A stretch of 64,000 nt of DNA, from positions 1-64,000 of the forward strand of contig NZ_FNQE01000011.1 in NCBI RefSeq assembly GCF_900107485.1, given 5' to 3'. Below are positions 1 through 64,000 of this stretch, in pieces. The DNA comes from Proteiniborus ethanoligenes (GTDB lineage: Bacteria; Bacillota; Clostridia; Tissierellales; Proteiniboraceae). The notes beneath the pieces are model-generated. The model saw only the letters and a list, made by a program, of their open reading frames with translations, was not told where the DNA came from and searched no databases. Position 1 is the stretch's first letter, and each line of letters begins with the position of its first letter. The translations under genes and the position numbers were made by a program.

Positions 1-180
1 CATAACGATAAAGGATCTTAAAAGAGCATGAAGACAATAACCAGTAGGTCCAACTTTAGACGAATGATATTTTGGGAAACTAGACAAATCAATGATATCG
101 AAGATTTTTTCATAAAATTTTGTTTTGCTATTAGATGTAAATAAATCAATGTTATTAAAGATTAATTGACGTTCAAACAA
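1..180 (-). mobile_element. Transposase N-terminus, cut by window edge
   Basis: Reading the minus strand from a TTG codon at 178-180 gives 60 uninterrupted codons running off the left edge. The product begins LFERQLIFNNIDLF and continues with a FYEKIFDIIDLSSFP-like segment. This resembles the N-terminal region of DDE transposases of the IS4/IS5/IS1182 type; I cannot fix the family. A GGAGG ribosome binding site at 189-193 lies 8 bases before the TTG, which decides the start. The catalytic region is outside the window, so it is unknown whether the element is intact. Confidence 0.6.
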
Positions 181-249
181 GGGCTTCGCCTCCTTAATAT
201 AATATTTGGTGGTACTTATATTATTTGACATAAAGAGGCGAAAACCCTT
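179..249. repeat. Inverted repeat around the transposase ribosome binding site
   Basis: The plus-strand stretch AAGGGCTTCGCCTCCTTA (about 177-194) is an imperfect inverted copy of TAAAGAGGCGAAAACCCTT (about 231-249). The inner arm contains the GGAGG of the transposase, so a hairpin in the mRNA could hide its ribosome binding site. The outer arm may also mark the end of the insertion sequence. Both roles are inference. Confidence 0.45.
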
Positions 250-283
250 TTTGAAAATAGAAATATTTTTGAGTGATAAGAAA

Positions 284-310
284 AAATCACTGTATAGAAC
301 ACAGTGATTT
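284..310 (-). terminator. Hairpin with minus-strand T-run at the IS border
   Basis: AAATCACTGT (284-293) and ACAGTGATTT (301-310) form a perfect 10-bp stem with a 7-base loop. On the minus strand the hairpin is followed by a run of T, so it would stop transcripts entering the transposase gene from outside, as is common at IS edges. Confidence 0.5.
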
Positions 311-365
311 CAAGCGTTGCAAGTTATGACAAACGCTATACCTTTAATAGAATGGAGGTGACATC

Positions 366-653
366 ATGAAAAACAAACATCTTAAACAAGAAATTAATAG
401 ACTGCTAACTTCTGTGATGCAAGCCTTTGGTAAAGATTCTAGGGAATATCGGGATGCCGAATACTACTTCGATGTCCTTGAAACGGTCTACCATTACAAC
501 TACAGTGATGGATTAGATTTACTGGATGAGTTAAAGAACTTGCTGGGCAAATTATCAGGTAGAATACCTGAATTATCATCTGATATGTTCACACAATGCT
601 ATCCAAATATCAGTGAGATGATAAAATGTCTTGAGGAATGGCTATCTGATTAA
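366..653 (+). CDS. Hypothetical protein, 95 aa
   Basis: A small acidic, apparently all-helical cytosolic protein with no signal peptide or membrane segment. The start is supported by a GGAGGTGA ribosome binding site a few bases upstream. A clear rho-independent terminator follows its stop, so it appears to be a monocistronic gene. I do not recognise the family. It sits between an IS fragment and other orphan genes, which suggests accessory DNA. Confidence 0.65.
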   Translation: MKNKHLKQEINRLLTSVMQAFGKDSREYRDAEYYFDVLETVYHYNYSDGLDLLDELKNLLGKLSGRIPELSSDMFTQCYPNISEMIKCLEEWLSD

Positions 654-662
654 TAATCTTAT

Positions 663-693
663 GGCTTTTCAGTTTTTTCTGAAAAGCCTTTTT
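663..693 (+). terminator. Rho-independent terminator
   Basis: GGCTTTTCAG (663-672) pairs with CTGAAAAGCC (679-688) around a T6 loop and is followed by TTTTT. It lies about 10 bases after the stop of the 95-aa gene. Confidence 0.85.
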
Positions 694-770
694 ACATAAT
701 ATCACACTGTTTTTTTGCAATAAAAAACCTGCATTCTGCACACTTTTTATTGTTAAAATGTGGTTCTGGA

Positions 771-1064
771 TTATGATTTTTTTACTGAATTTTTAACCGC
801 AATTAAATATATAACTCCCAAAATCGCTAATGCTGCAAAGATAACTGTAACCCAGTGCGAAGAAATTTGACCTGACAAATAAATTGCTGTTGGTCCGTCT
901 GCACCACCTATAATTCCTACTGAACCCGCATCTCTTATATCCTTATTAAGTTTATATGATAAGTATAATGGCAATAAGTAACTGGAAAATGCACTGATAA
1001 CGGCTATTAAAGTGCATGTAACGGTAACTGCTGTAATTGCCTTCGTTAATTTCCTATTTTTCAT
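771..1064 (-). CDS. Small membrane protein with GGADGPTAI motif
   Basis: A 97-aa protein with a hydrophobic segment at about residues 10-33 and another at about 70-90. Between them lies GIIGGADGPTAIYLSG (about residues 50-65). That motif is a signature of the beta subunits of sodium-pumping decarboxylases (OadB/GcdB/MmdB), which are large multi-pass proteins of roughly 370-430 aa. Here only the signature with two membrane helices is present, so it cannot be a complete beta subunit. It follows the 1097-1621 gene by 32 bases on the same strand and is probably co-transcribed. Function unknown; the similarity is seen, a role in Na+ transport would be inference. Confidence 0.65.
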   Translation of the reverse strand: MKNRKLTKAITAVTVTCTLIAVISAFSSYLLPLYLSYKLNKDIRDAGSVGIIGGADGPTAIYLSGQISSHWVTVIFAALAILGVIYLIAVKNSVKKS

Positions 1065-1096
1065 ATCTTACTCACTCCATATATATTCGTTTTTTA

Positions 1097-1621
1097 TTAA
1101 GGCATCATCTTTTGCTGCTTACTTGTTTTTATGATATTTCTTTCATCTGCTTTATCAATGTCAAATAGAGAGTCATCGTTTATAACAGGACTATTAATCT
1201 GTGTAAAATCCACATCATTCCTGTCGAGAGTAATATCTAGAACTACTTTATTATCTTTTACAAAAATTAGTTTATGAAATATATCATCATCCAATGGGTG
1301 CTCTCCGAACCAAGTTTTATCACATATTAGATAACCGATATAAGTGTCCGCTGTAGTCCATTTTATGCCTATTACCTTCTGCATTTCTGTTCTGCTAATA
1401 TAAGGTCGTATAACATACATCCTATCCCATTCAAAAGGAGTTATATTATTCATATCAAAAGATGAGTTTTGCTGGACAGTTGTCATCAGTTCACTTTTGA
1501 AACTTTCTAAGTGCTCATTATCGATTCTTTGACTACGATAATTTATATAACTTAATAAAAATAGTATCAAAGGTATTATTAAAAGTACTGATATAATGAT
1601 AGTTTTCTTTTTGATTTTCAT
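1097..1621 (-). CDS. Hypothetical single-pass membrane protein, 174 aa
   Basis: The N-terminus has a positively charged start (MKIKKK) followed by one hydrophobic segment at about residues 8-25, then a soluble part of about 145 residues predicted outside the membrane. No lipobox is seen, so it is likely anchored by an uncleaved signal. The C-terminal part is rich in Asp and Ile and has no motif I recognise. It precedes the small GGADGPTAI protein in the same orientation. Family unknown. Confidence 0.65.
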   Translation of the reverse strand: MKIKKKTIIISVLLIIPLILFLLSYINYRSQRIDNEHLESFKSELMTTVQQNSSFDMNNITPFEWDRMYVIRPYISRTEMQKVIGIKWTTADTYIGYLICDKTWFGEHPLDDDIFHKLIFVKDNKVVLDITLDRNDVDFTQINSPVINDDSLFDIDKADERNIIKTSKQQKMMP

Positions 1622-2334
1622 ATCTTCCTCACCTCATAAAGGTTACATGTACTATCTCTCTACATTTTCCCAAGGTTATATATTTACTATTATATTGTAT
1701 AACCGAAGTTATTAATAGAGTCTTTTCTATAGATTTTTAATAAGAAAATGGGTAAGAAAGAACGAACTGTTATTATTCGCAATACACTATATTCCACGAC
1801 ACCTATCTCCTTTTAACCAATAATCTCCCCTGTACCTATTATAGTTATATTTTAGAATCGCTTTTTATCCCCTAATACTTAAAAACCATTTCTAACCCTT
1901 TTTCCTTAGCCAAAGCATATAATACCTATCAAATTGCTCCGTTTCTGACGCAAAAAGGTGCATTTCTAATAATTCATTCTTATTACTTCTCTATATAAGA
2001 GTAACGTTTCTAAAATCGAGTTTCGCCCCTTAAAATGCAAAATATTTTAATATAAAAACAAAACAGAGGAAATAAATTGCTACAGAGCAACCATTTCCTC
2101 CATTTTGTCCGCTTATTAACACTCCCTAGAATGTCTGCATTAAAAGTATCATATTAGATGTTGATTGTAAAGAGTTTTATCCCTTTATTCCCTAAAGATA
2201 GAGTATTAGTTCCTTTTAGTTCCTAACTTTTTATTCCAGTTCGTTTGAGAACCCTTTATGTGAATGCAATATAGGGACTCGAGGGGTAAAGGATAAAGAT
2301 TAAGGTTGAATACTAAAAATGTTCTATAGTAAAA
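1622..2334. other. Gene-free AT-rich interval
   Basis: No coding region is supported here. It should contain the minus-strand promoter of the 1621-771 gene pair. A large stem-loop spans about 2058-2107: GAGGAAAT (2066-2073) pairs with ATTTCCTC (2093-2100), with an inner TTGCT/AGCAA stem. On the minus strand it is followed by a T-rich tract, so it may be a backup terminator for transcripts coming from the parM/parR pair. The rest is pyrimidine-rich without clear signals. Confidence 0.5.
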
Positions 2335-2369
2335 AGAGCAGAAATAAGGCTAAACCTTACTCCTACTCT
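2335..2369 (-). terminator. Terminator of the parM-parR operon
   Basis: A 15-bp stem (2335-2349 with 2355-2369), perfect if three G-U pairs are allowed, with a 5-base loop. It is followed on the minus strand by TTTTT and lies directly after the parR-like stop codon. Confidence 0.8.
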
Positions 2370-2374
2370 TCACA

Positions 2375-2659
2375 TCATATCTGATTTATAATATCAAAAA
2401 CATCATCAGGGATACCGTCTGCTATTTCTTCACCATTTGCTTTATTAACTGTAAAAACCCCTATTTCCTCAATGGCCTCCTTGAAAGCATCTTTTATAGT
2501 CTGCTTATCTATCGATTTGTTGTTCTCTAAATAAGCAAAGACAGTTTCTATAACAAATGCTGTTTTTGCAGAACGCTTGGATATTATGATTTCATAAACT
2601 TCTCTTGCTTTCTCGCTTCTCAAATCAAAACTAAGGTTTATTCTCTTTGTTTCTCCCAT
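2375..2659 (-). CDS. ParR-like DNA-binding protein
   Basis: A 94-aa protein beginning MGETKRINLSFDLRSEKARE, with a ribbon-helix-helix-like N-terminus (short beta strand INLSFDL then helices) and an acidic C-terminal tail. In ParMR plasmid segregation the small RHH protein ParR binds the centromere and couples it to ParM filaments, often through its C-terminus. The call rests on this fold pattern, on size, and on position directly after the actin-like gene. The ATG at 2657-2659 is chosen over the GTG at 2668 because an AGAAGG ribosome binding site lies 8 bases before it. The GTG overlaps the parM stop. Confidence 0.6.
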   Translation of the reverse strand: MGETKRINLSFDLRSEKAREVYEIIISKRSAKTAFVIETVFAYLENNKSIDKQTIKDAFKEAIEEIGVFTVNKANGEEIADGIPDDVFDIINQI

Positions 2660-2664
2660 CCTTT

Positions 2665-3591
2665 TCACCTTCTTCTCAAGGCTTCTTTAATAAGCCTTTC
2701 ATATCCAAGAGCATTAGCAATCTGACTTTCAGCAAGTATTTCAGTATATCCGATGCGATTTTGATGTTGTCCAAGGTCAAGGGTCTTTTGTACAATATAG
2801 GCTCCCCCACCCATCAACAAATTCATTGTTGCCTGAAGTTCATAGCCGTTTTCACGGAGTTCGTCCAGCATTTCATTAACAAAAGCAATAGTTGCTGTCT
2901 TTATGATTTTGTCTATCCTATCATCGAAAAACAATGCCTTTTTTCCTTGAAGTGTCATCTCAATTTGTTCCTCTGAAATTTCAATACCTGTTTCCTTTCT
3001 TATCTGTTCTTGTATCTTTTTAACTAGTTTTATCATTCCCCAGTTCAAACTAATTGCTGAATTAATAATTGGCTTCCCTTGATGTATTTTTACCGCATCC
3101 AAGGTTACCTGCCCAAAATCGAGCAGATTCAAGTAGTCAATTCCTCTATACTTTTCAAAGTGAAGCATGTAGCCTGAAATAGCCTGCGGGAAGCACATAA
3201 CCTCTTTAATATTTACCTGGTATTTCTTCTGATTATAGGTAAAATCAATATTTTCCCTTTTAAAATAATTGATGAACTTTTGTTTTAGTTGAAAGTGGGA
3301 TAACGGTAATCCAACTCCTAAAATTGCATCTGCACTTGTTAGTCCTTCTTTATTTAACCTCATAGCCAACGCTGGAAGCGTGAGGATAAAGAAAGTTTCA
3401 TCTAACGTTTTATCATAACGATATTTAACTCTATTTCCCCCGATTGAATAGTATTTGTCGTTGTAATACAGTAAGTTTTCTGTTATAGGGGGAACAGTAA
3501 GGCTTTCAACATATCCTGACGAATAAATTCCTTCTAAAGACTTAATAAATCGGTTGCCGTGGTCAACTCCAATAATTGTTTTATTTTCCAT
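2665..3591 (-). CDS. ParM-like actin ATPase
   Basis: A 308-aa cytosolic protein of the actin/Hsp70 ATPase fold. Near the start IIGVDHGNRFIKS matches the phosphate-1 loop (D-x-G-x-x-x-x-K). LLDFGQVTLDAVKI fits the phosphate-2 region and LLMGGGAYIV the adenosine motif. Length is close to plasmid ParM/StbA and Alp proteins (about 300-330 aa). Such proteins form filaments that push apart plasmid copies. Gene order, actin then small DNA-binding protein, is that of type II partition operons. The ATG at 3589-3591 is chosen because GGAG ends 8 bases before it; the in-frame GTG at 3600 overlaps that site. It suggests an integrated plasmid or conjugative element; no replication or integrase gene is visible. 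Confidence 0.75.
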   Translation of the reverse strand: MENKTIIGVDHGNRFIKSLEGIYSSGYVESLTVPPITENLLYYNDKYYSIGGNRVKYRYDKTLDETFFILTLPALAMRLNKEGLTSADAILGVGLPLSHFQLKQKFINYFKRENIDFTYNQKKYQVNIKEVMCFPQAISGYMLHFEKYRGIDYLNLLDFGQVTLDAVKIHQGKPIINSAISLNWGMIKLVKKIQEQIRKETGIEISEEQIEMTLQGKKALFFDDRIDKIIKTATIAFVNEMLDELRENGYELQATMNLLMGGGAYIVQKTLDLGQHQNRIGYTEILAESQIANALGYERLIKEALRRR

Positions 3592-3707
3592 ATGCAGCAC
3601 TCCTTTTCCAATTTTATTTATGAAAGGTCCTTCTTAGATTTATCAGGTTCCTTTATGTTCTTTTGCATCTTAATGAAACATTTTTTATGATTTCAAGTAT
3701 TTCTGCA

Positions 3708-3741
3708 AAAAAAATTGCTTACCCGCAAAACCAGGTAAGCA
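3708..3741 (-). terminator. Terminator in the parM leader (possible attenuator)
   Basis: TGCTTACC (3716-3723) pairs with GGTAAGCA (3734-3741). On the minus strand the hairpin is followed by an uninterrupted T8 run, typical of intrinsic termination. It lies about 120 bases before the parM start and downstream of a good promoter at 3811-3839, with no gene between, so it would cut the leader RNA short. Confidence 0.7.
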
Positions 3742-3810
3742 CAAAATTAAATAATACGGAGGTTATTTCATAAACATTGTAAAATGCCTTAATAAACGTA
3801 AACATATATT

Positions 3811-3839
3811 TTATAATAAATCATTCTATGCAAAGTCAA
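3811..3839 (-). promoter_or_regulatory. Probable promoter for parM-parR
   Basis: On the minus strand TTGACT (3834-3839) is followed after 17 bases by TTATAA (3811-3816). Transcription would start near 3804, giving a leader of about 210 bases that includes the terminator at 3708-3741. Confidence 0.55.
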
Positions 3840-4162
3840 GCATTTTTTCTAATTTTTTGACTTTTTTCTCATTTCCTTTTACCTAAATCCTTTTTATATA
3901 TTATGTATTTAGTAAATCTCTTCAAACCCTTTAATTCACGGCATTCGTAGAAGTTTTTAAGCGACAAAAACTAGTTTAGGGTATATTAGGGAGAAGGTTT
4001 ATTGGGTTAAGGAACAAGTATATATATTGTGCTCCCCCTTAATACAATACCTTAACCCTTTTCCCTTCTAATGATTACCTTACAAAAATCCTTCTATCAA
4101 AATTTGACTTATCCCTGCTCTTCCGTATAATGTGGAAAATCAAACTTGAAAGGATGAATTCT
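3840..4162. other. Gene-free interval before the four-helix gene
   Basis: No gene is supported. The notable content is the palindrome at 4004-4058, described separately. The rest is T/C-rich on the plus strand. Confidence 0.4.
4004..4058. repeat. Palindrome left of the four-helix gene
   Basis: GGGTTAAGG (4004-4012) is perfectly inverted as CCTTAACCC (4050-4058). The flanks AGGGAGAAGG (about 3988-3997) and CCCTTCT (about 4063-4069) extend the symmetry. A related palindrome lies just after the gene at 4581-4618. Confidence 0.7.
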
Positions 4163-4567
4163 ATGAGTCAAAATTTATACATAAAAGACTTCAAAAGCCT
4201 AAAAGTTTGGCAGAAGTCGAATGCTTTGGAACAGGATATAGGGGAATTAGTTAAAGGATTTCCCAGTTATGAGCAATATAGGCTTACAGACCAGTTAGTA
4301 CGGGCTGTTAGAAGCATAGGAGCAAATATTGCAGAAGGAAATACCCAACTGTTTATAAAGCGGGAATTATTCCATGCAAACGCTGCTTTAGGTAGTGCAG
4401 GAGAAGTAAGAAATCATCTTCTTACCGCTTTTCAGAATAATTATATTTCAAAAGAACAATATGAGATTCTAGATAATAAAACAACCGAGATTATCAAAAT
4501 GCTCTATGGTTATATAAAAAGGTTGAAACTGGAGATAGGTAATGATTCAGATTTTAGTGACTCCTAA
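4163..4567 (+). CDS. Four-helix-bundle protein (S23/IVP family)
   Basis: A 134-aa protein starting MSQNLYIKDFKSLKVWQKS, the typical opening (DFxxLxVWQKA) of the family also known as 23S rRNA intervening-sequence proteins. RAVRSIGANIAEGN is the other hallmark. Members form pentameric four-helix bundles. Some are encoded inside 23S rRNA insertions, and a related group (Avd) assists diversity-generating retroelements. The ATG at 4163-4165 is chosen because AAAGGA lies 8 bases before it. The gene is alone between two related palindromes. No reverse transcriptase or rRNA is in the window, so its role here is unknown. Confidence 0.85.
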   Translation: MSQNLYIKDFKSLKVWQKSNALEQDIGELVKGFPSYEQYRLTDQLVRAVRSIGANIAEGNTQLFIKRELFHANAALGSAGEVRNHLLTAFQNNYISKEQYEILDNKTTEIIKMLYGYIKRLKLEIGNDSDFSDS

Positions 4568-4580
4568 TAATGGTACAAAC

Positions 4581-4618
4581 AAGGGTTAAGAGTTTTTCCC
4601 TTTCTACCTTAACCCCTT
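4581..4618. repeat. Palindrome right of the four-helix gene
   Basis: AAGGGTTAAG (4581-4590) is inverted as CTTAACCC(C)TT (4608-4618), with one extra C. The arms match those of the left palindrome at 4004-4058, so the gene is bracketed by related inverted repeats. Confidence 0.65.
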
Positions 4619-4876
4619 ATGCCTTATTCCTCCTTCTAGCCTTCCTATACGCATTTTTTAGCCCTACAGGTAATGTTGCCCCTTTTAAAATTAGTGCAAT
4701 CAATAAGAAAAAACGCCTTGGAAAGACCGCTAATCCTCCAAAGCATTCTAAAAAATCCTAATAGTCCTATTATAAAAAAATGTTCCTAAAGTTAAGGTAT
4801 TGACCCACCTTGGCTTTCACATTCCTTTATATATTATACTACATTTTACTCTTAATTTTCATAACTGTATAATAAA
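4619..4876. other. Gene-free interval
   Basis: No convincing gene. A 63-codon open frame at 4570-4761 lacks a ribosome binding site and has no recognisable product. Confidence 0.4.
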
Positions 4877-4936
4877 TTCCCTTAATATACTTTAAGTTCC
4901 CGTAATGTACCCTATATTCCCGTAACGTACATAGAA
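4877..4936. repeat. Three tandem 20-bp iterons
   Basis: Three adjacent copies start at 4877, 4897 and 4917, each with the core TTCCC(T/G)TAA(T/C)(A/G)TAC followed by a less conserved 7 bases. A 20-bp spacing keeps every copy on nearly the same DNA face, as in plasmid replication or partition iterons. No Rep gene is next to them. Confidence 0.7.
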
Positions 4937-4954
4937 TATCCTTATCCCCGACAC

Positions 4955-5518
4955 TTATTCAATTCTGCCCCACTTTAGTTCTTCTCCGTTTACATTATAT
5001 TTCTTTCTTTTGGCTGTAATTTCTTCAATTTCTATAGAATATACATTAGTCCCTTTTAATCCTGCTTTAACTGCCATAGGGAAGTAAACCATCTTTGTTG
5101 GGGTGTATTTTTCACATATTAGCCTTAGTCCTCTGACCCTTTCTTCGTCATCCTCTACTAATTTCACCCTCCCTACTACAATAGCAGATTCAAATTCGGT
5201 AGTAAAAACTTTACTACTAAGTATTCCTGCTTTTGATTTATCTTTCATGATTTCATCTAATTCCTCGTTGGAGTAGATTTCTGGAATTTTTGTCTCCCCA
5301 ACGAAAACTACACTAACCTTAGGATTCTCCTTAAGTGCCTTAACCTTTCTCCCATCCATAGCCGAATGAAAATATAACGTATTTCCATCTCTTGCAATAG
5401 AAAGGGGAACACCGTAAAGTTCATTATCATTATCTACCATCGAAAGAACTCCATATATGGATTTATCTATAACTTTAAGCCCAAATTCCCTGTCCATTTC
5501 TCTATCTTTTCTTCTCAT
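4955..5518 (-). CDS. Pyridoxamine-phosphate-oxidase-like flavoprotein (NimA-type)
   Basis: A 187-aa cytosolic protein starting MRRKDREMDREFG, the usual opening of the split-barrel FMN-binding family that includes NimA nitroimidazole reductases. YGVLSMVDNDNELYGVPLS, LYFHSAMDGRKVKAL and NPKVSVVFVGE follow the family pattern for FMN contacts. Members typically reduce small molecules; the substrate here is unknown. The ATG at 5516-5518 has AGGTGA 5 bases before it and is preferred over GTG at 5527. It follows the 5524-5958 gene with only a few bases between, so translation is probably coupled. Confidence 0.85.
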   Translation of the reverse strand: MRRKDREMDREFGLKVIDKSIYGVLSMVDNDNELYGVPLSIARDGNTLYFHSAMDGRKVKALKENPKVSVVFVGETKIPEIYSNEELDEIMKDKSKAGILSSKVFTTEFESAIVVGRVKLVEDDEERVRGLRLICEKYTPTKMVYFPMAVKAGLKGTNVYSIEIEEITAKRKKYNVNGEELKWGRIE

Positions 5519-5523
5519 AAATT

Positions 5524-5958
5524 TCACCTGCTTGTTCCATATTTTAACTTACTCCCAAGCCACCCATCCACACTTCTCCATTTTATATTTTTGGAAGAAA
5601 GCCATGTAACACTATTATCTCCTATCTCCCAATCCCCTGCTTCAGCCCAATAATATAAGCCATCCTTATAAACCAATGTTGTATCAAATATCATATACCA
5701 GTGATTTGGAGGAGTTGATATAATATTTATCTTATTGACACCCCAAAATAGCATTTCTATTGTAGAAGGCTCTTTTCCTTGCCTTTGAAATAATACTTTC
5801 GCATTAAGCATTCCATCTCCAGAATCCATGCTTAAATCTTCGTCTACATAATAATCATTCCAAAGATGCATTTCCCTTAAAACTCCATCATGGAATCCTC
5901 CAAAAGTCTTTAGCAAATCATTTATATCATTTTCTGAATTAATCTCTTTCCAATCCAT
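5524..5958 (-). CDS. Hypothetical protein, possible immunity protein
   Basis: A 144-aa soluble protein. The N-terminal FGGFHDGVLREMHLW recalls the FHD-type motif found in some polymorphic-toxin immunity families (Imm50-like), a weak resemblance. It is Trp- and Tyr-rich with many predicted beta strands. GGAGG lies 8 bases before its ATG. It starts a tight pair with the flavoprotein gene and lies in an island of similar small proteins (5.5-10 kb). I do not claim a firm function. Confidence 0.65.
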   Translation of the reverse strand: MDWKEINSENDINDLLKTFGGFHDGVLREMHLWNDYYVDEDLSMDSGDGMLNAKVLFQRQGKEPSTIEMLFWGVNKINIISTPPNHWYMIFDTTLVYKDGLYYWAEAGDWEIGDNSVTWLSSKNIKWRSVDGWLGSKLKYGTSR

Positions 5959-5993
5959 CTCATTATCCTCCCATTTTACTGCTTAATTAACTT

Positions 5994-6449
5994 TCATAAA
6001 TGCTTTTCTTTCAGTAGCCACGGCAGCGTAACTTCAAATTCTAATTGAAGTACTGGTCTTGGAAAGTTCTCTGATACAAGGTCCAACTCATCAGTAAATA
6101 TAAACTTCACATTGTCAATTCCTATAATATTTAAATCATCCCACTTCCTAATTCCAGCACTAGGTCTTTTAACGATTTTACCCACCAAATGATACAACCC
6201 CATATATAAATGTTCATTAGTATTAATATCAGTTTCATACTCCATAAACTCCCCTTCTTTTCGAGGGTCAATTCCTAAAATCGTATAAAAGTCCATAACT
6301 TCTTTCGAAAATGTTTTACAATTCATTATGTAGTTTTTACAGTAATCACAGTCACAGCCTTCTTCAACTGTTATACTATTATAATATTCCTTAGTTTTTT
6401 CAACATCAATTTTAAGCACCCAATCTTGTAAATAAAAGGTCTTCATCAT
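5994..6449 (-). CDS. Hypothetical protein with CxCxxC cluster
   Basis: A 151-aa soluble protein starting MMKTFYLQDWVLKIDVEKTK. It has a short cysteine motif CDCDYCKNY near residue 33 followed by another Cys, which could bind a metal. The rest is mixed alpha/beta with no recognised domain. AAAGGA lies 10 bases before the tandem ATG. Homologues in Firmicutes, as I recall them, are uncharacterised. It sits between the immunity-like gene at 5524-5958 and a membrane protein, same strand. Confidence 0.65.
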   Translation of the reverse strand: MMKTFYLQDWVLKIDVEKTKEYYNSITVEEGCDCDYCKNYIMNCKTFSKEVMDFYTILGIDPRKEGEFMEYETDINTNEHLYMGLYHLVGKIVKRPSAGIRKWDDLNIIGIDNVKFIFTDELDLVSENFPRPVLQLEFEVTLPWLLKEKHL

Positions 6450-6506
6450 AACATTTTATTCCTTTCAGATTTCTTTAGCCTTATTCATTCTCTACATTTC
6501 ATACTT

Positions 6507-7118
6507 CTATAGCCCACCAATTATATAAGACAACAAATCAAATTTACTGAGAAATACTGATGTTAATATTGTAAATATCGATACTTTTAAACATTGATAT
6601 TTGTTTTTCGGTAAAATGCAAAAAAGTATAATAGAAGCAATTAAATCAAACCCTGAAACTGGAGAAAAGGTATAAAAAAAGTTGTACCCTTCTGAAACCA
6701 ATAATCCAATAGGAAGGGCAGCACATAATGCTGAAATCCATCCATTTCTTTTGCTAAACCAAACAATATAGGCAGCCAACGGAGATAATAAGGCAATTAA
6801 TCCCCAGCGAATGAAATAATATGTAGGAAAGAAATTAAATAATTTCATAGAATATATATAGTAAGCCAGCAGCATTCCGACGAAAAAAGCAAAAACATGA
6901 ATTGCTCCTGCTTTGGGTGTTCTGCTCCATGCGGCAATAATACTAGCAATAAAGACCCATATTCCTATTCTGGAACTTATGTTGCTAATTATGTTAATTA
7001 GACTGCCAATCGTACCATTCGAAGGTATAGTATCAATATATTTTGCAAGAAATCCGGAAAGGATTCCTAAAACAAAAAATAACATAATTCGGGTTGCCTT
7101 TTGTTTGGTATTTAGCAT
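6507..7118 (-). CDS. Multi-pass membrane protein, DUF6518-like
   Basis: A 203-aa integral membrane protein with about six hydrophobic segments, the first starting at MLFFVLGILSGFLAKYI. A conserved-looking AWSRTPKAGAIHVF stretch lies between two helices. This pattern resembles the DUF6518 family of Firmicutes; function is unknown. The ATG at 7116-7118 is chosen because GAGG lies 9 bases upstream. A 60-bp piece including its last 12 codons is repeated at 8826-8886, so a second copy of the gene once existed nearby. Confidence 0.65.
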   Translation of the reverse strand: MLNTKQKATRIMLFFVLGILSGFLAKYIDTIPSNGTIGSLINIISNISSRIGIWVFIASIIAAWSRTPKAGAIHVFAFFVGMLLAYYIYSMKLFNFFPTYYFIRWGLIALLSPLAAYIVWFSKRNGWISALCAALPIGLLVSEGYNFFYTFSPVSGFDLIASIILFCILPKNKYQCLKVSIFTILTSVFLSKFDLLSYIIGGL

Positions 7119-7227
7119 GGTTTCATTCCTCATTTCACTAACAGCATTAATTTAATACTCCTCAATAATATTCTCTATTATCTATTAGGTGATTATATTA
7201 ATCTCATCTACTTCATCACTATTAAAA

Positions 7228-7680
7228 TTATCTATCGTACACATCAAAATGAAAATCTTTTGGTATAATTGAATGAATGTATTCAACCTCTTCTTTAGTC
7301 AAACATTCAGCAGCAAATTCACTACCATAATGCTCCGCTGAAAAAACATACTTATCCTCATCCATGAAAAAGATGCTAAACCATTTTATTTTGCCTTCCT
7401 CATCAAAAGGATTATGTATTAATTCAAATACAAATTCTTTTGTAATTTCTCCAGTGAAAACTTTCATGTTATCTATGCCTGTATCAAGAACTCTCCCAAA
7501 AACTTCTGCTCCTTCAATGGCTATTTCTTCATCAATCCAGCAGTCAATTCTAAAATGAGTACATTTTTTTATAAAATGAGATAGTAATGGTTCCCAAAAA
7601 TTATAGTTAGTTGGAACTATCATCCCATTTTTAGTTTTACGTCCTTGTGATATCTCAAAATGTATAGAATACTTTTGCAC
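7228..7680 (-). CDS. Hypothetical protein, immunity-like
   Basis: A 150-aa soluble acidic protein with no membrane segment, rich in aromatic residues, with alternating beta strands and a C-terminal EEVEYIHSIIPKDFHFDVY helix. Size and composition are like those of small immunity proteins; the family is not recognised. It starts with GTG at 7680, and its GGAGGG ribosome binding site lies inside the last codons of the preceding WapI-like gene, a coupled arrangement. Confidence 0.65.
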   Translation of the reverse strand: MQKYSIHFEISQGRKTKNGMIVPTNYNFWEPLLSHFIKKCTHFRIDCWIDEEIAIEGAEVFGRVLDTGIDNMKVFTGEITKEFVFELIHNPFDEEGKIKWFSIFFMDEDKYVFSAEHYGSEFAAECLTKEEVEYIHSIIPKDFHFDVYDR

Positions 7681-7683
7681 TTG

Positions 7684-8043
7684 TTATCCCTCCATTACCT
7701 CTATAAAAGTTTCTTCAACAGCATTTCCGTATATTGTTCCTGATATTGTAATATGACCTGTTTTATCCAAACAAAATTGTATGTTAGAGCCGTAGCAAAT
7801 ATCATTTAGTTCTACCTGTCTTAATTTAAAATCATATAACTCTCTTATTTCCTTAACAAAACGTATAAAGTCTTTAATGTTGTATTCAAATTCAGAAACC
7901 CCTGTAAAATCTCCTGAAATTACTTTAACATTAAAAGTTGTATTATACGGATTCCCATTATTGAAATCTTCGTAGGAAACACTGATATTACTAATAATTA
8001 GTTGCTCATAGGGGTTCCCCGTAATAATAGAGTATGATTTCAA
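7684..8043 (-). CDS. WapI-type immunity-like protein
   Basis: A 119-aa soluble beta-rich protein. The pattern 'FTG-x-EF-Y-NI-DFIRFVKEIRELYD', then 'GSNIQFCLDKTGHITISGTIYG', follows the WapI family of contact-dependent toxin immunity proteins as I remember it. WapI binds and neutralises the C-terminal tRNase of the cell-wall toxin WapA. No WapA-like toxin is in the window. The start is best placed at TTG 8041-8043: AGAGGTGA ends 5 bases before it, and the in-frame GTG at 8052 lies inside that site. It is coupled to the next gene. Confidence 0.6.
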   Translation of the reverse strand: MKSYSIITGNPYEQLIISNISVSYEDFNNGNPYNTTFNVKVISGDFTGVSEFEYNIKDFIRFVKEIRELYDFKLRQVELNDICYGSNIQFCLDKTGHITISGTIYGNAVEETFIEVMEG

Positions 8044-8167
8044 GTTTATCACCTCTTAAAACTTATATTGTACTTGGTAAGTATTTTAATACTGTTCTGT
8101 CACAACATAACAAGAATATGCATTAATTAATCACACATTATGCTCATAATCCTATTACCAAATACAA

Positions 8168-8392
8168 CTATTTTTTCTGTTTAATGCTTGAGCCAATTGC
8201 CAATCCCAAACACATTCCAATACTCATACCTATACCTGTATTTTTAAAAAGCAAATTACCTACTATCATTCCAAGACACATACCCATGCACATTCCTACT
8301 GCCAAATAATTATCTTCTTCGTTTTCTTCAGAACTGTCGTTGTTTTCATCATCAATCTCTGTATCTTTATTTTCCTTATCCTTTTCATCCAT
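8168..8392 (-). CDS. Small Gly/Met/Cys-rich membrane protein
   Basis: A 74-aa protein with a highly acidic N-terminus (about residues 1-27, mostly Asp, Glu, Asn) and a C-terminal membrane part. GMCMGMCLGMIVGNLLF and GMSIGMCLGLAIGSSIK (about residues 33-71) are two glycine-zipper helices that repeat each other. Such hairpins resemble glycine-zipper proteins of unknown function in Firmicutes. The unusual Met and Cys on one face could contact metals; that is speculation. Confidence 0.6.
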   Translation of the reverse strand: MDEKDKENKDTEIDDENNDSSEENEEDNYLAVGMCMGMCLGMIVGNLLFKNTGIGMSIGMCLGLAIGSSIKQKK

Positions 8393-8420
8393 GATTTCAA
8401 TTTCCTCGTCTTTCTATTTT

Positions 8421-8804
8421 CTACTTAATATTTATAGGTATAGACTTCTCGAGACTTTCTCTATTCCCATCAAGATAATCAGGTAACCTTTCCTCTATAC
8501 TACAACCATCTAGCGAATACCATGTTACTTTTTCAATAACATCACGCATACTTTTTCCATTAAAGACCTTTGCATTTATAATGTCCTCTAATCTAGTATA
8601 ATCATATGCTTGTGAACCATCTGGAACCAACCCGTACCAGTATACTGCTTTTCTAGGATTATCTCTATCTGGCATTTTCCCCAGCCAGCAATCATCATAC
8701 ACTATATCGTTATCAATACAAAAATTCATTTCAATACAGGAATTATACTTTACTACATCTGTGTTTAAAACCTTTCTTAAATCTTGTAATTTGATTTTCG
8801 GCAA
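8421..8804 (-). CDS. Hypothetical protein, immunity-island member
   Basis: A 127-aa soluble protein with the stretch DDCWLGKMPDR, then VYWYGLVPDGSQAYDYTRLEDIINAKVFNGKS, which I associate with a conserved Firmicutes family of unknown function. The likely start is TTG at 8802-8804, with GAGGGG 8 bases before it; the GTG at 8813 overlaps that site. It lies between the Gly/Met/Cys-rich protein and a gene remnant. Confidence 0.6.
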   Translation of the reverse strand: MPKIKLQDLRKVLNTDVVKYNSCIEMNFCIDNDIVYDDCWLGKMPDRDNPRKAVYWYGLVPDGSQAYDYTRLEDIINAKVFNGKSMRDVIEKVTWYSLDGCSIEERLPDYLDGNRESLEKSIPINIK

Positions 8805-8825
8805 TATTCTCACCCCTCAACATTT

Positions 8826-8886
8826 TCCTTTCTCTACATCTCATACTTCTATAACCCACCAGTTAGATAGGGCAACCAACCAAATT
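8826..8886 (-). pseudogene. 3' remnant of a DUF6518-like membrane protein gene
   Basis: About 60 bases match 6485-6545 at roughly 80% identity. Read on the minus strand it encodes FGWLPYLTGGL then a stop, against FDLLSYIIGGL in the intact gene at 6507-7118; the following non-coding bases are also alike. Similarity ends at the stop codon of the hydrolase gene at 8887, so only the tail of a duplicated copy remains. Confidence 0.65.
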
Positions 8887-9582
8887 TCAAAACTTATATT
8901 CAAACCTATCATTAAAATTCCCATTAAAGCAGTAATATACTGTACGAAGATTCTTTGAGTAAACCATAGAAAAGTCAGTAACCCATTCCCCATTTCTTTG
9001 ACTTACAGTGTCAAGAATACTAAATGCTGTTTCAATATTTACTTGCTTTGCTTTTTCTAATGCATAGGATACGGTTTTAAATCTGATGCAGTCACATTCA
9101 ACATTTTCATATAAATTGTCCCATAACGAGAAATTCGTCATAACAAAAAATGGTGAAGATTTTGCTGGATTGCTTATATTGCCACGGCCAGGTTCTACTA
9201 CCCAAACATTTGCATTTGAATCGCAAATCATATTATGACTGCTCCAGTTTGGAGTATTTACAACCTCAATGTTTTCTAGATATTCCCCCAGATTTTCCGT
9301 ACAAATAACGCCATTGATAATATCTGTGATAAGTTTGGTGGTATGAGTAACTTTTTTGCTTGCTCTTTTGTATAAACCTTTCCCATTTGAATTGACTACA
9401 AGATTATTAAAAAACCTACCAAAACAATCCACTCCAAAAGATGGATATTTCCCATGTCCATTATCAACTTGTACAATAAACCAGTTAGGATTTTTAGTGT
9501 CAATAGAGTATTTCATACCATTGTTATCAAAATTCATTCCAATAATTGTATCTTGTCCTCGATAAATAAAACTTGTACACAT
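8887..9582 (-). CDS. Linear amide C-N hydrolase (choloylglycine hydrolase family)
   Basis: A 231-aa Ntn-hydrolase-type protein starting MCTSFIYRGQDTIIGMNFD. Removal of Met would expose Cys as the N-terminal nucleophile, and the following R and D contacts are typical of the bile-salt hydrolase/penicillin V acylase superfamily. FVMTNFSLWDN fits the later Asn region. It is shorter than classical bile salt hydrolases (about 315-330 aa) and belongs to a shorter subgroup; the substrate is unknown. GGGGAG precedes the ATG at good spacing. No signal peptide. A duplicated gene tail abuts its stop. Confidence 0.8.
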   Translation of the reverse strand: MCTSFIYRGQDTIIGMNFDNNGMKYSIDTKNPNWFIVQVDNGHGKYPSFGVDCFGRFFNNLVVNSNGKGLYKRASKKVTHTTKLITDIINGVICTENLGEYLENIEVVNTPNWSSHNMICDSNANVWVVEPGRGNISNPAKSSPFFVMTNFSLWDNLYENVECDCIRFKTVSYALEKAKQVNIETAFSILDTVSQRNGEWVTDFSMVYSKNLRTVYYCFNGNFNDRFEYKF

Positions 9583-9720
9583 AAATAACTCCCCTATACT
9601 TACATTGATTGAATAGCGATTTCTTCATCCAAATATCTCGCTATAAATAATCTTTATTACACAATAACATGTTGTTTTTCACGACATATAAATGGTGTGT
9701 CATAATAACTTCATTACATT

Positions 9721-10158
9721 CTAAAATTTCTTTAACAACAAAAGGTTAAAAAACCAAAAGCAAACCCCATATATAGCACCTGCCAAAGCAAGTACAGCAA
9801 TCCAAATTATGATATTGGACATGCCTATTTCTAAAGTGATTTTGTTTTTGATAGCCAAGAAAAATAAAGATACTGCTATTCCACCAATTGTGAAAAAAAG
9901 AAAATTCTTTATAAATAAATTTTTCTTTTTTTCACGAAGTTGTGGTAAAAAGTTTTGCAAATATTTATATTGAATGAAGTCTAAAATTGCAATTAGTAGT
10001 ATTAACCACAAAAAACCGATTGGCGGAGGAAAGTCTGCACCTAAAAACATTATTAATGTCCACCCACAAAAAAACAATACTGTGTTTATTAGAATGATTT
10101 TCAAATTACTCAAGCCACCATCTCCATTTCCATATAGGAAATTTTTATTTCGTACCAC
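9721..10158 (-). CDS. Four-helix membrane protein, 145 aa
   Basis: Hydrophobic segments at about residues 22-42, 46-65, 86-105 and 115-140 suggest four membrane passes. A basic cytosolic loop (QLREKKKNLF) lies between the second and third. No recognised family. The start is uncertain: the frame opens with GTG at 10158 and no strong ribosome binding site is visible. It is the last gene before the repeat-filled tract. Confidence 0.5.
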   Translation of the reverse strand: MVRNKNFLYGNGDGGLSNLKIILINTVLFFCGWTLIMFLGADFPPPIGFLWLILLIAILDFIQYKYLQNFLPQLREKKKNLFIKNFLFFTIGGIAVSLFFLAIKNKITLEIGMSNIIIWIAVLALAGAIYGVCFWFFNLLLLKKF

Positions 10159-11542
10159 TATACCAATTCGTAATATTTATAAATTATCTTTGCTTCATAT
10201 AATCCTACTGATATAACTAACTCATATATATTTCCATTATACATATATAAATTTAAAATAGTAGATTATATTTGGATAAAACTAGTATAACTTTATTTTC
10301 ACTTTGATAGAACTTTCCTTACAGCAAAAATATTTTTTTGTTTCTAAATTATTATCCATATGAGTTTAAGAAACAGAAAAAATAGGGCATGTTCTATAGA
10401 GATGCAAATAAAGTCCTTATATGAATTCCCTACAATTACCAACCCTCTTGTACCTTAAACCATTATCAAATCTCGTATTCCCAATGCCTTTCCTTGTTCC
10501 TTATACCTTTAAATGACACAACTTTATTTTCATTATAAAAGAACTTTACCATCCATAAAAATATTTTTTCTTTTTCTAAAACTTATTTCTATCATTTCTG
10601 AAACAGAAAAAACATGCTAAGTTCTTATAAAAAGTAAATAATGTCCTAATTCTTTTTCCCTTTTATCCACAATTCCCTTATATTTTATATACTTTATCCC
10701 CATTCATGTATCAAAAAATGTGGGTAAAACACCATCTAAGAACTTTATTTTCTTTTTGTAACTACTTTTCTGCAATGCAAGGACTTTTCTGTTTCTAGAA
10801 TTTTTCGCAACATTATTTTTAGAAACAGAAAAATAGGCCTATGTTATATAGTAAAAGTAAATAAAGTCATTTCACGAATTACCTTTAATCTCCATATTCT
10901 TTTAACCTTGGAACTTAACCAAACCCTGTATTACCAATGCCTTCCCTTATTCCTTATCCCTTCTAATACCACTACTTTATTTTCTTTTTACAACAACTAA
11001 TTAACCCCTATATTCTGCCTAATTTATTTCCTATATTCCTTACCCCTTTTTCCTTGTTCCTAACTATGTGTTCATCAAACAAACTCCTCCTCTTTTTCAA
11101 ATAAAGTTCTCTCACCAACGCCCCTCAAACCCTTGATACTACTGACTTGTTATTCTCTTCCAATTATCCATTTAATTCCTTAATCCTTGAACCTGACCTT
11201 ATAAAGTACTTGTATTTCTTAAAAATCAGGGTAAAAAACGAAAATAAAGTTCTATTAGGATTGAGGAAATAATAGGATTTAGGAACTAGGGATAAGGGGA
11301 GATTTTGTCCATTTATTCTTCCATTTTCTTATCCATTCAATCTTCCAATTCATTGATTTATCTGACTTTTAGCCTTGTCTCCTTTTTCTATATCCGTCGT
11401 AAACTTCTAATAAAAAACATGGCCTACAGGGCTTTCCTTGACCCTAATAAACCATGTTTCCTAATACTACTTTATTTACTTCCTATCGAGAATTTGCATA
11501 ATGATAGGACTTTATTTGATGGGGACATAAAAAAATTCCATG
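10159..11542. repeat. Non-coding tract of about 230-bp degenerate repeats
   Basis: The motif ACTTTATTTTC recurs at 10290, 10521, 10742 and 10974, spaced 221-232 bp. Each of the first three units then has a T-rich arm, a spacer and the inverted arm GAAACAGAAAA, followed by AAATAAAGT (10406, 10859; AAATAATGT at 10636), itself the inverse of the opening motif. In unit 3, TTTTCTGTTTCTA (10785-10797) and TAGAAACAGAAAA (10820-10832) are perfectly inverted. Unit 4 (10974-11107) keeps only the ends. An inverted copy lies at about 11208-11250, and ACTTTATTT recurs at 11469 and 11509. The segments linking units are also alike (compare the CCAATGCC regions near 10480 and 10935). No gene is supported. 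Copies are diverged. Confidence 0.75.
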
Positions 11543-12142
11543 CTATATTTCCCTTCTACCCTCTAAAGCCTTAGAGATTGTCACTTCATCAGCGTATTCC
11601 AGGTCACCACCTACTGGTATCCCATGAGCTATTCTTGTGGTTTTTATGCCTAGTGGCTTTAGAAGCTTTGATATATACATTGCTGTGGCTTCTCCCTCTA
11701 TGGTTGGATTAGTGGCTAGTATTACCTCTTTAATATCTACTACTTGTAGCCTTTGAAGAAGCTCTTTTATCCTTATATCCTCTGGCCCTATGCCTTCCAT
11801 AGGGGAAATGCTTCCATGGAGTACATGATATAAACCGTTAAATTCCTTTGTTCTTTCTAGGGCTATAACATCTCTAGGGTCTTCTACAACGCATATTACA
11901 GTTTTGTCTCTTCTTGTGCTATCACAGATAAAGCAAGGGTCTTTTTCGGTAAGATTGCTGCATATGCTGCAATATTTAATATTTTTTTTCGCATTTATTA
12001 TAGAATTAATAAATTGATTTACATCCTTTGTATCCATATTAAGCACATGAAATGCAAGCCGTTGGGCTGTTTTCCTTCCTATACCTGGTAGCTTTGAAAA
12101 TTCTTCAATAAGACTTGCCAAGGGAGGCGCAAAGTACTCCAT
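11543..12142 (-). CDS. recR: Recombination protein RecR
   Basis: A 199-aa protein starting [31 protein letters not shown], which contains the helix-hairpin-helix. [16 protein letters not shown] (about residues 57-72) is the four-cysteine zinc finger, and [13 protein letters not shown] begins the Toprim domain. RecR acts with RecF/RecO to load RecA at gaps. The length equals the usual 198-200 aa. The ATG at 12140-12142 fits AAAGGA 8 bases upstream better than the earlier ATGs, which overlap that site. It lies downstream of ybaB and dnaX as in most Firmicutes, but a terminator separates it from ybaB. Confidence 0.97.
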
Positions 12143-12186
12143 ATACATCATCCTTTCAAATAAGCTGGTTTCAGCAAAATAAAACT

Positions 12187-12235
12187 AAAAAAAACGAGAC
12201 CACAGGAAAGAAAATTAAAGCTTCTCAGTGGTCTT
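12187..12235 (-). terminator. Terminator between ybaB and recR
   Basis: GACCAC (12198-12203) and GTGGTC (12228-12233) form a stem with flanking A/T pairs. On the minus strand it is followed by CG and a T8 run. Confidence 0.65.
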
Positions 12236-12259
12236 ATTAATACTTATATACTGAAACAC

Positions 12260-12595
12260 CTAGAATAGTCCTGGTATATTCATACCGCCAGTTACTTTTT
12301 GCATTTCTCTATTTACCATGTCATCTGCATTTCTTAGTGCTTCGTTTGTTGCTGCCATTATCAAGTCTTGTAGCATTTCAACATCATCTGGATCTACTAC
12401 ATCCTTGTCTATTTCTATTGCAAGTATTTCTTTTTTACCATTTACCTTTACAGTTACTGCTCCTCCTCCTGCACTTGCCTCTACTTCTCTTTCCTCTAGC
12501 TCTTTTTGCATTTCTGCCATTTGCTTTTGCATCTTTTGAACCTGTTTCATCATATTTCCCATATTTCCCATTCCTGGGAATCCACCTCTTGCCAT
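12260..12595 (-). CDS. ybaB: Nucleoid-associated protein YbaB/EbfC
   Basis: A 111-aa protein starting [26 protein letters not shown]. It has a Gly/Met-rich start, a coiled helix and the conserved [17 protein letters not shown] sheet of YbaB/EbfC. Members bind DNA as dimers and are nearly always placed between dnaX and recR. The ATG at 12593-12595 has GAGGAGGT 8 bases before it. The frame is open further upstream but without support. It starts 17 bases after the dnaX stop. Confidence 0.95.
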
Positions 12596-12611
12596 TATTA
12601 AAACCTCCTCA

Positions 12612-14276
12612 TTATTCTTCAATTTCTACTAAATCTTCTCCAAATAGGTCTATAACCTTTTGTATAAGCTTCTTGTCTTGTTCATCATCATTGTTTTCTA
12701 AGTTGTCCTCTGACATAATAAATTTGACTTTTATGTTTGCTTTTAGGCATTTACTTATAATACCTTCTACAATTTCCTTGTTTTCTGTTTTATCAATAGC
12801 TTCTTTATGAAACATAAATCCTTCATCAAAAGCTATCGTAAGTGTGCCAGTTTTATAGCCTACAGGCTTTCCCTCCATAATCAAGGCATGAAGAGCTATT
12901 CTCTCAGATTTTATAGCCTTTAATATATTGTTCCATTCCTTAATGATAGTGTCCATATTTATGTTTATATTGGCAGCATCCTTTATTTCCATAGAATCAC
13001 TAGAAGCCTCTGTCTGTGTGTCTTGATTATCTTGATCTGGAGATGTGTTTTCTACAGGAGCAATCGGTCTTCTTTCTGCTCCCTTATTTATCTGTCTTTC
13101 TAAAGAAGCATTGCTATCAATATTGCCCTTATCAAGCCTTTCTTCTAAGGTATTTACTCTTTCCATAAGCTCCCTAAGCTCTAAACTAGATGATTCGTTT
13201 AGCATTCTTATGAGGCTTACTTCTAATATTATCTTGGGCTGAGATGACCACTTACACTGAGCATCTGCATCTGATAGAATTTTTAGTATATTAATTATTC
13301 TATTTATATCTATTTTATTTGATTGCTCTTTTAGTCTATCTATAATCTCCTCAGGCTCATCTATTATATTTTCCAGATTGTTAGACGCCTTTGCCACCAT
13401 TAAATTTCTAAAATGGAGTATTAAATCTTTTATAAACTGATTTATGTCTTTACCATTTACATCTATATCATTTATTAGTTCAAGAGCTTTTTGAGTATTT
13501 TTTTCTATTACAGACTCTGCTATATTGTATATTATATCGTTATTTACTATTCCTAATATGGAAAGCACATGATTGTTGGTCAATTCGTCCCCAGAAAAAG
13601 AAAGACATTGATCTAACAAGCTGAGAGCATCTCTCATGGCTCCATCTGAATTTCTGGCTATTAAATTAAGTCCTTTTTCTTCTGCTTTTACACCTATTTC
13701 TTCTAGTATGACTTCCATGTTTTTTATTATATTTTTTACGGATATTCTTTTAAAATCAAATCTTTGACATCTAGATAATATGGTTGCTGGAAGTTTTTGT
13801 GGTTCTGTAGTTGCAAGGATAAATATTAAGTGCTTTGGTGGCTCTTCTAGAGTTTTTAAAAGTGCATTAAATGCACTCTTTGATATCATATGAACCTCGT
13901 CAATTATATAAACCTTGTATCGGCATTTTGAAGGTGGATATTTTGCCTTTTCTCTAAGGTCTCTAATATCATCTACACCTGTGTTTGAAGCAGCATCCAT
14001 CTCTATGACGTCCATTATAGTTTCTTCTAGTAGCCCCTTACATGCTTCACACTCATTGCAGGGATTGCCGTCTGTATTATTAATACAGTTAATTGCCCTT
14101 GCAAATACCTTTGCAGTTGATGTTTTCCCTGTGCCTCTTGTTCCTGAAAACAGATAAGCATGAGATATGTTGTTGCTATTTATTTGGTTTTTTAAGGTTG
14201 TAGTTATATGCTCTTGACCCATGACATGGTCAAAGGTCATAGGTCTGAATCTTCTGTATAAAGCCTGATAAGCCAT
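12612..14276 (-). CDS. dnaX: DNA polymerase III gamma/tau subunit
   Basis: A 554-aa clamp-loader ATPase. [20 protein letters not shown] opens the protein, the Walker A loop GTRGTGKT is at residues 45-52, the zinc cysteines are C64, C73, C76 and C79, the Walker B box is DEVHM, and the SRC sensor lies in [12 protein letters not shown]. The Gln/Glu-rich linker after about residue 375 and the C-terminal domain bind DnaB and the polymerase alpha subunit. I see no clear programmed frameshift heptamer, so probably only the full form is made. It is the first gene of dnaX-ybaB. Confidence 0.97.
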
Positions 14277-14347
14277 TTAATCACCTTCATGCATTTAATA
14301 AATATATTATACCAAATCTTTCAGCCTTATACCAGAATGTATTGACT

Positions 14348-14380
14348 AAAAAAAGATTAGCTTTGAAACTCTGCTAATCC
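14348..14380 (-). terminator. Terminator after the HD-GYP gene
   Basis: GATTAGC (14355-14361) pairs with GCTAATC (14373-14379). The minus-strand side is followed by T7, so it ends the 14384-17035 transcript. Confidence 0.85.
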
Positions 14381-14383
14381 TTT

Positions 14384-17035
14384 TTACATTGCATCACTTT
14401 CTATAATTGTATCAATTATGCTTTTGTTGCTCTTATATAAATCTGACATAATGTCTACTATATAAGGATGGAACTGTGTATTTTTATTTTGGATTAATTC
14501 TTCTATAGCTTCCTTTGGCGTAATGGCATTTTTGTATGCTCTATTTGTAGTCATAGCATCAAAAGCATCTGCTACTCCTATTATAGCTGCTTCTAAAGGA
14601 AGCTCATCAATATATATTTCCTCTGGATATCCTTTTAAATCATATCTTTTGTGGTGAAATTTGATTCCATTCATTATCACATCTGAAAATCCTACTACCT
14701 CTAGTATCTTGCTGCCTATCAAAGGATGCCTTCTAATCATTTCATATTCTTTTTCTGTTAATCTGCCTGGTTTTGTAAGCACCCCATCCTTTATTCCAAG
14801 CTTTCCTATGTCATGTAGTATACCTGCTACTTCTATTTCTTCACAGAATTTCTTTGGCATTCCCATGTATTTAGATATCTCTAGGCTATATTTAGATACT
14901 CTATAGGAGTGTCCTTCTGTGTATTCATCCTTTGCTTCTATGGCTGCTGCTAGTGTCTTTATAGTTTTTATATAATTTTGCTTTAAGCCTTCATAAAGTG
15001 CTATGTTCTCAGCAATCAAAGCTATCTGATTAGATATGGATGCAAGTATATGGAACTCTCCTTTTTCAAGACTTCTTTGGCTACCTACTACCATAACACC
15101 TGATATTTTACCCCTCGCCTTTATAGGAAGGGTGTTTAAATAATTTATTTTATTCGAGTCAATTATTCTCTCTGTATATCTGCTCTTTTTATATTCCCTG
15201 CCTACCTCAAAAATATGTAATCTACCAGTTTTAGCTACCTTGCCTATATCATCTTCATCTATTGGTATATCCTCTAATGTAATTAAATCCGAAGCATCTC
15301 CTGAATATGCTTTTAGCTTCAGTCTATCCTCATCTAAAAGCCTAATAGTGCATACAGGCACATCCATTAATCTTGTAATACCATCAGCAGCTCTTTGGGC
15401 TAAGGTTTCTATATTCATAGTAGTAGTTAATCCTCTGCTTACCCTATTGATTACTACTAGCTCTTCATTTTTTCTCTTTAAATTTTCTTCCATTTCTTTT
15501 CTTGAAGTAATATCTCTGATGACTCCATGTATGGCTACTAATCTATCATTCTCTATTACTCTCTTAGTATTTGCTTCTACAATTGATCTGTGTCCTTGTC
15601 TGTTTGCAAAGCTAATTTCTTTATTTCTTAAATCGCTACTTATTATCTCATTATAGAGCTCTTCTTTATTTTCTGTTACATAGCTTAAAATCGTTTCTAG
15701 ATTGCTGCCTACAAAGTTTTCCTTGTTTGTCTTTAATACAGACTCTATTTGTTCATTTGCAAACACTACATTATAATCGCTATCCATAATCCATACTAAG
15801 TCATACATATTTCCTATAAGAGTTCTAAATTTCTGTTCTGATTCGTTTAACTGCTCAGTTGTTGCCATTAGCTGATTATAAGAAGCTTCTAGCTCCACAT
15901 TCATATCCTGCAGCTGTTCATTGATTTCTAATAGCATTTCATTATTAGAGTTTAAGTCTTCGTATGATTTTTTTAGCTTAGATGCCATATCATTAAAGGA
16001 AAGGGCTACTTGCCCAAATTCATCATCTTTTTTGATATTAAATTTGTAGTCATAGTTACCATTTTGTATCTCTATAGCACCTTCTTTAAGCTTTTCTAAT
16101 GGCTCTGTAAAAACCTTAGATATCATCATAGAAAGAAGTATTATGAATACAAAGGAAATCGCTGAGACATAAATAACATCTTTTATCAATACATTCATCC
16201 CACTATAAATATTAGATTTAGGGATAAGGGAAACAATTTTCCAGCTAGTAGAAGGAACTGTAGAGAATATAGCTAAATAATCCTGGTCAAGGGTAATATT
16301 TTTTGTTCCACTGTCTGTATAAGCTATCTCCCAGGCTAGGGAGGATATGTTTTTTTCATAGTGTTTTCCTGCCTTGTCTATGTCTATTAGTTCGTCACCA
16401 GAAACGTTTAACACTTTCCCCTGTCTGTTTAATACATACTTTATACTATTTCCCTCTGTTTCTATTTCAGTAATTCTTTTAAATATTCCTTCAAAGCTGA
16501 AGTCTACTAATAGGGCCCCTTCTATTTTTTCCTCCTTGTCAAAAAAGGGTATTGATGCAGTAATATAGCCAGGAGTATCGTATTCTCCTCCTTGCAATGT
16601 CCAAACTAACTCTTTTTTTAATAAGGCATTAATATAATCATGTTTAAGTCTGGGATCTCCTGAAGAAAGAATTGGTTTTGATGAATACTCCTCAGAGTTT
16701 TCAGTGACTATTCTTATATTAATTATTTCTTTTGAGGATTTTAATAGGGAAGAAAGATACTCATTAACTCTTTTTTTACCATCTGTCTGAATCATGAGTT
16801 CTTTTATTAGAGGATAATTAGCTGATAAATCAGATATTTTCTCAGCATTTACTGTAAACCATATATCAAGCTTTTCAGCTTCGCTTTCAAGGTGGAAATT
16901 TTTTGCCTTTATATTTTCTTCTACTATATAGGTGTTAATTTTTGTATATGTGCTAGCTGCAAATAATAAAATAGGAATAATAGCTATTATGGTAAATATT
17001 ATTATCAGCTTTTTTCTATATGTATTTGAAAACAT
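14384..17035 (-). CDS. Membrane sensor with HAMP, PAS, GAF and HD-GYP domains
   Basis: An 883-aa protein. A membrane helix near residues 9-30 and another near 290-310 enclose an extracellular dCache-like sensor. HAMP, coiled coil, one PAS domain (about 405-520) and one GAF domain (about 540-690) follow, then an HD-GYP domain with HDIGKLGIKDGVLTKPGRLT and RRHPLIG. HD-GYP domains hydrolyse cyclic di-GMP, so it should couple an outside signal to c-di-GMP turnover. The ATG at 17033-17035 has AGGTGA 5 bases before it and is preferred to GTG at 17044. It is a single-gene unit with its own terminator. Confidence 0.92.
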   Translation of the reverse strand: MFSNTYRKKLIIIFTIIAIIPILLFAASTYTKINTYIVEENIKAKNFHLESEAEKLDIWFTVNAEKISDLSANYPLIKELMIQTDGKKRVNEYLSSLLKSSKEIINIRIVTENSEEYSSKPILSSGDPRLKHDYINALLKKELVWTLQGGEYDTPGYITASIPFFDKEEKIEGALLVDFSFEGIFKRITEIETEGNSIKYVLNRQGKVLNVSGDELIDIDKAGKHYEKNISSLAWEIAYTDSGTKNITLDQDYLAIFSTVPSTSWKIVSLIPKSNIYSGMNVLIKDVIYVSAISFVFIILLSMMISKVFTEPLEKLKEGAIEIQNGNYDYKFNIKKDDEFGQVALSFNDMASKLKKSYEDLNSNNEMLLEINEQLQDMNVELEASYNQLMATTEQLNESEQKFRTLIGNMYDLVWIMDSDYNVVFANEQIESVLKTNKENFVGSNLETILSYVTENKEELYNEIISSDLRNKEISFANRQGHRSIVEANTKRVIENDRLVAIHGVIRDITSRKEMEENLKRKNEELVVINRVSRGLTTTMNIETLAQRAADGITRLMDVPVCTIRLLDEDRLKLKAYSGDASDLITLEDIPIDEDDIGKVAKTGRLHIFEVGREYKKSRYTERIIDSNKINYLNTLPIKARGKISGVMVVGSQRSLEKGEFHILASISNQIALIAENIALYEGLKQNYIKTIKTLAAAIEAKDEYTEGHSYRVSKYSLEISKYMGMPKKFCEEIEVAGILHDIGKLGIKDGVLTKPGRLTEKEYEMIRRHPLIGSKILEVVGFSDVIMNGIKFHHKRYDLKGYPEEIYIDELPLEAAIIGVADAFDAMTTNRAYKNAITPKEAIEELIQNKNTQFHPYIVDIMSDLYKSNKSIIDTIIESDAM

Positions 17036-17258
17036 AAAGGTCACCTGCCATCATAATAATCGGGTCAAACAAACGAATTTTCCGCAAAGCACAAAAGCTT
17101 TGCATAATTCTACATGTTTCGCTAGAATTGTCCTCACAATATAAGGTTATTCTACAATAAAATAAAAAATCCTTTTTTTAACTAGATTTTAGTTAACAAA
17201 TTATTTTTTACAAAAACAAAAAAAATAGACTATGGATATCCATAATCTATTTTTTAAA

Positions 17259-17525
17259 GCCGTGCACCCAGTTTTGACATACTGCTACAAGCGTTACCTA
17301 AGTAGTTAACTCGGATTAGGTACCCCTGCGGCACACGAAAGAGTCCACTTACCGCTGCTTCCTTCCGGACCTGGCGGGGTTCATAGATTTCCGTTGCGCA
17401 GGACCAAATCGTCAACATCACTTTCCTAGGGCAGACCTCACAACAGGATGCCTAGACTGGGAATTCAATCCTGCTATAGCGGGTTGCAGGTTACAGGGCA
17501 CCGCTACCTCCCCATCTAGCACGGC
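17259..17525 (-). ncRNA. ffs: Signal recognition particle RNA (large, Firmicutes type)
   Basis: The minus strand starts GCCGTGCTAGATGGGGAGGT, contains the domain IV core GGTCCGGAAGGAAGCAG with its GGAA loop (near 17361-17377), and ends GGGTGCACGGC. Its 5' GCCGTGC pairs with the 3' GCACGGC. About 267 nt, including the Alu-type 5' domain, is the long form of Bacillus and Clostridium. It starts 10 bases after the tRNA-Ser, probably in the same transcript. Confidence 0.95.
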
Positions 17526-17535
17526 AAAATTTAAT

Positions 17536-17628
17536 TGGCGGAGAGAGCGGGATTCGAACCCGCGAGACGGTTTAGCCGTCTACCCGCTTTCCAGGCGAGC
17601 GCCTTCAGCCAGACTCGGCCATCTCTCC
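17536..17628 (-). tRNA. tRNA-Ser (GGA anticodon)
   Basis: A 93-nt sequence starting GGAGAGATGGCCGAGT and ending with encoded CCA. It has a long variable arm (GACGG/CCGTC), the GGTTCGAATCC T-arm, and anticodon GGA at 17590-17592 in a CTGGAAA loop. The long arm and acceptor are those of serine tRNA; it reads UCC and UCU. Confidence 0.97.
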
Positions 17629-17665
17629 ACATGCTAATGTGTTTAATTTATAATCACAGATTTAT

Positions 17666-17694
17666 ATTATAGCTTAAAATAGAGAGTATGTCAA
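17666..17694 (-). promoter_or_regulatory. Consensus sigma-A promoter for tRNA-Ser and ffs
   Basis: On the minus strand TTGACA (17689-17694) and TATAAT (17666-17671) are separated by exactly 17 bases, a perfect consensus, just upstream of the tRNA. Confidence 0.85.
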
Positions 17695-17698
17695 TCTA

Positions 17699-18364
17699 TC
17701 AATTTTGTTTATCTTTTTTCTTTAACCACCAATTCATACCATAGACTACAGCAAAGCTAAAGATAATTACTATAGATACTAATATATTTGCAGTTTTGCT
17801 ATCTCCTACTTCAACTGCATAGTATATAGCCAAGGGTATGTTCTGTGTTTTTCCAGGTATATTACCTGCAACCATAAGAGTAGCTCCAAATTCACCTAAG
17901 GCTCTAGCAAAGGAAAGAACTATCCCACTTATTATACCTGGCAGGGCAAGAGGAAGAGTTACTTTTAAAAACACCTTTATTTTATTGGCTCCTAGAGACA
18001 TGGCTGCTGCTTCGTATACTGGATCTACTTTTAAAAACGCACTTTTGCAGCTTTGATACATAAGAGGAAGAGAAACTACGGAGGCAGCTATACAAGCTGC
18101 CACCCATGTAAAAATTAGCTTTACTCCAAATGCTTCATATAAAAATCTGCCTATTATTCCCCTTCTACCTATGAGAACTAGCAAACCATAGCCTACAACA
18201 GATGGTGGTAATAGCATAGGCAATAAGAGAAATGTCTCTATAGCATCTTTGCCTTTAAAATTAAATTTTACTAATAATCTTGATATTAATAATCCTACTA
18301 TTAATGTGAAAATAGTAGATACTGTTGCTATCCTTAATGACATTAGTATTGGATTTATTATCAT
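17699..18364 (-). CDS. modB: Molybdate ABC transporter permease ModB
   Basis: A 221-aa permease with five or six membrane helices. The cytoplasmic EAA loop is seen as EAAAMSLGANKIKVFLKVTLPLALPGI, and GRRGIIGRF and FARALGEFGATLMVAG are typical of ModB. It forms the channel for molybdate delivered by ModA. It follows modA by 12 bases. No ATPase gene (modC) is present after it; the next genes are tRNA-Ser and ffs, so ModC must be encoded elsewhere or be part of another protein. Confidence 0.95.
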   Translation of the reverse strand: MIINPILMSLRIATVSTIFTLIVGLLISRLLVKFNFKGKDAIETFLLLPMLLPPSVVGYGLLVLIGRRGIIGRFLYEAFGVKLIFTWVAACIAASVVSLPLMYQSCKSAFLKVDPVYEAAAMSLGANKIKVFLKVTLPLALPGIISGIVLSFARALGEFGATLMVAGNIPGKTQNIPLAIYYAVEVGDSKTANILVSIVIIFSFAVVYGMNWWLKKKDKQN

Positions 18365-18376
18365 TTACATCCCAGC

Positions 18377-19216
18377 CTATTTTTCATATATCTTAAAACC
18401 ATATTTCTCTAATATTTCTTTTGCTTTATCTGTTCTTAAATATTTTAAGAATTCTGATGCAGCCTCTTTGTTTTTAGTTGATGCAACTACTGCTGCAGGG
18501 TATACAATTGGCCTGTGAGTTTCTTCTGCAAAAGTTTCGGCTAGATAGCTTTGCTTTGCTCTAACTGCATCTGAGCTATAAACCATCCCCCCTGCTACTT
18601 CACCCTTCTCTACATATGCAAGCACTTGACTTACGTCCTTAGCAAATACTATGTTTGGCTCTAGCTTATCCCATATTCCTAAATACTCTAATGCATCCTT
18701 TGAATACTGGCCTACTGGAACTGTTTCTGGAACTCCCAGTGCTAGTTTTAAATCTGTGCCTACTATATCCTTTATAGATTTAATTTCATCCTTGTATTCT
18801 TCAGGTGTTATAAGTACTAGTTCATTTCTATATATATCTTCTCTAGTATCTTTTAAGATTAAATCCTTTTCCTCAAGTTCATTCATTTGCTTTTGTCCTG
18901 CAGAAACAAATACGTCTACTTCTGCTCCTTCTTCTATTTGCTTTTGAAGAGGTCCCGAAGCTGCATAATTAAATGTAAGCTTTACACCTTTTTCTAGCTC
19001 ATATATTTCTTTTAGCTCGTTATATGCCTCTGTAAGACTAGCTGCCGCACTTATAGTAAGTTCTATAGGATCTTCATTTGTTTTAACGTTTTCGTTTTGA
19101 CTAATATTATCATTTTGATTTGTGTTTTCATTTGAAGTATTGCCACCTGAACATCCATAAAGTCCAAAAGCTAATGTGAAAATTAATAATAAAGCGATTA
19201 TTTTTTTCATATGCAT
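18377..19216 (-). CDS. modA: Molybdate-binding lipoprotein ModA
   Basis: A 279-aa protein with a lipoprotein signal (MKKIIALLLIFTLAFGLYGC) and an Asn-rich linker. LTISAAASLTEAYNELKEIYE is the start of the ModA fold; the Ser in the SAAAS loop normally contacts the oxyanion. The C-terminal HRPIVYPAAVVASTKNKEAASEFLKYL is also typical. It binds molybdate or tungstate outside the membrane. It may start at 19216 or two codons later; GAGAGG is present upstream. A ModE-type operator lies 50 bases upstream. Confidence 0.95.
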   Translation of the reverse strand: MHMKKIIALLLIFTLAFGLYGCSGGNTSNENTNQNDNISQNENVKTNEDPIELTISAAASLTEAYNELKEIYELEKGVKLTFNYAASGPLQKQIEEGAEVDVFVSAGQKQMNELEEKDLILKDTREDIYRNELVLITPEEYKDEIKSIKDIVGTDLKLALGVPETVPVGQYSKDALEYLGIWDKLEPNIVFAKDVSQVLAYVEKGEVAGGMVYSSDAVRAKQSYLAETFAEETHRPIVYPAAVVASTKNKEAASEFLKYLRTDKAKEILEKYGFKIYEK

Positions 19217-19266
19217 CTATCCTCTCTTTTTTTCATATTAATTTAAATCCGTGTACTTCTTCAACT

Positions 19267-19290
19267 CGTTATGTATTAAAAAGTATAACG
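19267..19290. promoter_or_regulatory. ModE-type operator before modA
   Basis: CGTTAT (19267-19272) and ATAACG (19285-19290) are perfectly inverted with 12 bases between, matching the CGTTATAT-N-ATATAACG form of the E. coli ModE site. On the minus strand TTGGCA, 17 bases, TACATA could be the modA promoter, with the operator overlapping it, as expected for repression by molybdate-bound ModE. Confidence 0.7.
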
Positions 19291-19303
19291 ACTGCCAAAA
19301 AAA

Positions 19304-19630
19304 TTAGAATATTTCTTCATAAATTTTTAAAACTGCCTCTTCTACTCTTTTTTCTAGTTCTTCATATTTTCTAATTAATTCCTTGCCTTCTTGTGTAAGT
19401 GTAGAGCTACCTCCATCTATCCCCCCTATTGTTTTGTCAAGTATTCTGATCTCTAATGCTTTCTCTAAGTTGGAAATAAGGTTCCAAGCTTTGCTGTATG
19501 ACATGTTCATAGACATGGCAGCTTTTCTAAGAGAGCCCATGCTTTCTGTTCTAAGCAAAAGCTCCTTTGGTCCCTTTCCAAAGATTCTAGAATCTTCTTT
19601 TGATAGCCATATTCTCCAACCTAAATTCAT
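19304..19630 (-). CDS. ModE-like molybdate regulator, DNA-binding domain only
   Basis: A 108-aa winged-helix protein: RIWLSKEDSRIFGKGPKELL, then MGSLRKAAMSMNMSYSKAWNLISNLEKAL (the helix-turn-helix) and GGSSTLTQEGKELI. This is the N-terminal LysR-type domain of ModE. The C-terminal molybdate-binding MOP domains of E. coli ModE are absent, as in many single-domain ModE-like proteins, so how it senses molybdate is unclear. The ATG at 19628-19630 lies 10 bases after AAGGTGG; earlier starts are possible. It is next to modA and its operator. Confidence 0.85.
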   Translation of the reverse strand: MNLGWRIWLSKEDSRIFGKGPKELLLRTESMGSLRKAAMSMNMSYSKAWNLISNLEKALEIRILDKTIGGIDGGSSTLTQEGKELIRKYEELEKRVEEAVLKIYEEIF

Positions 19631-19764
19631 AAATATCATACCACCTTGTATGTTATACATGCATTATAGCATAAGAGGCTTGTGATTACAATAACAAAGA
19701 ACCTTTTGATTTTGATATAATTTTAAAAGCCAGCAGAAATCTATTATTTCTGCTGGCTTGCATA

Positions 19765-20220
19765 CTATCTGTCTCTTAAAATTACCTGCTTTATGACCTT
19801 GATTATTTCTCCAACAAGCTTTATGTAATTAGTAGCTCCTAATGCACTATCTCTAATTGCCTCAACTGTATCACTTATGCTTTCACCAACTACTTCTACA
19901 GTTCCGATTGCTATATCCATGCCATCATTTACACTTTCAGTAATAGAATTAACATTTTCTAATATTTCTGGCAGTACTGGCTCTACATCTTGGATAATAT
20001 CTTTAGTTTTTTCGGTTATAATATTTACGTTTTCGCTTATTTCTGGCAAATTTGAAATAGTCTCTTTTACAGCCTTCTCATTATCATCAATCATTTGCTT
20101 TACTTTTTTTAGTATCCCATTTAGGTTATTTAGCACTATTATCAAATATATACCAAAGCCTATGGCTACTAAGGATAGTATAAATATTAACAGTTCCTTA
20201 ATGGTAATAGCAGTATCCAT
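19765..20220 (-). CDS. DUF948-like membrane-anchored protein
   Basis: A 151-aa protein with one N-terminal membrane helix (LLIFILSLVAIGFGIYLIIVL) followed by a long heptad-rich region with repeated 'I-x-N-I-x-E/I-x-E-x-V' pattern, predicted coiled coil. This is the layout of DUF948 proteins such as B. subtilis YtxG. Those are general-stress proteins placed next to YtxH, as here. Function is not known in detail; a structural role at the envelope is inference. Confidence 0.8.
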   Translation of the reverse strand: MDTAITIKELLIFILSLVAIGFGIYLIIVLNNLNGILKKVKQMIDDNEKAVKETISNLPEISENVNIITEKTKDIIQDVEPVLPEILENVNSITESVNDGMDIAIGTVEVVGESISDTVEAIRDSALGATNYIKLVGEIIKVIKQVILRDR

Positions 20221-20264
20221 ATTGCACCTCCAAATTTTTTTCTATATGTATTATTCGGTGCAGA

Positions 20265-20669
20265 TTATTGGTTTTCCTCTTTTTCTTCTTCACAATCGCA
20301 TTCTTGACATTCTTCTAAATCTTCGCAGCATTCTATTTCCTTATTTTCTTTTTTACTTTTCACTTCTTCAATTTTTTCTCTAATGTTTTTTTCTAGCTCT
20401 TCTTTTTTTTCTTTCATAACTTGAGCGGATTCTTTTAATGTTTCCTTTACTGTTTCTGTAGTTTCTCTCGTCTTCTTTGCTATATCTTCTCTAGTTTCTT
20501 TTCCAGACTTTGGAGCAAATAGTAGCCCTGCGAGAGCTCCTAATGAAGTGCCTATGGCTGTTCCTACTGCTGTCCCCTTAACTATTTTTTTAGCAACCTC
20601 TCTTTTTGCTCTTCTTTCCTTTAATTCTTTTTCTCTTCTTGATTTTTCGATTAAACTTTTAATTGGCAT
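20265..20669 (-). CDS. YtxH-domain protein
   Basis: A 134-aa protein with a basic N-terminus, one glycine-rich membrane helix (GTAVGTAIGTSLGALAGLLFAPKSGKETRED, about residues 33-63) and a long charged coiled-coil tail. The last 25 residues are acidic with six Cys in CC, CxxC and CxC pairs. The helix followed by FAPKSGKETR is the YtxH signature. The Cys-rich acidic tail is unusual and could bind metal. It is 44 bases upstream of the DUF948 gene and likely in the same operon. Confidence 0.85.
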   Translation of the reverse strand: MPIKSLIEKSRREKELKERRAKREVAKKIVKGTAVGTAIGTSLGALAGLLFAPKSGKETREDIAKKTRETTETVKETLKESAQVMKEKKEELEKNIREKIEEVKSKKENKEIECCEDLEECQECDCEEEKEENQ

Positions 20670-21027
20670 AATACGACCTCCTCAGTAAATTTAAATAATA
20701 AACTAAAAACTTAATACACTAACAAATATTTGCTTGTACTTAATAGTATTCAGTATATTAAATTTTTATTTTAAAAACAATCCTTCTTATATATATACAC
20801 AAAAAATACTGCTATAAACATGTTTTCTCCTTATTTGTATTATTTTTAACACTTTTATCTCTGAAAAAAGCTTATGTTGAAGCTCATTTAAGTCAAGTCC
20901 GTTAAATAAACATATTAAAGTTGAGCCTCAATATCTAAACAAAAGAAAAAATAATAGAAGTTTTTACACCCTATTATTTTTTTCTTGAGTACCATATTAA
21001 GTTTATAATTATTCCCTATTTACTATA
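20670..21027. other. Gene-free interval with terminator
   Basis: No gene is seen. AAAATAATAG (20948-20957) and CTATTATTTT (20971-20980) form a stem with A/T runs on both sides, so it can end the exchanger transcript (minus strand). The rest should hold the promoter for the YtxH-DUF948 pair. Confidence 0.6.
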
Positions 21028-22047
21028 TTATACATAGCTAATTATAGTTACTAAAGCATATGTTGCAAGTAATATGAAACCAAAAGGTCTTTTAAGACTG
21101 TCTTTTGAAACTATGGTTCCTACTCTGAATAAGGCCAGTACAAACATCATAGCAGGAAAATATAATGTGAAGAATTCTGGCGGCACTGCAATGCCTCCTT
21201 TTGTAACTGCTGTTGCAGAACCCATTACAAATAATACATTGAGGATATCTGCTCCAATGATGTTTCCTACAGCAAGCTCTCCATGCCCCTTAAGAGTAGC
21301 TGTGATTGCAGTTACTAGCTCTGGAAGTGATGTTCCAAATGCTACAAGAGTTGCTGCAATAATACTGTTTGGTACTTTCATTCTAATAGCTACCTCTGTT
21401 ACGGCAGGGATTAGCACTTTTGAAGAAAGTATTACTACTGCCATTCCAATTATTAACCTTATAAAAACAGATACTTTGTTGATTTCAACAGATCCTTGGG
21501 CTATTGTTGCCGCTTCTTCTTCATTTTGATTCCTTGTCCATTTTATGGATATATAAATATATGCTGCTAACAAAGCTAACAGTAAAAAGCCTGATAATTG
21601 GTTTATACGTCCACCTTCTGATAATATCCCTTTGATATTGCTATATGGTAAGGAAAGTAATACTAGCAATATACCTGATCCTAATTGAATCCATCCATGT
21701 CTATTAACAATTTCTTTTTTTAATGGCAGTGGCGAAATCAAGGATGCAATACCAAGTATAAGGGCGGTATCACATATTATGGAGCCTACGGCATTTCCAA
21801 GAGCTAAATCTGCATTACCCTTTATTGCAGCCATAACTGAAACTGATGTTTCTGGCAGTGTAGTTCCTAAACTGACTATAGTGGCTCCTATTATCATCTT
21901 TGGTATTCCTAGCTGTTCTGATATAGATACTGCATTACTTACTAAAACATCTGCTCCCTTACTTAATGTGTAAAGTGATCCTGCTATTATTAAAAATATT
22001 ACTGGTGATGATAGATTAATTATAAATCCTTCTAATAGCTTGTCCAT
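21028..22047 (-). CDS. CaCA-family cation/sodium exchanger
   Basis: A 339-aa membrane protein with about ten helices in two repeats. The alpha motifs are GATIVSLGTTLPETSVSVMA with GNAVGSIICD in the first half and AATLVAFGTSLPELVTAITA with GNIIGADILN in the second. The acidic residues in these motifs bind the cation. Annotated relatives (YrbG, CaX-like) are Ca2+/Na+ antiporters. The Mn2+-type riboswitch in its leader suggests that this one exports manganese (inference). The ATG at 22045-22047 has GGAG 7 bases before it; the earlier in-frame ATG at 22071 is unsupported. Confidence 0.92.
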   Translation of the reverse strand: MDKLLEGFIINLSSPVIFLIIAGSLYTLSKGADVLVSNAVSISEQLGIPKMIIGATIVSLGTTLPETSVSVMAAIKGNADLALGNAVGSIICDTALILGIASLISPLPLKKEIVNRHGWIQLGSGILLVLLSLPYSNIKGILSEGGRINQLSGFLLLALLAAYIYISIKWTRNQNEEEAATIAQGSVEINKVSVFIRLIIGMAVVILSSKVLIPAVTEVAIRMKVPNSIIAATLVAFGTSLPELVTAITATLKGHGELAVGNIIGADILNVLFVMGSATAVTKGGIAVPPEFFTLYFPAMMFVLALFRVGTIVSKDSLKRPFGFILLATYALVTIISYV

Positions 22048-22094
22048 TAAATTGCTCCTCTCTGTACTCATCTTGTAATATATTAAAAATAAAA

Positions 22095-22223
22095 GACCTG
22101 CGTATAACTTATTGAGTTATACGCAAGTCTCACTATTTCAAATTAAGCCAGATAATTTAAATAAATTATCACGATGTTGACTTAATTACACAATAACTGT
22201 GCTAGTTACTCCCCTGCATAAGT
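22095..22223 (-). promoter_or_regulatory. yybP-ykoY manganese riboswitch with terminator
   Basis: The minus strand carries GGGGAGTAAC (22205-22214), GTCAACATCGTGA near 22165-22180 and GTGAGACTTGCG (about 22121-22133), the conserved blocks of the yybP-ykoY class. GACCTGCGTATAACTT (22095-22110) pairs with AGTTATACGCAAGTC (22115-22129) as a terminator followed by TTTTATTTTT. The 5' TATGC next to GGGGAG can instead pair with GCGTA of the terminator arm, so Mn2+ binding would favour read-through into the exchanger gene. Confidence 0.8.
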
Positions 22224-22243
22224 ATATTGACTTTAATTATTAT

Positions 22244-22272
22244 AATATACAATATTTGATATTTGTTGTCAA
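22244..22272 (-). promoter_or_regulatory. Promoter of the riboswitch-exchanger transcript
   Basis: On the minus strand TTGACA (22267-22272), 17 bases, TATATT (22244-22249). Transcription would begin about 15 bases before the riboswitch. Confidence 0.65.
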
Positions 22273-22342
22273 GCAGGTTAATGTTGTAATTATATTTCAA
22301 ACTTTTTACTTGTTTTTGATTCTTATCAGATCATCTATTAAA

Positions 22343-22909
22343 CTATGATTTCTTGGGAATATAACCCAAACGTCCTAATATAGGTACGATTTTAACTGCA
22401 GTAACTGCAACTATAATGCATTTTATTATATCTTGAACTATAAAAGGAATTAGGCCCATTTTTATAGCAGCTGAAAATGTAATAGGTACTTCTGCTACTC
22501 TATTTATCATAAAATAAAGATATGGTACTCCAATAATATAGACTGCAGTTAGACCAGCAATTGAAGCAATGAAAAATCTTATAAACCTGCACTCTTTAGC
22601 CCCTTCTGTAACTTTGCCTATTATGAAAGCACATAAAATAAGACCTAATATATATCCAAAGGTTGGTTCATATATATATGCAAGCCCACCGCCCTTAGAG
22701 AAAATAGGTATGCCTGCTAATCCAATGATTACATATAGTAGCTGTGATATTAATCCATTTTTTGAACCTAGAAAAACACCTGCATACGCACAAAATAATA
22801 CTTGAAGAGTAAAAGGTACTACTGGTGTTGGAATCTTTAAAAATCCTCCTACTGCCGTAAGCGCAGCAAATAGTCCAATTAATATCATATCTCTTGTTGT
22901 GATTTTCAT
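22343..22909 (-). CDS. bioY: Biotin transporter substrate-binding subunit BioY
   Basis: A 188-aa membrane protein with about six helices. VGGFLKIPTPVVPFTLQVLFCAYAGVFLGSKNG and GLAGIPIFSKGGGLAYIYEPTFGYILG are the BioY signatures. It is the S-component that binds biotin and works alone or with an energy-coupling (ECF) module; none is encoded nearby. A BirA-type operator overlapping its promoter implies repression when biotin is sufficient. Confidence 0.95.
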   Translation of the reverse strand: MKITTRDMILIGLFAALTAVGGFLKIPTPVVPFTLQVLFCAYAGVFLGSKNGLISQLLYVIIGLAGIPIFSKGGGLAYIYEPTFGYILGLILCAFIIGKVTEGAKECRFIRFFIASIAGLTAVYIIGVPYLYFMINRVAEVPITFSAAIKMGLIPFIVQDIIKCIIVAVTAVKIVPILGRLGYIPKKS

Positions 22910-22948
22910 TATGTATTCCTCCTATGCTCTTTGTGAATTTATGCTCTA

Positions 22949-22977
22949 ATTGTATATTAGAATTTCTTTATTGTCAA
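22949..22977 (-). promoter_or_regulatory. bioY promoter
   Basis: On the minus strand TTGACA (22972-22977), 17 bases, TACAAT (22949-22954). The -35 box lies inside one arm of the BirA-type operator. Confidence 0.65.
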
Positions 22978-23003
22978 CTATGTTTTTGTTTTTGGTTGAC
23001 AAT
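22970..23003. promoter_or_regulatory. BirA-type operator before bioY
   Basis: ATTGTCAAC (22970-22978) and GTTGACAAT (22995-23003) are perfect inverted arms separated by 16 bases, the spacing of BirA sites (TTGTNAAC-N15/16-GTTNACAA). The arm on the bioY side covers the -35 box, which explains repression by biotinyl-AMP-bound BirA. Confidence 0.8.
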
Positions 23004-23034
23004 GAGTAAGAGCATTGATTTGTTATTTTATAAA

Positions 23035-23060
23035 AGAGAATCCTTTATTTAGGATTCTCT
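23035..23060 (-). terminator. Terminator after the selenoprotein gene
   Basis: AGAGAATCCT (23035-23044) pairs with AGGATTCTCT (23051-23060). On the minus strand it is followed by TTTTAT, ending the peroxiredoxin transcript. Confidence 0.75.
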
Positions 23061-23131
23061 TGTTTAGCTATGATTTTGAATAGTTTTAAAAACAAATGTA
23101 GACATATTGTTATTGCTATCCACATTTATTT

Positions 23132-23776
23132 TTAGCTTAGATTTTTATAACACAAATACCAATCCATACAGCAAAGCCCCTCTTCTCCCTCTACTCTCTT
23201 TAATAAATCCTCAAAGGTTTGTGGTGCAGGAACTACTACAGGACAGCCTGGAACCCAATCAGCAGGAGTTGCTACTTTTTCTCTGTCTGTTGTCTGTAGA
23301 GCATCTATAATTCTAATCATTTCTGGCACGTTTCTACCATTTGTGAGAGGATAAACAAGTATGGCTCTAACTATCTGGTTTTCATCAATAAAAAACACAT
23401 TTCTTACTGTTTGAGTTGTGCTTACGTCAGGAGCAAACATTCCATATTGTCTTGAAATACTTCCATCTCTATCTGTAATTATTGGGAAAGGTATTTGAAT
23501 ACCTGTGTTTTGATATATATTATATACCCAAGCTAAATGAGATGGATTACTGTCTATGCTTAATCCTAATAGCTGTGTATTTCTCCTTACAAATTGATTA
23601 TTATGCTTTGCCAAAGCAATGAATTCTGTGGTTCACACAGGGGTAAAGTCTCCAGGATGTGAGAAAAGCACTACCCATTTTCCCCTAAGACTTGAAAATT
23701 TAAGTGGGCCAAAGGTAGTTTGAGCTGTAAAATCGGGAGCCTTCATTCCTATCTTAAGACAATTGCTATCAATCAT
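23132..23776 (-). CDS. prxU: Selenocysteine peroxiredoxin (1-Cys/Prx6 type)
   Basis: A 214-aa protein if the in-frame TGA at 23633-23635 (codon 48) is read as selenocysteine. The sequence around it is [20 protein letters not shown], which aligns exactly with the peroxidatic motif PxxxTxVC of peroxiredoxins, so Sec replaces the catalytic Cys. The start at ATG 23774-23776 has GGTGG 7 bases before it. Downstream, [20 protein letters not shown] and [25 protein letters not shown] are typical of Prx6-type enzymes. It reduces peroxides; Sec-Prx proteins are known from Clostridia such as Eubacterium acidaminophilum (PrxU). A stem-loop after the TGA fits a bacterial SECIS. A naive annotation would report only 23132-23614. 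Confidence 0.92.
23605..23635 (-). promoter_or_regulatory. Sec UGA codon and probable SECIS stem-loop
   Basis: The UGA is at 23633-23635. About 20 bases downstream on the minus strand, GCTTT (23613-23617) pairs with AAAGC (23605-23609) around a GGC loop, with weaker pairing outside. Bacterial SECIS hairpins lie about 16-37 bases after the UGA and carry G in the first loop positions, as here. Confidence 0.75.
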
Positions 23777-24006
23777 AATATACACCACCAAATATAATAT
23801 ACTTTACTATATATTATGATTTAGATTTGTTTTGTGAGTATAATCATTAATAAATAGAAATATGAAAGCTTTAATGATTTTTGGAGAGTCTTACTATATA
23901 ATGTTTGTTAAGTATAGTTTTGTTAAATGTTTGTCTATTGTAGATTAAAAGCTAATGCCTTAGCTTTACATATATAAACTATAAAAAGAAGATTTAGGAG
24001 GTATAT

Positions 24007-25455
24007 ATGAACAAAAATTTAAAATATTCATTAATAGTCTTGTTTAGTATAGTGGTAATCATAATAGGCATAGGATTTTTTATTCATAATAATGGTCTAT
24101 CAAATATTGTATTTAAGGAGCCTGCCTATCCACAATTTGCAATAGGTAGGGGTATTGATGAAGTCCTTTCTCCAGAAGAAATGAAAGAAGACCTGCTACA
24201 GTTAAAAAAGGATTTAGAAGAAGTACATCCAAAAACAATAGAGGGACTTAGTGATGAAATGTTAAAGGCTTTTGAGGCTGCAAATGAAATAATAAAGGAG
24301 CCTATGACGGTTTCTGATTTTACAATAGTAGCCTCTGAGTTGGCATGTATGCTAGAGGATGCTCATACAGCTGTTAGAGGATTTTATTCCTTAGATTTGT
24401 CCCTTCCTATGGCTATTAAGGTAATTGATGATACATTCTATGTATTGGAAGGCAAAGACTTAGAGCCAAAGGATAAAATAATATCTTTTGGTGGAGTACC
24501 AATTAAAGAAATATATGAAAAGAGTCAAAAAAGAATACCCTCTGAAAATATATATTGGACAAATTATAATTTTGAGAAATACGCTTTACTTCAATCTACA
24601 TTAACTCAAATGGGAGCGGAAATAAACAATAAAAAAATAGATGTGGTAGTAAATCGTAATGGAGAAAATATCACTGTAGAGATGAAGTTTGGAGATGTTT
24701 ACTTTAAACCTATTAATGAAAGTCAAAGCACTAAAACATATAAGACTTATCCACAGGACACTGCCTATAATCCACAATTTTTATATCATTTAGATATGGA
24801 TAATAGCCTGTGCCACTTTGTATTAAAATCCTGTGACAACTCTGCTGAATATAGACATTTCCTTCAAATTATGTTTGAGGATATACAGAAAAACAATATA
24901 AAAAGCATAGTGGCAGATGTTAGACAAAATACAGGTGGAAATTCTAGTGTTCTTGATGAGTTCTTAAAATATGTAGATGTAGATAAGTATGCTTCCTATG
25001 GCTCTTTAAGAAGACTATCCCAGCAAGGCTCAGAGCAAAGAGGATATGTAAAAACCAAAGGAACTATGAGCAATCCACCCGGTTTAAGGATGAATAATAA
25101 AATGAAGGACTTTCTATTTGATGGAGATATTTATGTTCTAATAGATAATGGGACTTTTTCATCAGGAAATTGGTTTGGAGTCATAATATCTGATAGTGAA
25201 ATAGGCACCATTGTTGGTGAACCTTCTGGTAATGCACCTACTTCCTATGGAGATATACTTTCTTTTCAGCTAAAAAACTCAAAGCTTATGTACTTTGTTT
25301 CATATTCTCAATGGATTAGACCTAATGAAGCTAAAAGATATGAGGATGCCTTATACCCTGATTTCCAGGTAAGATACACAATAGATGATTATTTAAATAA
25401 AAAGGACCTAGCTATGGAAAAGGTTCTTGAGCTAATAAATGATAGTAATCAATAA
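24007..25455 (+). CDS. S41-type (tail-specific) peptidase-like protein
   Basis: A 482-aa protein with one N-terminal membrane helix (about residues 7-27) and an extracellular part. The C-terminal half has the S41/TSPc pattern: DVRQNTGGNSSV (304-315), GDIYVLIDNGTFSSGNWFG (about 373-391, with the Ser of the nucleophile region at 385/386) and GEPSGNAPTSYGD (404-416). No clear PDZ domain is visible. It may be a processing peptidase or a hydrolase of that fold. AGGAGG lies 5 bases before the ATG. It stands alone, with a terminator after it. Confidence 0.8.
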   Translation: MNKNLKYSLIVLFSIVVIIIGIGFFIHNNGLSNIVFKEPAYPQFAIGRGIDEVLSPEEMKEDLLQLKKDLEEVHPKTIEGLSDEMLKAFEAANEIIKEPMTVSDFTIVASELACMLEDAHTAVRGFYSLDLSLPMAIKVIDDTFYVLEGKDLEPKDKIISFGGVPIKEIYEKSQKRIPSENIYWTNYNFEKYALLQSTLTQMGAEINNKKIDVVVNRNGENITVEMKFGDVYFKPINESQSTKTYKTYPQDTAYNPQFLYHLDMDNSLCHFVLKSCDNSAEYRHFLQIMFEDIQKNNIKSIVADVRQNTGGNSSVLDEFLKYVDVDKYASYGSLRRLSQQGSEQRGYVKTKGTMSNPPGLRMNNKMKDFLFDGDIYVLIDNGTFSSGNWFGVIISDSEIGTIVGEPSGNAPTSYGDILSFQLKNSKLMYFVSYSQWIRPNEAKRYEDALYPDFQVRYTIDDYLNKKDLAMEKVLELINDSNQ

Positions 25456-25484
25456 TTTGATGCATTTTATATTGATATAGTATT

Positions 25485-25506
25485 GGGGACGAAGAAAATC
25501 GTCCCC
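25485..25506. terminator. Bidirectional terminator
   Basis: GGGGACGA (25485-25492) pairs with TCGTCCCC (25499-25506) between two convergent genes; T-rich sequence follows on both strands. Confidence 0.7.
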
Positions 25507-25515
25507 TAATTGTTT

Positions 25516-26475
25516 TTAGCTCGTATATATGGTTTTAATAACTTCTTCAATGCTAGGCTCTTGAACGCTGAAATCATCTATATCAAAGTTGTTAAAAAGA
25601 ATCTTGGCTATTTCAGAAATCTCCTTTTTATTCTTCAGATTTAGAACAAGCTGTGATTTTTGGTCATCATAAGTACCTGAGTGTTGAGATATTATCTCCA
25701 TAAATAAGTCATTGTAGCCATTTCGTTTCATTTGTGCAACAATTTTAATTGGTAATTTTCCTATCGTCTTAAGTTCTTCTACTTTACCTTTATATACAAT
25801 ATCTCCATGATTTAATACTAGCATTTCATTACATAATTTCTCTATATCTTTCATATCATGTGTCGTTAAAAAAATAGTCTTTCCTTTTTTATTAATTTCT
25901 TGTAAAAAATCTACAACCCTGTGCTTAGACACTACATCTAAACCAATGGTAGGCTCATCAAGAAAAAGTATATCAGGGTCATGAATCATACATGCACCTA
26001 GCTCGGCTCTCATTCTTTGACCTAAACTTAGCTGTCTTACAGGCTGTTTCAAAATATCTTGCAGAAACAGCTTGTCTACTAAATATTCTAATTGCTTTTT
26101 ATACTTTTTTTCATCTACCTTATATATTCCCCTTAAAAGTTCATAGGTGTCTATTACAGGTAAGTCCCACCACATCTGAGTTTTTTGCCCGAAAACTACA
26201 CCTATATTCCTTACATACTTTTTTCTATCTCTATAGGGTATGTACCCGTCTACTTTAACTATGCCATCGCTTGGAGTCATAATCCCTGTAAGTATTTTAA
26301 TAGTTGTAGATTTACCTGCCCCATTTGGTCCTACATAGCCTAAAAACTCACCTTTTTTTACTGTAAAGTCAATCTCTTTAAGAGCTTCTATTTTTCTTTT
26401 ATTTCTTCGAAAAAGATTTTTCTTCTCATATACAATATAATCCTTCTTTAACCCTTTTACAGTAATAAACTCCAT
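25516..26475 (-). CDS. ABC-2 type exporter ATPase
   Basis: A 319-aa ABC ATPase: Walker A GPNGAGKST, Q-loop FGQKTQMWWDLPV, signature LSLGQRMRAELGACMI, Walker B ILFLDEPTIGLD, and the H-loop His in LTTHD. The FGQKTQMWWDLP segment and a C-terminal domain of about 90 residues are typical of the ATPases that pair with DUF990 permeases. It energises export by the two permeases encoded immediately upstream. The substrate is unknown. Confidence 0.92.
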   Translation of the reverse strand: MEFITVKGLKKDYIVYEKKNLFRRNKRKIEALKEIDFTVKKGEFLGYVGPNGAGKSTTIKILTGIMTPSDGIVKVDGYIPYRDRKKYVRNIGVVFGQKTQMWWDLPVIDTYELLRGIYKVDEKKYKKQLEYLVDKLFLQDILKQPVRQLSLGQRMRAELGACMIHDPDILFLDEPTIGLDVVSKHRVVDFLQEINKKGKTIFLTTHDMKDIEKLCNEMLVLNHGDIVYKGKVEELKTIGKLPIKIVAQMKRNGYNDLFMEIISQHSGTYDDQKSQLVLNLKNKKEISEIAKILFNNFDIDDFSVQEPSIEEVIKTIYTS

Positions 26476-26530
26476 TGCTATTCTCCCCCAATCATTTAAT
26501 TTTGTTAGAAGTACAATAAAAATGTATGCT

Positions 26531-27307
26531 CTAGGTTCCCGTACTTGAATATCTTTTTATTCCTAAGCTCCATATTAAATATGATATGGGTGTCATAGCT
26601 ATTATTCCAAATAAAGGAGCCAATAAGTAAAAGGCATTACCAGATCTCCCAGTGTAATATACTAGGGGATAGTAGGTTAAAGAAAAGAAAGGTATTACAA
26701 AGGTTAGTATATGGCGAAATATATTATTATAGATTGTTGCAGGGTATGCAGCAGCAGTTCTTGTAGAATAGTGTCCAAGTACTACTATATCCTCATTTTT
26801 TCCTGTCCAAAAAGCTACAGCTGCAAGTATGATGCCTATTTGCATATTAATTATTACAGAGGCTAGTAACAACAGGGGCAAATAAAAATAAAAACTGTTA
26901 TTTATAAAAGAACATCTTTGTAGACCCCATATTCCTACCCCTAATGCTTGAGCTACCATACCAAGCCTTTTTAAATCAACTTTCTGTAACATAACTTGTA
27001 CAAGTGCTGGTGCTGGTCTAATAAGCAATGTATCAAATTTGCCTGAAAGGATTAACAATTCAAAATTATTAAATCCATCGCCTATTAATCTATACATTCC
27101 AAAGCCAAATTCTATGACGGAATACATTAATGCAACCTCATGGAGAAGCCAACCGTTAATGTTTTTAAAACGCATTAATATAAACACCACAATAATAAAA
27201 TCTCCTAGGAGTCCTAATATGTTTCCAAGTATATTGATAAGAAAGTCAAATCTATACTGAGCTTCACTTTTAAAAGAAGCCTTAAAGAGTGTTAAAAAGA
27301 GTCCCAT
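26531..27307 (-). CDS. ABC-2 family (DUF990) permease, second subunit
   Basis: A 258-aa membrane protein with six helices and the family's FRFKNINGWLLHEVALMYSVIEFGFGMY-like segment in the first third. 'LLILSGKFDTLLIRPAPALVQVML' is typical of DUF990 permeases, in which LLxRPxxxLxQ recurs. It forms the channel with the 27309-28085 protein. It starts one base after that gene's stop, so the two are translated together. Confidence 0.88.
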   Translation of the reverse strand: MGLFLTLFKASFKSEAQYRFDFLINILGNILGLLGDFIIVVFILMRFKNINGWLLHEVALMYSVIEFGFGMYRLIGDGFNNFELLILSGKFDTLLIRPAPALVQVMLQKVDLKRLGMVAQALGVGIWGLQRCSFINNSFYFYLPLLLLASVIINMQIGIILAAVAFWTGKNEDIVVLGHYSTRTAAAYPATIYNNIFRHILTFVIPFFSLTYYPLVYYTGRSGNAFYLLAPLFGIIAMTPISYLIWSLGIKRYSSTGT

Positions 27308-27308
27308 G

Positions 27309-28085
27309 CTAACCTCCCTGAATAGCCATCTTTTTTGTTAATACTGATGTTAGTAAATAGGCAGTAATAAATAAAAATATTATCCATGCCCACTGATTTA
27401 TGCAGGCATTTAATAGACTAAATTGTCCTTGATAAACTGCGGTAGGTACATATGAAGTATATGCGAAGGGCAAGTTCATAACTATGCTTTGAAAAGATAC
27501 AGGATAGTATTTCAGGCTAATAAAAGCACCACTAAACAATGTGCATCCAAAATAATAAAGCATTTGAATACCACTAATAGATAGAAATTTAATACTCCAA
27601 AGCCCAATAAAATAGTTAATTAAAAAAGATATAAGAATTCCATTAAATAATGTTATTAAGTATGGTAAAATTTGATGAACACTTGGAAGAGAAACTCCCA
27701 TGACTAATACACCGAAAAGAAAAATAGGTATTGAACGGAATAAGAAGTTGTAAGCAATATGACCTAAGATTTCAAAAAAGCTACCGTATAAGAGTCCATA
27801 TGGTCTCAGCATCTCGTATGCAATTGAGCCATCTTGAACTTTTCTTGGTATGTAACATCCATAAGGAATAAACATTACAATCCACAATCCAGCCTGATTG
27901 ACCATTTGATATGTTACTGCTTCCATGCCTTCACTTGTATTCCCTAATACTGCAAGCCAAATCCGAATGTTTATATAGCCAAATATAATACTGCCAATAT
28001 TGTTAACAATATGATTTAGTAGATAGACACGATCCCTTTCAAAGGACTTTTTTGCAAGCTCTAATCCTCTAAAAATACTAACCAC
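27309..28085 (-). CDS. ABC-2 family (DUF990) permease, first subunit
   Basis: A 258-aa membrane protein with about six helices. Segments such as VPRKVQDGSIAYEMLRPYGLLYGSFFEILGHIAYN-like text match the other half of DUF990 exporters (here RKVQDGSIAYEMLRP). First gene of a three-gene operon permease-permease-ATPase. Such operons are usually exporters of small molecules or peptides; no substrate clue is present. Confidence 0.88.
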   Translation of the reverse strand: MVSIFRGLELAKKSFERDRVYLLNHIVNNIGSIIFGYINIRIWLAVLGNTSEGMEAVTYQMVNQAGLWIVMFIPYGCYIPRKVQDGSIAYEMLRPYGLLYGSFFEILGHIAYNFLFRSIPIFLFGVLVMGVSLPSVHQILPYLITLFNGILISFLINYFIGLWSIKFLSISGIQMLYYFGCTLFSGAFISLKYYPVSFQSIVMNLPFAYTSYVPTAVYQGQFSLLNACINQWAWIIFLFITAYLLTSVLTKKMAIQGG

Positions 28086-28225
28086 CTCCAGTATTAAATT
28101 GTAAATAGATTTTGTGAAATGCGATTTTTATTGGGTAGATAAGGTCCCAATAGTGAACGGATAATCAGTATATCATACATATTTTGTATGTTCAATATGT
28201 TTTAGAAGAATAAATAAAATAAAAA

Positions 28226-28256
28226 GCTTACCATTATATAATATTTAATGGCAAGC
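28226..28256 (-). terminator. Terminator of the yjjI-yjjW operon
   Basis: GCTTACCATT (28226-28235) pairs with AATGGCAAGC (28247-28256) allowing one mismatch-type pair; the minus strand continues TTTTTATTTT. Confidence 0.75.
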
Positions 28257-28269
28257 CTATTATTTTTCC

Positions 28270-29106
28270 TTATAATAGCACTATATCCTCTAAACCATTT
28301 CCTTTTGCTATACAATAAAGCTCTTTCATCATTTGGTCTGAGGGAGTATAGCTTTGTATTAAATTTGTTCTAACTCCTAGTGGTCTGTATTTTATAATCT
28401 TGTATCTAATTTTAGGATTTAGCTCTGCTATTAGTCTGCTTATATTATCAACATTATAATAATTCTCTAATACTTCTGGTACTATAACAGTTCTTACCTC
28501 GTAAAGCTTATCTATGCTAGCTAGGTATCTGATATTTTTTAGAACAGTTTCATTGTCTTTTCCAGTAAGCATTTTATGCTCTTCTCTATCAAAAGATTTC
28601 ATATCTACCATAGCTTTGTCCATGACTCCTAAAAAGTCTTTTTTATCTTCAAGTAGTATATATCCATTTGTATCTACAAAGGTTGTTAATCCAAGTTTTT
28701 TCACTTCCCTAAATAGTTCCGTTAGAAACTCTGATTGAAGAGTACATTCTCCACCTGAAACTGTTATGCCTGATATAAAGGATTTTACTTTTTTTATTTC
28801 ATTAACAACTTCTTCAACTGTCATTGAAGTTACTTTAGGTGAACTATTTCTATTACATGCCTTTATGCATTCATCACATTGTTGACAGGCATTTTTGTTC
28901 CATACTACCGCTCCATTTTCTATAGAGAGAGCATTGTAATGACAGGCATTAACACATAATCCACAATTGTTGCATGGATTTATAGTCTCTGGATTGTGAC
29001 AATAAAGGCAGTTAAAATTGCAGCCTTGCAAAAATATTGCCATTCGATTCCCAGGTCCATCTACAAAGCTAAAGGGAATTATTTTATTTATTAACCCCTT
29101 AACCAT
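28270..29106 (-). CDS. yjjW: YjjW-type glycyl-radical enzyme activase
   Basis: A 278-aa radical-SAM protein. CNFNCLYCHNPET holds the CxxxCxxC cluster for AdoMet. Two ferredoxin-like clusters follow: CNNCGLCVNAC (about residues 43-53) and CQQCDECIKAC (about 74-84). GITVSGGECTLQ matches the GGE motif. The insert with two clusters marks the glycyl-radical activases; partner YjjI lies directly upstream with an 8-base overlap. It would abstract hydrogen from the glycine of YjjI under anaerobic conditions. Confidence 0.92.
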   Translation of the reverse strand: MVKGLINKIIPFSFVDGPGNRMAIFLQGCNFNCLYCHNPETINPCNNCGLCVNACHYNALSIENGAVVWNKNACQQCDECIKACNRNSSPKVTSMTVEEVVNEIKKVKSFISGITVSGGECTLQSEFLTELFREVKKLGLTTFVDTNGYILLEDKKDFLGVMDKAMVDMKSFDREEHKMLTGKDNETVLKNIRYLASIDKLYEVRTVIVPEVLENYYNVDNISRLIAELNPKIRYKIIKYRPLGVRTNLIQSYTPSDQMMKELYCIAKGNGLEDIVLL

Positions 29107-30592
29107 TTTTCCTTACCTTTCTTTCAAGTATCCTAGCATTATTTGCAGAACCTAGTCCTAATACTACTGTATCTTGAAGAACTTGTTCGCCTCTAGCTAG
29201 TTTTTCCATGTCTGATTTTTTTACTAGATATCCTGTTATTCTTATTACATCACTGTCTGATGAATAAAGGGAGAAATATCTCATGCCTTCTCTAAAGGCT
29301 CCCTTGATAATATCTAATATAGATTCTGGATTTTTCTTTGCTGTTTCCTCAAATGGGAATATATCCCCTATGCCAGATGGAAAATATTTATGAAACATAG
29401 CTGTTTGAGGTATATGAATATTAAGATCAGGTTCTTCACCTATGGGTATTCTACAGCCTGGGCTTATACCATAGTCCGTTTCTATGCCTACTTGTGCATG
29501 AAGTAAATATTTACTGTCTGAAATTTGGCAGTATGGTGCATTGTGTTTATTTACCTCTTCCTCAAGTTTTGCTATTATCTTGACTCCTAATTCATTTGCT
29601 CTTTGGCTATGTCCAAATCTATCTGATTGTACTTCTGAATTTATAAAATAGTTAACAGCTTCTGCAAGTCCAAACATACCAAACATGGCTGTAAATCTGT
29701 CCTTATTCAATAAACCTTCTTTTACTAGAAAATGAGTTTCGAAAAAGCCACTTTCTTCAACTATGAATTTTACTCTTTCATCCATATATCCTGCCATTTT
29801 ATCTACCGCATATGGTAAAACATTGTTTATAAAGTCTTCTGCATCTTTAGCTTTCTTTGCTAAACCTGCAAGATTAAGTCTTACTAATGTATAGCTGCCA
29901 CCACCTATTGTAAGCCCATTATAGCAGCTTACTATGGCATAGTTGTTGTTAAATTCACTTGAAAACATTTCATGGTTTGCAAAGCTAGGCTTAGCAGTTA
30001 CTAAGGCTGTATTTATAGAGTCAATTGCAAGTTCATCTGGTGTATTCAAACTATATTTTAATGTTATGTTTGGAATAGCTGTTTCTAGTTCTCTTTGCGC
30101 TTTTAATATTATTCTACCTGCTTTCGTATCCTCTGGTCCTATGTTTGCGTGGCAGAAGGAATCTGTAAGTGTTCTATCTATATGCAATAAAAACAGCTTT
30201 ATAGCCTTATATGCTTCTTCTTCGTCTTCTATATATGGCTCTAATAATGTGTCTATGTTGCCAATATACACAGGAAAAGTTGTAATAGATGGTACATGCT
30301 TATAAAGAATCAGTAGATTGTTTGTAGCCTCCCATATATCATTTGCTGGCTTTAAGCCTAAAAATTCACTTCCTTTTTCCATGAATTTTTCATAATCAGG
30401 AACTATATACCTAGGTCTATAGGGTGCATTCCCTTCAAAAAGATCACATATTATGCCCTCATCTCTAAGCTTTTGGGCTTCTGGACTTATATCTAATACG
30501 TCTATACTATTTTCTGCAGCTTTTGCAAGGGAAACAACTCTCTGCTCAAAGGTTAAGGTTTTGTCTTTAATAATGTCTAATATATTGCTCAT
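29099..30592 (-). CDS. yjjI: YjjI family glycyl-radical enzyme
   Basis: A 497-aa protein matching the YjjI/DUF3029 type (about 515 aa in E. coli). The C-terminal SDSDVIRITGYLV contains the presumed radical Gly in the RxTGY box. AIVSCYNGLTIGG holds a candidate active-site Cys. The reaction catalysed by YjjI is not established. The ATG at 30590-30592 has GGAG 8 bases before it and is preferred over the GTG at 30601. It overlaps its activase gene and shares a terminator with it. Confidence 0.92.
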   Translation of the reverse strand: MSNILDIIKDKTLTFEQRVVSLAKAAENSIDVLDISPEAQKLRDEGIICDLFEGNAPYRPRYIVPDYEKFMEKGSEFLGLKPANDIWEATNNLLILYKHVPSITTFPVYIGNIDTLLEPYIEDEEEAYKAIKLFLLHIDRTLTDSFCHANIGPEDTKAGRIILKAQRELETAIPNITLKYSLNTPDELAIDSINTALVTAKPSFANHEMFSSEFNNNYAIVSCYNGLTIGGGSYTLVRLNLAGLAKKAKDAEDFINNVLPYAVDKMAGYMDERVKFIVEESGFFETHFLVKEGLLNKDRFTAMFGMFGLAEAVNYFINSEVQSDRFGHSQRANELGVKIIAKLEEEVNKHNAPYCQISDSKYLLHAQVGIETDYGISPGCRIPIGEEPDLNIHIPQTAMFHKYFPSGIGDIFPFEETAKKNPESILDIIKGAFREGMRYFSLYSSDSDVIRITGYLVKKSDMEKLARGEQVLQDTVVLGLGSANNARILERKVRKNG

Positions 30593-30783
30593 AGCCTTCA
30601 CTCCATCTAAAATAATTTATATTTTATTTATACCCTAAGGTTTTTGAATGTATCATAGTTTTAGTCTGTCAATATATTTTAAACTTTTTGTTTAATTTTT
30701 ACAAGTTCAATTGTCACAAAGCTTTAATAAAAACTTATGTAATAGTATAATAATAGTAATGTCTGTGTAAAGAAGGTGTTTGT

Positions 30784-31713
30784 ATGAATGAAATTTTATT
30801 TGAAGACCTAATTAATAGGATAAAAAAAGAAAATATCCTAAACCTAGTTATAATGAAAGACGAAGAAATAGTAGCGGATTACAATAAAAAAGATGAGTAT
30901 AAAGAGAGTAAATTTATAATAAATTCGTGTACTAAAAGTATAATATCTGCTCTCATAGGTATAGCTATAAGCGAAGGGTTAATATTAGGTGTAAACCAGC
31001 CTATCTCTGATTATTTTCCTGAGCTGAAAAAGGATAGTGTAGATAAGAGAAAAAAGGATATTACTATATATCATCTTTTAACTATGAGTAGTGGTATATC
31101 TTGGCCTGAGTTTAATAACTGGGCCTTTATTTCAGAGCTAATGCAAAGTCATAATTGGGTTAATTTTATTTTAGATAGACCTATGGAAGCTAATCCTGGT
31201 GAAAGGTTTAATTATAGCTCGGGAGGCTCTCATCTCCTTTCTGCTATTATAAGTCAGTCCACAGGTATGAATGCTTATACATTTGCACAAAAGCACTTAT
31301 TTAAACCATTGGGGATTAATAATATTACATGGATGAGTGATCCTCAGGGTAATAGTAATGGCGGCTTTGGTATAGAAATGTCTGCCTATGACATGGTTAA
31401 GATAGGGAAGCTTTATTTAGATATGGGTAAATATGGAGATGCTTATCTTATTCCTAAAGAGTGGGTGAGGGAAAGCTTGAAGCCTGGAATGCTGGCTTCT
31501 AAAGCCATGGGGAATTATGGATACCAATGGTGGATGAAGGATTTTAAATATCCAAAGGAAATAGTTACTGTTTATTTTGCTATGGGTAATGGTGGGCAGT
31601 TTATTTTTGTAGTGCCTAGTAAGAATATGGTAGCTGTATTTATTTCAGATAACTATGAAGATTCCTTTAGACCTTTATATTATCTGAGAAAATATATATT
31701 GAAGATGTTTTAG
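30784..31713 (+). CDS. Beta-lactamase-fold serine hydrolase (class C type)
   Basis: A 309-aa cytosolic protein without signal peptide. SCTK at residues 48-51 is the SxxK nucleophile motif, and FNYSSGGSHLL puts Tyr144-Ser-Ser at the YxN position. The last conserved box is near GNGGQFIFVVP. This is the family of class C beta-lactamase-like esterases and peptidases (COG1680). The intracellular location argues against true beta-lactamase activity. A ribosome binding site AAGAAGGTG precedes the ATG. Confidence 0.85.
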   Translation: MNEILFEDLINRIKKENILNLVIMKDEEIVADYNKKDEYKESKFIINSCTKSIISALIGIAISEGLILGVNQPISDYFPELKKDSVDKRKKDITIYHLLTMSSGISWPEFNNWAFISELMQSHNWVNFILDRPMEANPGERFNYSSGGSHLLSAIISQSTGMNAYTFAQKHLFKPLGINNITWMSDPQGNSNGGFGIEMSAYDMVKIGKLYLDMGKYGDAYLIPKEWVRESLKPGMLASKAMGNYGYQWWMKDFKYPKEIVTVYFAMGNGGQFIFVVPSKNMVAVFISDNYEDSFRPLYYLRKYILKMF

Positions 31714-31739
31714 AAGCCTGATGAATATAAGTTTAAAAA

Positions 31740-31776
31740 AGCCCTTATACTAGCTTTATTGCTTAGTATAAGGGCT
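31740..31776. terminator. Bidirectional terminator
   Basis: AGCCCTTATACTA (31740-31752) pairs perfectly with TAGTATAAGGGCT (31764-31776) between convergent genes. Confidence 0.8.
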
Positions 31777-31783
31777 AAATAAT

Positions 31784-33772
31784 TTATATCTTAAATCTTT
31801 CAATTATTGATTTTAGAGTTTCTCCTAGGTTTGCTAGCTCTTCACTAGAGCTTGCTATTTCTTGTATTGAAGCAGTTTGCTCTTCCATAGATGCAGTTAC
31901 CTCTTCTGTAGCAGCAGAGTTTTCTTGTGCAATTGCTGAAAGATTTTGTAGAGTGTCTAATATTTCATTTTTCATCTTTTCCATTTCTCTGCCTGTAGTA
32001 TTTAGTTTTTCTATGGCTTTTTCTGTATCCTTCATTGATTCTAGCACTAATAGGTATTTATCTTTGTTGTTGATTACACTATGGCTTTGTTCTTTAGATA
32101 TATCTGATACTCTTGCCATGGTTTTAACAGCATCCTGTGAATTTTTCAACAGTTCCTCAACCATTTCAAAAATTTCTTGTGTTGAAGATGAGGATTGTTC
32201 TGCTAGCTTCCTTATTTCTTCTGCTACTACTGCAAAGCCCCTTCCTAATTCTCCTGCTCTAGCTGCTTCTATGGCTGCGTTTAATGCCAATAGATTTGTT
32301 TGCTCTGCTATGGATGCTATTACATCACTTGCTTGTCCTATTTTATTTGAGCTTTCGTTGGTTTTTAATATAACCTCATATATTTCTTTTTGTGCTTTAT
32401 TGCTTTCTTCTGTTATTTTAGATAAATTTTCAATCTCTAATAAGCCTTCATTTACAACCTCTGTTACTCTACTGGAAGCTGAGTTTAATTCCATCATATA
32501 GCCTAAATCTTTTTCTATACACTCTCCTAATTCAATGGCTTTATTAGAGCCTAATTCAGTATTATGAGCTTGATCAGAAGCACCCCTTGCTATTTCCTCT
32601 GCTGTTTTTGCTACTTCTTCAGCAGAAGCAGATGATTGATGTGATGCAGCTGATAGCTCTTCTGAGGTTTGATATACCTGTTCTGCAGAATGACCTATTT
32701 CACCTATTATACCTCTAAGATTGTCTGTTATGCTTTGCATTGATCTGGCTAAGTTGCCAATTTCATCCTGGCTTTTCAGGATCTTTTCTGGCAAGTCTTG
32801 AGTAATATCTAGGCCTGCTACTCTTTCCGTATGTTTAACAGCTAAAACAATATGCTTTGATATTTGGTTTCCTAATAAGTATGTAAGCACTATACATATT
32901 AATAAAATAATAACTGTTGATGTAAATACTGCTATTTGCATAGCTGAGATGGAAGATAGCATCTCCTGTTCATTTGCAACAGTAACCATTATCCAGTTGC
33001 TATCTTTTATAGGATAATAGCCAGCATATAATTTATTACCTTTAAAGGAATAAGGACTCACACCTTCTCTTTCTTCTAATATTTTCTTGAAAAGCTTAGC
33101 TACAGGTGCTAACTCTATATCCTCTTCTGCTTTTTCAATAGGATTTTCTTGAGCTAAAACTCTACTTACATCAGGATGTGCAACTACTGTACCTGTGTCG
33201 CTAATAATATATGAATACCCTTTATTCCCATAACCAGTATCCTGGATGGCCTCAGACAAAGCATTACCTGATATGCGGCCTACTAAAACACCGACTATCT
33301 TACCACCTCTTTCAATAGGTGCAGCATACATTAGAACAGGCTCTCCTGTTACACGACTTATTAATAGGTCTGATACATTAGCTTCTCCACTAAAAGCTTT
33401 TTTTACATAATCTCTATCACCTAGATTAGCAGTCGAGCCATCAGTATAATTAGCAGTACCATTAGGCTGAACTACTCCAATGTCAAGAAAGTCTGTTTTT
33501 GCAACTATTCGTTTAAGTACAGGTAACTGTGCATACCAATACATGGTCTGTATGTCCGTAACTCCCGATACAGTTTCTAGGATCCCTATTCGACCTTGTA
33601 TTCGGGTCTCTATAAGCCTTGCACTTTCTGTAGCTAATGAGGAAAGTGTTTTTTCTGCTTCATTTGTTAGAGATTTACTAGACACATTTATAGCAATAAG
33701 TCCTGTGGCAATAGATGACAATAAAATCAAAATTGAAAAGTATACTACTAGCTTAGTTTTTATGCTTTTCAT
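31784..33772 (-). CDS. Methyl-accepting chemotaxis protein, dCache type
   Basis: A 662-aa membrane chemoreceptor. Helices near residues 8-30 and about 280-302 enclose an extracellular dCache sensor; [27 protein letters not shown] is its membrane-proximal lobe. HAMP and a long signalling coiled coil follow, with the hairpin tip [38 protein letters not shown]. No WxxxF-type CheR-binding tail is seen. It should relay small ligands such as amino or organic acids to CheA. Confidence 0.95.
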
Positions 33773-33950
33773 CTTGCTCCCCCCTTAATTTAAAGAAAAC
33801 CCCTGTTCTGTTGAAAATCTGGTTTATTTATCGCTTCTAAACTTAATCATAACTGAAATATAGGTAAAATTCAACAATTTATAGTGAATTTTAAGAAATT
33901 TTGTAGCACTATTTCAATGTAATTGGTTCATTATACCACTTTTAGGATGC

Positions 33951-33989
33951 AAAAAAGTTTAAGATAATTTTTTTATCTTAAACTTTTTT
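33951..33989 (-). terminator. Terminator after the 34010-35713 chemoreceptor
   Basis: AAAAAAGTTTAAGATAA (33951-33967) is perfectly inverted at 33973-33989, giving a long A/T stem ending in T6 on the minus strand. It separates the two chemoreceptor genes. Confidence 0.8.
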
Positions 33990-34009
33990 AAAATTAATTA
34001 ATATATTCT

Positions 34010-35713
34010 TTATAATCTAAATCCTGATATATTTAGCTGTAGCTCCTCAGCTAGTCTAGCCAATTCCTGTGCTGAATTAGCTATCTCTACCATAGCTGAA
34101 GCCTGCTCCTCTGAGGCTGCGCTTACTTCTTCACTTGAGGCTGCAGTTTGCTCTGCAATTGATGCAATATTTTCTATAGACTCATCTACAGATTGGCTGC
34201 CTTCGGCAATTTGTTGTATCAAAGCATTTATATGCTCTATTTCTCTTCCCATATTATTAATTTCTTTAAAAATTAGCTCAAAGGAGCTTCCAGCTTTACT
34301 TACTGCTTCTACTCCTTCTAATACCTCTTCCATTGTAATGTCCATAATCTTAACAACTCTATTAGTTTCATCTTGAATATTCTCAATTAAACTTGATATC
34401 TGTAAAGCAGATGCTGTAGAGTCTTCTGCTAGCTTCCTTACCTCTTCTGCTACTACTGCAAAGCCTCTTCCTTGCTCTCCCGCACGTGCTGCTTCAATAG
34501 CAGCATTTAAAGCCAGCAAGTTTGTTTGATCTGAAATACCCTTTATGACCTCTACTATTTCTCCTATTTTTACAGATTCATCTCCTAGGCTCCTTACGCT
34601 TACTGCTGATTCTTCTGTTATTTCTTTTATTTGGTATATTTTTTCAACTGCCTTTTTTGCCTCATCTAGTCCATTGTTTGCTTCCTTAGACACATTAAGG
34701 CTTATTGATAGAACTAAATTTGCATTGCTTGAAACGTTTTGAATACCTACAGCCATTTGGTGAACTACATCGCTTACTTCTGAGGCATCCTGAGCCTGCT
34801 TTCCTGCTCCTATAGCTAGCTGATTTATTGTAGACGCTACTTCTTCTGTTGAAGCTGTGGTTTCTTCTGAAGCTGCAGAAAGCTCTTGACTAAAAGCGGC
34901 AACCTGTCCCGAAGCATCTACTACGTTTCTAATTACTTCTCTTAAGCCTTCTGTCATTGCATTAAATGAATTTGCTAATTCTCCGACTTCATCTTTAACC
35001 TTTAATTTTATGCTTTGAACTGATAAATCTCCTTCTGCTATTTGCTTCGTAGCCTCTGCCATTCTTATTATTGGTGTGCCAATTGTTCTAGACATATAAA
35101 AGGCTATCCCTATTCCAATTAGTATATTTGATGCTATGATAATAATTGTTATTACTCTAATTTTAGAATATGCCATTTGACTTTCATTTGCAGCTTTTTG
35201 AGCTAATTCGTTTTTTAATTTGACTAGTAAATTGATTTTTACTTTGATTTGATCCATGATGATTAAATTCTCTAATGACTGCAATTGAGCATCTTCAACC
35301 TTGTCCTTTAAAACTAGGTCTATAACTTTTTCTTCTTTAGGTTTTAGCTGCTCCCATAATTTAAGTATTTCATCAGAGGTTTGCAAGCCTTCCTCAACTA
35401 TTACAGTTTCTTTAAAGCTTTTTATATTATCTTCAAAGCTTTGAAAGGATTTCTGTATTTCCTCTGAATACCTCTTTTTTACTGTGGAGCCTAGAGCTAA
35501 AATTAAATTATTACGATCTTGACCTATGGTTACTAGGTTTACTTGTGCATCTTTAATATATTCAACACCTTTGAGATGCATATTATACAGGGTATTCATC
35601 TCATTATTTACCATAGCTAGGTTATAAACACTGAATGCCCCTAGTATAAAGGTTAAAATGTTTAAAGCACTAAACACAATTACTAGTTTTTTTCTTATAG
35701 TTAATTTAATCAT
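34010..35713 (-). CDS. Methyl-accepting chemotaxis protein, four-helix sensor
   Basis: A 567-aa receptor. Membrane helices at about residues 9-30 and 187-208 enclose a helical sensor of about 155 residues (4HB_MCP type: [21 protein letters not shown]). HAMP is about 208-262 and the tip is [38 protein letters not shown]. It lies just after the hydrolase gene that ends the sigma-54 cluster, 90 bases away, so it may be transcribed with it or be independent. Confidence 0.95.
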
Positions 35714-35803
35714 CCATTATCCTCCCTGTAATAACATTTTGCTAGTCTTTTCACTATTCATACAAAAAGACCCAGAATAAATCCTAGATCTTTTTTGATT
35801 TCT

Positions 35804-36622
35804 TTAGACAACTTTAATTTCTTTATTATAGCTTTTAACAAAACCTAGTATTGCAGAGACAAATTCATAGGGCTTTTCATACATACTTGCATGTCCACAG
35901 CCTTGAATAAGGATTAATTTTGAATTTCGTATTCTTTTTTGTATCTCTTCCTGATACCTTAATGGTGTTGTTGCATCATATTCTGAGCTCATTATAAGTG
36001 TAGGCACTTTAATGTTATGTATTTCCTCAGTAATATTTAAATCTTCTGCACTTCTAACTAGCCTAATAAAGCCCTCATACCAGTCAGGTTTAAGAGATGC
36101 CGAAAATGCCTTCTCTCTATTCTTTAACCAATCTATATTCTCTTCATAAAACTCTGGTGAATAAATATATGGCATAGTTGCTTTAAAGAAAGTGCTTCCA
36201 TCATAGGTTTTTGCTGCAGCTATCCAGCTCTCACCAATATCCTTTAGCATATGGTTAGTATAGCTAGTCGTATTGGCTAAAACAAGGCTATGAAGCCCTT
36301 CTTCGTATTTTAATGCATATCTTTGAGCTACTTCACCACCATAGGAAATTCCTATTAGATGAACTTTTTCAAGCTCTAGTATGTTGAACAGCTCCCTTAG
36401 AGTTTCAACATGTGAATCTTGAGTATATTGTTCTTCTGCTTTATCTGATTGTCCTTGATCTATGAAATCTACTAGCACTAGCTTATTGTTGCTTGAGAGA
36501 ACATCTATAAAGGATGTCCAGCTTCCTGTGCTCATCATAATACCATTTAATAGGACTAGAGGTTCTCCTTCGCCATAGATTTCGTAATAAATGTTTTTTC
36601 CTTTTATCAGTACTTTAGGCAT
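35804..36622 (-). CDS. Alpha/beta-fold hydrolase
   Basis: A 272-aa cytosolic hydrolase. The nucleophile elbow GISYGGEVAQ places Ser at residue 93; SSEYDATTP supplies the acid and QGCGHASMYEKP the His. The oxyanion region is LLNGIMMSTGSW. The family includes esterases, thioesterases and C-C bond hydrolases. It is the last gene of the unit that starts at 39985, after the CoA-transferase, so it could hydrolyse an ester or thioester of that pathway. The substrate is unknown. Confidence 0.88.
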   Translation of the reverse strand: MPKVLIKGKNIYYEIYGEGEPLVLLNGIMMSTGSWTSFIDVLSSNNKLVLVDFIDQGQSDKAEEQYTQDSHVETLRELFNILELEKVHLIGISYGGEVAQRYALKYEEGLHSLVLANTTSYTNHMLKDIGESWIAAAKTYDGSTFFKATMPYIYSPEFYEENIDWLKNREKAFSASLKPDWYEGFIRLVRSAEDLNITEEIHNIKVPTLIMSSEYDATTPLRYQEEIQKRIRNSKLILIQGCGHASMYEKPYEFVSAILGFVKSYNKEIKVV

Positions 36623-36678
36623 ATTCAGGCCTCCTTAACACTTGCTATCTGACAAACCTAGAAAAATACTAAAGCCTT

Positions 36679-37998
36679 CTACCATATCATCAATTCTTTT
36701 GCTTCTTCTCTAAGCTCATCTCTAAAATCCGGATGTGCAATATCTATTAAAGCTTTTACTCTATCTCTTATTGATGTACCTCTTAAAGAGGCTACTCCAT
36801 ATTCAGTCACTACAAAGTCAACATCATTTCTTGAAAGAGAAACTGCAGCCCCATGTGCGAGTCTGGTGACTATCTTAGATATTGTCTTTCTTTCATCACT
36901 TCCAGGAACCCTTACATTAGCAGTAGAATATAAGGCTATTATAGATTTTCCACCTTTAGACATTTGAGCTCCTATAGCAGTATCTGCTTGGCCGCCAGTT
37001 CCACTGAATTGAACATGGCCTATTGATTCAGAGCAGCATTGACCTGTTAAATCGATTTCCAATGTAGTGTTTATAGAAACCATCTTATAATTTTGTCCTA
37101 TTACATAGGGGTCATTTACCCAAGTACCTCTCATTATGTTAACAGCTGGATTATCATCTATAAAATCATATAGCTTTTGCGTTCCAAGAGCAAAGGTAGC
37201 AACCATCTTTCCAGGCATAAGAGTTTTATACTTTCCTGTGATTACTCCTGCTTCATATAAATCAACCATGCCATCTGTAAACATTTCAGTATGAATACCT
37301 AAATCCTTCTTGTGCATTAGCTCTGCTGCTACTGCATTTGGAATACCACCTATGCCTAACTGTATAGTTGAACCATCTTCTACTAGCTCGGCTATATATT
37401 TTCCTATTATTTTATCTTTTTCAGAAGGCTCTACTACTCCTAGCTGTGGTACTGGATAATTTGCTTCTATTATATAATCAATCTCACTAATATGTATTAT
37501 TGTATCTCCAAAGGTTCTTGGCATATTAGGATTGATTTCAAGTATTACAATATCAGCATCTTCAATCATTTCCCTCTCATAAGTTGCACTAAGAGAAAGA
37601 GAAATATACCCATGCTTATCCATTAGAGAGCCTGTTCCTAAAAACACATTTGGCTTTCTGTGAAAATTTCTTTTTGGTGCCGCTAGGTGAAGATGATTAG
37701 GTATGAAAGACACATTACCATTTTTGTGAGCTTTTCTTATTGCTGGACTATAGAACCACCCTTCCATTAAGAAGCTTTCTCTATATTCCGGATTTACAAA
37801 GTAATCATAATTACCCATTGGAAGACAAGTAGCTACATTTACATTTTTTACTTTATCCCCTATTGTATGAAGCTTTGAAAGTATTTCTCTTGGCTCTGCA
37901 GCAGAAAGCGCAGATACAACATTGTCATCTGTCTTTATTTTGTTTAATGCCTCTTCTACTGTTATAAGCTTGCTTTCATAAATTTCTTTGATATTCAT
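36679..37998 (-). CDS. Acetyl-CoA hydrolase/CoA-transferase family protein
   Basis: A 439-aa protein of the 4-hydroxybutyrate/butyryl CoA-transferase type. TIQLGIGGIPNAVAAELMHKKDLGIHTEMFTDGMVDLYEAG contains the GxGGxPxAV box and the presumed catalytic Glu in HTEMFTDG. GQCCSESIGHVQFSGTGGQ is also typical. It transfers CoA between acetyl-CoA and another organic acid, activating the acid without ATP. The ATG at 37996-37998 has GGAGG 9 bases before it; the frame is open upstream but unsupported. It lies in the sigma-54 cluster after the FabH-like gene. Confidence 0.92.
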   Translation of the reverse strand: MNIKEIYESKLITVEEALNKIKTDDNVVSALSAAEPREILSKLHTIGDKVKNVNVATCLPMGNYDYFVNPEYRESFLMEGWFYSPAIRKAHKNGNVSFIPNHLHLAAPKRNFHRKPNVFLGTGSLMDKHGYISLSLSATYEREMIEDADIVILEINPNMPRTFGDTIIHISEIDYIIEANYPVPQLGVVEPSEKDKIIGKYIAELVEDGSTIQLGIGGIPNAVAAELMHKKDLGIHTEMFTDGMVDLYEAGVITGKYKTLMPGKMVATFALGTQKLYDFIDDNPAVNIMRGTWVNDPYVIGQNYKMVSINTTLEIDLTGQCCSESIGHVQFSGTGGQADTAIGAQMSKGGKSIIALYSTANVRVPGSDERKTISKIVTRLAHGAAVSLSRNDVDFVVTEYGVASLRGTSIRDRVKALIDIAHPDFRDELREEAKELMIW

Positions 37999-38111
37999 AT
38001 GTCTAATCCTCCTATACAGTCGTTTTGTCACCTCTATTAGAGATTTTTATTTAGATGACTAAAAACTGTTAACTTAATATTTCTGTTATTCTTTCAGTTA
38101 TTGTAAGGCTT

Positions 38112-39143
38112 TTATTCAGCTTTACCCCATTTAATAACATTAGCTGCCCATGCATATCCGATGCCAGCTGCTATCATAGATATAACTGTTCCGTCTTTAA
38201 CTTTGCCTTGCTCTAGTGCTAGATGTAATGAAAGAATCTGATCTACTTGCCCCATATGACCATAATCAGAAAGATATATTGATTGTTCTTCAGTTAGACC
38301 AAGGGATTCAACCATTGCTTTGTGCTGTGAATATTTAAAATGTAGTACAGCTAAATATCCTAGCTCTTCTTTTGATACTCCTGATTTTTCAAAGGCTTTA
38401 TCTATACAATGGTACCAGTTTGGCATAGAAACCTCATTCAATCTATCCTTCATATGCTTTGCATCAAATAGTCTTAAGGATTTGTAAGCTTCATCAATAT
38501 TGTCACAGGTTATCGGCTTTGCAGTTCCTCCAAACTCTACTCCTGCATCTCTTGCCATAGTTCCATCTGTCATTATATGTGTGCCAAGCAGTAAATTCTT
38601 GTTATAGTTTTTCTTCAATATTATGGCTCCACCACCTGCTGAAAGATTATACATCATTGACATGTCTTTATCTGTATAATCGACAAAATCACCGTTTCTA
38701 TATCCACCTACTACCATTACAGTGTTTATATCTTCATTTGCGATCATCATATCCTTAGCTATTTTCATGGCAGCAACAGTAGTACAGCATCTTTGCTGAA
38801 CATCTATTGCCCAAGCTTTTGTTGCTCCTATTTTTTCTTGAATGTAAATTCCTGATGTTGTTAGAGGGTACTCCTTCCATTCTTCTCCCATACATATGAC
38901 TAAATCTATTTCCTTTGGATCCACTCCAGTTCTTCTAAGTGCATCTAAACCAGCCTTTACTCCCATTTCTTGTGTACCATCATCTTCACCAGGCATAGGT
39001 TTTTCTACAATCCCTAATTTGTTTATTACTGCTTCTTCAGTCCAGTGCCCATTAGTAGCCTCTGAAATCTCCTTAGCTGTCATTCTGCCTTCTGGAATAT
39101 ATATACCTGTTCCTACTATACCTACATTAATTTTAGCATCCAT
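38112..39143 (-). CDS. FabH/thiolase-fold condensing enzyme with His for Asn
   Basis: A 343-aa protein of the 3-oxoacyl-ACP synthase III superfamily. AIDVQQRCCTTVAAM contains the nucleophile Cys (about residue 119). LHFKYSQHKAM contains the His that aligns with the FabH HQAN motif. DYGHMGQVDQ takes the place of YGNTSAAS, so the third catalytic residue, normally Asn, is His. It stands in a catabolic-looking operon and not a fatty-acid synthesis cluster. It may make or cleave a beta-ketoacyl-CoA; the direction is unknown. Two ATGs are adjacent; the second (39143) has AGGAGG 7 bases before it. Confidence 0.85.
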   Translation of the reverse strand: MDAKINVGIVGTGIYIPEGRMTAKEISEATNGHWTEEAVINKLGIVEKPMPGEDDGTQEMGVKAGLDALRRTGVDPKEIDLVICMGEEWKEYPLTTSGIYIQEKIGATKAWAIDVQQRCCTTVAAMKIAKDMMIANEDINTVMVVGGYRNGDFVDYTDKDMSMMYNLSAGGGAIILKKNYNKNLLLGTHIMTDGTMARDAGVEFGGTAKPITCDNIDEAYKSLRLFDAKHMKDRLNEVSMPNWYHCIDKAFEKSGVSKEELGYLAVLHFKYSQHKAMVESLGLTEEQSIYLSDYGHMGQVDQILSLHLALEQGKVKDGTVISMIAAGIGYAWAANVIKWGKAE

Positions 39144-39160
39144 CATAATCCCTCCTATTT

Positions 39161-39985
39161 TTATTCGCTCAATAGCTGAGCATTTTCTTTTAGCTTTTCT
39201 GCTCTTTCGTTTATATCTTTTACTAATATACTAATGTAATTGTTTATGTCTATTTGATTAGAGGAAATGCTTAAAAGCTCGTCAAGTCTTCCAGTAATTT
39301 TGCTAGTGGATTTTCTAAGCTCTCCAATAATTTTATCTGCATTTTTTATATATTCATTTGTTGCATTGGCCAAACTTCTGATTTCCTCTGCAACTACCAT
39401 AAACCCACTGCCATCTTTACCTAGCCTAGCCGCTTCTATGGCAGCATTTAGACCTAGCATGTTTGTTTTATTTGAAATACTTGTTATAAAGCCAAGTATG
39501 TTTTCAGTATCCCTTACGCTTTTTAAGGATTCATCTGTAATATGACTAAGGCTTTCTCCTACGTCTTTAAGCTTTATAGAATTTTCTGAAATCGACTCAG
39601 TTATTGATACCATTTGCTGCATTGTATCGTGAAGATTGTCAGCTAATGCTAATAATAAATCTTGTCTATCTACAGCCTCAGTAAATACAACAGAACCAAT
39701 AACCTTGTCATTATTATCACGAAGAGGAATTGCTATTGCAATGTAGGGAAACCCAAAGACTTCACTTCCTACTCTCCTAATAACCTTTTTCCCACTAATA
39801 ATGCTTTCATAGGATACTGAGTTTTTTACATGAGGAGAACCACTCCTTATTTTATGATCCTGCTTTTCACTTGGAACATATATAAGACATTTTTCAAGAT
39901 CACATACTGAAACAGAAAAATCAGTGTTTGTAAGTTGGTTTATATAGGGAGCAACAGCTACAAAACTGTCCAGAATATTACTCAT
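39161..39985 (-). CDS. Soluble chemoreceptor-like sensor protein
   Basis: A 274-aa protein with no membrane helix. The N-terminal about 120 residues form a small sensor ([23 protein letters not shown] then [22 protein letters not shown]). The C-terminal part is a short MCP signalling hairpin with [32 protein letters not shown]. It is first in the unit driven by the sigma-54 promoter at 40045-40060, so it is likely induced together with the catabolic enzymes and senses a cytosolic ligand of the pathway. The ATG at 39983-39985 follows GGGGG. Confidence 0.88.
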
Positions 39986-40044
39986 CTTTTTCCCCCTTTT
40001 CATTTATCTAAATATAATTAATTTTCTATCTAATTTAATATATC

Positions 40045-40060
40045 AGCAATTTTTATGCCA
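40045..40060 (-). promoter_or_regulatory. Sigma-54 promoter for the sensor-FabH-CoA-transferase unit
   Basis: On the minus strand TGGCAT (40055-40060), 5 bases, TTGCT (40045-40049): a consensus -24/-12 element with the invariant GG and GC. The first gene starts 60 bases downstream. Confidence 0.85.
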
Positions 40061-40231
40061 GTTTTATACTTTAATTCGTTTCCTAGAATGATTTTTTCTA
40101 ATGTGTATAAATACATAAGACTATATGTTTTTTGTCCATTAATGACACAGATGTATTATCTTTTTATGTTTTATATATGTACTCTTTTTAAAACATGTAT
40201 GAAATAAGTACATTATTAATGAGTTATGGGC
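40061..40231. promoter_or_regulatory. Upstream region with activator-site-like sequences
   Basis: About 150 bases upstream of the sigma-54 promoter, at 40194-40212, the plus strand shows TGTATGAAAT followed by TACA, the shared core of the activator sites of this cluster. TGTGTATAAATACATA at 40102-40117 is a second, weaker match. No gene lies between 39986 and 40357. Confidence 0.55.
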
Positions 40232-40272
40232 AAAAAAGAAGCTACCTTACACAGCAGGGTAGCATCTTTTTT
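40232..40272 (-). terminator. Terminator after livM
   Basis: AAAAAAGAAGCTACC (40232-40246) pairs with GGTAGCATCTTTTTT (40258-40272); the minus strand ends in T6. It separates the transporter operon from the next sigma-54 promoter. Confidence 0.8.
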
Positions 40273-40357
40273 GCTATATCTATAAATTTCCTGGGGGAAA
40301 TTAATGTTTCATTGCTAGCCCTACCCACAGAAAATTTCCCAATATTTTTATACAGAA

Positions 40358-41374
40358 TTAGCTACTGGAACTAGCCTCTATTTTAGCTGTTTCCTTATCT
40401 TTTCTTTTTTTATTTTCACGATATTTGAGCCATAGCCCTACAAAGCCCTGAGGCATAAAAAGAACTACCAGTACATACATGGAACCAAAGAATATTAGCC
40501 ATCTTTCAAATATAGGATGTACTGAACGCAATGTTAATAGAATATTTTGGACCACATTCACTACAGCACTACCTACTATTCCACCATATAAGGTTCCAGT
40601 TCCACCTACTAAGGTATACAACAATGCATTTAATGTCTGCTGTATAGACAATAAGTCTGTATTGGCAAATCTATTGAATATACCAAACATTATCCCAGCA
40701 AGTCCACCAGCAATTCCAGCTACCTGTAAAGAAATAAGCTTGTATTTTTCAACATTATAGCCAAGAAACTGTGCTCTTTGCTCATTTTCACGAATAGCTA
40801 AAAGTACTCTACCTGTTGGTGACATTATAAACTTCCTTAACACTATTGCCATTACTATTAAAAACAGTAATGCAAAGTAATAAAACATTAATCTATCTCT
40901 TAGGATATCTGGAACTCTAAATGTAAGTCCGTCAGCACCATTCGTTACGCTTCTCCATCTCTCAGCACTATTTCTAACTATTTCACCTAAGGCCATAGTT
41001 ATCATTGTAGCTGTAAGCACATTTCCGCCACCTCTTAGGGAGATCTTTCCCATAAGAAATGCGCATATTGATGAAAAAACTACTGTAACTATAATTGCTA
41101 AAAGAAATACTGGTATATTAGCCCCGAAGTTTGTAAATAGAATCCCAACTATATATGCTCCGCTCCCAAAGAACATCGCATGCCCAAGATTAATAAATCC
41201 CGTATAACCCCTTAAAATATCATAACTCATTCCATATACTGCTAAAATAAAAATTCTAGTGAACAAATTGATAATTGATAATGAAGAAAAAAATGGAATC
41301 ACCGATAGTATAACTAGCAATATTATTGTAGGTATAATGTGTTTTCTATTTAAGCTTTTTCCTAATGTCATCAT
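40358..41374 (-). CDS. livM: LIV-type ABC permease (LivM)
   Basis: A 338-aa membrane protein with eight to ten helices. GYTGFINLGHAMFFGSGAY and GGTGTLYGGIVGSAVVNVVQ are the LivM signatures. It forms the translocation path with LivH. Its start overlaps the end of livH by 4 bases. It is last in the operon SBP-LivG-LivF-LivH-LivM. LIV-type systems carry branched-chain amino acids but also many organic acids and aromatic compounds, and the cluster context suggests the latter. Confidence 0.93.
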   Translation of the reverse strand: MMTLGKSLNRKHIIPTIILLVILSVIPFFSSLSIINLFTRIFILAVYGMSYDILRGYTGFINLGHAMFFGSGAYIVGILFTNFGANIPVFLLAIIVTVVFSSICAFLMGKISLRGGGNVLTATMITMALGEIVRNSAERWRSVTNGADGLTFRVPDILRDRLMFYYFALLFLIVMAIVLRKFIMSPTGRVLLAIRENEQRAQFLGYNVEKYKLISLQVAGIAGGLAGIMFGIFNRFANTDLLSIQQTLNALLYTLVGGTGTLYGGIVGSAVVNVVQNILLTLRSVHPIFERWLIFFGSMYVLVVLFMPQGFVGLWLKYRENKKRKDKETAKIEASSSS

Positions 41375-42237
41375 TTCTTCACCGCCAATCCAAATAATCC
41401 TTGTGGTTTAAAGGCTAATACTAATGCCATTAGCGTTACGTTGGCTACAACAGCAAGTGATGGTGCATACCAGCCTATTATTGCCCCCATTAGTCCTAAG
41501 AAAATACTTCCCATTGCCGAGCCTATAAAGCTGCCCATACCGCCAACAACAACCACTATAAATGCTAATATCTGGTTATATACTCCGGCTGTAGATACCA
41601 TGTTGCCTACTAGTGGAGCATATAAAGCACCGCCTAATCCTGCTAATGCAGCTCCTCCTGCAAATACTAAGGTAAAGTAAAGTCTGATATTTTTACCTAA
41701 TGCCTGTACCATGTCCGGTCTTTGTACTCCAGCTCTTATTACCATACCTACCTTAGTGCGATTTAATAGGAAGTGTATTCCTAACGCAACCACTAGCCCT
41801 ACTGCTATTAAGAATATTCTGTAATGAACTATAGTAACTCCGCCTATTATAGTGGTACCTGAAAGAAAATCTGGTCTAAGTACAGCAATAGGAGTTGCAC
41901 CCCAGAATAAACGTACCAAGTCTGTAAATATTACTTGAAGCCCAAGTGTAATAAGTATTTGTGCAGGTACATTACCATATACTCTGCTTACAAATAGCTT
42001 TTCGAAGAAAATTCCCAGCAAGAACACTACTACTATAGCGGCTAGTATGCCTAATATAAAGCTGCCTGTCATATGATATATCCATATGAAGACATAGCCA
42101 CCCCATAAGAATAAGGTTCCATGTGTGAAGTTTACAACTCCCATTAAGCCGAGAATAATAGACAACCCGGATGCCATCAAGAATATTAATGCACCTTCTG
42201 CAAAACCATTTATTAAAAGTGTTACAATAATGTCCAT
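41371..42237 (-). CDS. livH: LIV-type ABC permease (LivH)
   Basis: A 288-aa permease with about eight helices. ASGLSIILGLMGVVNFTHGTLFLWGGY is the LivH opening, and VVVGGMGSFIGSAMGSIFLGL matches the later conserved loop. It pairs with LivM. 12 bases separate it from livF. Confidence 0.93.
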   Translation of the reverse strand: MDIIVTLLINGFAEGALIFLMASGLSIILGLMGVVNFTHGTLFLWGGYVFIWIYHMTGSFILGILAAIVVVFLLGIFFEKLFVSRVYGNVPAQILITLGLQVIFTDLVRLFWGATPIAVLRPDFLSGTTIIGGVTIVHYRIFLIAVGLVVALGIHFLLNRTKVGMVIRAGVQRPDMVQALGKNIRLYFTLVFAGGAALAGLGGALYAPLVGNMVSTAGVYNQILAFIVVVVGGMGSFIGSAMGSIFLGLMGAIIGWYAPSLAVVANVTLMALVLAFKPQGLFGLAVKK

Positions 42238-42249
42238 AGTATCCTCCCT

Positions 42250-42954
42250 CTAAATTCCAAGATGCTTTGCCTGAAGCTCTGTATCTTTTATTAGGTCCTT
42301 TATAGTCCCATCATGCACAGTTCTTCCCTCGTCGATAATATAGTATCTTGATGCTACTGCACAGGCTAAGGCAAAGTTCTGCTCTACTAACAGAATAGTA
42401 CTTTCCTTGCTGATTTCTCTAAGTGCTAGCCCTAATCTTTCAATAACTACTGGTGCTAGCCCCTTACTAGGTTCATCAATTAGTATAATCTTATTATCAT
42501 TTAATAAAGCTCTAGATATAGATAGCATTTGTCTTTGTCCCCCGCTAAGGGTTTTAGCTAATCTTTTATAGGCTATTTTCAGGTCAGGAAACAGGTCAAG
42601 TACACGTGCTAATCTATCAAGTGTTACCTTGTCTTCCTTCCACATTGCAATTTTTAAATTCTCTTCAATAGTTAATTCATCAAATACTCCATAATCCTCT
42701 GGAACGTATCCTATTCCTTTTTTTGCTATATGATAAGTTGGTACCCCAACGATTGATTCACCATCTAACATAATAGATCCACTTCGGGTGTTCACTAGTC
42801 CCATTATTGTTTTTAAAAAGGTGGTTTTCCCTGCACCATTCCTACCTAAAATAGCTATGGCCTCACCTTTATTTACTTCTACATTAACACCCTGTAAAAT
42901 AGTATAAAGTCCGATATATGATACTAAATCTTCTGTTTTAAGAATTGATGTCAT
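42250..42954 (-). CDS. livF: LIV-type ABC ATPase (LivF)
   Basis: A 234-aa ATPase: Walker A GRNGAGKTT, signature LSGGQRQMLSISRAL, Walker B IILIDEPSKGLAP, and the typical PEDYGVFDELTIEENL Q-loop region. It overlaps the end of livG by 17 bases, indicating coupled translation. It powers the importer with LivG. Confidence 0.95.
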   Translation of the reverse strand: MTSILKTEDLVSYIGLYTILQGVNVEVNKGEAIAILGRNGAGKTTFLKTIMGLVNTRSGSIMLDGESIVGVPTYHIAKKGIGYVPEDYGVFDELTIEENLKIAMWKEDKVTLDRLARVLDLFPDLKIAYKRLAKTLSGGQRQMLSISRALLNDNKIILIDEPSKGLAPVVIERLGLALREISKESTILLVEQNFALACAVASRYYIIDEGRTVHDGTIKDLIKDTELQAKHLGI

Positions 42955-43708
42955 CTAGAACCCCTCCTCCCAGATAAGCCTTAAGAACCTCAGGATCTTT
43001 TGAAACTGCTTCTGGATCCCCCTCAATAAGCTTCATTCCATTAACTATAATAATTAATTTGTCTGAAAGGGTCTTTACCATGTCCATCTTGTGCTCAATC
43101 AAAATTATAGTAGTTCCCTGCTTCTTCGTTTTTTGAAGTATGTCTATCATAGTTGGTACTTCTTCTATAGCCATGCCGGCAGTAGGCTCATCTAATAATA
43201 GTACCTCTGGGTCAAGAGCTAAAACCATACCTAATTCAAGCTTTCTCTGCTCACCATGACTTAATTCACTTGCTTTAAAGTCTTTTTTATCCTTTAATAG
43301 TACTCTTTCTAGGATTTCTTCTGTCTTTTCGTTTAACTGACTATATTTCCTATGATCCGTAAAAATCTTATATCCTACATTTTCACGAGCCTGCATAGAT
43401 AATCTAACGTTTTCGTAAGCTGTTAAGCTTGGAAAAACATTTGTTAATTGAAACGACCTGCCCATGCCCATTTTTACTCGGTCAATAGGGGACAGACTTG
43501 TAACGTCTGTCCCTTTGAAAAAGATTTTTCCCTCTGTAGGCTTTAAAAGACCACTCATTAGGTTAAATAAAGTTGTCTTTCCTGCCCCATTAGGTCCGAG
43601 TATGGTAGTAAACACGTTTTTCTCTAATTCGAGATTAACCTTGTTTACCGCTTTATGGGCTCCGAAACTTATGCCTAAATTTTCAGTACGAATTAATGTT
43701 TCACCCAT
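42938..43708 (-). CDS. livG: LIV-type ABC ATPase (LivG)
   Basis: A 256-aa ATPase: Walker A GPNGAGKTT, signature LSHGEQRKLELGMVL, Walker B VLLLDEPTAGM and H-loop IEHKMD. The RSFQLTNVFPSLTAYENV region is LivG-like. The ATG at 43706-43708 lies 8 bases after AAAGGA; ATG 43717 is closer to that site and less likely. Confidence 0.95.
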   Translation of the reverse strand: MGETLIRTENLGISFGAHKAVNKVNLELEKNVFTTILGPNGAGKTTLFNLMSGLLKPTEGKIFFKGTDVTSLSPIDRVKMGMGRSFQLTNVFPSLTAYENVRLSMQARENVGYKIFTDHRKYSQLNEKTEEILERVLLKDKKDFKASELSHGEQRKLELGMVLALDPEVLLLDEPTAGMAIEEVPTMIDILQKTKKQGTTIILIEHKMDMVKTLSDKLIIIVNGMKLIEGDPEAVSKDPEVLKAYLGGGVLDDINS

Positions 43709-43747
43709 TTCATACATCCTTTCTGCTATTAGCCATTTCTATTGGTT

Positions 43748-44971
43748 TTAACGCTTTGCATCAGCTGGAACTGTTATTGCTGGTGCTATATCTTCAGCTG
43801 GTATTTCACGTACTAGTTTTGGTACTGGATGGTCTACGCCATCTACTTCTGTAAGTACGATTTCATACAATGGTTGTATTGCTTGATGGTCTTCTTCACG
43901 GAAGTATCTCTTACCAGTAGGGCTATCAAATTCCATTCCCCTCATGGTTTTGATTAGCTCTTCTGCATCAGCATTTCCGCCAGTTTTTTCTAAAGCTGTA
44001 ACTACTGCCATAGCACATGCCATACCACCAGATGTAAATAAATCTGGAACTGAGTTATATTTTTCTTTATGTTTTTCAACTAGCCAATCATTAACAGGGT
44101 TTTGTGGAACGCTGTTATAATATACAGTAAATCCAGGCATACCTATCATTGGTTGCATCATTCTTAATGCTGCAATTTCTGGAGCACCTGTAGTAATTTT
44201 AATTCCATGGCTTTCAAGGTCAAGCTCCATTAATTGTCCCCATGGGTTATTAGCTCCAGCCCAAATAACGTATAGATAATCTGGTTTTGCTTCTCTAATT
44301 CTTAATATATAAGGAGTAAAGTCTGTAGTTTCTGCTGGTGGGAACTCTTGATGAATAAGCTCAGCTCCACCATCTTGTAATGCACCAACAACTGGGTCAA
44401 CCATTGAACGTCCAAATGCACTGTCTGGTGCTAATGTAGCAACCTTCGCACCTGGCTTATTGTTAATAATAACGTTTGCCATAGCTTTAGCATCCTGTGC
44501 TGAGTTTCTTCCTGTACAGAATGTATATCTATTCCAAGCAGGTCCAGTTAAAAAGTCTGCAGCTGCAGGATCAATAACTATTACTTTTTTGAATTCTTCT
44601 GCAAGCTCTAATATAGCAGCAGCATCAGATGATGATGCAGGCCCTACTAATATATCTACTTTGTCTACGTCTAATAATTTAATTGCTCTTTCTCTAGCTA
44701 CATCAGGTACAGTAGTAGTGTCTTCCCAAATAACTTCTATCTTTCTACCTGCTACTTCCATAGTTCCCTTTGTTGCATATTCTAATCCTAGCTCAAAGCC
44801 TCTTTGCATTTGTTGACCATAATCTTGTAGGGCACCACTCAAAGATGTAATTCCCCCGATTCTAATAGGTTCGCTTTTGTCTACGCCACCAGTTGTCTTG
44901 CCTGCACAACCTGTTAAGAACAGTGACAATGCAAACGTTATCACTAATAGTAAAGAAATTGCTCTTTTCAA
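43748..44971 (-). CDS. LIV-type substrate-binding lipoprotein
   Basis: A 407-aa periplasmic-binding-type protein with a lipoprotein signal (LLLVITFALSLFLTGC). IRIGGITSLSGALQDYGQQMQRGFELGLEYA and VDILVGPASSSDAAAILELAEEFKKVIVIDPAA are typical of the amino-acid/amide-binding family. It is bound to the outer face of the membrane and delivers the ligand to LivHM. It is the first gene of the operon, behind a sigma-54 promoter and an activator palindrome. The ligand is unknown. Confidence 0.93.
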   Translation of the reverse strand: MKRAISLLLVITFALSLFLTGCAGKTTGGVDKSEPIRIGGITSLSGALQDYGQQMQRGFELGLEYATKGTMEVAGRKIEVIWEDTTTVPDVARERAIKLLDVDKVDILVGPASSSDAAAILELAEEFKKVIVIDPAAADFLTGPAWNRYTFCTGRNSAQDAKAMANVIINNKPGAKVATLAPDSAFGRSMVDPVVGALQDGGAELIHQEFPPAETTDFTPYILRIREAKPDYLYVIWAGANNPWGQLMELDLESHGIKITTGAPEIAALRMMQPMIGMPGFTVYYNSVPQNPVNDWLVEKHKEKYNSVPDLFTSGGMACAMAVVTALEKTGGNADAEELIKTMRGMEFDSPTGKRYFREEDHQAIQPLYEIVLTEVDGVDHPVPKLVREIPAEDIAPAITVPADAKR

Positions 44972-45044
44972 AATAAAACCCTCCTTAAAATTATATGTTT
45001 ATTTTTTATAAATTTTAGGTTTTAAGACCTTGTCTAAAATAAAT

Positions 45045-45060
45045 TGCAATTCTTATGCCA
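45045..45060 (-). promoter_or_regulatory. Sigma-54 promoter for the LIV-type operon
   Basis: On the minus strand TGGCAT (45055-45060), 5 bases, TTGCA (45045-45049), a consensus -24/-12 element about 75 bases before the binding-protein start. Confidence 0.88.
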
Positions 45061-45251
45061 TTTGATAAGAATTGATGCAAAGTATTTTTCTCTTAGCTTG
45101 TCTGCTTTTAAAATAGCCTTGATAATTAGTGCTTTATACCTAAAACCCCTGTTGATTTATTTGTTATAATTTTGAATTTTATTTTCGAAGTATATTTCTA
45201 GGTATAATAATTTTGTATATTACTAGGAGTTTCCTGTGTTTATTTCGTACA

Positions 45252-45272
45252 TGTGTATGGATTTCATACACA
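45252..45272. promoter_or_regulatory. Activator palindrome upstream of the LIV-type operon
   Basis: TGTGTATG and CATACACA are perfect 8-bp inverted arms around 5 bases, centred about 210 bases upstream of the sigma-54 promoter. A partial copy (TGTGTG...TATACACT) lies at 45380-45398. This spacing is normal for enhancer sites of sigma-54 activators. 44972-45442 holds no gene. Confidence 0.75.
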
Positions 45273-45442
45273 TTCCATTTCCTTATAAATAACAAGATAT
45301 TTTACTTTTCTTTAAAATTTCTCCAATAATTCTTTTTTATTTTACCTGTATGTAGCTTATTTACCTACTTAAAAAGCACTGTGTGTTTTTTATACACTAC
45401 TTATGGCTCAATACTCTCTATAAAGGTTAATGATTCTTAACC

Positions 45443-45859
45443 TTATTTTGGTGGCATTACTGTAGCTACACCATCAAGAACTATGTCCCCATTTTGATTT
45501 ATGCAAGTAGTTCGTAATTTCAGTCTATTTTTTTCTGTTACAATTTCAGTTACCTCAACTTCTGCCTTTATAGTATCTCCTATTCTAACAGGTGCAGTAA
45601 ATTTTAACTCTTGCCCCATATATATTGTACCTGGCCCAGGCAGCTTCATTCCTAAAACTGCAGATATTAATCCAGCAGTTAGCATTCCATGTGCAATCCT
45701 ACTTTTAAAGAATGTATCTTTAGCATATTCTTCATTTATATGGGCTGGGTTTAAATCCCCTGTTATACCTGCATAAAGATACACATCTGTTTCAGTGATT
45801 GTTTTCTGGAAAAAAGCCTTCTCTCCCAATTTTAGCTCCTGTATTGTTTTACCTTTCAT
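45443..45859 (-). CDS. MaoC-like (R)-specific enoyl-CoA hydratase
   Basis: A 138-aa hot-dog-fold protein. DVYLYAGITGDLNPAHINEEYAKDTFFKSRIAHGML contains the hydratase signature with the catalytic Asp and His of the MaoC/PhaJ family. It hydrates trans-2-enoyl-CoA to (R)-3-hydroxyacyl-CoA or the reverse. The length fits PhaJ (about 135-160 aa). The ATG at 45857-45859 has AAAGGAGG 8 bases before it. The FabG-like enzyme at 47731-48471 could oxidise the (R)-3-hydroxy product. Confidence 0.92.
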   Translation of the reverse strand: MKGKTIQELKLGEKAFFQKTITETDVYLYAGITGDLNPAHINEEYAKDTFFKSRIAHGMLTAGLISAVLGMKLPGPGTIYMGQELKFTAPVRIGDTIKAEVEVTEIVTEKNRLKLRTTCINQNGDIVLDGVATVMPPK

Positions 45860-45899
45860 TTTATTTCCTCCTTTCTTTTTTACTCTGTTAAATAAATTA

Positions 45900-45915
45900 T
45901 GCAATTATTGTACCA
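45900..45915 (-). promoter_or_regulatory. Possible sigma-54 promoter for the hydratase gene
   Basis: On the minus strand TGGTAC (45910-45915), 5 bases, TTGCA (45900-45904): GG and GC are in register, with T for C in the -24 box. It lies 40 bases before the hydratase start. Confidence 0.65.
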
Positions 45916-45968
45916 ATTAAAATACAAAACAGCCTTTTATATTATTTGTATTTAACTGGCAATAAAAA

Positions 45969-45990
45969 AAGGAAGAAATTATTCTTCCTT
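45969..45990 (-). terminator. Terminator after the sigma-54 activator gene
   Basis: AAGGAAGAA pairs with TTCTTCCTT around a 4-base loop; the minus strand continues with T7. Confidence 0.8.
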
Positions 45991-46000
45991 GATTTTAGTT

Positions 46001-47464
46001 TTATGAAATTCCATACTTCTCTAGCTTATCATACAAGCTAGAACGACTTATCTCTAGTAGCTTAGCAGTTTGTAGCTTGTTCCCATCAGTATATTCTAAG
46101 CATCTTGCTAAGGCTTCTTTTTCCGTATCTTCAATTATGTCCTTTAATGGTCTTATAGGCCCATCTACTATTCTTCTTGTGTGCTGCTTTAAGTATATTG
46201 GTAGATGGACAGGTAATATAGTATCTGAGTCAGTTAGATTAATAGCTCTCTCTAGTACATTTTCCAGCTCTCTAACATTTCCTGGCCAGCTATGTCCTAT
46301 TAAGTGCTCCATAGCATTCTCAGATATATTAGATACATATTTCCCAAGCTGATTTGAAAGCTTATTAAGTAGTATTGAAACAAGCTCTCCAATATCTCCA
46401 TGCCTTTCTCTTAAAGGTGGTATCTCTATAGTCATTACATTAAGTCTATAGTATAAATCTTCTCTGAATTTTCCTTCATCTATTAACTGTCTTAGGTCTT
46501 TGTTAGTAGCAGCAATAACTCTAACATCAACCTTTACTATATTGTTCCCGCCAACTCTTTCAAATTCTTTTTCTTGTAAAACTCTTAATAGCTTTGCCTG
46601 CATTTTAAGTGGCATGTCTCCTATCTCATCTAGAAAAATGCTTCCTCCATTAGCCAGTTCAAACTTACCTATTTTTCCTCCTTTTTTAGCACCTGTAAAT
46701 GCTCCCTCCTCGTATCCGAAAAGCTCTGATTCTAGAAGCTCTGAAGGTATTGCTGCACTATTTACTTTAACAAAAGGAGAAAAATTTCTCACACTGTCAT
46801 TATGTATCGCATGGGCAAATAATTCTTTCCCAGTACCACTTTCTCCTAGGATCAGTACATTAGAGTTTGTTTGAGATGCTCTTCTCCCTATGAATTTTGC
46901 AGCTGACATTTTTTCGCTGTTGCCAATTATATTGTCCCAGGAATATTTAGCTCCGTGCATTTCCTTTAGCTGGTTTTTGTACAGATAAAGCTCTGTTTCT
47001 AAAAGCTTATTTTTTTCAATAATATCCCTAAATTGATGAAGGTCTTCAAAAAGTACCATTCCAACTCCATATTTTATTTCTCCGTTTTCATCAAGAACAG
47101 GAAGTCTATGTACTATTGCAGTATGTCCATTTTCAAAGGTATGCTTCCATGCTATTTCCGCTTTTTTAGTTTTAAATACATAGGGAAATCTAGAATACTT
47201 GTCTACTTCTAGTACAGGCTTACCTATTATCTCTTTCTTAGAAAAACCTAGGTAATCTGCAAAAACTTGATTAATCATTCTAACTCTGCTATCTTTGTCT
47301 AGCAAAATAAATGGTACAGGAAGGGGATCAAATATTTTGTTCATCATTGTAATAAAGTATTCACTTAATATAGAATCTTCACTTAACACTAATGAGTTAT
47401 TATGTAGGTTTTGGAATTCTTTAGCTCCTTCTTGCATTTTAGTGTTTATTTGCTTTCCACTCAA
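46001..47464 (-). CDS. Sigma-54-dependent activator (PAS, AAA+, Fis)
   Basis: A protein of about 487 aa. A PAS domain (about residues 50-150) contains [25 protein letters not shown]. The AAA+ domain has GESGTGKE, the sigma-54 contact loop [15 protein letters not shown] and the RL(R)ER region. The C-terminal Fis-type helix-turn-helix is [26 protein letters not shown]. The PAS domain probably senses a ligand or redox state. The start is TTG (47462-47464 or one codon earlier) after GGAGGT; the GTG at 47473 overlaps that site. It is surrounded by four sigma-54 promoters and their sites, so it is the likely regulator. Confidence 0.93.
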
Positions 47465-47556
47465 CAAAGTCACCTCCGATAGAACGTTTTCCTAATAAAA
47501 AACCTAGTAATCTAGTTATATATTAACACAGTAGCAAACAAATAGCGACTATGCTT

Positions 47557-47575
47557 TGTGTTTTTTTCATACACA
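47557..47575. promoter_or_regulatory. Activator site upstream of the regulator gene
   Basis: TGTGT, 6 T, then CATACACA: the right arm is identical to that of the 45252-45272 palindrome. It is about 100 bases upstream of the regulator start and suggests autoregulation. Confidence 0.55.
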
Positions 47576-47606
47576 TTTTAATTGGCATTTGTTTTCCTTC
47601 TCAAAA

Positions 47607-47640
47607 AAATAGAACTGTCACCTTTTAATACCGGTGACAG
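47607..47640 (-). terminator. Terminator after the FabG-like gene
   Basis: CTGTCACC (47615-47622) pairs with GGTGACAG (47633-47640); the minus strand continues TTCTATTTTTTT. Confidence 0.8.
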
Positions 47641-47730
47641 CTCGGAGGATATTAAGTAAACCAATACTTAATTAGATAAAATCTTAGAATTAATATTTAT
47701 CTGGTGAATTTTTGTCATCCCTTATTAATA

Positions 47731-48471
47731 TTATAGCACTACTCCACCTGTAACTTCTAATACAGCTCCTGTAATGAAGCTAGCCTCATCAGATGCCAAG
47801 AAAGTATAAGCATTTGCGATGTCTTCTGGTGTTCCTAATCTTTTCAGAGGAGCTTTGTCCTTCATCATGTCTAATACTTTTTCAGGCATTTTTTCTGTCA
47901 TTGGAGTTAGAATAAATCCTGGTGCAACTGCATTGACACGTACACCTTTTTTCCCAAGCTCTTTTGCCCATGTTTTTGTCATACCTATGACTCCCCATTT
48001 TGTAGCTGCATAGTTTGTTTGTCCAAAGTTTCCATATACACCAACTACTGATGAAGCATTTAATATTACTCCTCCACCTTGTTCTGCCATTACTTTTGCA
48101 GCTTCCTGTCCGCAATTATATACTCCCTTTAGGTTTACATTAATAACTCTATCAAATTCAGCTTCTGACATTTTAACTAATGTATTATCTGCAGTAATTC
48201 CAGCATTATTAACTATTATGTCAAGTTTTCCATACTTTTCAACTGTTTCTTTAACCATTTTGTTAACGCTTTCCAGACTGGTAACATCAACAATTGCTCC
48301 TATAGCTTCTCCACCCATAGCTTTAATTTCTTCTACTGTTCTGTCAACATCTGCTTGGCTTATATCTGCTATTACTACCTTTGCTCCTTCCTGTACAAAC
48401 TTTTTAGCAGTTGCCTCGCCTATACCCCTGCCTGCACCTGTTATTATTGCTACTTTGTCTAATAATTTCAT
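47731..48471 (-). CDS. FabG-like short-chain dehydrogenase (3-oxoacyl reductase type)
   Basis: A 246-aa SDR protein. The NAD(P) loop is GAGRGIGE near residue 13, NNAG is in IIVNNAGITADN, and the catalytic Ser, Tyr and Lys are in NASSVVGVYGNFGQTNYAATKWG (YxxxK). Asp at the end of beta 2 (VVIADIS) hints at NAD(H) use. It would interconvert (R)-3-hydroxyacyl and 3-oxoacyl thioesters. It is a single gene with its own sigma-54 promoter and terminator, part of the induced cluster and not a fatty-acid synthesis operon. Confidence 0.93.
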   Translation of the reverse strand: MKLLDKVAIITGAGRGIGEATAKKFVQEGAKVVIADISQADVDRTVEEIKAMGGEAIGAIVDVTSLESVNKMVKETVEKYGKLDIIVNNAGITADNTLVKMSEAEFDRVINVNLKGVYNCGQEAAKVMAEQGGGVILNASSVVGVYGNFGQTNYAATKWGVIGMTKTWAKELGKKGVRVNAVAPGFILTPMTEKMPEKVLDMMKDKAPLKRLGTPEDIANAYTFLASDEASFITGAVLEVTGGVVL

Positions 48472-48533
48472 TATTCTTCCTCCTTTAAATATATAATTTA
48501 ATAATTATTTCACATCAATATCTATTTTATATA

Positions 48534-48549
48534 AGCAAAATGCGTGCCA
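48534..48549 (-). promoter_or_regulatory. Sigma-54 promoter for the FabG-like gene
   Basis: On the minus strand TGGCAC (48544-48549), 5 bases, TTGCT (48534-48538): the closest of the four to the consensus, about 63 bases before the start codon. Confidence 0.9.
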
Positions 48550-48705
48550 CATGTATTTATATTTTAATATTCTATGGAATTTCCAATATCAGTGAATATT
48601 GTGAATATTTTCACGTGTTTTAGTGAATTTTTAAATACTCATTTTTTTGTCCAGAATTAATACACTTTTTGTAAAATTATATCTTAACCCTTGGTAAATA
48701 ACAGG

Positions 48706-48757
48706 TTTGTGTTTTATATGTATGTTTTTTAGTACATTTGTATGAAATCTAACACAT
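48706..48757. promoter_or_regulatory. Activator sites upstream of the FabG-like gene
   Basis: TTTGTATGAAATC then TAACACA (48737-48756) matches the shared palindrome, centred about 205 bases upstream of the sigma-54 promoter. A weaker TTTGTGTTTTATATGTATG lies at about 48707-48725. The interval 48472-48865 has no gene; the divergent ddl promoter should lie at its right end. Confidence 0.6.
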
Positions 48758-48865
48758 AATGGATGTCTAGATTAACTTTAAGAAATTTGTAAGAAAAATG
48801 AAGAGTATATTGTAAAAACTTCCTTATACAATTAATGCATAAATAATAGACCAAAGGGGGAAAAA

Positions 48866-49948
48866 ATGAAAACTAACATTTATGTAATCTACGGTGGAAA
48901 GTCAGTTGAACATGATGTTTCCTTGCAAAGTGCATTTTCTATAATCAACTCTCTAGATAAGGCTAAATATAATGTTTATCCAGTATATATCACTAGGGAA
49001 GGGGTCTGGTGCAGTACAAAAATAGTTAAGGAAACAATAACTGAGCTAAAGGAGCTTAAGCATTGCAACTTTAATAGCATTTCGGGCTCTTTAGGAGATT
49101 TTTTATCCAAGCATTTCAAAAAAGGTGAAAAAAGTATTGCTTTCCCAGCTCTGCACGGATCAAATGGTGAAGATGGAACAATTCAGGGATTATTTGAAAT
49201 GTTAAATCTTCCCTATGTAGGCAATGAAGTTCTTTCATCAGCAGTGGGAATAGATAAGGTTATGATGAAGGATTTACTATCTTTAGGTAATATACCTCAA
49301 GCAAAGTATACTTCTCTCCTCCTTCATCAATGGCAGGAAAACGAGGAAAAAGCTCTAGAAGAAATTGAAAATATTATTGGATATCCTTCCTTTGTTAAGC
49401 CTGCAAGGCTAGGCTCTAGCGTTGGCATCAACCGGTGTAAAAATAGAAATGAATTAATTAGTGCAATAAAAGAAGCCTTTCTTTATGATCATAAGCTTAT
49501 TATAGAAAAAGAAATAATCGGAAGAGAAATGCAAATAGCTGTAATAGGTAATAACTGTCCTAAGGCTTCTGTAGTAGGTGAATATATACAGGAAAGAAAG
49601 TTCATGGATTATAATGCTAAATATGTGGATGGAAGGCTAGTTCCTGTTATTCCTGCTCCTTTGTCTGATAATATAAGTGAGGCTATGAGGCAAACTGCTA
49701 TCAAGGCCTTTAAGCTACTAAACTGTAAGGGGCTTGTAAGAGTGGATTATTTTGTTACTGCCCAAGACGCATATTATATTAATGAAGTAAATACTATGCC
49801 AGGCTTCACTAAATATAGTATGTTTCCTGCTCTCTGGGAAAAAACAGATGGCACCAGCTATAGTGAATTAATCCAAATATTAATAGGTTTAGGATTTGCT
49901 AGACATGAACAGAAGAACTCTATTTTGCATATGAGGTGGGAAGCATGA
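48866..49948 (+). CDS. ddl: D-alanine-D-alanine ligase
   Basis: A 360-aa ATP-grasp enzyme. IYVIYGGKSVEHDVSLQSA is the N-terminal signature, FPALHGSNGEDGTIQGLFEMLNLPYVGN the second, and NEVNTMPGFTKYSMFP holds the metal-binding Glu and Asn. The omega-loop region reads KFMDYNAKY, close to D-Ala-D-Ala ligases (usually YDYxxKY) with Met at one Tyr position. It joins two D-Ala for peptidoglycan. GGGGG lies before the ATG. It is the first gene of ddl-murF-alr, which makes the D-Ala-D-Ala end of the cell-wall precursor. Confidence 0.93.
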   Translation: MKTNIYVIYGGKSVEHDVSLQSAFSIINSLDKAKYNVYPVYITREGVWCSTKIVKETITELKELKHCNFNSISGSLGDFLSKHFKKGEKSIAFPALHGSNGEDGTIQGLFEMLNLPYVGNEVLSSAVGIDKVMMKDLLSLGNIPQAKYTSLLLHQWQENEEKALEEIENIIGYPSFVKPARLGSSVGINRCKNRNELISAIKEAFLYDHKLIIEKEIIGREMQIAVIGNNCPKASVVGEYIQERKFMDYNAKYVDGRLVPVIPAPLSDNISEAMRQTAIKAFKLLNCKGLVRVDYFVTAQDAYYINEVNTMPGFTKYSMFPALWEKTDGTSYSELIQILIGLGFARHEQKNSILHMRWEA

Positions 49949-51348
49949 TAAGTCGTGTATTAAAGGAAATAGAAATCATGGCAAAGGGTCATGGTCTCAA
50001 AGGGGAGTATGAAGAAATTAAAATAAAGGGTGTTTCCACAGACTCTAGGAGAATAAAATCTGGTCAGTTATTTGTTCCTATTGTCGGAGAGAATTTTAAT
50101 GGGCATCAGTTTATTAGTGATGCTATAGAAAAAGGAGCAACAGGAGCAATTTGGTGTGAAAGTGAACCTATTCCAGATATAGATTTCCCATTTATATTAG
50201 TAAAGGATACATTAACCTCTATTCAAGAACTGGCAAAAGCATATAGAAATCAGTTAGATACAAAAGTTATAGGCATAACAGGAAGTAATGGAAAAACTTC
50301 TACTAAGGATATTTTAGCTAGTCTATTGAAAACTAAATATAAAACTCATAAAACCTTTGCTAATTTAAATAACCATTTAGGAGTTCCATTAACAATTTTA
50401 GAACTAGAAGAAGATACTGAAATGGCTGTAGTTGAAATGGGCATGGATCACCTTGGAGATATCGAGTTACTAACTTCTATTGCTTCTCCTGATGTAGCTG
50501 TTATTACTAATATTGGTGAAGCTCATTTAGACTACTTAAAAACAAAAACCAATATTGTTAAAGCAAAGCTTGAAATTTTAAAAGGCTTAAATCCTAATGG
50601 TTTATTTGTATATTTTGGAGATGACCCTTTGTTAAGTAATACTATTAAGAATATGAATACTAATTATAAGACAGTAACCTTTGGGAAAAATCTAACTAAC
50701 ACATATATTCCCGAAATCATATCTATTGAGGAAAATGGCACTTATTTTAGGTTAGATAAATTAGACTGTCCAACTTTCTTTTTGTCTATGGTTGGTAAGC
50801 ATCAAGTATATAATGCTACTGCTGCAGTTACAGTGGCCAGGTATTTCGGAATATCTCTTGAGCAAATTCAAGAGGGCTTATCAAAGATAGAGGTTACAGG
50901 AATGAGAAACGAGCTAATATATACTGAAAAATATACGATTCTAAATGATTCATATAAATCTAATCCTACAAGCCTATTATCAGCATTAGAAACTCTATAT
51001 AGCTTTAAAAATTATAAGCAAAAGATTGCAGTCCTTGGTGATATGAATGGTTTAGGCATTGAAGAGATAAATATGCATATGGAGATTGGAAAGAAAATTG
51101 AACCTGATAAAATTGATTACCTTATTACAATAGGTTCTCTTGCAGCAAACATAGCTAAGGCTGCAAAATCAAGATTCCCTGATAATAGAGTTTTTTCCTT
51201 TACAAATAAAGCTCTTCTAGTAGAAAAGTTAAAAGAAATTATTCAATATAAGTCTATGGTATTAATCAAAGGTTCTCGTGAACTTAAACTAGAGGATATT
51301 GTTAAAGCATTAATCTCTGAAAATCCATTGGAAAAGGAGGTAATATAA
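49945..51348 (+). CDS. murF: UDP-MurNAc-tripeptide-D-Ala-D-Ala ligase MurF
   Basis: A 467-aa Mur ligase. GVSTDSRRIKSGQLFVPIVGENFNGH is the N-terminal domain, GITGSNGKTSTKD the ATP loop, ANLNNHLGVPLTILELEEDTEMAVVEMGM the central motif, and LNDSYKSNPTSLLSAL the C-terminal hinge. It adds D-Ala-D-Ala to the UDP-tripeptide. The ATG at 49945 overlaps the ddl stop (ATGA) and has AGGTGG upstream. Confidence 0.95.
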   Translation: MISRVLKEIEIMAKGHGLKGEYEEIKIKGVSTDSRRIKSGQLFVPIVGENFNGHQFISDAIEKGATGAIWCESEPIPDIDFPFILVKDTLTSIQELAKAYRNQLDTKVIGITGSNGKTSTKDILASLLKTKYKTHKTFANLNNHLGVPLTILELEEDTEMAVVEMGMDHLGDIELLTSIASPDVAVITNIGEAHLDYLKTKTNIVKAKLEILKGLNPNGLFVYFGDDPLLSNTIKNMNTNYKTVTFGKNLTNTYIPEIISIEENGTYFRLDKLDCPTFFLSMVGKHQVYNATAAVTVARYFGISLEQIQEGLSKIEVTGMRNELIYTEKYTILNDSYKSNPTSLLSALETLYSFKNYKQKIAVLGDMNGLGIEEINMHMEIGKKIEPDKIDYLITIGSLAANIAKAAKSRFPDNRVFSFTNKALLVEKLKEIIQYKSMVLIKGSRELKLEDIVKALISENPLEKEVI

Positions 51349-52557
51349 ATGGATACCTCTATACTTCATAGAGATACATGGTTAGAAATACATTTAGATA
51401 AAATTGAAAATAATATTAAGCAATTACGTGAATATTTGCCTCCATATGTTAAATTTATGGCAGCAGTAAAGGCAGATGCATACGGACATGGTGATTTGCA
51501 GGTTGCAAAAATAGCTTTAAAGGCAAATGTAGATGCACTAGCTGTATCCATATTAAGTGAAGCCTTATATTTGCGTAAGAATGGTATTAAAGCACCTATT
51601 TTAGTACTTACACCTATACTCCCTAGTGATGTGAATATTGCAATAGAATATGATATATCCATTACTGTTTTTCAGCTTTCTTGGCTTAAAGAAATGAGAC
51701 TATATAAAGTAGGCAGAAAACCACTTAAAATACACTTAAAAATAGATACAGGCTTAGGTAGAATTGGTTTAAGAAATAAGGAAGAGCTAGAGGCTATGCT
51801 ACCACTATTAACTAAGGAGGATATAGTCATAGAAGGAGTATATACCCATTTTGCTACAGCAAACAGTAAAAACTCTGCCTATTTTAATAAACAGCTGGAG
51901 GCATTTTCAGACATGGCTCAATGGATAAAATCCGAAGGTCTAGATGTGTCTATTTTCCATTGTGCCAATAGTGCTGCAGCCTTAAAGTATAGTAACAGCT
52001 TTTTTGATATGGTTCGCATAGGTGTAGCTATATTTGGAATATATCCATCTGAAGATATAAGAAAGACAACTCCAGTACATTTAGAATCGGCACTTTCTCT
52101 ACATTCAAAGCTACTCTGTGTTAAAAAAATGAAAAAAGGAAGCTTTGTAGGATATGATACTGCTTATGAAACAAAATCTAATGAATGGATAGGAACGGTT
52201 CCTATAGGCTATGCAGATGGGTGGTTCCGTTGTTTTCAAGGCTTTCATGTTCTAGTAGATGGACAAGAAATGCCCATCATAGGCAAAATCTGTATGGATC
52301 AGTTCATGGTTCGTTTACCTGAAAAATATGCTATAGGTACTCCTGTAGTATTGATTGGCAAGGATGGAAGTAATGAAATTACATTAGAGGACCTTGCTAA
52401 TCACATAGGCAGTGTTCCCCAGGAAATCCCTTCTATGATTACTTATAGAGTGCCAAAGGTTTATTATTATAAAGGTAAGATTGTTGAAGTATTGACAGAA
52501 AGAAGCTGGCAGCCTAGTAAATATCCATTTAATAAAGCTATAGCCGATGCTAAATAA
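51349..52557 (+). CDS. alr: Alanine racemase
   Basis: A 402-aa PLP enzyme. FMAAVKADAYGHGDLQVAK carries the PLP-binding Lys (VKxxAYGHG), HLKIDTGLGRIGLR the middle motif, VPIGYADGWFR the second catalytic-Tyr region, and IGKICMDQFMV the CMDQ box. It makes D-Ala for ddl. It begins directly at the murF stop codon; its GGAGG lies in the last murF codons. Confidence 0.95.
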   Translation: MDTSILHRDTWLEIHLDKIENNIKQLREYLPPYVKFMAAVKADAYGHGDLQVAKIALKANVDALAVSILSEALYLRKNGIKAPILVLTPILPSDVNIAIEYDISITVFQLSWLKEMRLYKVGRKPLKIHLKIDTGLGRIGLRNKEELEAMLPLLTKEDIVIEGVYTHFATANSKNSAYFNKQLEAFSDMAQWIKSEGLDVSIFHCANSAAALKYSNSFFDMVRIGVAIFGIYPSEDIRKTTPVHLESALSLHSKLLCVKKMKKGSFVGYDTAYETKSNEWIGTVPIGYADGWFRCFQGFHVLVDGQEMPIIGKICMDQFMVRLPEKYAIGTPVVLIGKDGSNEITLEDLANHIGSVPQEIPSMITYRVPKVYYYKGKIVEVLTERSWQPSKYPFNKAIADAK

Positions 52558-52566
52558 ATACACAAA

Positions 52567-52622
52567 GACCATAAAAAAAGTAATCCCTATAATTTGTACA
52601 AAAGGGCGCTTTTTATATGGTC
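52567..52622. terminator. Terminator between alr and the CPBP gene
   Basis: AGACCAT (about 52566-52572) with its following A-run pairs with CTTTTTATATGGTCT (about 52609-52622), a long-loop stem between convergent genes. Confidence 0.5.
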
Positions 52623-52650
52623 TCCATGTTTAACTTGTTCTTTTGAATTA

Positions 52651-53442
52651 TCAATGAAGGATTAAGCCTCCGGATATGAACATCATCCCAATATTAAAGC
52701 CTATGTGAGCTATTATACAGCTTTCTAATCCAAGCTTTTTATACATTCCTCCCAATACTAATCCTACAGGAAATATCTGAACAAACTTAACCCATTCAGG
52801 ATTTAGAACATTTGCATGTGCAAAAGTCCACAATAATGATGAAAAAGCAATTGATATCCAATATTTATGATTCTCAAGCTTGAATTTATTCGCTAGATAA
52901 TTAGGTATTACAAATCGGAATGTTATTTCTTCAATAATAACAGTAGCCATAATGATTAATATAATACTTATAGAAGGTGGACTGCCAAACTCATTAAGCC
53001 CTCCTGTTCTTTCTAAAACCATCTTATAGGTCTCTGAAATTCTTGGAGAAGTGAGTTTAAATAGACCATATGAGAATGCCACTGTTCCAACAATTACAGT
53101 CGCTACATTTAAAGAGTATTTTTTTATATTTATTTTTTCTATGCCCTCATGACTAAAAATTTTTCTTAGTAAAGGCAAATCTATCAAGCCTAATCTTTCA
53201 CATAAATGCATTCCTACACATGTGTGAATATATATTTTTATAAGATTTATTGCAAATAACAGCATAGTGGGTACTTCAAATCCTCCACCTAAGATTATTA
53301 AAATACCACATGCTGCAGACATAAATATTCCATATTTAATATAATAGTTTACTTCTTTAAGATTTTTAAAATAATACACTAGTATTGCAATGCCTATCAC
53401 AAAATTAAATATTAATAATAATGTTGAAATAATAGTTATCAC
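52651..53442 (-). CDS. CPBP family intramembrane metalloprotease
   Basis: A 263-aa membrane protein with about seven helices. The conserved residues are present: EE171-172 with Arg176 (EEITFR), His209 (FAHANVL) and His246 (IIAHIGFN), which bind the metal in the CPBP/Abi fold (type II CAAX prenyl endopeptidase-like). Bacterial members process peptides or act in self-immunity; no peptide gene is adjacent. It is a single gene. Confidence 0.9.
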   Translation of the reverse strand: MITIISTLLLIFNFVIGIAILVYYFKNLKEVNYYIKYGIFMSAACGILIILGGGFEVPTMLLFAINLIKIYIHTCVGMHLCERLGLIDLPLLRKIFSHEGIEKINIKKYSLNVATVIVGTVAFSYGLFKLTSPRISETYKMVLERTGGLNEFGSPPSISIILIIMATVIIEEITFRFVIPNYLANKFKLENHKYWISIAFSSLLWTFAHANVLNPEWVKFVQIFPVGLVLGGMYKKLGLESCIIAHIGFNIGMMFISGGLILH

Positions 53443-53604
53443 ACTCCCTAATGAATATTGATCTCCTCTTATATTATATGTTACCTAATTATAAAAAGCA
53501 TTGCAACATTAGCAATTAATACTTCACAGAAACCATTATGGATATCATATTATTAAATCACTAATAGCGAAGCAATCTAATCCAAGCATCTGCCTGGCAT
53601 ATAA

Positions 53605-54648
53605 TCAACTTTGTATATTCATTCCTATATAATCTCCTCTTGAAAAATCAGGCTGAAATCCGGCTGCCTTTATTCTTTCTTCTATGCAGTATCTGCACTC
53701 TGCTGCTTCGTCTCCCGTACATATTTTGTTATCATAAAGAGAGTAGTCTTTTCTTACAGATATAGGTGAAAGATTGGGCATAACTACATTGGCTCCTGCT
53801 TTAAGGCCTTTTTCCCTTCCTAGAGAGTCTATGGTTCCTAAGGCTGTAGTAGCAGGAAGCAAAGCTTTAGGTAGTAGGAGTCTAACTATTGCTATCATTA
53901 AAACCGTCATATCTAAAGCACCTGCATTTTCATCTGCAAAAATAGTGTCACTATGAGGTATAAAAGGTCCTATGCCTACCATATGAGGCTCCAATTCCTT
54001 TAAAAACAACAGGTCGTTAGCTAAATTCTCTATTGTTTGATAAGGAGATCCTACCATAAATCCTGCTCCTACTTGGAAGCCTATTTCCTTTAAATTATAT
54101 AGGCTTTTCTTTCTATTAGAAAGACTCATGTTGTCTGGATGAAGCCTTCTGTAATGATCTTCTGTAGCAGTCTCATGTCTCAATAAATACCTATCTGCAC
54201 CTGCCTGAAAATATTTTTTATAGCTTGAATAAGATTTTTCACCCATAGACAATGTTATTGCACAATCAGGATATTTGCTTTTTATACTATCTATTAAATC
54301 AACCATAATATTATCTGTATAATATAAATCCTCTCCGCTTTGTAGTACAAAGGTTCTAAAGCCTAGCTCATATCCACTTGCACAGCAATCTAATATATCT
54401 CCCTTTTTCAATCTATATCGTTGAGCATTAGAATTGCTTCTTCTTATACCGCAATAATAGCAATCGTTTTTACAATAATTACTGAATTCTATTAAGCCTC
54501 TAAAAAACACTTTCTTGTCGTAGTAGACTTCTCTTATGCTAGAAGCAGCCTCTAAAAGCCTATTGTCTATTCCATTAATATTTTCTCTTATTAAAGCTAT
54601 TAGCTCATCCTTGTCAAGAGAATGAGTGTTATATAATTTATCAATCAT
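53605..54648 (-). CDS. hydE: [FeFe]-hydrogenase maturase HydE
   Basis: A 347-aa radical-SAM protein: FSNYCKNDCYYCGIRRSN holds CxxxCxxC, followed by the biotin-synthase-like barrel with FRTFVLQSGEDLYYTD and the C-terminal CxxC...C region near CTGDEAAECRYC. It acts on the cysteine/Fe adduct during assembly of the H-cluster 2Fe subsite. It starts 12 bases after hydF and ends the operon. Confidence 0.95.
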   Translation of the reverse strand: MIDKLYNTHSLDKDELIALIRENINGIDNRLLEAASSIREVYYDKKVFFRGLIEFSNYCKNDCYYCGIRRSNSNAQRYRLKKGDILDCCASGYELGFRTFVLQSGEDLYYTDNIMVDLIDSIKSKYPDCAITLSMGEKSYSSYKKYFQAGADRYLLRHETATEDHYRRLHPDNMSLSNRKKSLYNLKEIGFQVGAGFMVGSPYQTIENLANDLLFLKELEPHMVGIGPFIPHSDTIFADENAGALDMTVLMIAIVRLLLPKALLPATTALGTIDSLGREKGLKAGANVVMPNLSPISVRKDYSLYDNKICTGDEAAECRYCIEERIKAAGFQPDFSRGDYIGMNIQS

Positions 54649-54660
54649 AAAAATTTCCTC

Positions 54661-55857
54661 CTATGCCTTGTTAAAAATCTCACTACATCTTGGCAATATG
54701 CCATTTAAATGTGCTAATAATACGCCATAGTTAGTTACAGGAATATTTTTATCCTTACATATGGCGAGTCTATTAGTTACAGCTTTTTTATTTAGCATAC
54801 ATCCTCCACAGTGAACTACCATATGATACTCCTCTAAATTATCTGGGAAATCATATCCTACACAATAATCAAAGCTAAGCTCTTTGCCTGTATATTTTTT
54901 CATTAATGCTGGTATCTTTACTCTCCCTATATCTTCATGAGTATGATTATGAGTGCAGGCTTCAGCCATAAGTATTTTTGAATTGTTCTCTAAACTATGA
55001 ATTTTTTCTGCTCCCTCAATAAGAAGCCCTATATCTCCCTTTTGTCTTGCTAGTAGCATTGAAAAGGATGTAAGAGGTATTTCCTTAGGAACAATGGTAC
55101 TTACTAATTTAAATATTTGAGAGTCCGTAACTACTAAGTCTATCTTTTTTAACTCTTTTAAAGCTTCAGGTAGCTCGCTTTCCTTTGTTACAAAGCATTT
55201 GATATTATGGTCTAGACAATCCCTTATAAGCTGAACCTGGGGTAATATTAATCTTCCCTTTGGTGCAGCAGAATCAATAGGAACAACTAAAATTACTGTG
55301 CTATTTTCTTCTAATAGATTCCCTACAATGGTTTCATCTTCATCCTGAAGCTTTTCTAGCTCTTGGGCTATTTTCCTCTTTAGAAGGGATACATCATTTT
55401 CATTAGAGCTATCTACAAATATTGAGTCCTTATATTTGCTTTTAAGCTGACTTTTTTCTATTTCAGGCACCATATCCCATTTAGTAAAAACTAATATATA
55501 GGGTATGGATTTTTCTTTAAATAATCTAACTGTTTTTTTATGATTATCTTCATCAAAGGCACTTGCATCTACAACATAAATAGCTAAATCTGTACGATTA
55601 AGTATGTCATTAGTTCTTTTCATCCTCTGCTTTCCAACTTGACTAATATCTTCAAAGCCAGCAGTGTCAACTAAGGCAATAGGTCCAAAAGGAATAAGCT
55701 CCATAGCCTTTACTACAGGGTCAGTTGTGGTTCCTGGCTGTGACGATACAATTGCCGCATCTTGCCCTAAAATAGCATTAAATAGGGAAGATTTCCCTGC
55801 ATTTACATTGCCAAATAATGATACATGCTTTCTTGAAGCAATTGGAGTTTTCTGCAT
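54661..55857 (-). CDS. hydF: [FeFe]-hydrogenase maturation GTPase HydF
   Basis: A 398-aa protein with an N-terminal GTPase (GNVNAGKSS loop, LVDTAGFED) and a C-terminal iron-sulfur scaffold: CTHNHTHEDIG (about residue 303) and HCGGCML (about residue 354). HydF carries the 2Fe precursor to HydA. Length is as usual (about 400 aa). Confidence 0.96.
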   Translation of the reverse strand: MQKTPIASRKHVSLFGNVNAGKSSLFNAILGQDAAIVSSQPGTTTDPVVKAMELIPFGPIALVDTAGFEDISQVGKQRMKRTNDILNRTDLAIYVVDASAFDEDNHKKTVRLFKEKSIPYILVFTKWDMVPEIEKSQLKSKYKDSIFVDSSNENDVSLLKRKIAQELEKLQDEDETIVGNLLEENSTVILVVPIDSAAPKGRLILPQVQLIRDCLDHNIKCFVTKESELPEALKELKKIDLVVTDSQIFKLVSTIVPKEIPLTSFSMLLARQKGDIGLLIEGAEKIHSLENNSKILMAEACTHNHTHEDIGRVKIPALMKKYTGKELSFDYCVGYDFPDNLEEYHMVVHCGGCMLNKKAVTNRLAICKDKNIPVTNYGVLLAHLNGILPRCSEIFNKA

Positions 55858-55869
55858 TTGGTTTCCTCC

Positions 55870-57240
55870 TTATATATATAAATCTCTCTCACCTTTTTTA
55901 AGCTTCTCTATGTTATCCATAACTAATTGTCTAACCTTCTCGTCTTGAATTTTAGGTATTTCTCTTTGAATAATTTTTTCTACTTTCGCCTTAAATTCTT
56001 TATCTCCATAGTCTAGCATATACTCGTATAAAGTCATGAGACCATTGGGCACACAGACATTTTTAATATTTCCTGATTTAGCTAAGGACATGAATCTATC
56101 TCCAGTTCTACCTTTTCTATAGCAGGCAGTACAAAAGCTTGGAATTAGTTCATCGTCTACAAGCCAATCAATTATCCTTGCCGCACTTCTATTGTCTGTA
56201 ACCTGAAACTGTGATTTGTTATGCTCTCTTGCAGTGTAGCCTCCAACCTCTACTGTTGACCCTGCGCTTATTTGAGAAATACCTATTTTAATAAGTTCCT
56301 TACGCATATCTATGCTTTCACGAGTTGACAATATCATTCCTGTAAAGGGTACTGCTAATCGTATAATAGCTACAATCTTTTTAAAGGTTTCATCATCTAC
56401 AATATGCTTATACATAGATAAATCAGCACCTTCAGCTCCACATATTCTCGGTACGGAAATAGTATGAAAGCCTACACCATATTTTTCTTCTAAATGCTCA
56501 TTGTGAAGCATAAGTCCTAAAACCTCAAAATATGGATCATATAGTCCAAATAAGACTCCTCCGCCCACATCATCTATTCCTGCTTCCATGGCTCTATCAA
56601 AGGCAGTTAAGTGATATTCATAGTTCTTTTTTGGGCCTGACATATGCATATATTCATAGGTTGGCTTATGATAGGTTTCTTGAAATAATATATATGTTCC
56701 TATGCCTATTTCCTTTAATTTTCTATAATTTCCAACTGTTGTAGCTGCAATATTCACGTTAACTCTACGAATTTCACCATTTTCAAGCTTCATATCATAT
56801 ATAGTCTGCATGCAATCTAATATATAATCTATACTGCAATTTACTGGATCCTCTCCAGCCTCAAGAGCTAAACGCTTATGTCCCATTTTTTCTAAAATAG
56901 CTACTTCAGCTCTTATTTCCTCCATAGTCAAGCGACGTCTAGGAAATTCGTTGTCATGATTATATCCACAATATCTACAGCGATTTACACAGTAATCGCT
57001 TACATATAGGGGAGCAAACATAACTATACGATTTCCATAGATATGCTCTTTAATCTTTCCTGCTATTTGAAATATTCTCTTTATATGCTCTTTGTTATCT
57101 GTCATAAGTAGTGCAGCAACTTCTTTATGAGTAAGCCCCTTGAATTCTGCTGCCTTATCTAGTATTTGATCTATTTCGTTTTTTGTTATTTTTTTAACAC
57201 TTTCGAGTAAATCGTTAATATATTTTTCGTCTATAAACAT
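55870..57240 (-). CDS. hydG: [FeFe]-hydrogenase maturase HydG (tyrosine lyase)
   Basis: A 456-aa radical-SAM enzyme: DYCVNRCRYCGYNHDNEFPRRRLT holds CxxxCxxC, and the C-terminal CTACYRKGRTGDRFMSLAKSGNIKNVC holds the CxxC-x22-C auxiliary cluster. It splits tyrosine to give CO and cyanide for the H-cluster. First of the three maturases, 13 bases after the regulator gene. Confidence 0.96.
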   Translation of the reverse strand: MFIDEKYINDLLESVKKITKNEIDQILDKAAEFKGLTHKEVAALLMTDNKEHIKRIFQIAGKIKEHIYGNRIVMFAPLYVSDYCVNRCRYCGYNHDNEFPRRRLTMEEIRAEVAILEKMGHKRLALEAGEDPVNCSIDYILDCMQTIYDMKLENGEIRRVNVNIAATTVGNYRKLKEIGIGTYILFQETYHKPTYEYMHMSGPKKNYEYHLTAFDRAMEAGIDDVGGGVLFGLYDPYFEVLGLMLHNEHLEEKYGVGFHTISVPRICGAEGADLSMYKHIVDDETFKKIVAIIRLAVPFTGMILSTRESIDMRKELIKIGISQISAGSTVEVGGYTAREHNKSQFQVTDNRSAARIIDWLVDDELIPSFCTACYRKGRTGDRFMSLAKSGNIKNVCVPNGLMTLYEYMLDYGDKEFKAKVEKIIQREIPKIQDEKVRQLVMDNIEKLKKGERDLYI

Positions 57241-57253
57241 ATTTATCTCCCCT

Positions 57254-57505
57254 TTATATTTCTTTTTTAGAAATGGCTGTCTTCACAATTACATGAGGTA
57301 TATTGCCTAGCCTTCCTGTTAGACTATTGATTTCATTTAGTTCTCCAATTACTACAATTGAAATTATGGCAATTTTCTCTTCTGAAAATGGAATGCCTAA
57401 TCGTCCTTTTATAATCCCTTTAAAGGATGAAACCACGTTATTAAATTCCTGCTGTACTAATTCCGGTTCCTCTAATATGGCACTTATGGCTGCTATTTTT
57501 TTCAT
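57254..57505 (-). CDS. TM1266-type iron-only hydrogenase system regulator
   Basis: An 83-aa ACT-like/NikR-C-like protein: MKKIAAISAILEEPELVQQEFN, then GRLGIPFSEEKIAIISIVVIGELNEINSLTGRLGNIPHVIVKT. This small family is encoded next to hydrogenase maturases in Clostridia and Thermotoga. It lacks a DNA-binding domain, so its regulatory name rests on context. It is the first gene of the hyd operon, behind a structured leader. Confidence 0.88.
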   Translation of the reverse strand: MKKIAAISAILEEPELVQQEFNNVVSSFKGIIKGRLGIPFSEEKIAIISIVVIGELNEINSLTGRLGNIPHVIVKTAISKKEI

Positions 57506-57542
57506 ATTTTATCCTCTCCTATTTTTAATCAAAAATATAAAA

Positions 57543-57708
57543 CGCACCTTCCCTCAGAAAGATGCGAATAGTAAACATATGCCATTAACCACATGTCATT
57601 CATATTATCCGTCACCTTTCAAATCAGAGCATAGCTCTTTTTCGTTAGGAAATAGGGTATTGTGAACATCTATGGAAAGATTTCTCTTGCCTTAGATGAA
57701 CTGTATTT
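57543..57708 (-). promoter_or_regulatory. Structured leader RNA of the hydrogenase maturation operon
   Basis: From the predicted start near 57708, the minus strand has a long hairpin (57667-57698, arms CATCTA and TAGATG with an inner AAGA/TCTT stem), a small AGAGC-ATA-GCTCT hairpin (57626-57638), a stretch with AAAGGTGACGG, and a terminator CGCATCTT/AAGGTGCG (57543-57566) followed by TTTTATATTTTT. The terminator lies 37 bases before the first gene, so this looks like an attenuator or riboswitch. It does not match a class I know. Confidence 0.6.
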
Positions 57709-57714
57709 AATATC

Positions 57715-57743
57715 ATATTATATTGTTGATATTTTTTTGTCAA
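57715..57743 (-). promoter_or_regulatory. Promoter of the hydrogenase maturation operon
   Basis: On the minus strand TTGACA (57738-57743), 17 bases, TAATAT (57715-57720). Confidence 0.65.
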
Positions 57744-57788
57744 TAATTAATGCAAAATTAGCTTTTATATTTCTATAAAAGCCTTTTT

Positions 57789-58772
57789 TCAATAAATATA
57801 TGTCAATATTTCAATTTTCTCAGGTTCTTTATAATAAGCTCTATTGTAATTTAGCTTGCCATCATCATCCCAGCTTATAAGTCTTAGAGAATATTCTGAC
57901 GTACCTTTGTCTATTAACTGTTTTTCTTTTGTTTCTATGTTAAGCAGATATACGTCTGTAGTTCCCTCTAGCTCAGTTTCTACTACTGCTTTTACCTGGC
58001 TTTCCTGTATCATAGCTATGTGTTTTGAATCAGGTGACCAAAGAACTCCATCTATATAGCCAATGTTATAAAGCAATTCCTTCTCCTTTACATCGACAAC
58101 ATAGCCTCCCCTAGCCACTGAGGTGCCCACATCTGCAATAATATATTCATTATTTGGAGACCATTTAAATTCGCAAATAATATCATTTACATCATCTATC
58201 CTTACTGGTTCATGATTACCAGTCTGCCATAAATACATTTGGCTTTCTCCATCTCCATTATCTATTGCAAAAGCAACTTTAGATTTGTCAAAGCTCCACT
58301 GAATCACAATAATATCTTTTTTAGCATTCAATATATTATCTATGGTGATATAATCACTTTCCTGTAGCTTAAATGCTTCTATGCTTTTTTCTTTTAGAGC
58401 CTCGGATACTTGGCTATCTTTATCCTGTTCAACAATTCTAATTATTTTTGCAGTTGCCTGCACTGGATAAGATTCTGCAACTGGACCTTCAAAGGTAACT
58501 TCTACTATCATTCCTTCTTTAAAATGTTCTGCAGAAGCCTTCTCTTTTGTTTTACCTATATATATTTTTGTGCTATTGTCTATTCTTATACTTGCTTTAT
58601 CATAGGATGTATCTTCCTCAAGCTCCCCTTCAACCATTATACTGGAAATTTTATCGGACATGTTTATGCCAGTAATTGACCCTCTTATATCTACTTTTTC
58701 TTCTTTTTGACAGCCAGTAAGGGTTATAATCATTATGATTAAGGCTATAAGTATGAATTTTTTATAGTTCAT
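57789..58772 (-). CDS. Lipoprotein with TolB-like beta-propeller segment
   Basis: A 327-aa lipoprotein (signal MNYKKFILIALIIMIITLTGC). Residues about 30-115 form a DUF3221-like OB region (IRGSITGINMSDKISSIMVEG). From about 150 on are WD40/TolB-type repeats: VIQWSFDKSKVAFAID, EFKWSPNNEYIIADV, VLWSPDSKHIAMIQ. AAAGGAGG lies before the ATG. Function unknown; surface-exposed. Related segments occur in the 61853-62599 protein. Confidence 0.8.
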   Translation of the reverse strand: MNYKKFILIALIIMIITLTGCQKEEKVDIRGSITGINMSDKISSIMVEGELEEDTSYDKASIRIDNSTKIYIGKTKEKASAEHFKEGMIVEVTFEGPVAESYPVQATAKIIRIVEQDKDSQVSEALKEKSIEAFKLQESDYITIDNILNAKKDIIVIQWSFDKSKVAFAIDNGDGESQMYLWQTGNHEPVRIDDVNDIICEFKWSPNNEYIIADVGTSVARGGYVVDVKEKELLYNIGYIDGVLWSPDSKHIAMIQESQVKAVVETELEGTTDVYLLNIETKEKQLIDKGTSEYSLRLISWDDDGKLNYNRAYYKEPEKIEILTYIY

Positions 58773-58873
58773 AAATAGTCCTCCTTTTCTATTGTTAGCT
58801 TATTAGACCTTTGTATTGTTAGTTTTGTTCCCTTTTAGGCTATATTAAACTTTTCTCAAAATAAATAGATGAG

Positions 58874-59329
58874 TTATATTGTCTTTCCACAAGATTTACA
58901 GAATTTTGCATCCTCATCATTAAGCGCACCACATTGTCTGCATTTTATTTTTATTATTTCCTTTGTTTCTCTTTCAGCGTTTTCTCCCTTTATGTTCTTA
59001 ACTACATCTATATTTTCAATGACATCATTTATCATTTTTCCCTTTGCAGCATTAAAAGGCTGTAAGTCTTCTCTTGCCTTTTCTGGATCTAAAATAAGTC
59101 CTGAGCCTGCAACACCTTTTGCCCCTATACTAACAAGTACATTTCCTATAATAATACATATCATCCCTACTACTGCTCTTAGAAAGAAGGTTGGTGGTCC
59201 TCCAAAGCTTGAGTTCATATCTATTGCAACTGTGATAAATGAGGAAAGAAACAAAATAACTCCTAGCACTATAAGTCCTAATCCTACATAGTAAATGGAT
59301 TTTCTTTCTTTAGAAATTTTATTTGACAT
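58874..59329 (-). CDS. Membrane protein with C-terminal zinc ribbon
   Basis: A 151-aa protein with two N-terminal membrane helices (about residues 12-35 and 50-70) and a C-terminal zinc ribbon, IKCRQCGALNDEDAKFCKSCGKTI, with two CxxC pairs. This layout is common in Firmicutes proteins of unknown role in which the ribbon faces the cytosol. It is a single gene. Confidence 0.75.
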   Translation of the reverse strand: MSNKISKERKSIYYVGLGLIVLGVILFLSSFITVAIDMNSSFGGPPTFFLRAVVGMICIIIGNVLVSIGAKGVAGSGLILDPEKAREDLQPFNAAKGKMINDVIENIDVVKNIKGENAERETKEIIKIKCRQCGALNDEDAKFCKSCGKTI

Positions 59330-59605
59330 TTTATGACCCCCCAGTCTGTATTTATTCTTAAATTTATTTTTTCTATATTAGGATTGTTTTTAGAGAAGAT
59401 GCTGTCTGTATAAGTAGTAATTTTTTTCCTTAAAATAAAAACAAGACTATTGTTGAAAATAGAACTAGAATAACTAATATTATAGAGCCAATATTCTTTG
59501 TATTATTTCATCATATTTACTAGTATAACTGTTTAAAAGCAATCAATCAAATAGATACTATTCTAGCTCTAAATTATGTTATTTTATCCATATTGTTTAA
59601 TTGCT

Positions 59606-60286
59606 TTATTTAACTATTTCTTTAAGTAAGCCTTTATCATACATATATTTTTTTGGTTTATTGGGCTGAAAGTATATCTCAAACAGCTTTTTATCTCTAT
59701 CCTTTAGAATTGATGACTCTGCTCCTATAGATTCATTAATGTCACAAGCATAAATTTTATTTTCATCTAATATGTATATTTTAGTTTGGGGAATTGTACC
59801 TAAAGTTGAAACAATTTCTTGCTTACCATCGTTATCTAAGTCAATTTCTGTTGTATTCCCATCTACTTGTATTATAGACCCCTGGAAATCTTCTTGTGTA
59901 AACCAATAAAATGCCTGGGCATAACTTGTGCCTAGTATTCCATAAATCTTTATTGCTTCCTTTCCGAATACTTGGACTTCTTCTATACCCATTAAATCTT
60001 CTGGTGTATTTTCAACGGATACTTCACCTATTTGATAATATTTATCCCTTAAATTAATTCCACCATTTATTTGACCGTCTTCTTTATCTTTAAAAATTAG
60101 TACCCTAGCCCCATTATCAATTGTTCTCTCTTGAATAATTTCATCAATAGTGTCCAATTGCAAATCATTGATTCTAACTTTGTTAGCTTCAATAAAAGCT
60201 AAAGGAAGCGTGCTATTTTCTGGTTTACTGCATCCACTAAGCAAGAATACTAAAATCAACAACATTATCCATACTTTAACCTTCAT
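59606..60286 (-). CDS. Hypothetical lipoprotein, 226 aa
   Basis: Begins MKVKVWIMLLILVFLLSGC, a lipoprotein signal. The mature part has NTTEIDLDNDGKQEIVSTLG, an EF-hand-like or FG-GAP-like calcium loop, and a beta-rich pattern. Possibly a surface beta-propeller fragment or sensor; family not recognised. The ATG at 60284-60286 has GGGGGG 5 bases before it; the earlier ATG at 60313 would disrupt the signal. It follows the methyltransferase gene closely. Confidence 0.75.
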   Translation of the reverse strand: MKVKVWIMLLILVFLLSGCSKPENSTLPLAFIEANKVRINDLQLDTIDEIIQERTIDNGARVLIFKDKEDGQINGGINLRDKYYQIGEVSVENTPEDLMGIEEVQVFGKEAIKIYGILGTSYAQAFYWFTQEDFQGSIIQVDGNTTEIDLDNDGKQEIVSTLGTIPQTKIYILDENKIYACDINESIGAESSILKDRDKKLFEIYFQPNKPKKYMYDKGLLKEIVK

Positions 60287-60324
60287 ATTTTCCCCCCTTA
60301 TGATAAGAAACAACTATTAAAATC

Positions 60325-61122
60325 TTATTTTTGTGCAAGGAACAGCAAGTGATTGCTCCATCCTAAAAACTCTGGCTTTTCACTATAATAGAAATGAAAA
60401 TTGAGCCACAGCTCATAGCTTTCTTCGTCCATATTATTTATTTTGTCCGCCAGCAATTCACTTAGTCCATCTGCTGCAACTTCAGCCACAATTGTTAGTC
60501 CTGATTTTTTGATTAATTCTCTCGCTTGATCAACAGTTGCAAATACAAAAGGAAAGTCTTTTACCTTGAAGGTTTTATGATTATATTGCTCTCCTTTTAA
60601 AAAGCCTGATTGATAGCACATGGTTTCCGTTACAATGACCATATCATTGCTAATAAAAGCAAAAAACATTATGCCATCATTTTTACATACTCGTTTTACT
60701 TCTTCAATACATTTGAAGCGATCTTCTATGTTCTCCAAATGATATAAAGGGCCAAAGCACAATACAATGTCATAGTTATTATCCTCAAGTTTAGAAAGCT
60801 CTAAAGCATTACCTTGAAATACTTTAAGCTTCATATCTGGTCTTTTCTTTTCTCTAATACGTTTCACATGCTTTTCAACTAGTTCTATCGAGGTCACCTC
60901 ATAACCTTTTTCTGCAAAGTACAAGCTATGTTCCCCAGCACCTGCTCCTAAATCTAAAATTTTCATTCCAGGCTGTAAATGTTTTTCAATTTGCCTAACT
61001 GTAGTTAAAAACTCAACTCTAGTTGCTTTGGAAGATAACCTGGAATCTTCATCAAATATTTCATAAAGAGCTGAAACCCTCTCTTCTTCACTTTTAATTC
61101 CTAATAAGTCTTCTATTTTCAA
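60325..61122 (-). CDS. SAM-dependent methyltransferase, class I
   Basis: A 265-aa cytosolic protein. GMKILDLGAGAGEHSLYFAEKGYEVTSIEL is the SAM-binding motif I with the acidic end of beta 2, and YDIVLCFGPLYHLENIEDRFKCIEEVKRVCKNDG is the typical motif II/III region. The substrate is unknown. It belongs to the large family of small-molecule methyltransferases and lies upstream of the 59606-60286 lipoprotein. Confidence 0.85.
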   Translation of the reverse strand: MKIEDLLGIKSEEERVSALYEIFDEDSRLSSKATRVEFLTTVRQIEKHLQPGMKILDLGAGAGEHSLYFAEKGYEVTSIELVEKHVKRIREKKRPDMKLKVFQGNALELSKLEDNNYDIVLCFGPLYHLENIEDRFKCIEEVKRVCKNDGIMFFAFISNDMVIVTETMCYQSGFLKGEQYNHKTFKVKDFPFVFATVDQARELIKKSGLTIVAEVAADGLSELLADKINNMDEESYELWLNFHFYYSEKPEFLGWSNHLLFLAQK

Positions 61123-61171
61123 TTTATAGTCACCTCTGCTAATTTAATTGATTGATTCACACAAATAATAT

Positions 61172-61738
61172 CTAGACGTCAAAATCAAACTCTATTATTC
61201 TCCAGCCTTCCTCTAGTTCCCTAAAATATAAATTCAAAAAGGTTGGCGGACTAACCGGTTCATTATATTCGTCCACATAGAATTCTCTTATATGAATTAC
61301 ATATGTATTATTCTCTTCATAATATCCATATCCTTGAATAACCATATCTTCATATCCAATTTCACCATCATTATTATATAGTAAATATTTTATTTCGTTT
61401 CCGTATACTTCATATTTGCCATAAATTTTATTTTCCTCTTCTATTATTTAGATACTATCAGATATAATTTCTTTTAACTTCTCAATATTACCTTGAGTAT
61501 GTCCTCTAACAAATTCTAAAGCTATATTGCTTAGTATAGGGAATATGGCTTGTTGTTGCTCCAGCTTTTCAATATAATCATTTTTTTCTTTTAAATCAGA
61601 TTCTAATCTTTTAATGCTTTTTTTTAATTCTTGTATTTTATTGTTTTCGTCATTATCTGTATTTACTGTATTGCCGTTGTATGTGCACCCAGATATAAAA
61701 AGAATACATATGATAGAAATAAAAGCTATCTTTTTCAT
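61172..61738 (-). pseudogene. Lipoprotein gene interrupted by an in-frame TAA
   Basis: The frame begins MKKIAFISIICILFISGCTYNG, a lipoprotein signal, continues with a coiled coil, and meets TAA at 61448-61450 after 96 codons (…LKEIISDSI). The same frame then stays open for 91 more codons to TAG at 61172-61174. Its coding-like end includes YGYYEENNTYVIHIREFYVDEY and LYFRELEEGWRIIEFDFDV, typical of the last strands of an NTF2- or Tim44-like fold. One base change would restore a 188-aa protein, so it is a recent nonsense pseudogene or carries a sequencing error. Confidence 0.75.
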
Positions 61739-61852
61739 AATCGTAACTCTCCCATATGAAAACTCATTATCAATTTCTTTTAAAAGGTAATGCTATTTGA
61801 CTATTATTTTAATTCTCTCTTTTTTAGACCATATTATTGAATGAAAGGTTCC

Positions 61853-62599
61853 TTAATAATACTTTATGATTTTAGTAAACTCCTGCTCGATATCATTTTC
61901 TGTTTCCATATATATTAATTGAATTGATAAATAACTATTATCAAGCCACTCAGACAGCTTTGCTATTGTGTGAAATTCCCCTTGAGGTTGTTTTTCGGCT
62001 AACTCTTCCTCTAGCAATTCAGTACTCGTTATAGAAACTACTTTTTTAAGACTACTTGAATTGATTATATATATATCATATTCACTAATGTTTGAGATCA
62101 ATGTGTAAGCAAAGTAGTTTTCATCAGGAGACCAAATAATCTCTTGTACCTGACCAATAAAAGGACCTTCAACAAAATCTATATTACTGTTCTCTACATT
62201 TAGTACACCAGTTATAGTGGAAAATGAAGCGGCAAGGTATAGGTGAATTGAAAAAGCTACTTTTTTCTTGGAAGGTGAAAGGACGGCATTGTCTATAAAG
62301 TCAAAGGATTTAGGCTCTAGCTCTATAGTATCATCATGAAGTTTTGCTCCATTTACGTCAATGGTCTTTCCCCACTCTTTCTCTAAAGCAGAGATAATAT
62401 TTTCGACATTAAGTATTAGTTTCTTTTCTTCTAGGTTGTAAACATTGTTAGAGTTGAAAATTAATAAAGGGTAATTTATTTTGACATGACTGAAGCTCAT
62501 GGCTTCTAAAAGTTCTTCTGGAAGCTTAGTAGCAGTATTATGGTTCCTGTAACATTTTACCATGGTGTGAAAAGTGATAAAAAAAGAATCGTATTTCAT
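61853..62599 (-). CDS. Hypothetical protein with TolB-like repeats, no signal peptide
   Basis: A 248-aa protein. AVLSPSKKKVAFSIHLY and EIIWSPDENYFAYTLIS are TolB/WD40-like strands as in the 57789-58772 lipoprotein. No signal peptide or lipobox is present and the ribosome binding site before the ATG at 62599 is weak. It may be a truncated copy of a surface protein or a real cytosolic relative. Stop codons directly upstream exclude a longer frame. Confidence 0.55.
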   Translation of the reverse strand: MKYDSFFITFHTMVKCYRNHNTATKLPEELLEAMSFSHVKINYPLLIFNSNNVYNLEEKKLILNVENIISALEKEWGKTIDVNGAKLHDDTIELEPKSFDFIDNAVLSPSKKKVAFSIHLYLAASFSTITGVLNVENSNIDFVEGPFIGQVQEIIWSPDENYFAYTLISNISEYDIYIINSSSLKKVVSITSTELLEEELAEKQPQGEFHTIAKLSEWLDNSYLSIQLIYMETENDIEQEFTKIIKYY

Positions 62600-62640
62600 T
62601 TATCATCTAAGTCCAGCTTTTAGCTTGCCTTAATCATGGT

Positions 62641-63168
62641 TTATAGTTTAATCCAATATCTTTGAATAATTTCAGAAAAGGTTTCACTAAAGATTTCATT
62701 TTCTAATACTCCATTGTTTTTTTGAATAACCCTAGCAGATGCGACATTTGCTTTATCACAAGTGATTAAGATTTTATCTAGGTTTATCTCTCTGCATTTT
62801 TGTAAAGCTGACTTTAGCATTAAAGTTGCATATCCCTTTTTTCTTTCAGTAGGCCTTATTGAATAACCTATATGACCACCCTCGTTCAAGAGAAATTCAT
62901 TCAGTTTATGCCGTATATTAATCATTCCAACAATTTTGTTGTCTAATGATCTAACAAAAAAGTAGGTATTTGCAGGTACTCTTCCTTCTGGAATATTAGG
63001 TAAATCTAAATCTTTCTCTAGCTTTAGTAGCCATTCATCATAATTGTGGTAGCTATCAAGTCCACCTGTTCCGTTGATTTCTGAATTGTACTCTATAAAT
63101 TCCTGTATATATTCATAAGCTTCTTTTTCATATTCTTTGGAAGGTAATATCAATCTTATATCATTCAT
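62641..63168 (-). CDS. GNAT family N-acetyltransferase
   Basis: A 175-aa protein. KIVGMINIRHKLNEFLLNEGGHIGYSIRPTERKKGYATLMLKSAL contains the acetyl-CoA loop (RxxGYA), and ILITCDKANVASARVIQKNNGVLENE is the typical C-terminal part. Substrate unknown. It is a single gene or co-transcribed with the gene that follows at 62599. Confidence 0.9.
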   Translation of the reverse strand: MNDIRLILPSKEYEKEAYEYIQEFIEYNSEINGTGGLDSYHNYDEWLLKLEKDLDLPNIPEGRVPANTYFFVRSLDNKIVGMINIRHKLNEFLLNEGGHIGYSIRPTERKKGYATLMLKSALQKCREINLDKILITCDKANVASARVIQKNNGVLENEIFSETFSEIIQRYWIKL

Positions 63169-63257
63169 TTATTCACCTCTTAATTTGAACAAGTCATCAT
63201 ACTCATAATATATAAATGTATTTCTTGACTATTAGATTCTTTATTTTATACGACAGG

Positions 63258-63605
63258 TTACTGGCGCTTCAATATATAATTTTCCACTGAATCCCTACAC
63301 AATTCAAGAAAAGTTTCTTCTCCTATTGTATTGATTTTGAAGAAAACTGCCTGGCTACCTCCAGAGGTGATAGCAGAAATAAATATTTCTTGTTCTTTTC
63401 CTACAAGCGTAATATTAAGACTTACACGGTTACTTCCTGCCATGCTATAACGCTCATAAACTCGGACGGCCATTTTCACATCTCCCATGGTAATATCACT
63501 TCCATCTTCGTAACTAACTGAAACACTTCCATTAGTAATGTCCCTGTGTAACCAATCTAATAACTCATTAAAATTCCCTTTGAGCCTTCTCTCATATTTT
63601 GCCAT
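63258..63605 (-). CDS. DUF6054-like protein
   Basis: A 115-aa cytosolic protein: MAKYERRLKGNFNELLDWLHRDITNGSVSVSYEDGSD, then MAVRVYERYSMAGSNRVSLNITLVG and a C-terminal helix. The pattern fits the DUF6054 family as I recall it; function unknown. An AGGTGT-type ribosome binding site precedes the ATG. Confidence 0.7.
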   Translation of the reverse strand: MAKYERRLKGNFNELLDWLHRDITNGSVSVSYEDGSDITMGDVKMAVRVYERYSMAGSNRVSLNITLVGKEQEIFISAITSGGSQAVFFKINTIGEETFLELCRDSVENYILKRQ

Positions 63606-63731
63606 ATTTACACCTCTTTTTAAAAAATAATTAATTTTAAAAATAAAGATAGCTCTTATCGCTGTTTCACTTCCTCAAAAGCAGTGTTACGACTTTAACA
63701 AGGCTTGAGAATGCAGCATTGATGTTAGCTG

Positions 63732-64000
63732 TTAGATAACAAACTTTTTACACTCTAAGACAATATCTTTACAATTATTGAAGCTTGCAAACCTTTCAAT
63801 ACAACCTCTAATATCCTCATAAAGGTCATTATGGATGTCAACGGCATTTTCAAACCAAAAGTTCTTAACTATAAGCTGTTTTGATTTTCTATCATTTATT
63901 ACTTCTATTCTACCAATAAAGCTGTCCCCAGCTAGAACAGGTAACACATAATAGCCATATTTTCTTTGAATAATAGGCGTATATATTTCCCATTTATATT
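63732..64000 (-). CDS. YcaQ-like winged-helix protein, C-terminal part
   Basis: The frame is open to the right edge, encoding YKWEIYTPIIQRKYGYY, then VLPVLAGDSFIGRIEV and ending KKFVI. The string 'F/YKWEIYTP…(K)RxYGYYVLPVL-GD-(L/F)(V/I)GR' is characteristic of YcaQ/AlkX-type proteins (DUF1006), interstrand-crosslink DNA glycosylases. Only about 89 residues are visible; the N-terminal winged helices are outside the window. Confidence 0.8.
   Translation of the reverse strand, partial: YKWEIYTPIIQRKYGYYVLPVLAGDSFIGRIEVINDRKSKQLIVKNFWFENAVDIHNDLYEDIRGCIERFASFNNCKDIVLECKKFVI

Follow-up and report, generated by a model that had tools for sequence, protein, structure and literature searches.

The repeat array beside recR of Proteiniborus ethanoligenes as the probable end of a Tn7-like transposon homing to recR

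The ordered, non-coding tract found beside recR in Proteiniborus ethanoligenes (positions 10290-11527 of the window, the 64,000-nucleotide stretch of contig NZ_FNQE01000011.1 analysed here) is very probably the recR-proximal end of a Tn7-like transposon with a homing site just after recR, a degree of confidence that covers the Tn7-like identity and the site, and excludes the replicative part discussed below. It is supported by the position after recR, the TGT...ACA termini, 5-bp duplications in several genomes, the presence of tnsABCD together with defence cargo, and the direct unit copies at element ends. As far as sequence comparison can tell, TnsD would recognise the 3' end of recR, TnsB would bind ~20-bp repeated sites with the core AAATAAAGT, and the alternating array may act as a reservoir of TnsB sites. 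The end begins 15 nt past the recR stop codon, and its parts are the following (sites numbered from recR inwards):

11543 to 12151, minus strand: recR, the attachment gene
11528 to 11532, minus strand: 5 bp adjoining the terminus, reading TTTTA on the recR strand, a candidate target duplication (TTTAT at the distal end, inexact)
11067 to 11527, minus strand: terminal unit of 461 bp, TGTCCCCATCAAATAAAGTCC...GGAGTTTGTTTGATGAACACA, with one terminus of the left type and one of the right type
11509 to 11517, minus strand: site 1, L orientation, terminal
11469 to 11477, minus strand: site 2, L
11413 to 11460, minus strand: conserved terminator-like hairpin followed by a T-run, facing recR transcription
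11242 to 11250, plus strand: site 3, R
11099 to 11107, plus strand: site 4, R
10290 to 11066, minus strand: inner array of alternating sites every ~115 bp (units 1-4 and linkers)
10974 to 10982, minus strand: site 5, L
10859 to 10867, plus strand: site 6, R
10742 to 10750, minus strand: site 7, L
10636 to 10644, plus strand: site 8, R, core changed at one base (AAATAATGT)
10521 to 10529, minus strand: site 9, L
10406 to 10414, plus strand: site 10, R
10290 to 10298, minus strand: site 11, L, innermost
1 to 10289, minus strand: transposon interior, cargo genes

Pairs of these sites form the 230-bp palindromes, and the list omits a twelfth relaxed match at 10818, which falls within the hairpin loop of unit 3 and off the spacing. 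The unit starts with TGT and ends with ACA (ATA in a second subtype), and element ends carry ~20-bp inverted-repeat arrays, as in Tn7-like elements. The inner array sits at the recR side, being absent from the distal ends of C. homopropionicum and Haloimpatiens, the two that were assessed.

The tract had been described in an earlier note, made from the letters, as a tandem array of palindromic 230-bp repeats, an observation that is confirmed here, while its interpretation is partly supported. The unit start ACTTTATTTTC is exact at the four positions named (10290, 10521, 10742 and 10974), and the inverted copy placed near 11208-11250 is present at 11240-11250; all of the 64 kb holds 5 exact copies for 0.18 expected, a number reached in 0/100 shuffles. 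The outer palindrome partner is exact at 10406-10414, 10859-10867 and 11099-11107, but unit 2 carries a one-base variant at 10636-10644. The inner palindrome TTTTCTGTTTCTA...TAGAAACAGAAAA is perfect in unit 3 (arms 10785-10797 and 10820-10832), as had been noted; units 1 and 2 have it in imperfect form, and unit 4 lacks it. Unit linkers can indeed be aligned (72% identity over 140 nt, at a spacing of 453), and the best 100-nt self-match within 10277-11068 at lags of 180-259 reached 63, versus 48.3 on average and 55 at most in 200 shuffles; Tandem Repeats Finder, at its threshold, did not call the array. The extent first given (10289-11250) is too short: the conserved feature continues to 11527, adjoining recR. 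That the tract is neither a gene nor a CRISPR holds for this stretch: an array of CRISPR, integron or other type with no link to transposition, for which regular spacing and palindromes could speak, is hardly credible in view of the alternating orientation, the transposon termini with their duplications and the tns genes, and is contradicted by the bounded islands described below.

A genome-wide search with unit 3 recovered its own locus and elsewhere only weak matches (best E 0.0086), and looked unpromising until longer pieces were used as queries. With the half of the tract next to recR (11060-11540), one more copy and a fragment are found elsewhere in the same genome, on contig C14, and two unit copies plus one partial in the congener G001. 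The short fragment (C14:28087-28216; L043 6088-6217) has 11067-11110 joined directly to 11242-11349, and resembles a deletion between two AAATAAAGTTCT sites. Another repeat lies near the distal end as two 129-bp copies (L043 6591-6719 and 9134-9262, 72% identical), with related pieces on C11 at 73-76 kb. Across the order, the unit was matched in 25/249 genomes (E <= 1e-4; scoring was limited to the top two candidates of each genome, which makes the copy numbers minimum values), and in a class-wide sample in 20/391 (E <= 1e-10). Sequences matching the unit have recR upstream in 17/25 stretches examined, the window included. In four genomes (G000, the window's own, with G210, G171 and G233), core motifs lie at near-constant distances past the recR stop, i.e., 65-67, 280-293, 423-436, 548-561, 663-676, 780-793, 1001-1014, 1117-1129 and 1231-1245 nt, individual motifs being inexact in some of the four. 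The ~1.24-kb tract thus appears as one conserved feature, and not as a decaying array. The comparison of the recR 3' region in relatives, proposed in the earlier note, gave the same spacing after recR in three other families, and of the "decayed mobile-element array" suggested there the transposon end stands but not the decay, as the spacing is kept across families and tnsABCD are full-length frames in the same genome. Its alternative of a protein-binding array was close, as the repeated sites resemble TnsB sites in sequence. Some genomes have fewer inner units (one at L082), and three loci (L087, L088 and L096) keep the first 150-300 nt only.

A scan of the genome collection for the hairpin pattern, using a query free of recR sequence and thus loci not chosen for recR, returned 55 loci spanning Tissierellales, Clostridium, Haloimpatiens, Herbinix, Lutispora, Thermoclostridium, Tepidanaerobacter, Thermosediminibacter and others. 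Of these loci, 43 have recR directly upstream, and in 41 of the 43 the hairpin starts 83-92 nt beyond the last aligned position of RecR (27 and 136 nt in the other two), which is the fixed-distance insertion expected of a homing element. The remaining 12 were not seen beside recR, some being distal ends or located at contig ends. RecR at these loci is 56-75% identical to that of the window, the element blocks being near-identical and mosaic; over the first 60 nt of the unit, loci L098-L152 show a few discrete alleles, recombined differently across distant taxa. Four further genomes from the class-wide search, selected for at least two unit copies, all have the unit at recR. Starting instead from recR, inspection by eye of eight genomes of the order found end-like sequence after the stop, of the same or another subtype, in G002, G003, G021 and G241, weaker end-like sequence in G004, G005 and G023, and none in G020. 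At recR of G002, of the same genus, stands a different end-like unit of ~0.2 kb (L205 1530-1760) that itself has a terminator-like hairpin, and the 12.5 kb examined there contain nothing matching the tnsABCD studied here. Neither the 72,556 plasmid records nor the 50,697 phage records searched contain a match to the unit, and viral collections gave none either.

Could such a tract be an RNA rather than DNA that is moved? Single-strand folding of the plus strand gives unit 1 a z of -5.07 (better than all 200 shuffles) and unit 3 a z of -3.73, with unit 2 at about -2 and unit 4 at -0.33; direct folding of seven variants of the unit hairpin yields hairpins, and compensatory changes in this hairpin were seen by eye. 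The unit hairpin may end transcription coming from recR. It was not called by a generic terminator scan, probably on account of the loop limit of the scan. These folding data, together with the fixed place after recR, led a large structured non-coding RNA, or a long vertically inherited 3' UTR of recR, to be considered after RNAalifold; it was dropped as the main explanation because of the distal copies with target duplications and the tns genes, and is very unlikely. Second copies lie 44-58 kb away with target duplications, tnsABCD lie within bounded islands, 5-bp duplications flank solo units at recR, and unit identity far exceeds that of RecR (95.2% versus 63% between P. ethanoligenes and Haloimpatiens). 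At the gathering threshold, Rfam matched only SRP RNA and tRNA in the 64-kb window, and nothing in the array; these matches are a bacterial large SRP RNA and a tRNA-Ser at 17260-17628, upstream of dnaX. The set of structured RNAs formerly proposed is therefore not the main explanation, although the unit does have a conserved terminator-like hairpin.

The machinery expected of a Tn7-like element is present in the same genome, where tnsA, tnsB, tnsC and tnsD are all full-length frames. These genes, and the cargo proteins of the window with a match, are:

C14 41160-42017, minus strand: TnsA (Pfam TnsA N and C)
C14 39020-41200, minus strand: TnsB (Pfam Mu-transpos_C, the scan covering the C-terminal 326 residues only)
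C14 37366-39048, minus strand: TnsC (Pfam TniB/AAA_22)
C14 35657-37366, minus strand: TnsD (Pfam TnsD, 3.9e-59, and TniQ)
window 2665-3600: actin-like protein
window 4130-4567: 23S rRNA-IVP-type protein
window 4955-5527: PNPOx-like protein
window 6507-7133: DUF6518 protein

Relatives of solved structure include Tn7 TnsD (6.5e-26) and Tn7 TnsA (6.7e-43). Homologues of tnsABCD occur in G001, G003, G249, G250 and G214 (C. homopropionicum and Herbinix included), and TnsA/B/C/D of P. ethanoligenes share 95-99% identity with their C. homopropionicum counterparts, versus 61% for RecR. A close full-length TnsD (at least 64%) was found in 6/249 genomes of the order, five of them among the 25 with the unit; the other 20 unit-bearing genomes lack one (G236 and G241 have distant relatives only), so that most copies there would be remnants or solo units. 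The interior of the window probably continues on C14, a placement made by collinearity, not by joined sequence: the gene order of the window and C14 is collinear with G001, with insertions and losses, and both genomes have a common chemoreceptor gene (identified by its sequence; 70% identity) beyond the distal end, at 5 and 13 kb. If C11 and C14 adjoin, the element would measure ~58 kb, and islands span 44-58 kb in the four cleanest cases. The G001 island runs from 725,253 to about 781,470, with TnsA, TnsB, TnsC and TnsD at 770,763-777,189; its tnsC is split into two frames (C1:773732-775480, L156), compared with one frame in P. ethanoligenes, and that copy is probably not autonomous. The recR-proximal end is located upstream of tnsA. 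Of the ten cargo proteins of the window that were scanned, six lack a Pfam match, and ten C14 proteins compared with PADLOC include type I restriction-modification (methylase 3.9e-299), Shedu (2.9e-122) and a Gabija-like GajA/GajB pair, no Cas effector being among the matches listed for them. A tyrosine recombinase (PF00589) is encoded upstream of tnsA, on the other strand, in 4/6 stretches searched (G000, G001, G249, 42% identical, and G003, 33%), and was not found in those of G250 and G214, the latter covering 1.7 kb upstream only.

In elements of which both ends were read, the distal one is a further unit copy that points the same way, in most cases with ATCTA before it. Eleven paired ends were compared (G000, G001, two in G003, G249, G250, G254, G255, G256, G398 and G470), and six carry an exact 5-bp target duplication (G001, G249, G250, G255, G256 and G398): GATTT in G001, TTTGC in Herbinix, ATAAG in C. 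homopropionicum, AAAAG in Haloimpatiens, ATATT in G398, and ACTTG in Lutispora (G255), where the match needs the terminus TGTATAACC, as in its distal unit, instead of TGTGTATAACC. G000 (TTTTA versus TTTAT) and G254 are off by one position, and the 5-bp flanks do not match in either G003 pair or in G470; in DNA this rich in A and T, such a match is estimated to arise by chance about once in 500. Proximal and distal units are 100% identical in Herbinix, C. homopropionicum and G398 (461/461, 450/450 and 452/452 nt), all three with exact duplications; these are draft genomes, in which assembly could have affected the identity, and the single-contig genomes G001 and G003 give 98.9% and 98.0% (401 nt, other subtype, 109 kb apart), with 94.2% for the other G003 pair. 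Identity is 94.5% in G254, 93.8% over 322 nt in G470, 89.0% in G255, 85.0% in G256 and 74.1% in G000. The element of the second G003 subtype, at recR (L186 2113-2513; C1:310870-311270), spans about 109 kb between 401-bp direct repeats, and has a ~16-kb element behind it in tandem.

Solo-like units, of which six were hand-picked from 53 rows, show an exact duplication in two cases (ATAGT in G205, ATAAT in Clostridium sp. cel8), and no match in the others (L107, which agrees at four of five positions, L145, L128 and L141). Such 451-bp solo units with exact duplications at recR, and the lack of a TnsD match at E <= 1e-40 in G205, would suit an independent MITE family that prefers recR and is served in trans by Tn7-like proteins. 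This is rather unlikely, since units of identical type end the large tnsABCD islands, and the only complete unit examined that lies neither at recR nor at a distal end (L141) shows no duplication.

How does the element move? In Tn7 TnsA, E63 and D114 are catalytic. Aligned with that protein (1f1z), the TnsA of P. ethanoligenes carries Q in place of E63, T in place of D114 and S in place of Q130, and retains K132; Q63, T114 and S130 recur in 6/6 element TnsA (G000, G001, G250, G249, G003 and G214), which thus lack the residues of classical cut-and-paste. Elsewhere in the TnsA family of the order, positions 63 and 114 are Q and T in G236 and G242, E and S in a second protein of G003, and still E and D in another Tn7-like TnsA, that of G241; locus L230 yielded no frame for this comparison. 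In TnsB, what look like the three acidic residues are kept, as judged by eye. According to published work, tnsA active-site mutants and tnsA-less relatives move by replicative transposition or by way of cointegrates, often with a resolvase (PMC8649781, PMC11406308). From the six TnsA sequences devoid of the two Tn7-catalytic residues, replicative transposition is predicted, and it may, with chances that we see as roughly balanced, be the way this element moves, the two-ended unit acting as a mini-transposon. The unit would be copied from a circular donor into the recR site, after which the donor would lie between two direct units of identical sequence, bordered on the outside by 5-bp duplications; a solo unit would result if these direct units then recombined. 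A two-ended unit with replicative movement would explain both the identical direct end copies and the solo units.

The main rival to replicative movement, which is favoured, is recombination: the same transposon would move by cut-and-paste, homologous recombination or gene conversion would keep its end units alike, and solo units would be products of recombination between them. We consider this quite possible, if somewhat short of an even chance. The tnsA gene is retained (59-99% identity), TnsA might use an altered active site, and the mosaic of units between elements points to recombination. The loss in all six TnsA of two residues that are catalytic in Tn7 TnsA argues against it, as does the complete identity of ends 44-58 kb apart in three elements with intact 5-bp duplications.

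Tn7 carries TnsABCDE, homes to glmS and has TGT/ACA ends, its glmS-side end being upstream of tnsA. PMC11406308 is in keeping with this end position, and applies the term Tn7-like to elements that have TnsB, TnsC and, in addition, TnsA, a TniQ protein or both; PMC8649781 gives three and four sites for the Tn7 ends, and insertion sites named in the literature include glmS, yhiN, comM, parE and tRNA genes. The present element resembles Tn7 in its TnsA-D homologues, termini, 5-bp duplication where this is exact (6 of 11 paired ends), insertion a short fixed distance past a conserved gene, and ~20-bp repeat arrays at the ends. Unlike Tn7, it uses recR, has a ~1.24-kb proximal end with 11 alternating sites, bears at both ends direct copies of a 0.46-kb two-ended unit, and encodes a TnsA without E63 and D114. 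With Tn5053 and type V-K CASTs, which are tnsA-less and replicative, it shares the predicted cointegrate route and a nearby tyrosine recombinase, but here tnsA is kept as a conserved gene that has lost its catalytic residues. IS26-type cointegrates and translocatable units have cargo between direct identical small elements, and tandem insertions beside an existing copy. Both traits are seen here, but the enzyme family, the fixed chromosomal target and TnsC/TnsD control differ. The solo ~0.45-kb unit, with its inverted termini and target duplication, resembles MITEs, but has recR as its main location and makes up the ends of large elements.

Taken together, these data may tentatively be read, with a probability just short of even, as a Clostridia-wide recR-homing lineage in which TnsA is a conserved non-cutting subunit and movement is replicative, the unit being a terminal repeat copied at each move, with defence islands of 44-58 kb, solo scars and an array on the recR side only. 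Against the identification as a Tn7-like end at recR count the location of the P. ethanoligenes element on two contigs, its ends without an exact duplication, its end units being 74% alike, the exact duplications in only 6/11 paired ends and 2/6 solo-like units, the 12/55 hairpin loci not seen beside recR, and the 20/25 unit-bearing genomes of the order without a close TnsD. In a literature search covering few subscription papers, none was found that names recR as a Tn7-like insertion site, or that joins Tn7-like elements, TnsB and miniature inverted-repeat elements; in PMC8649781, the two places matching recR belong to the reference list and are unrelated to an insertion site.

recR would thus be the homing site of a Tn7-like family that carries anti-phage systems among Clostridia, represented in P. 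ethanoligenes by type I restriction, Gabija-like and Shedu genes, and TGT...CAAATAAA a few nt past the recR stop would be a marker for finding such elements. The family would also offer a natural test case of a Tn7-like element with a TnsA seemingly unable to cut, and a fixed safe site after recR may serve genome tools in anaerobes.
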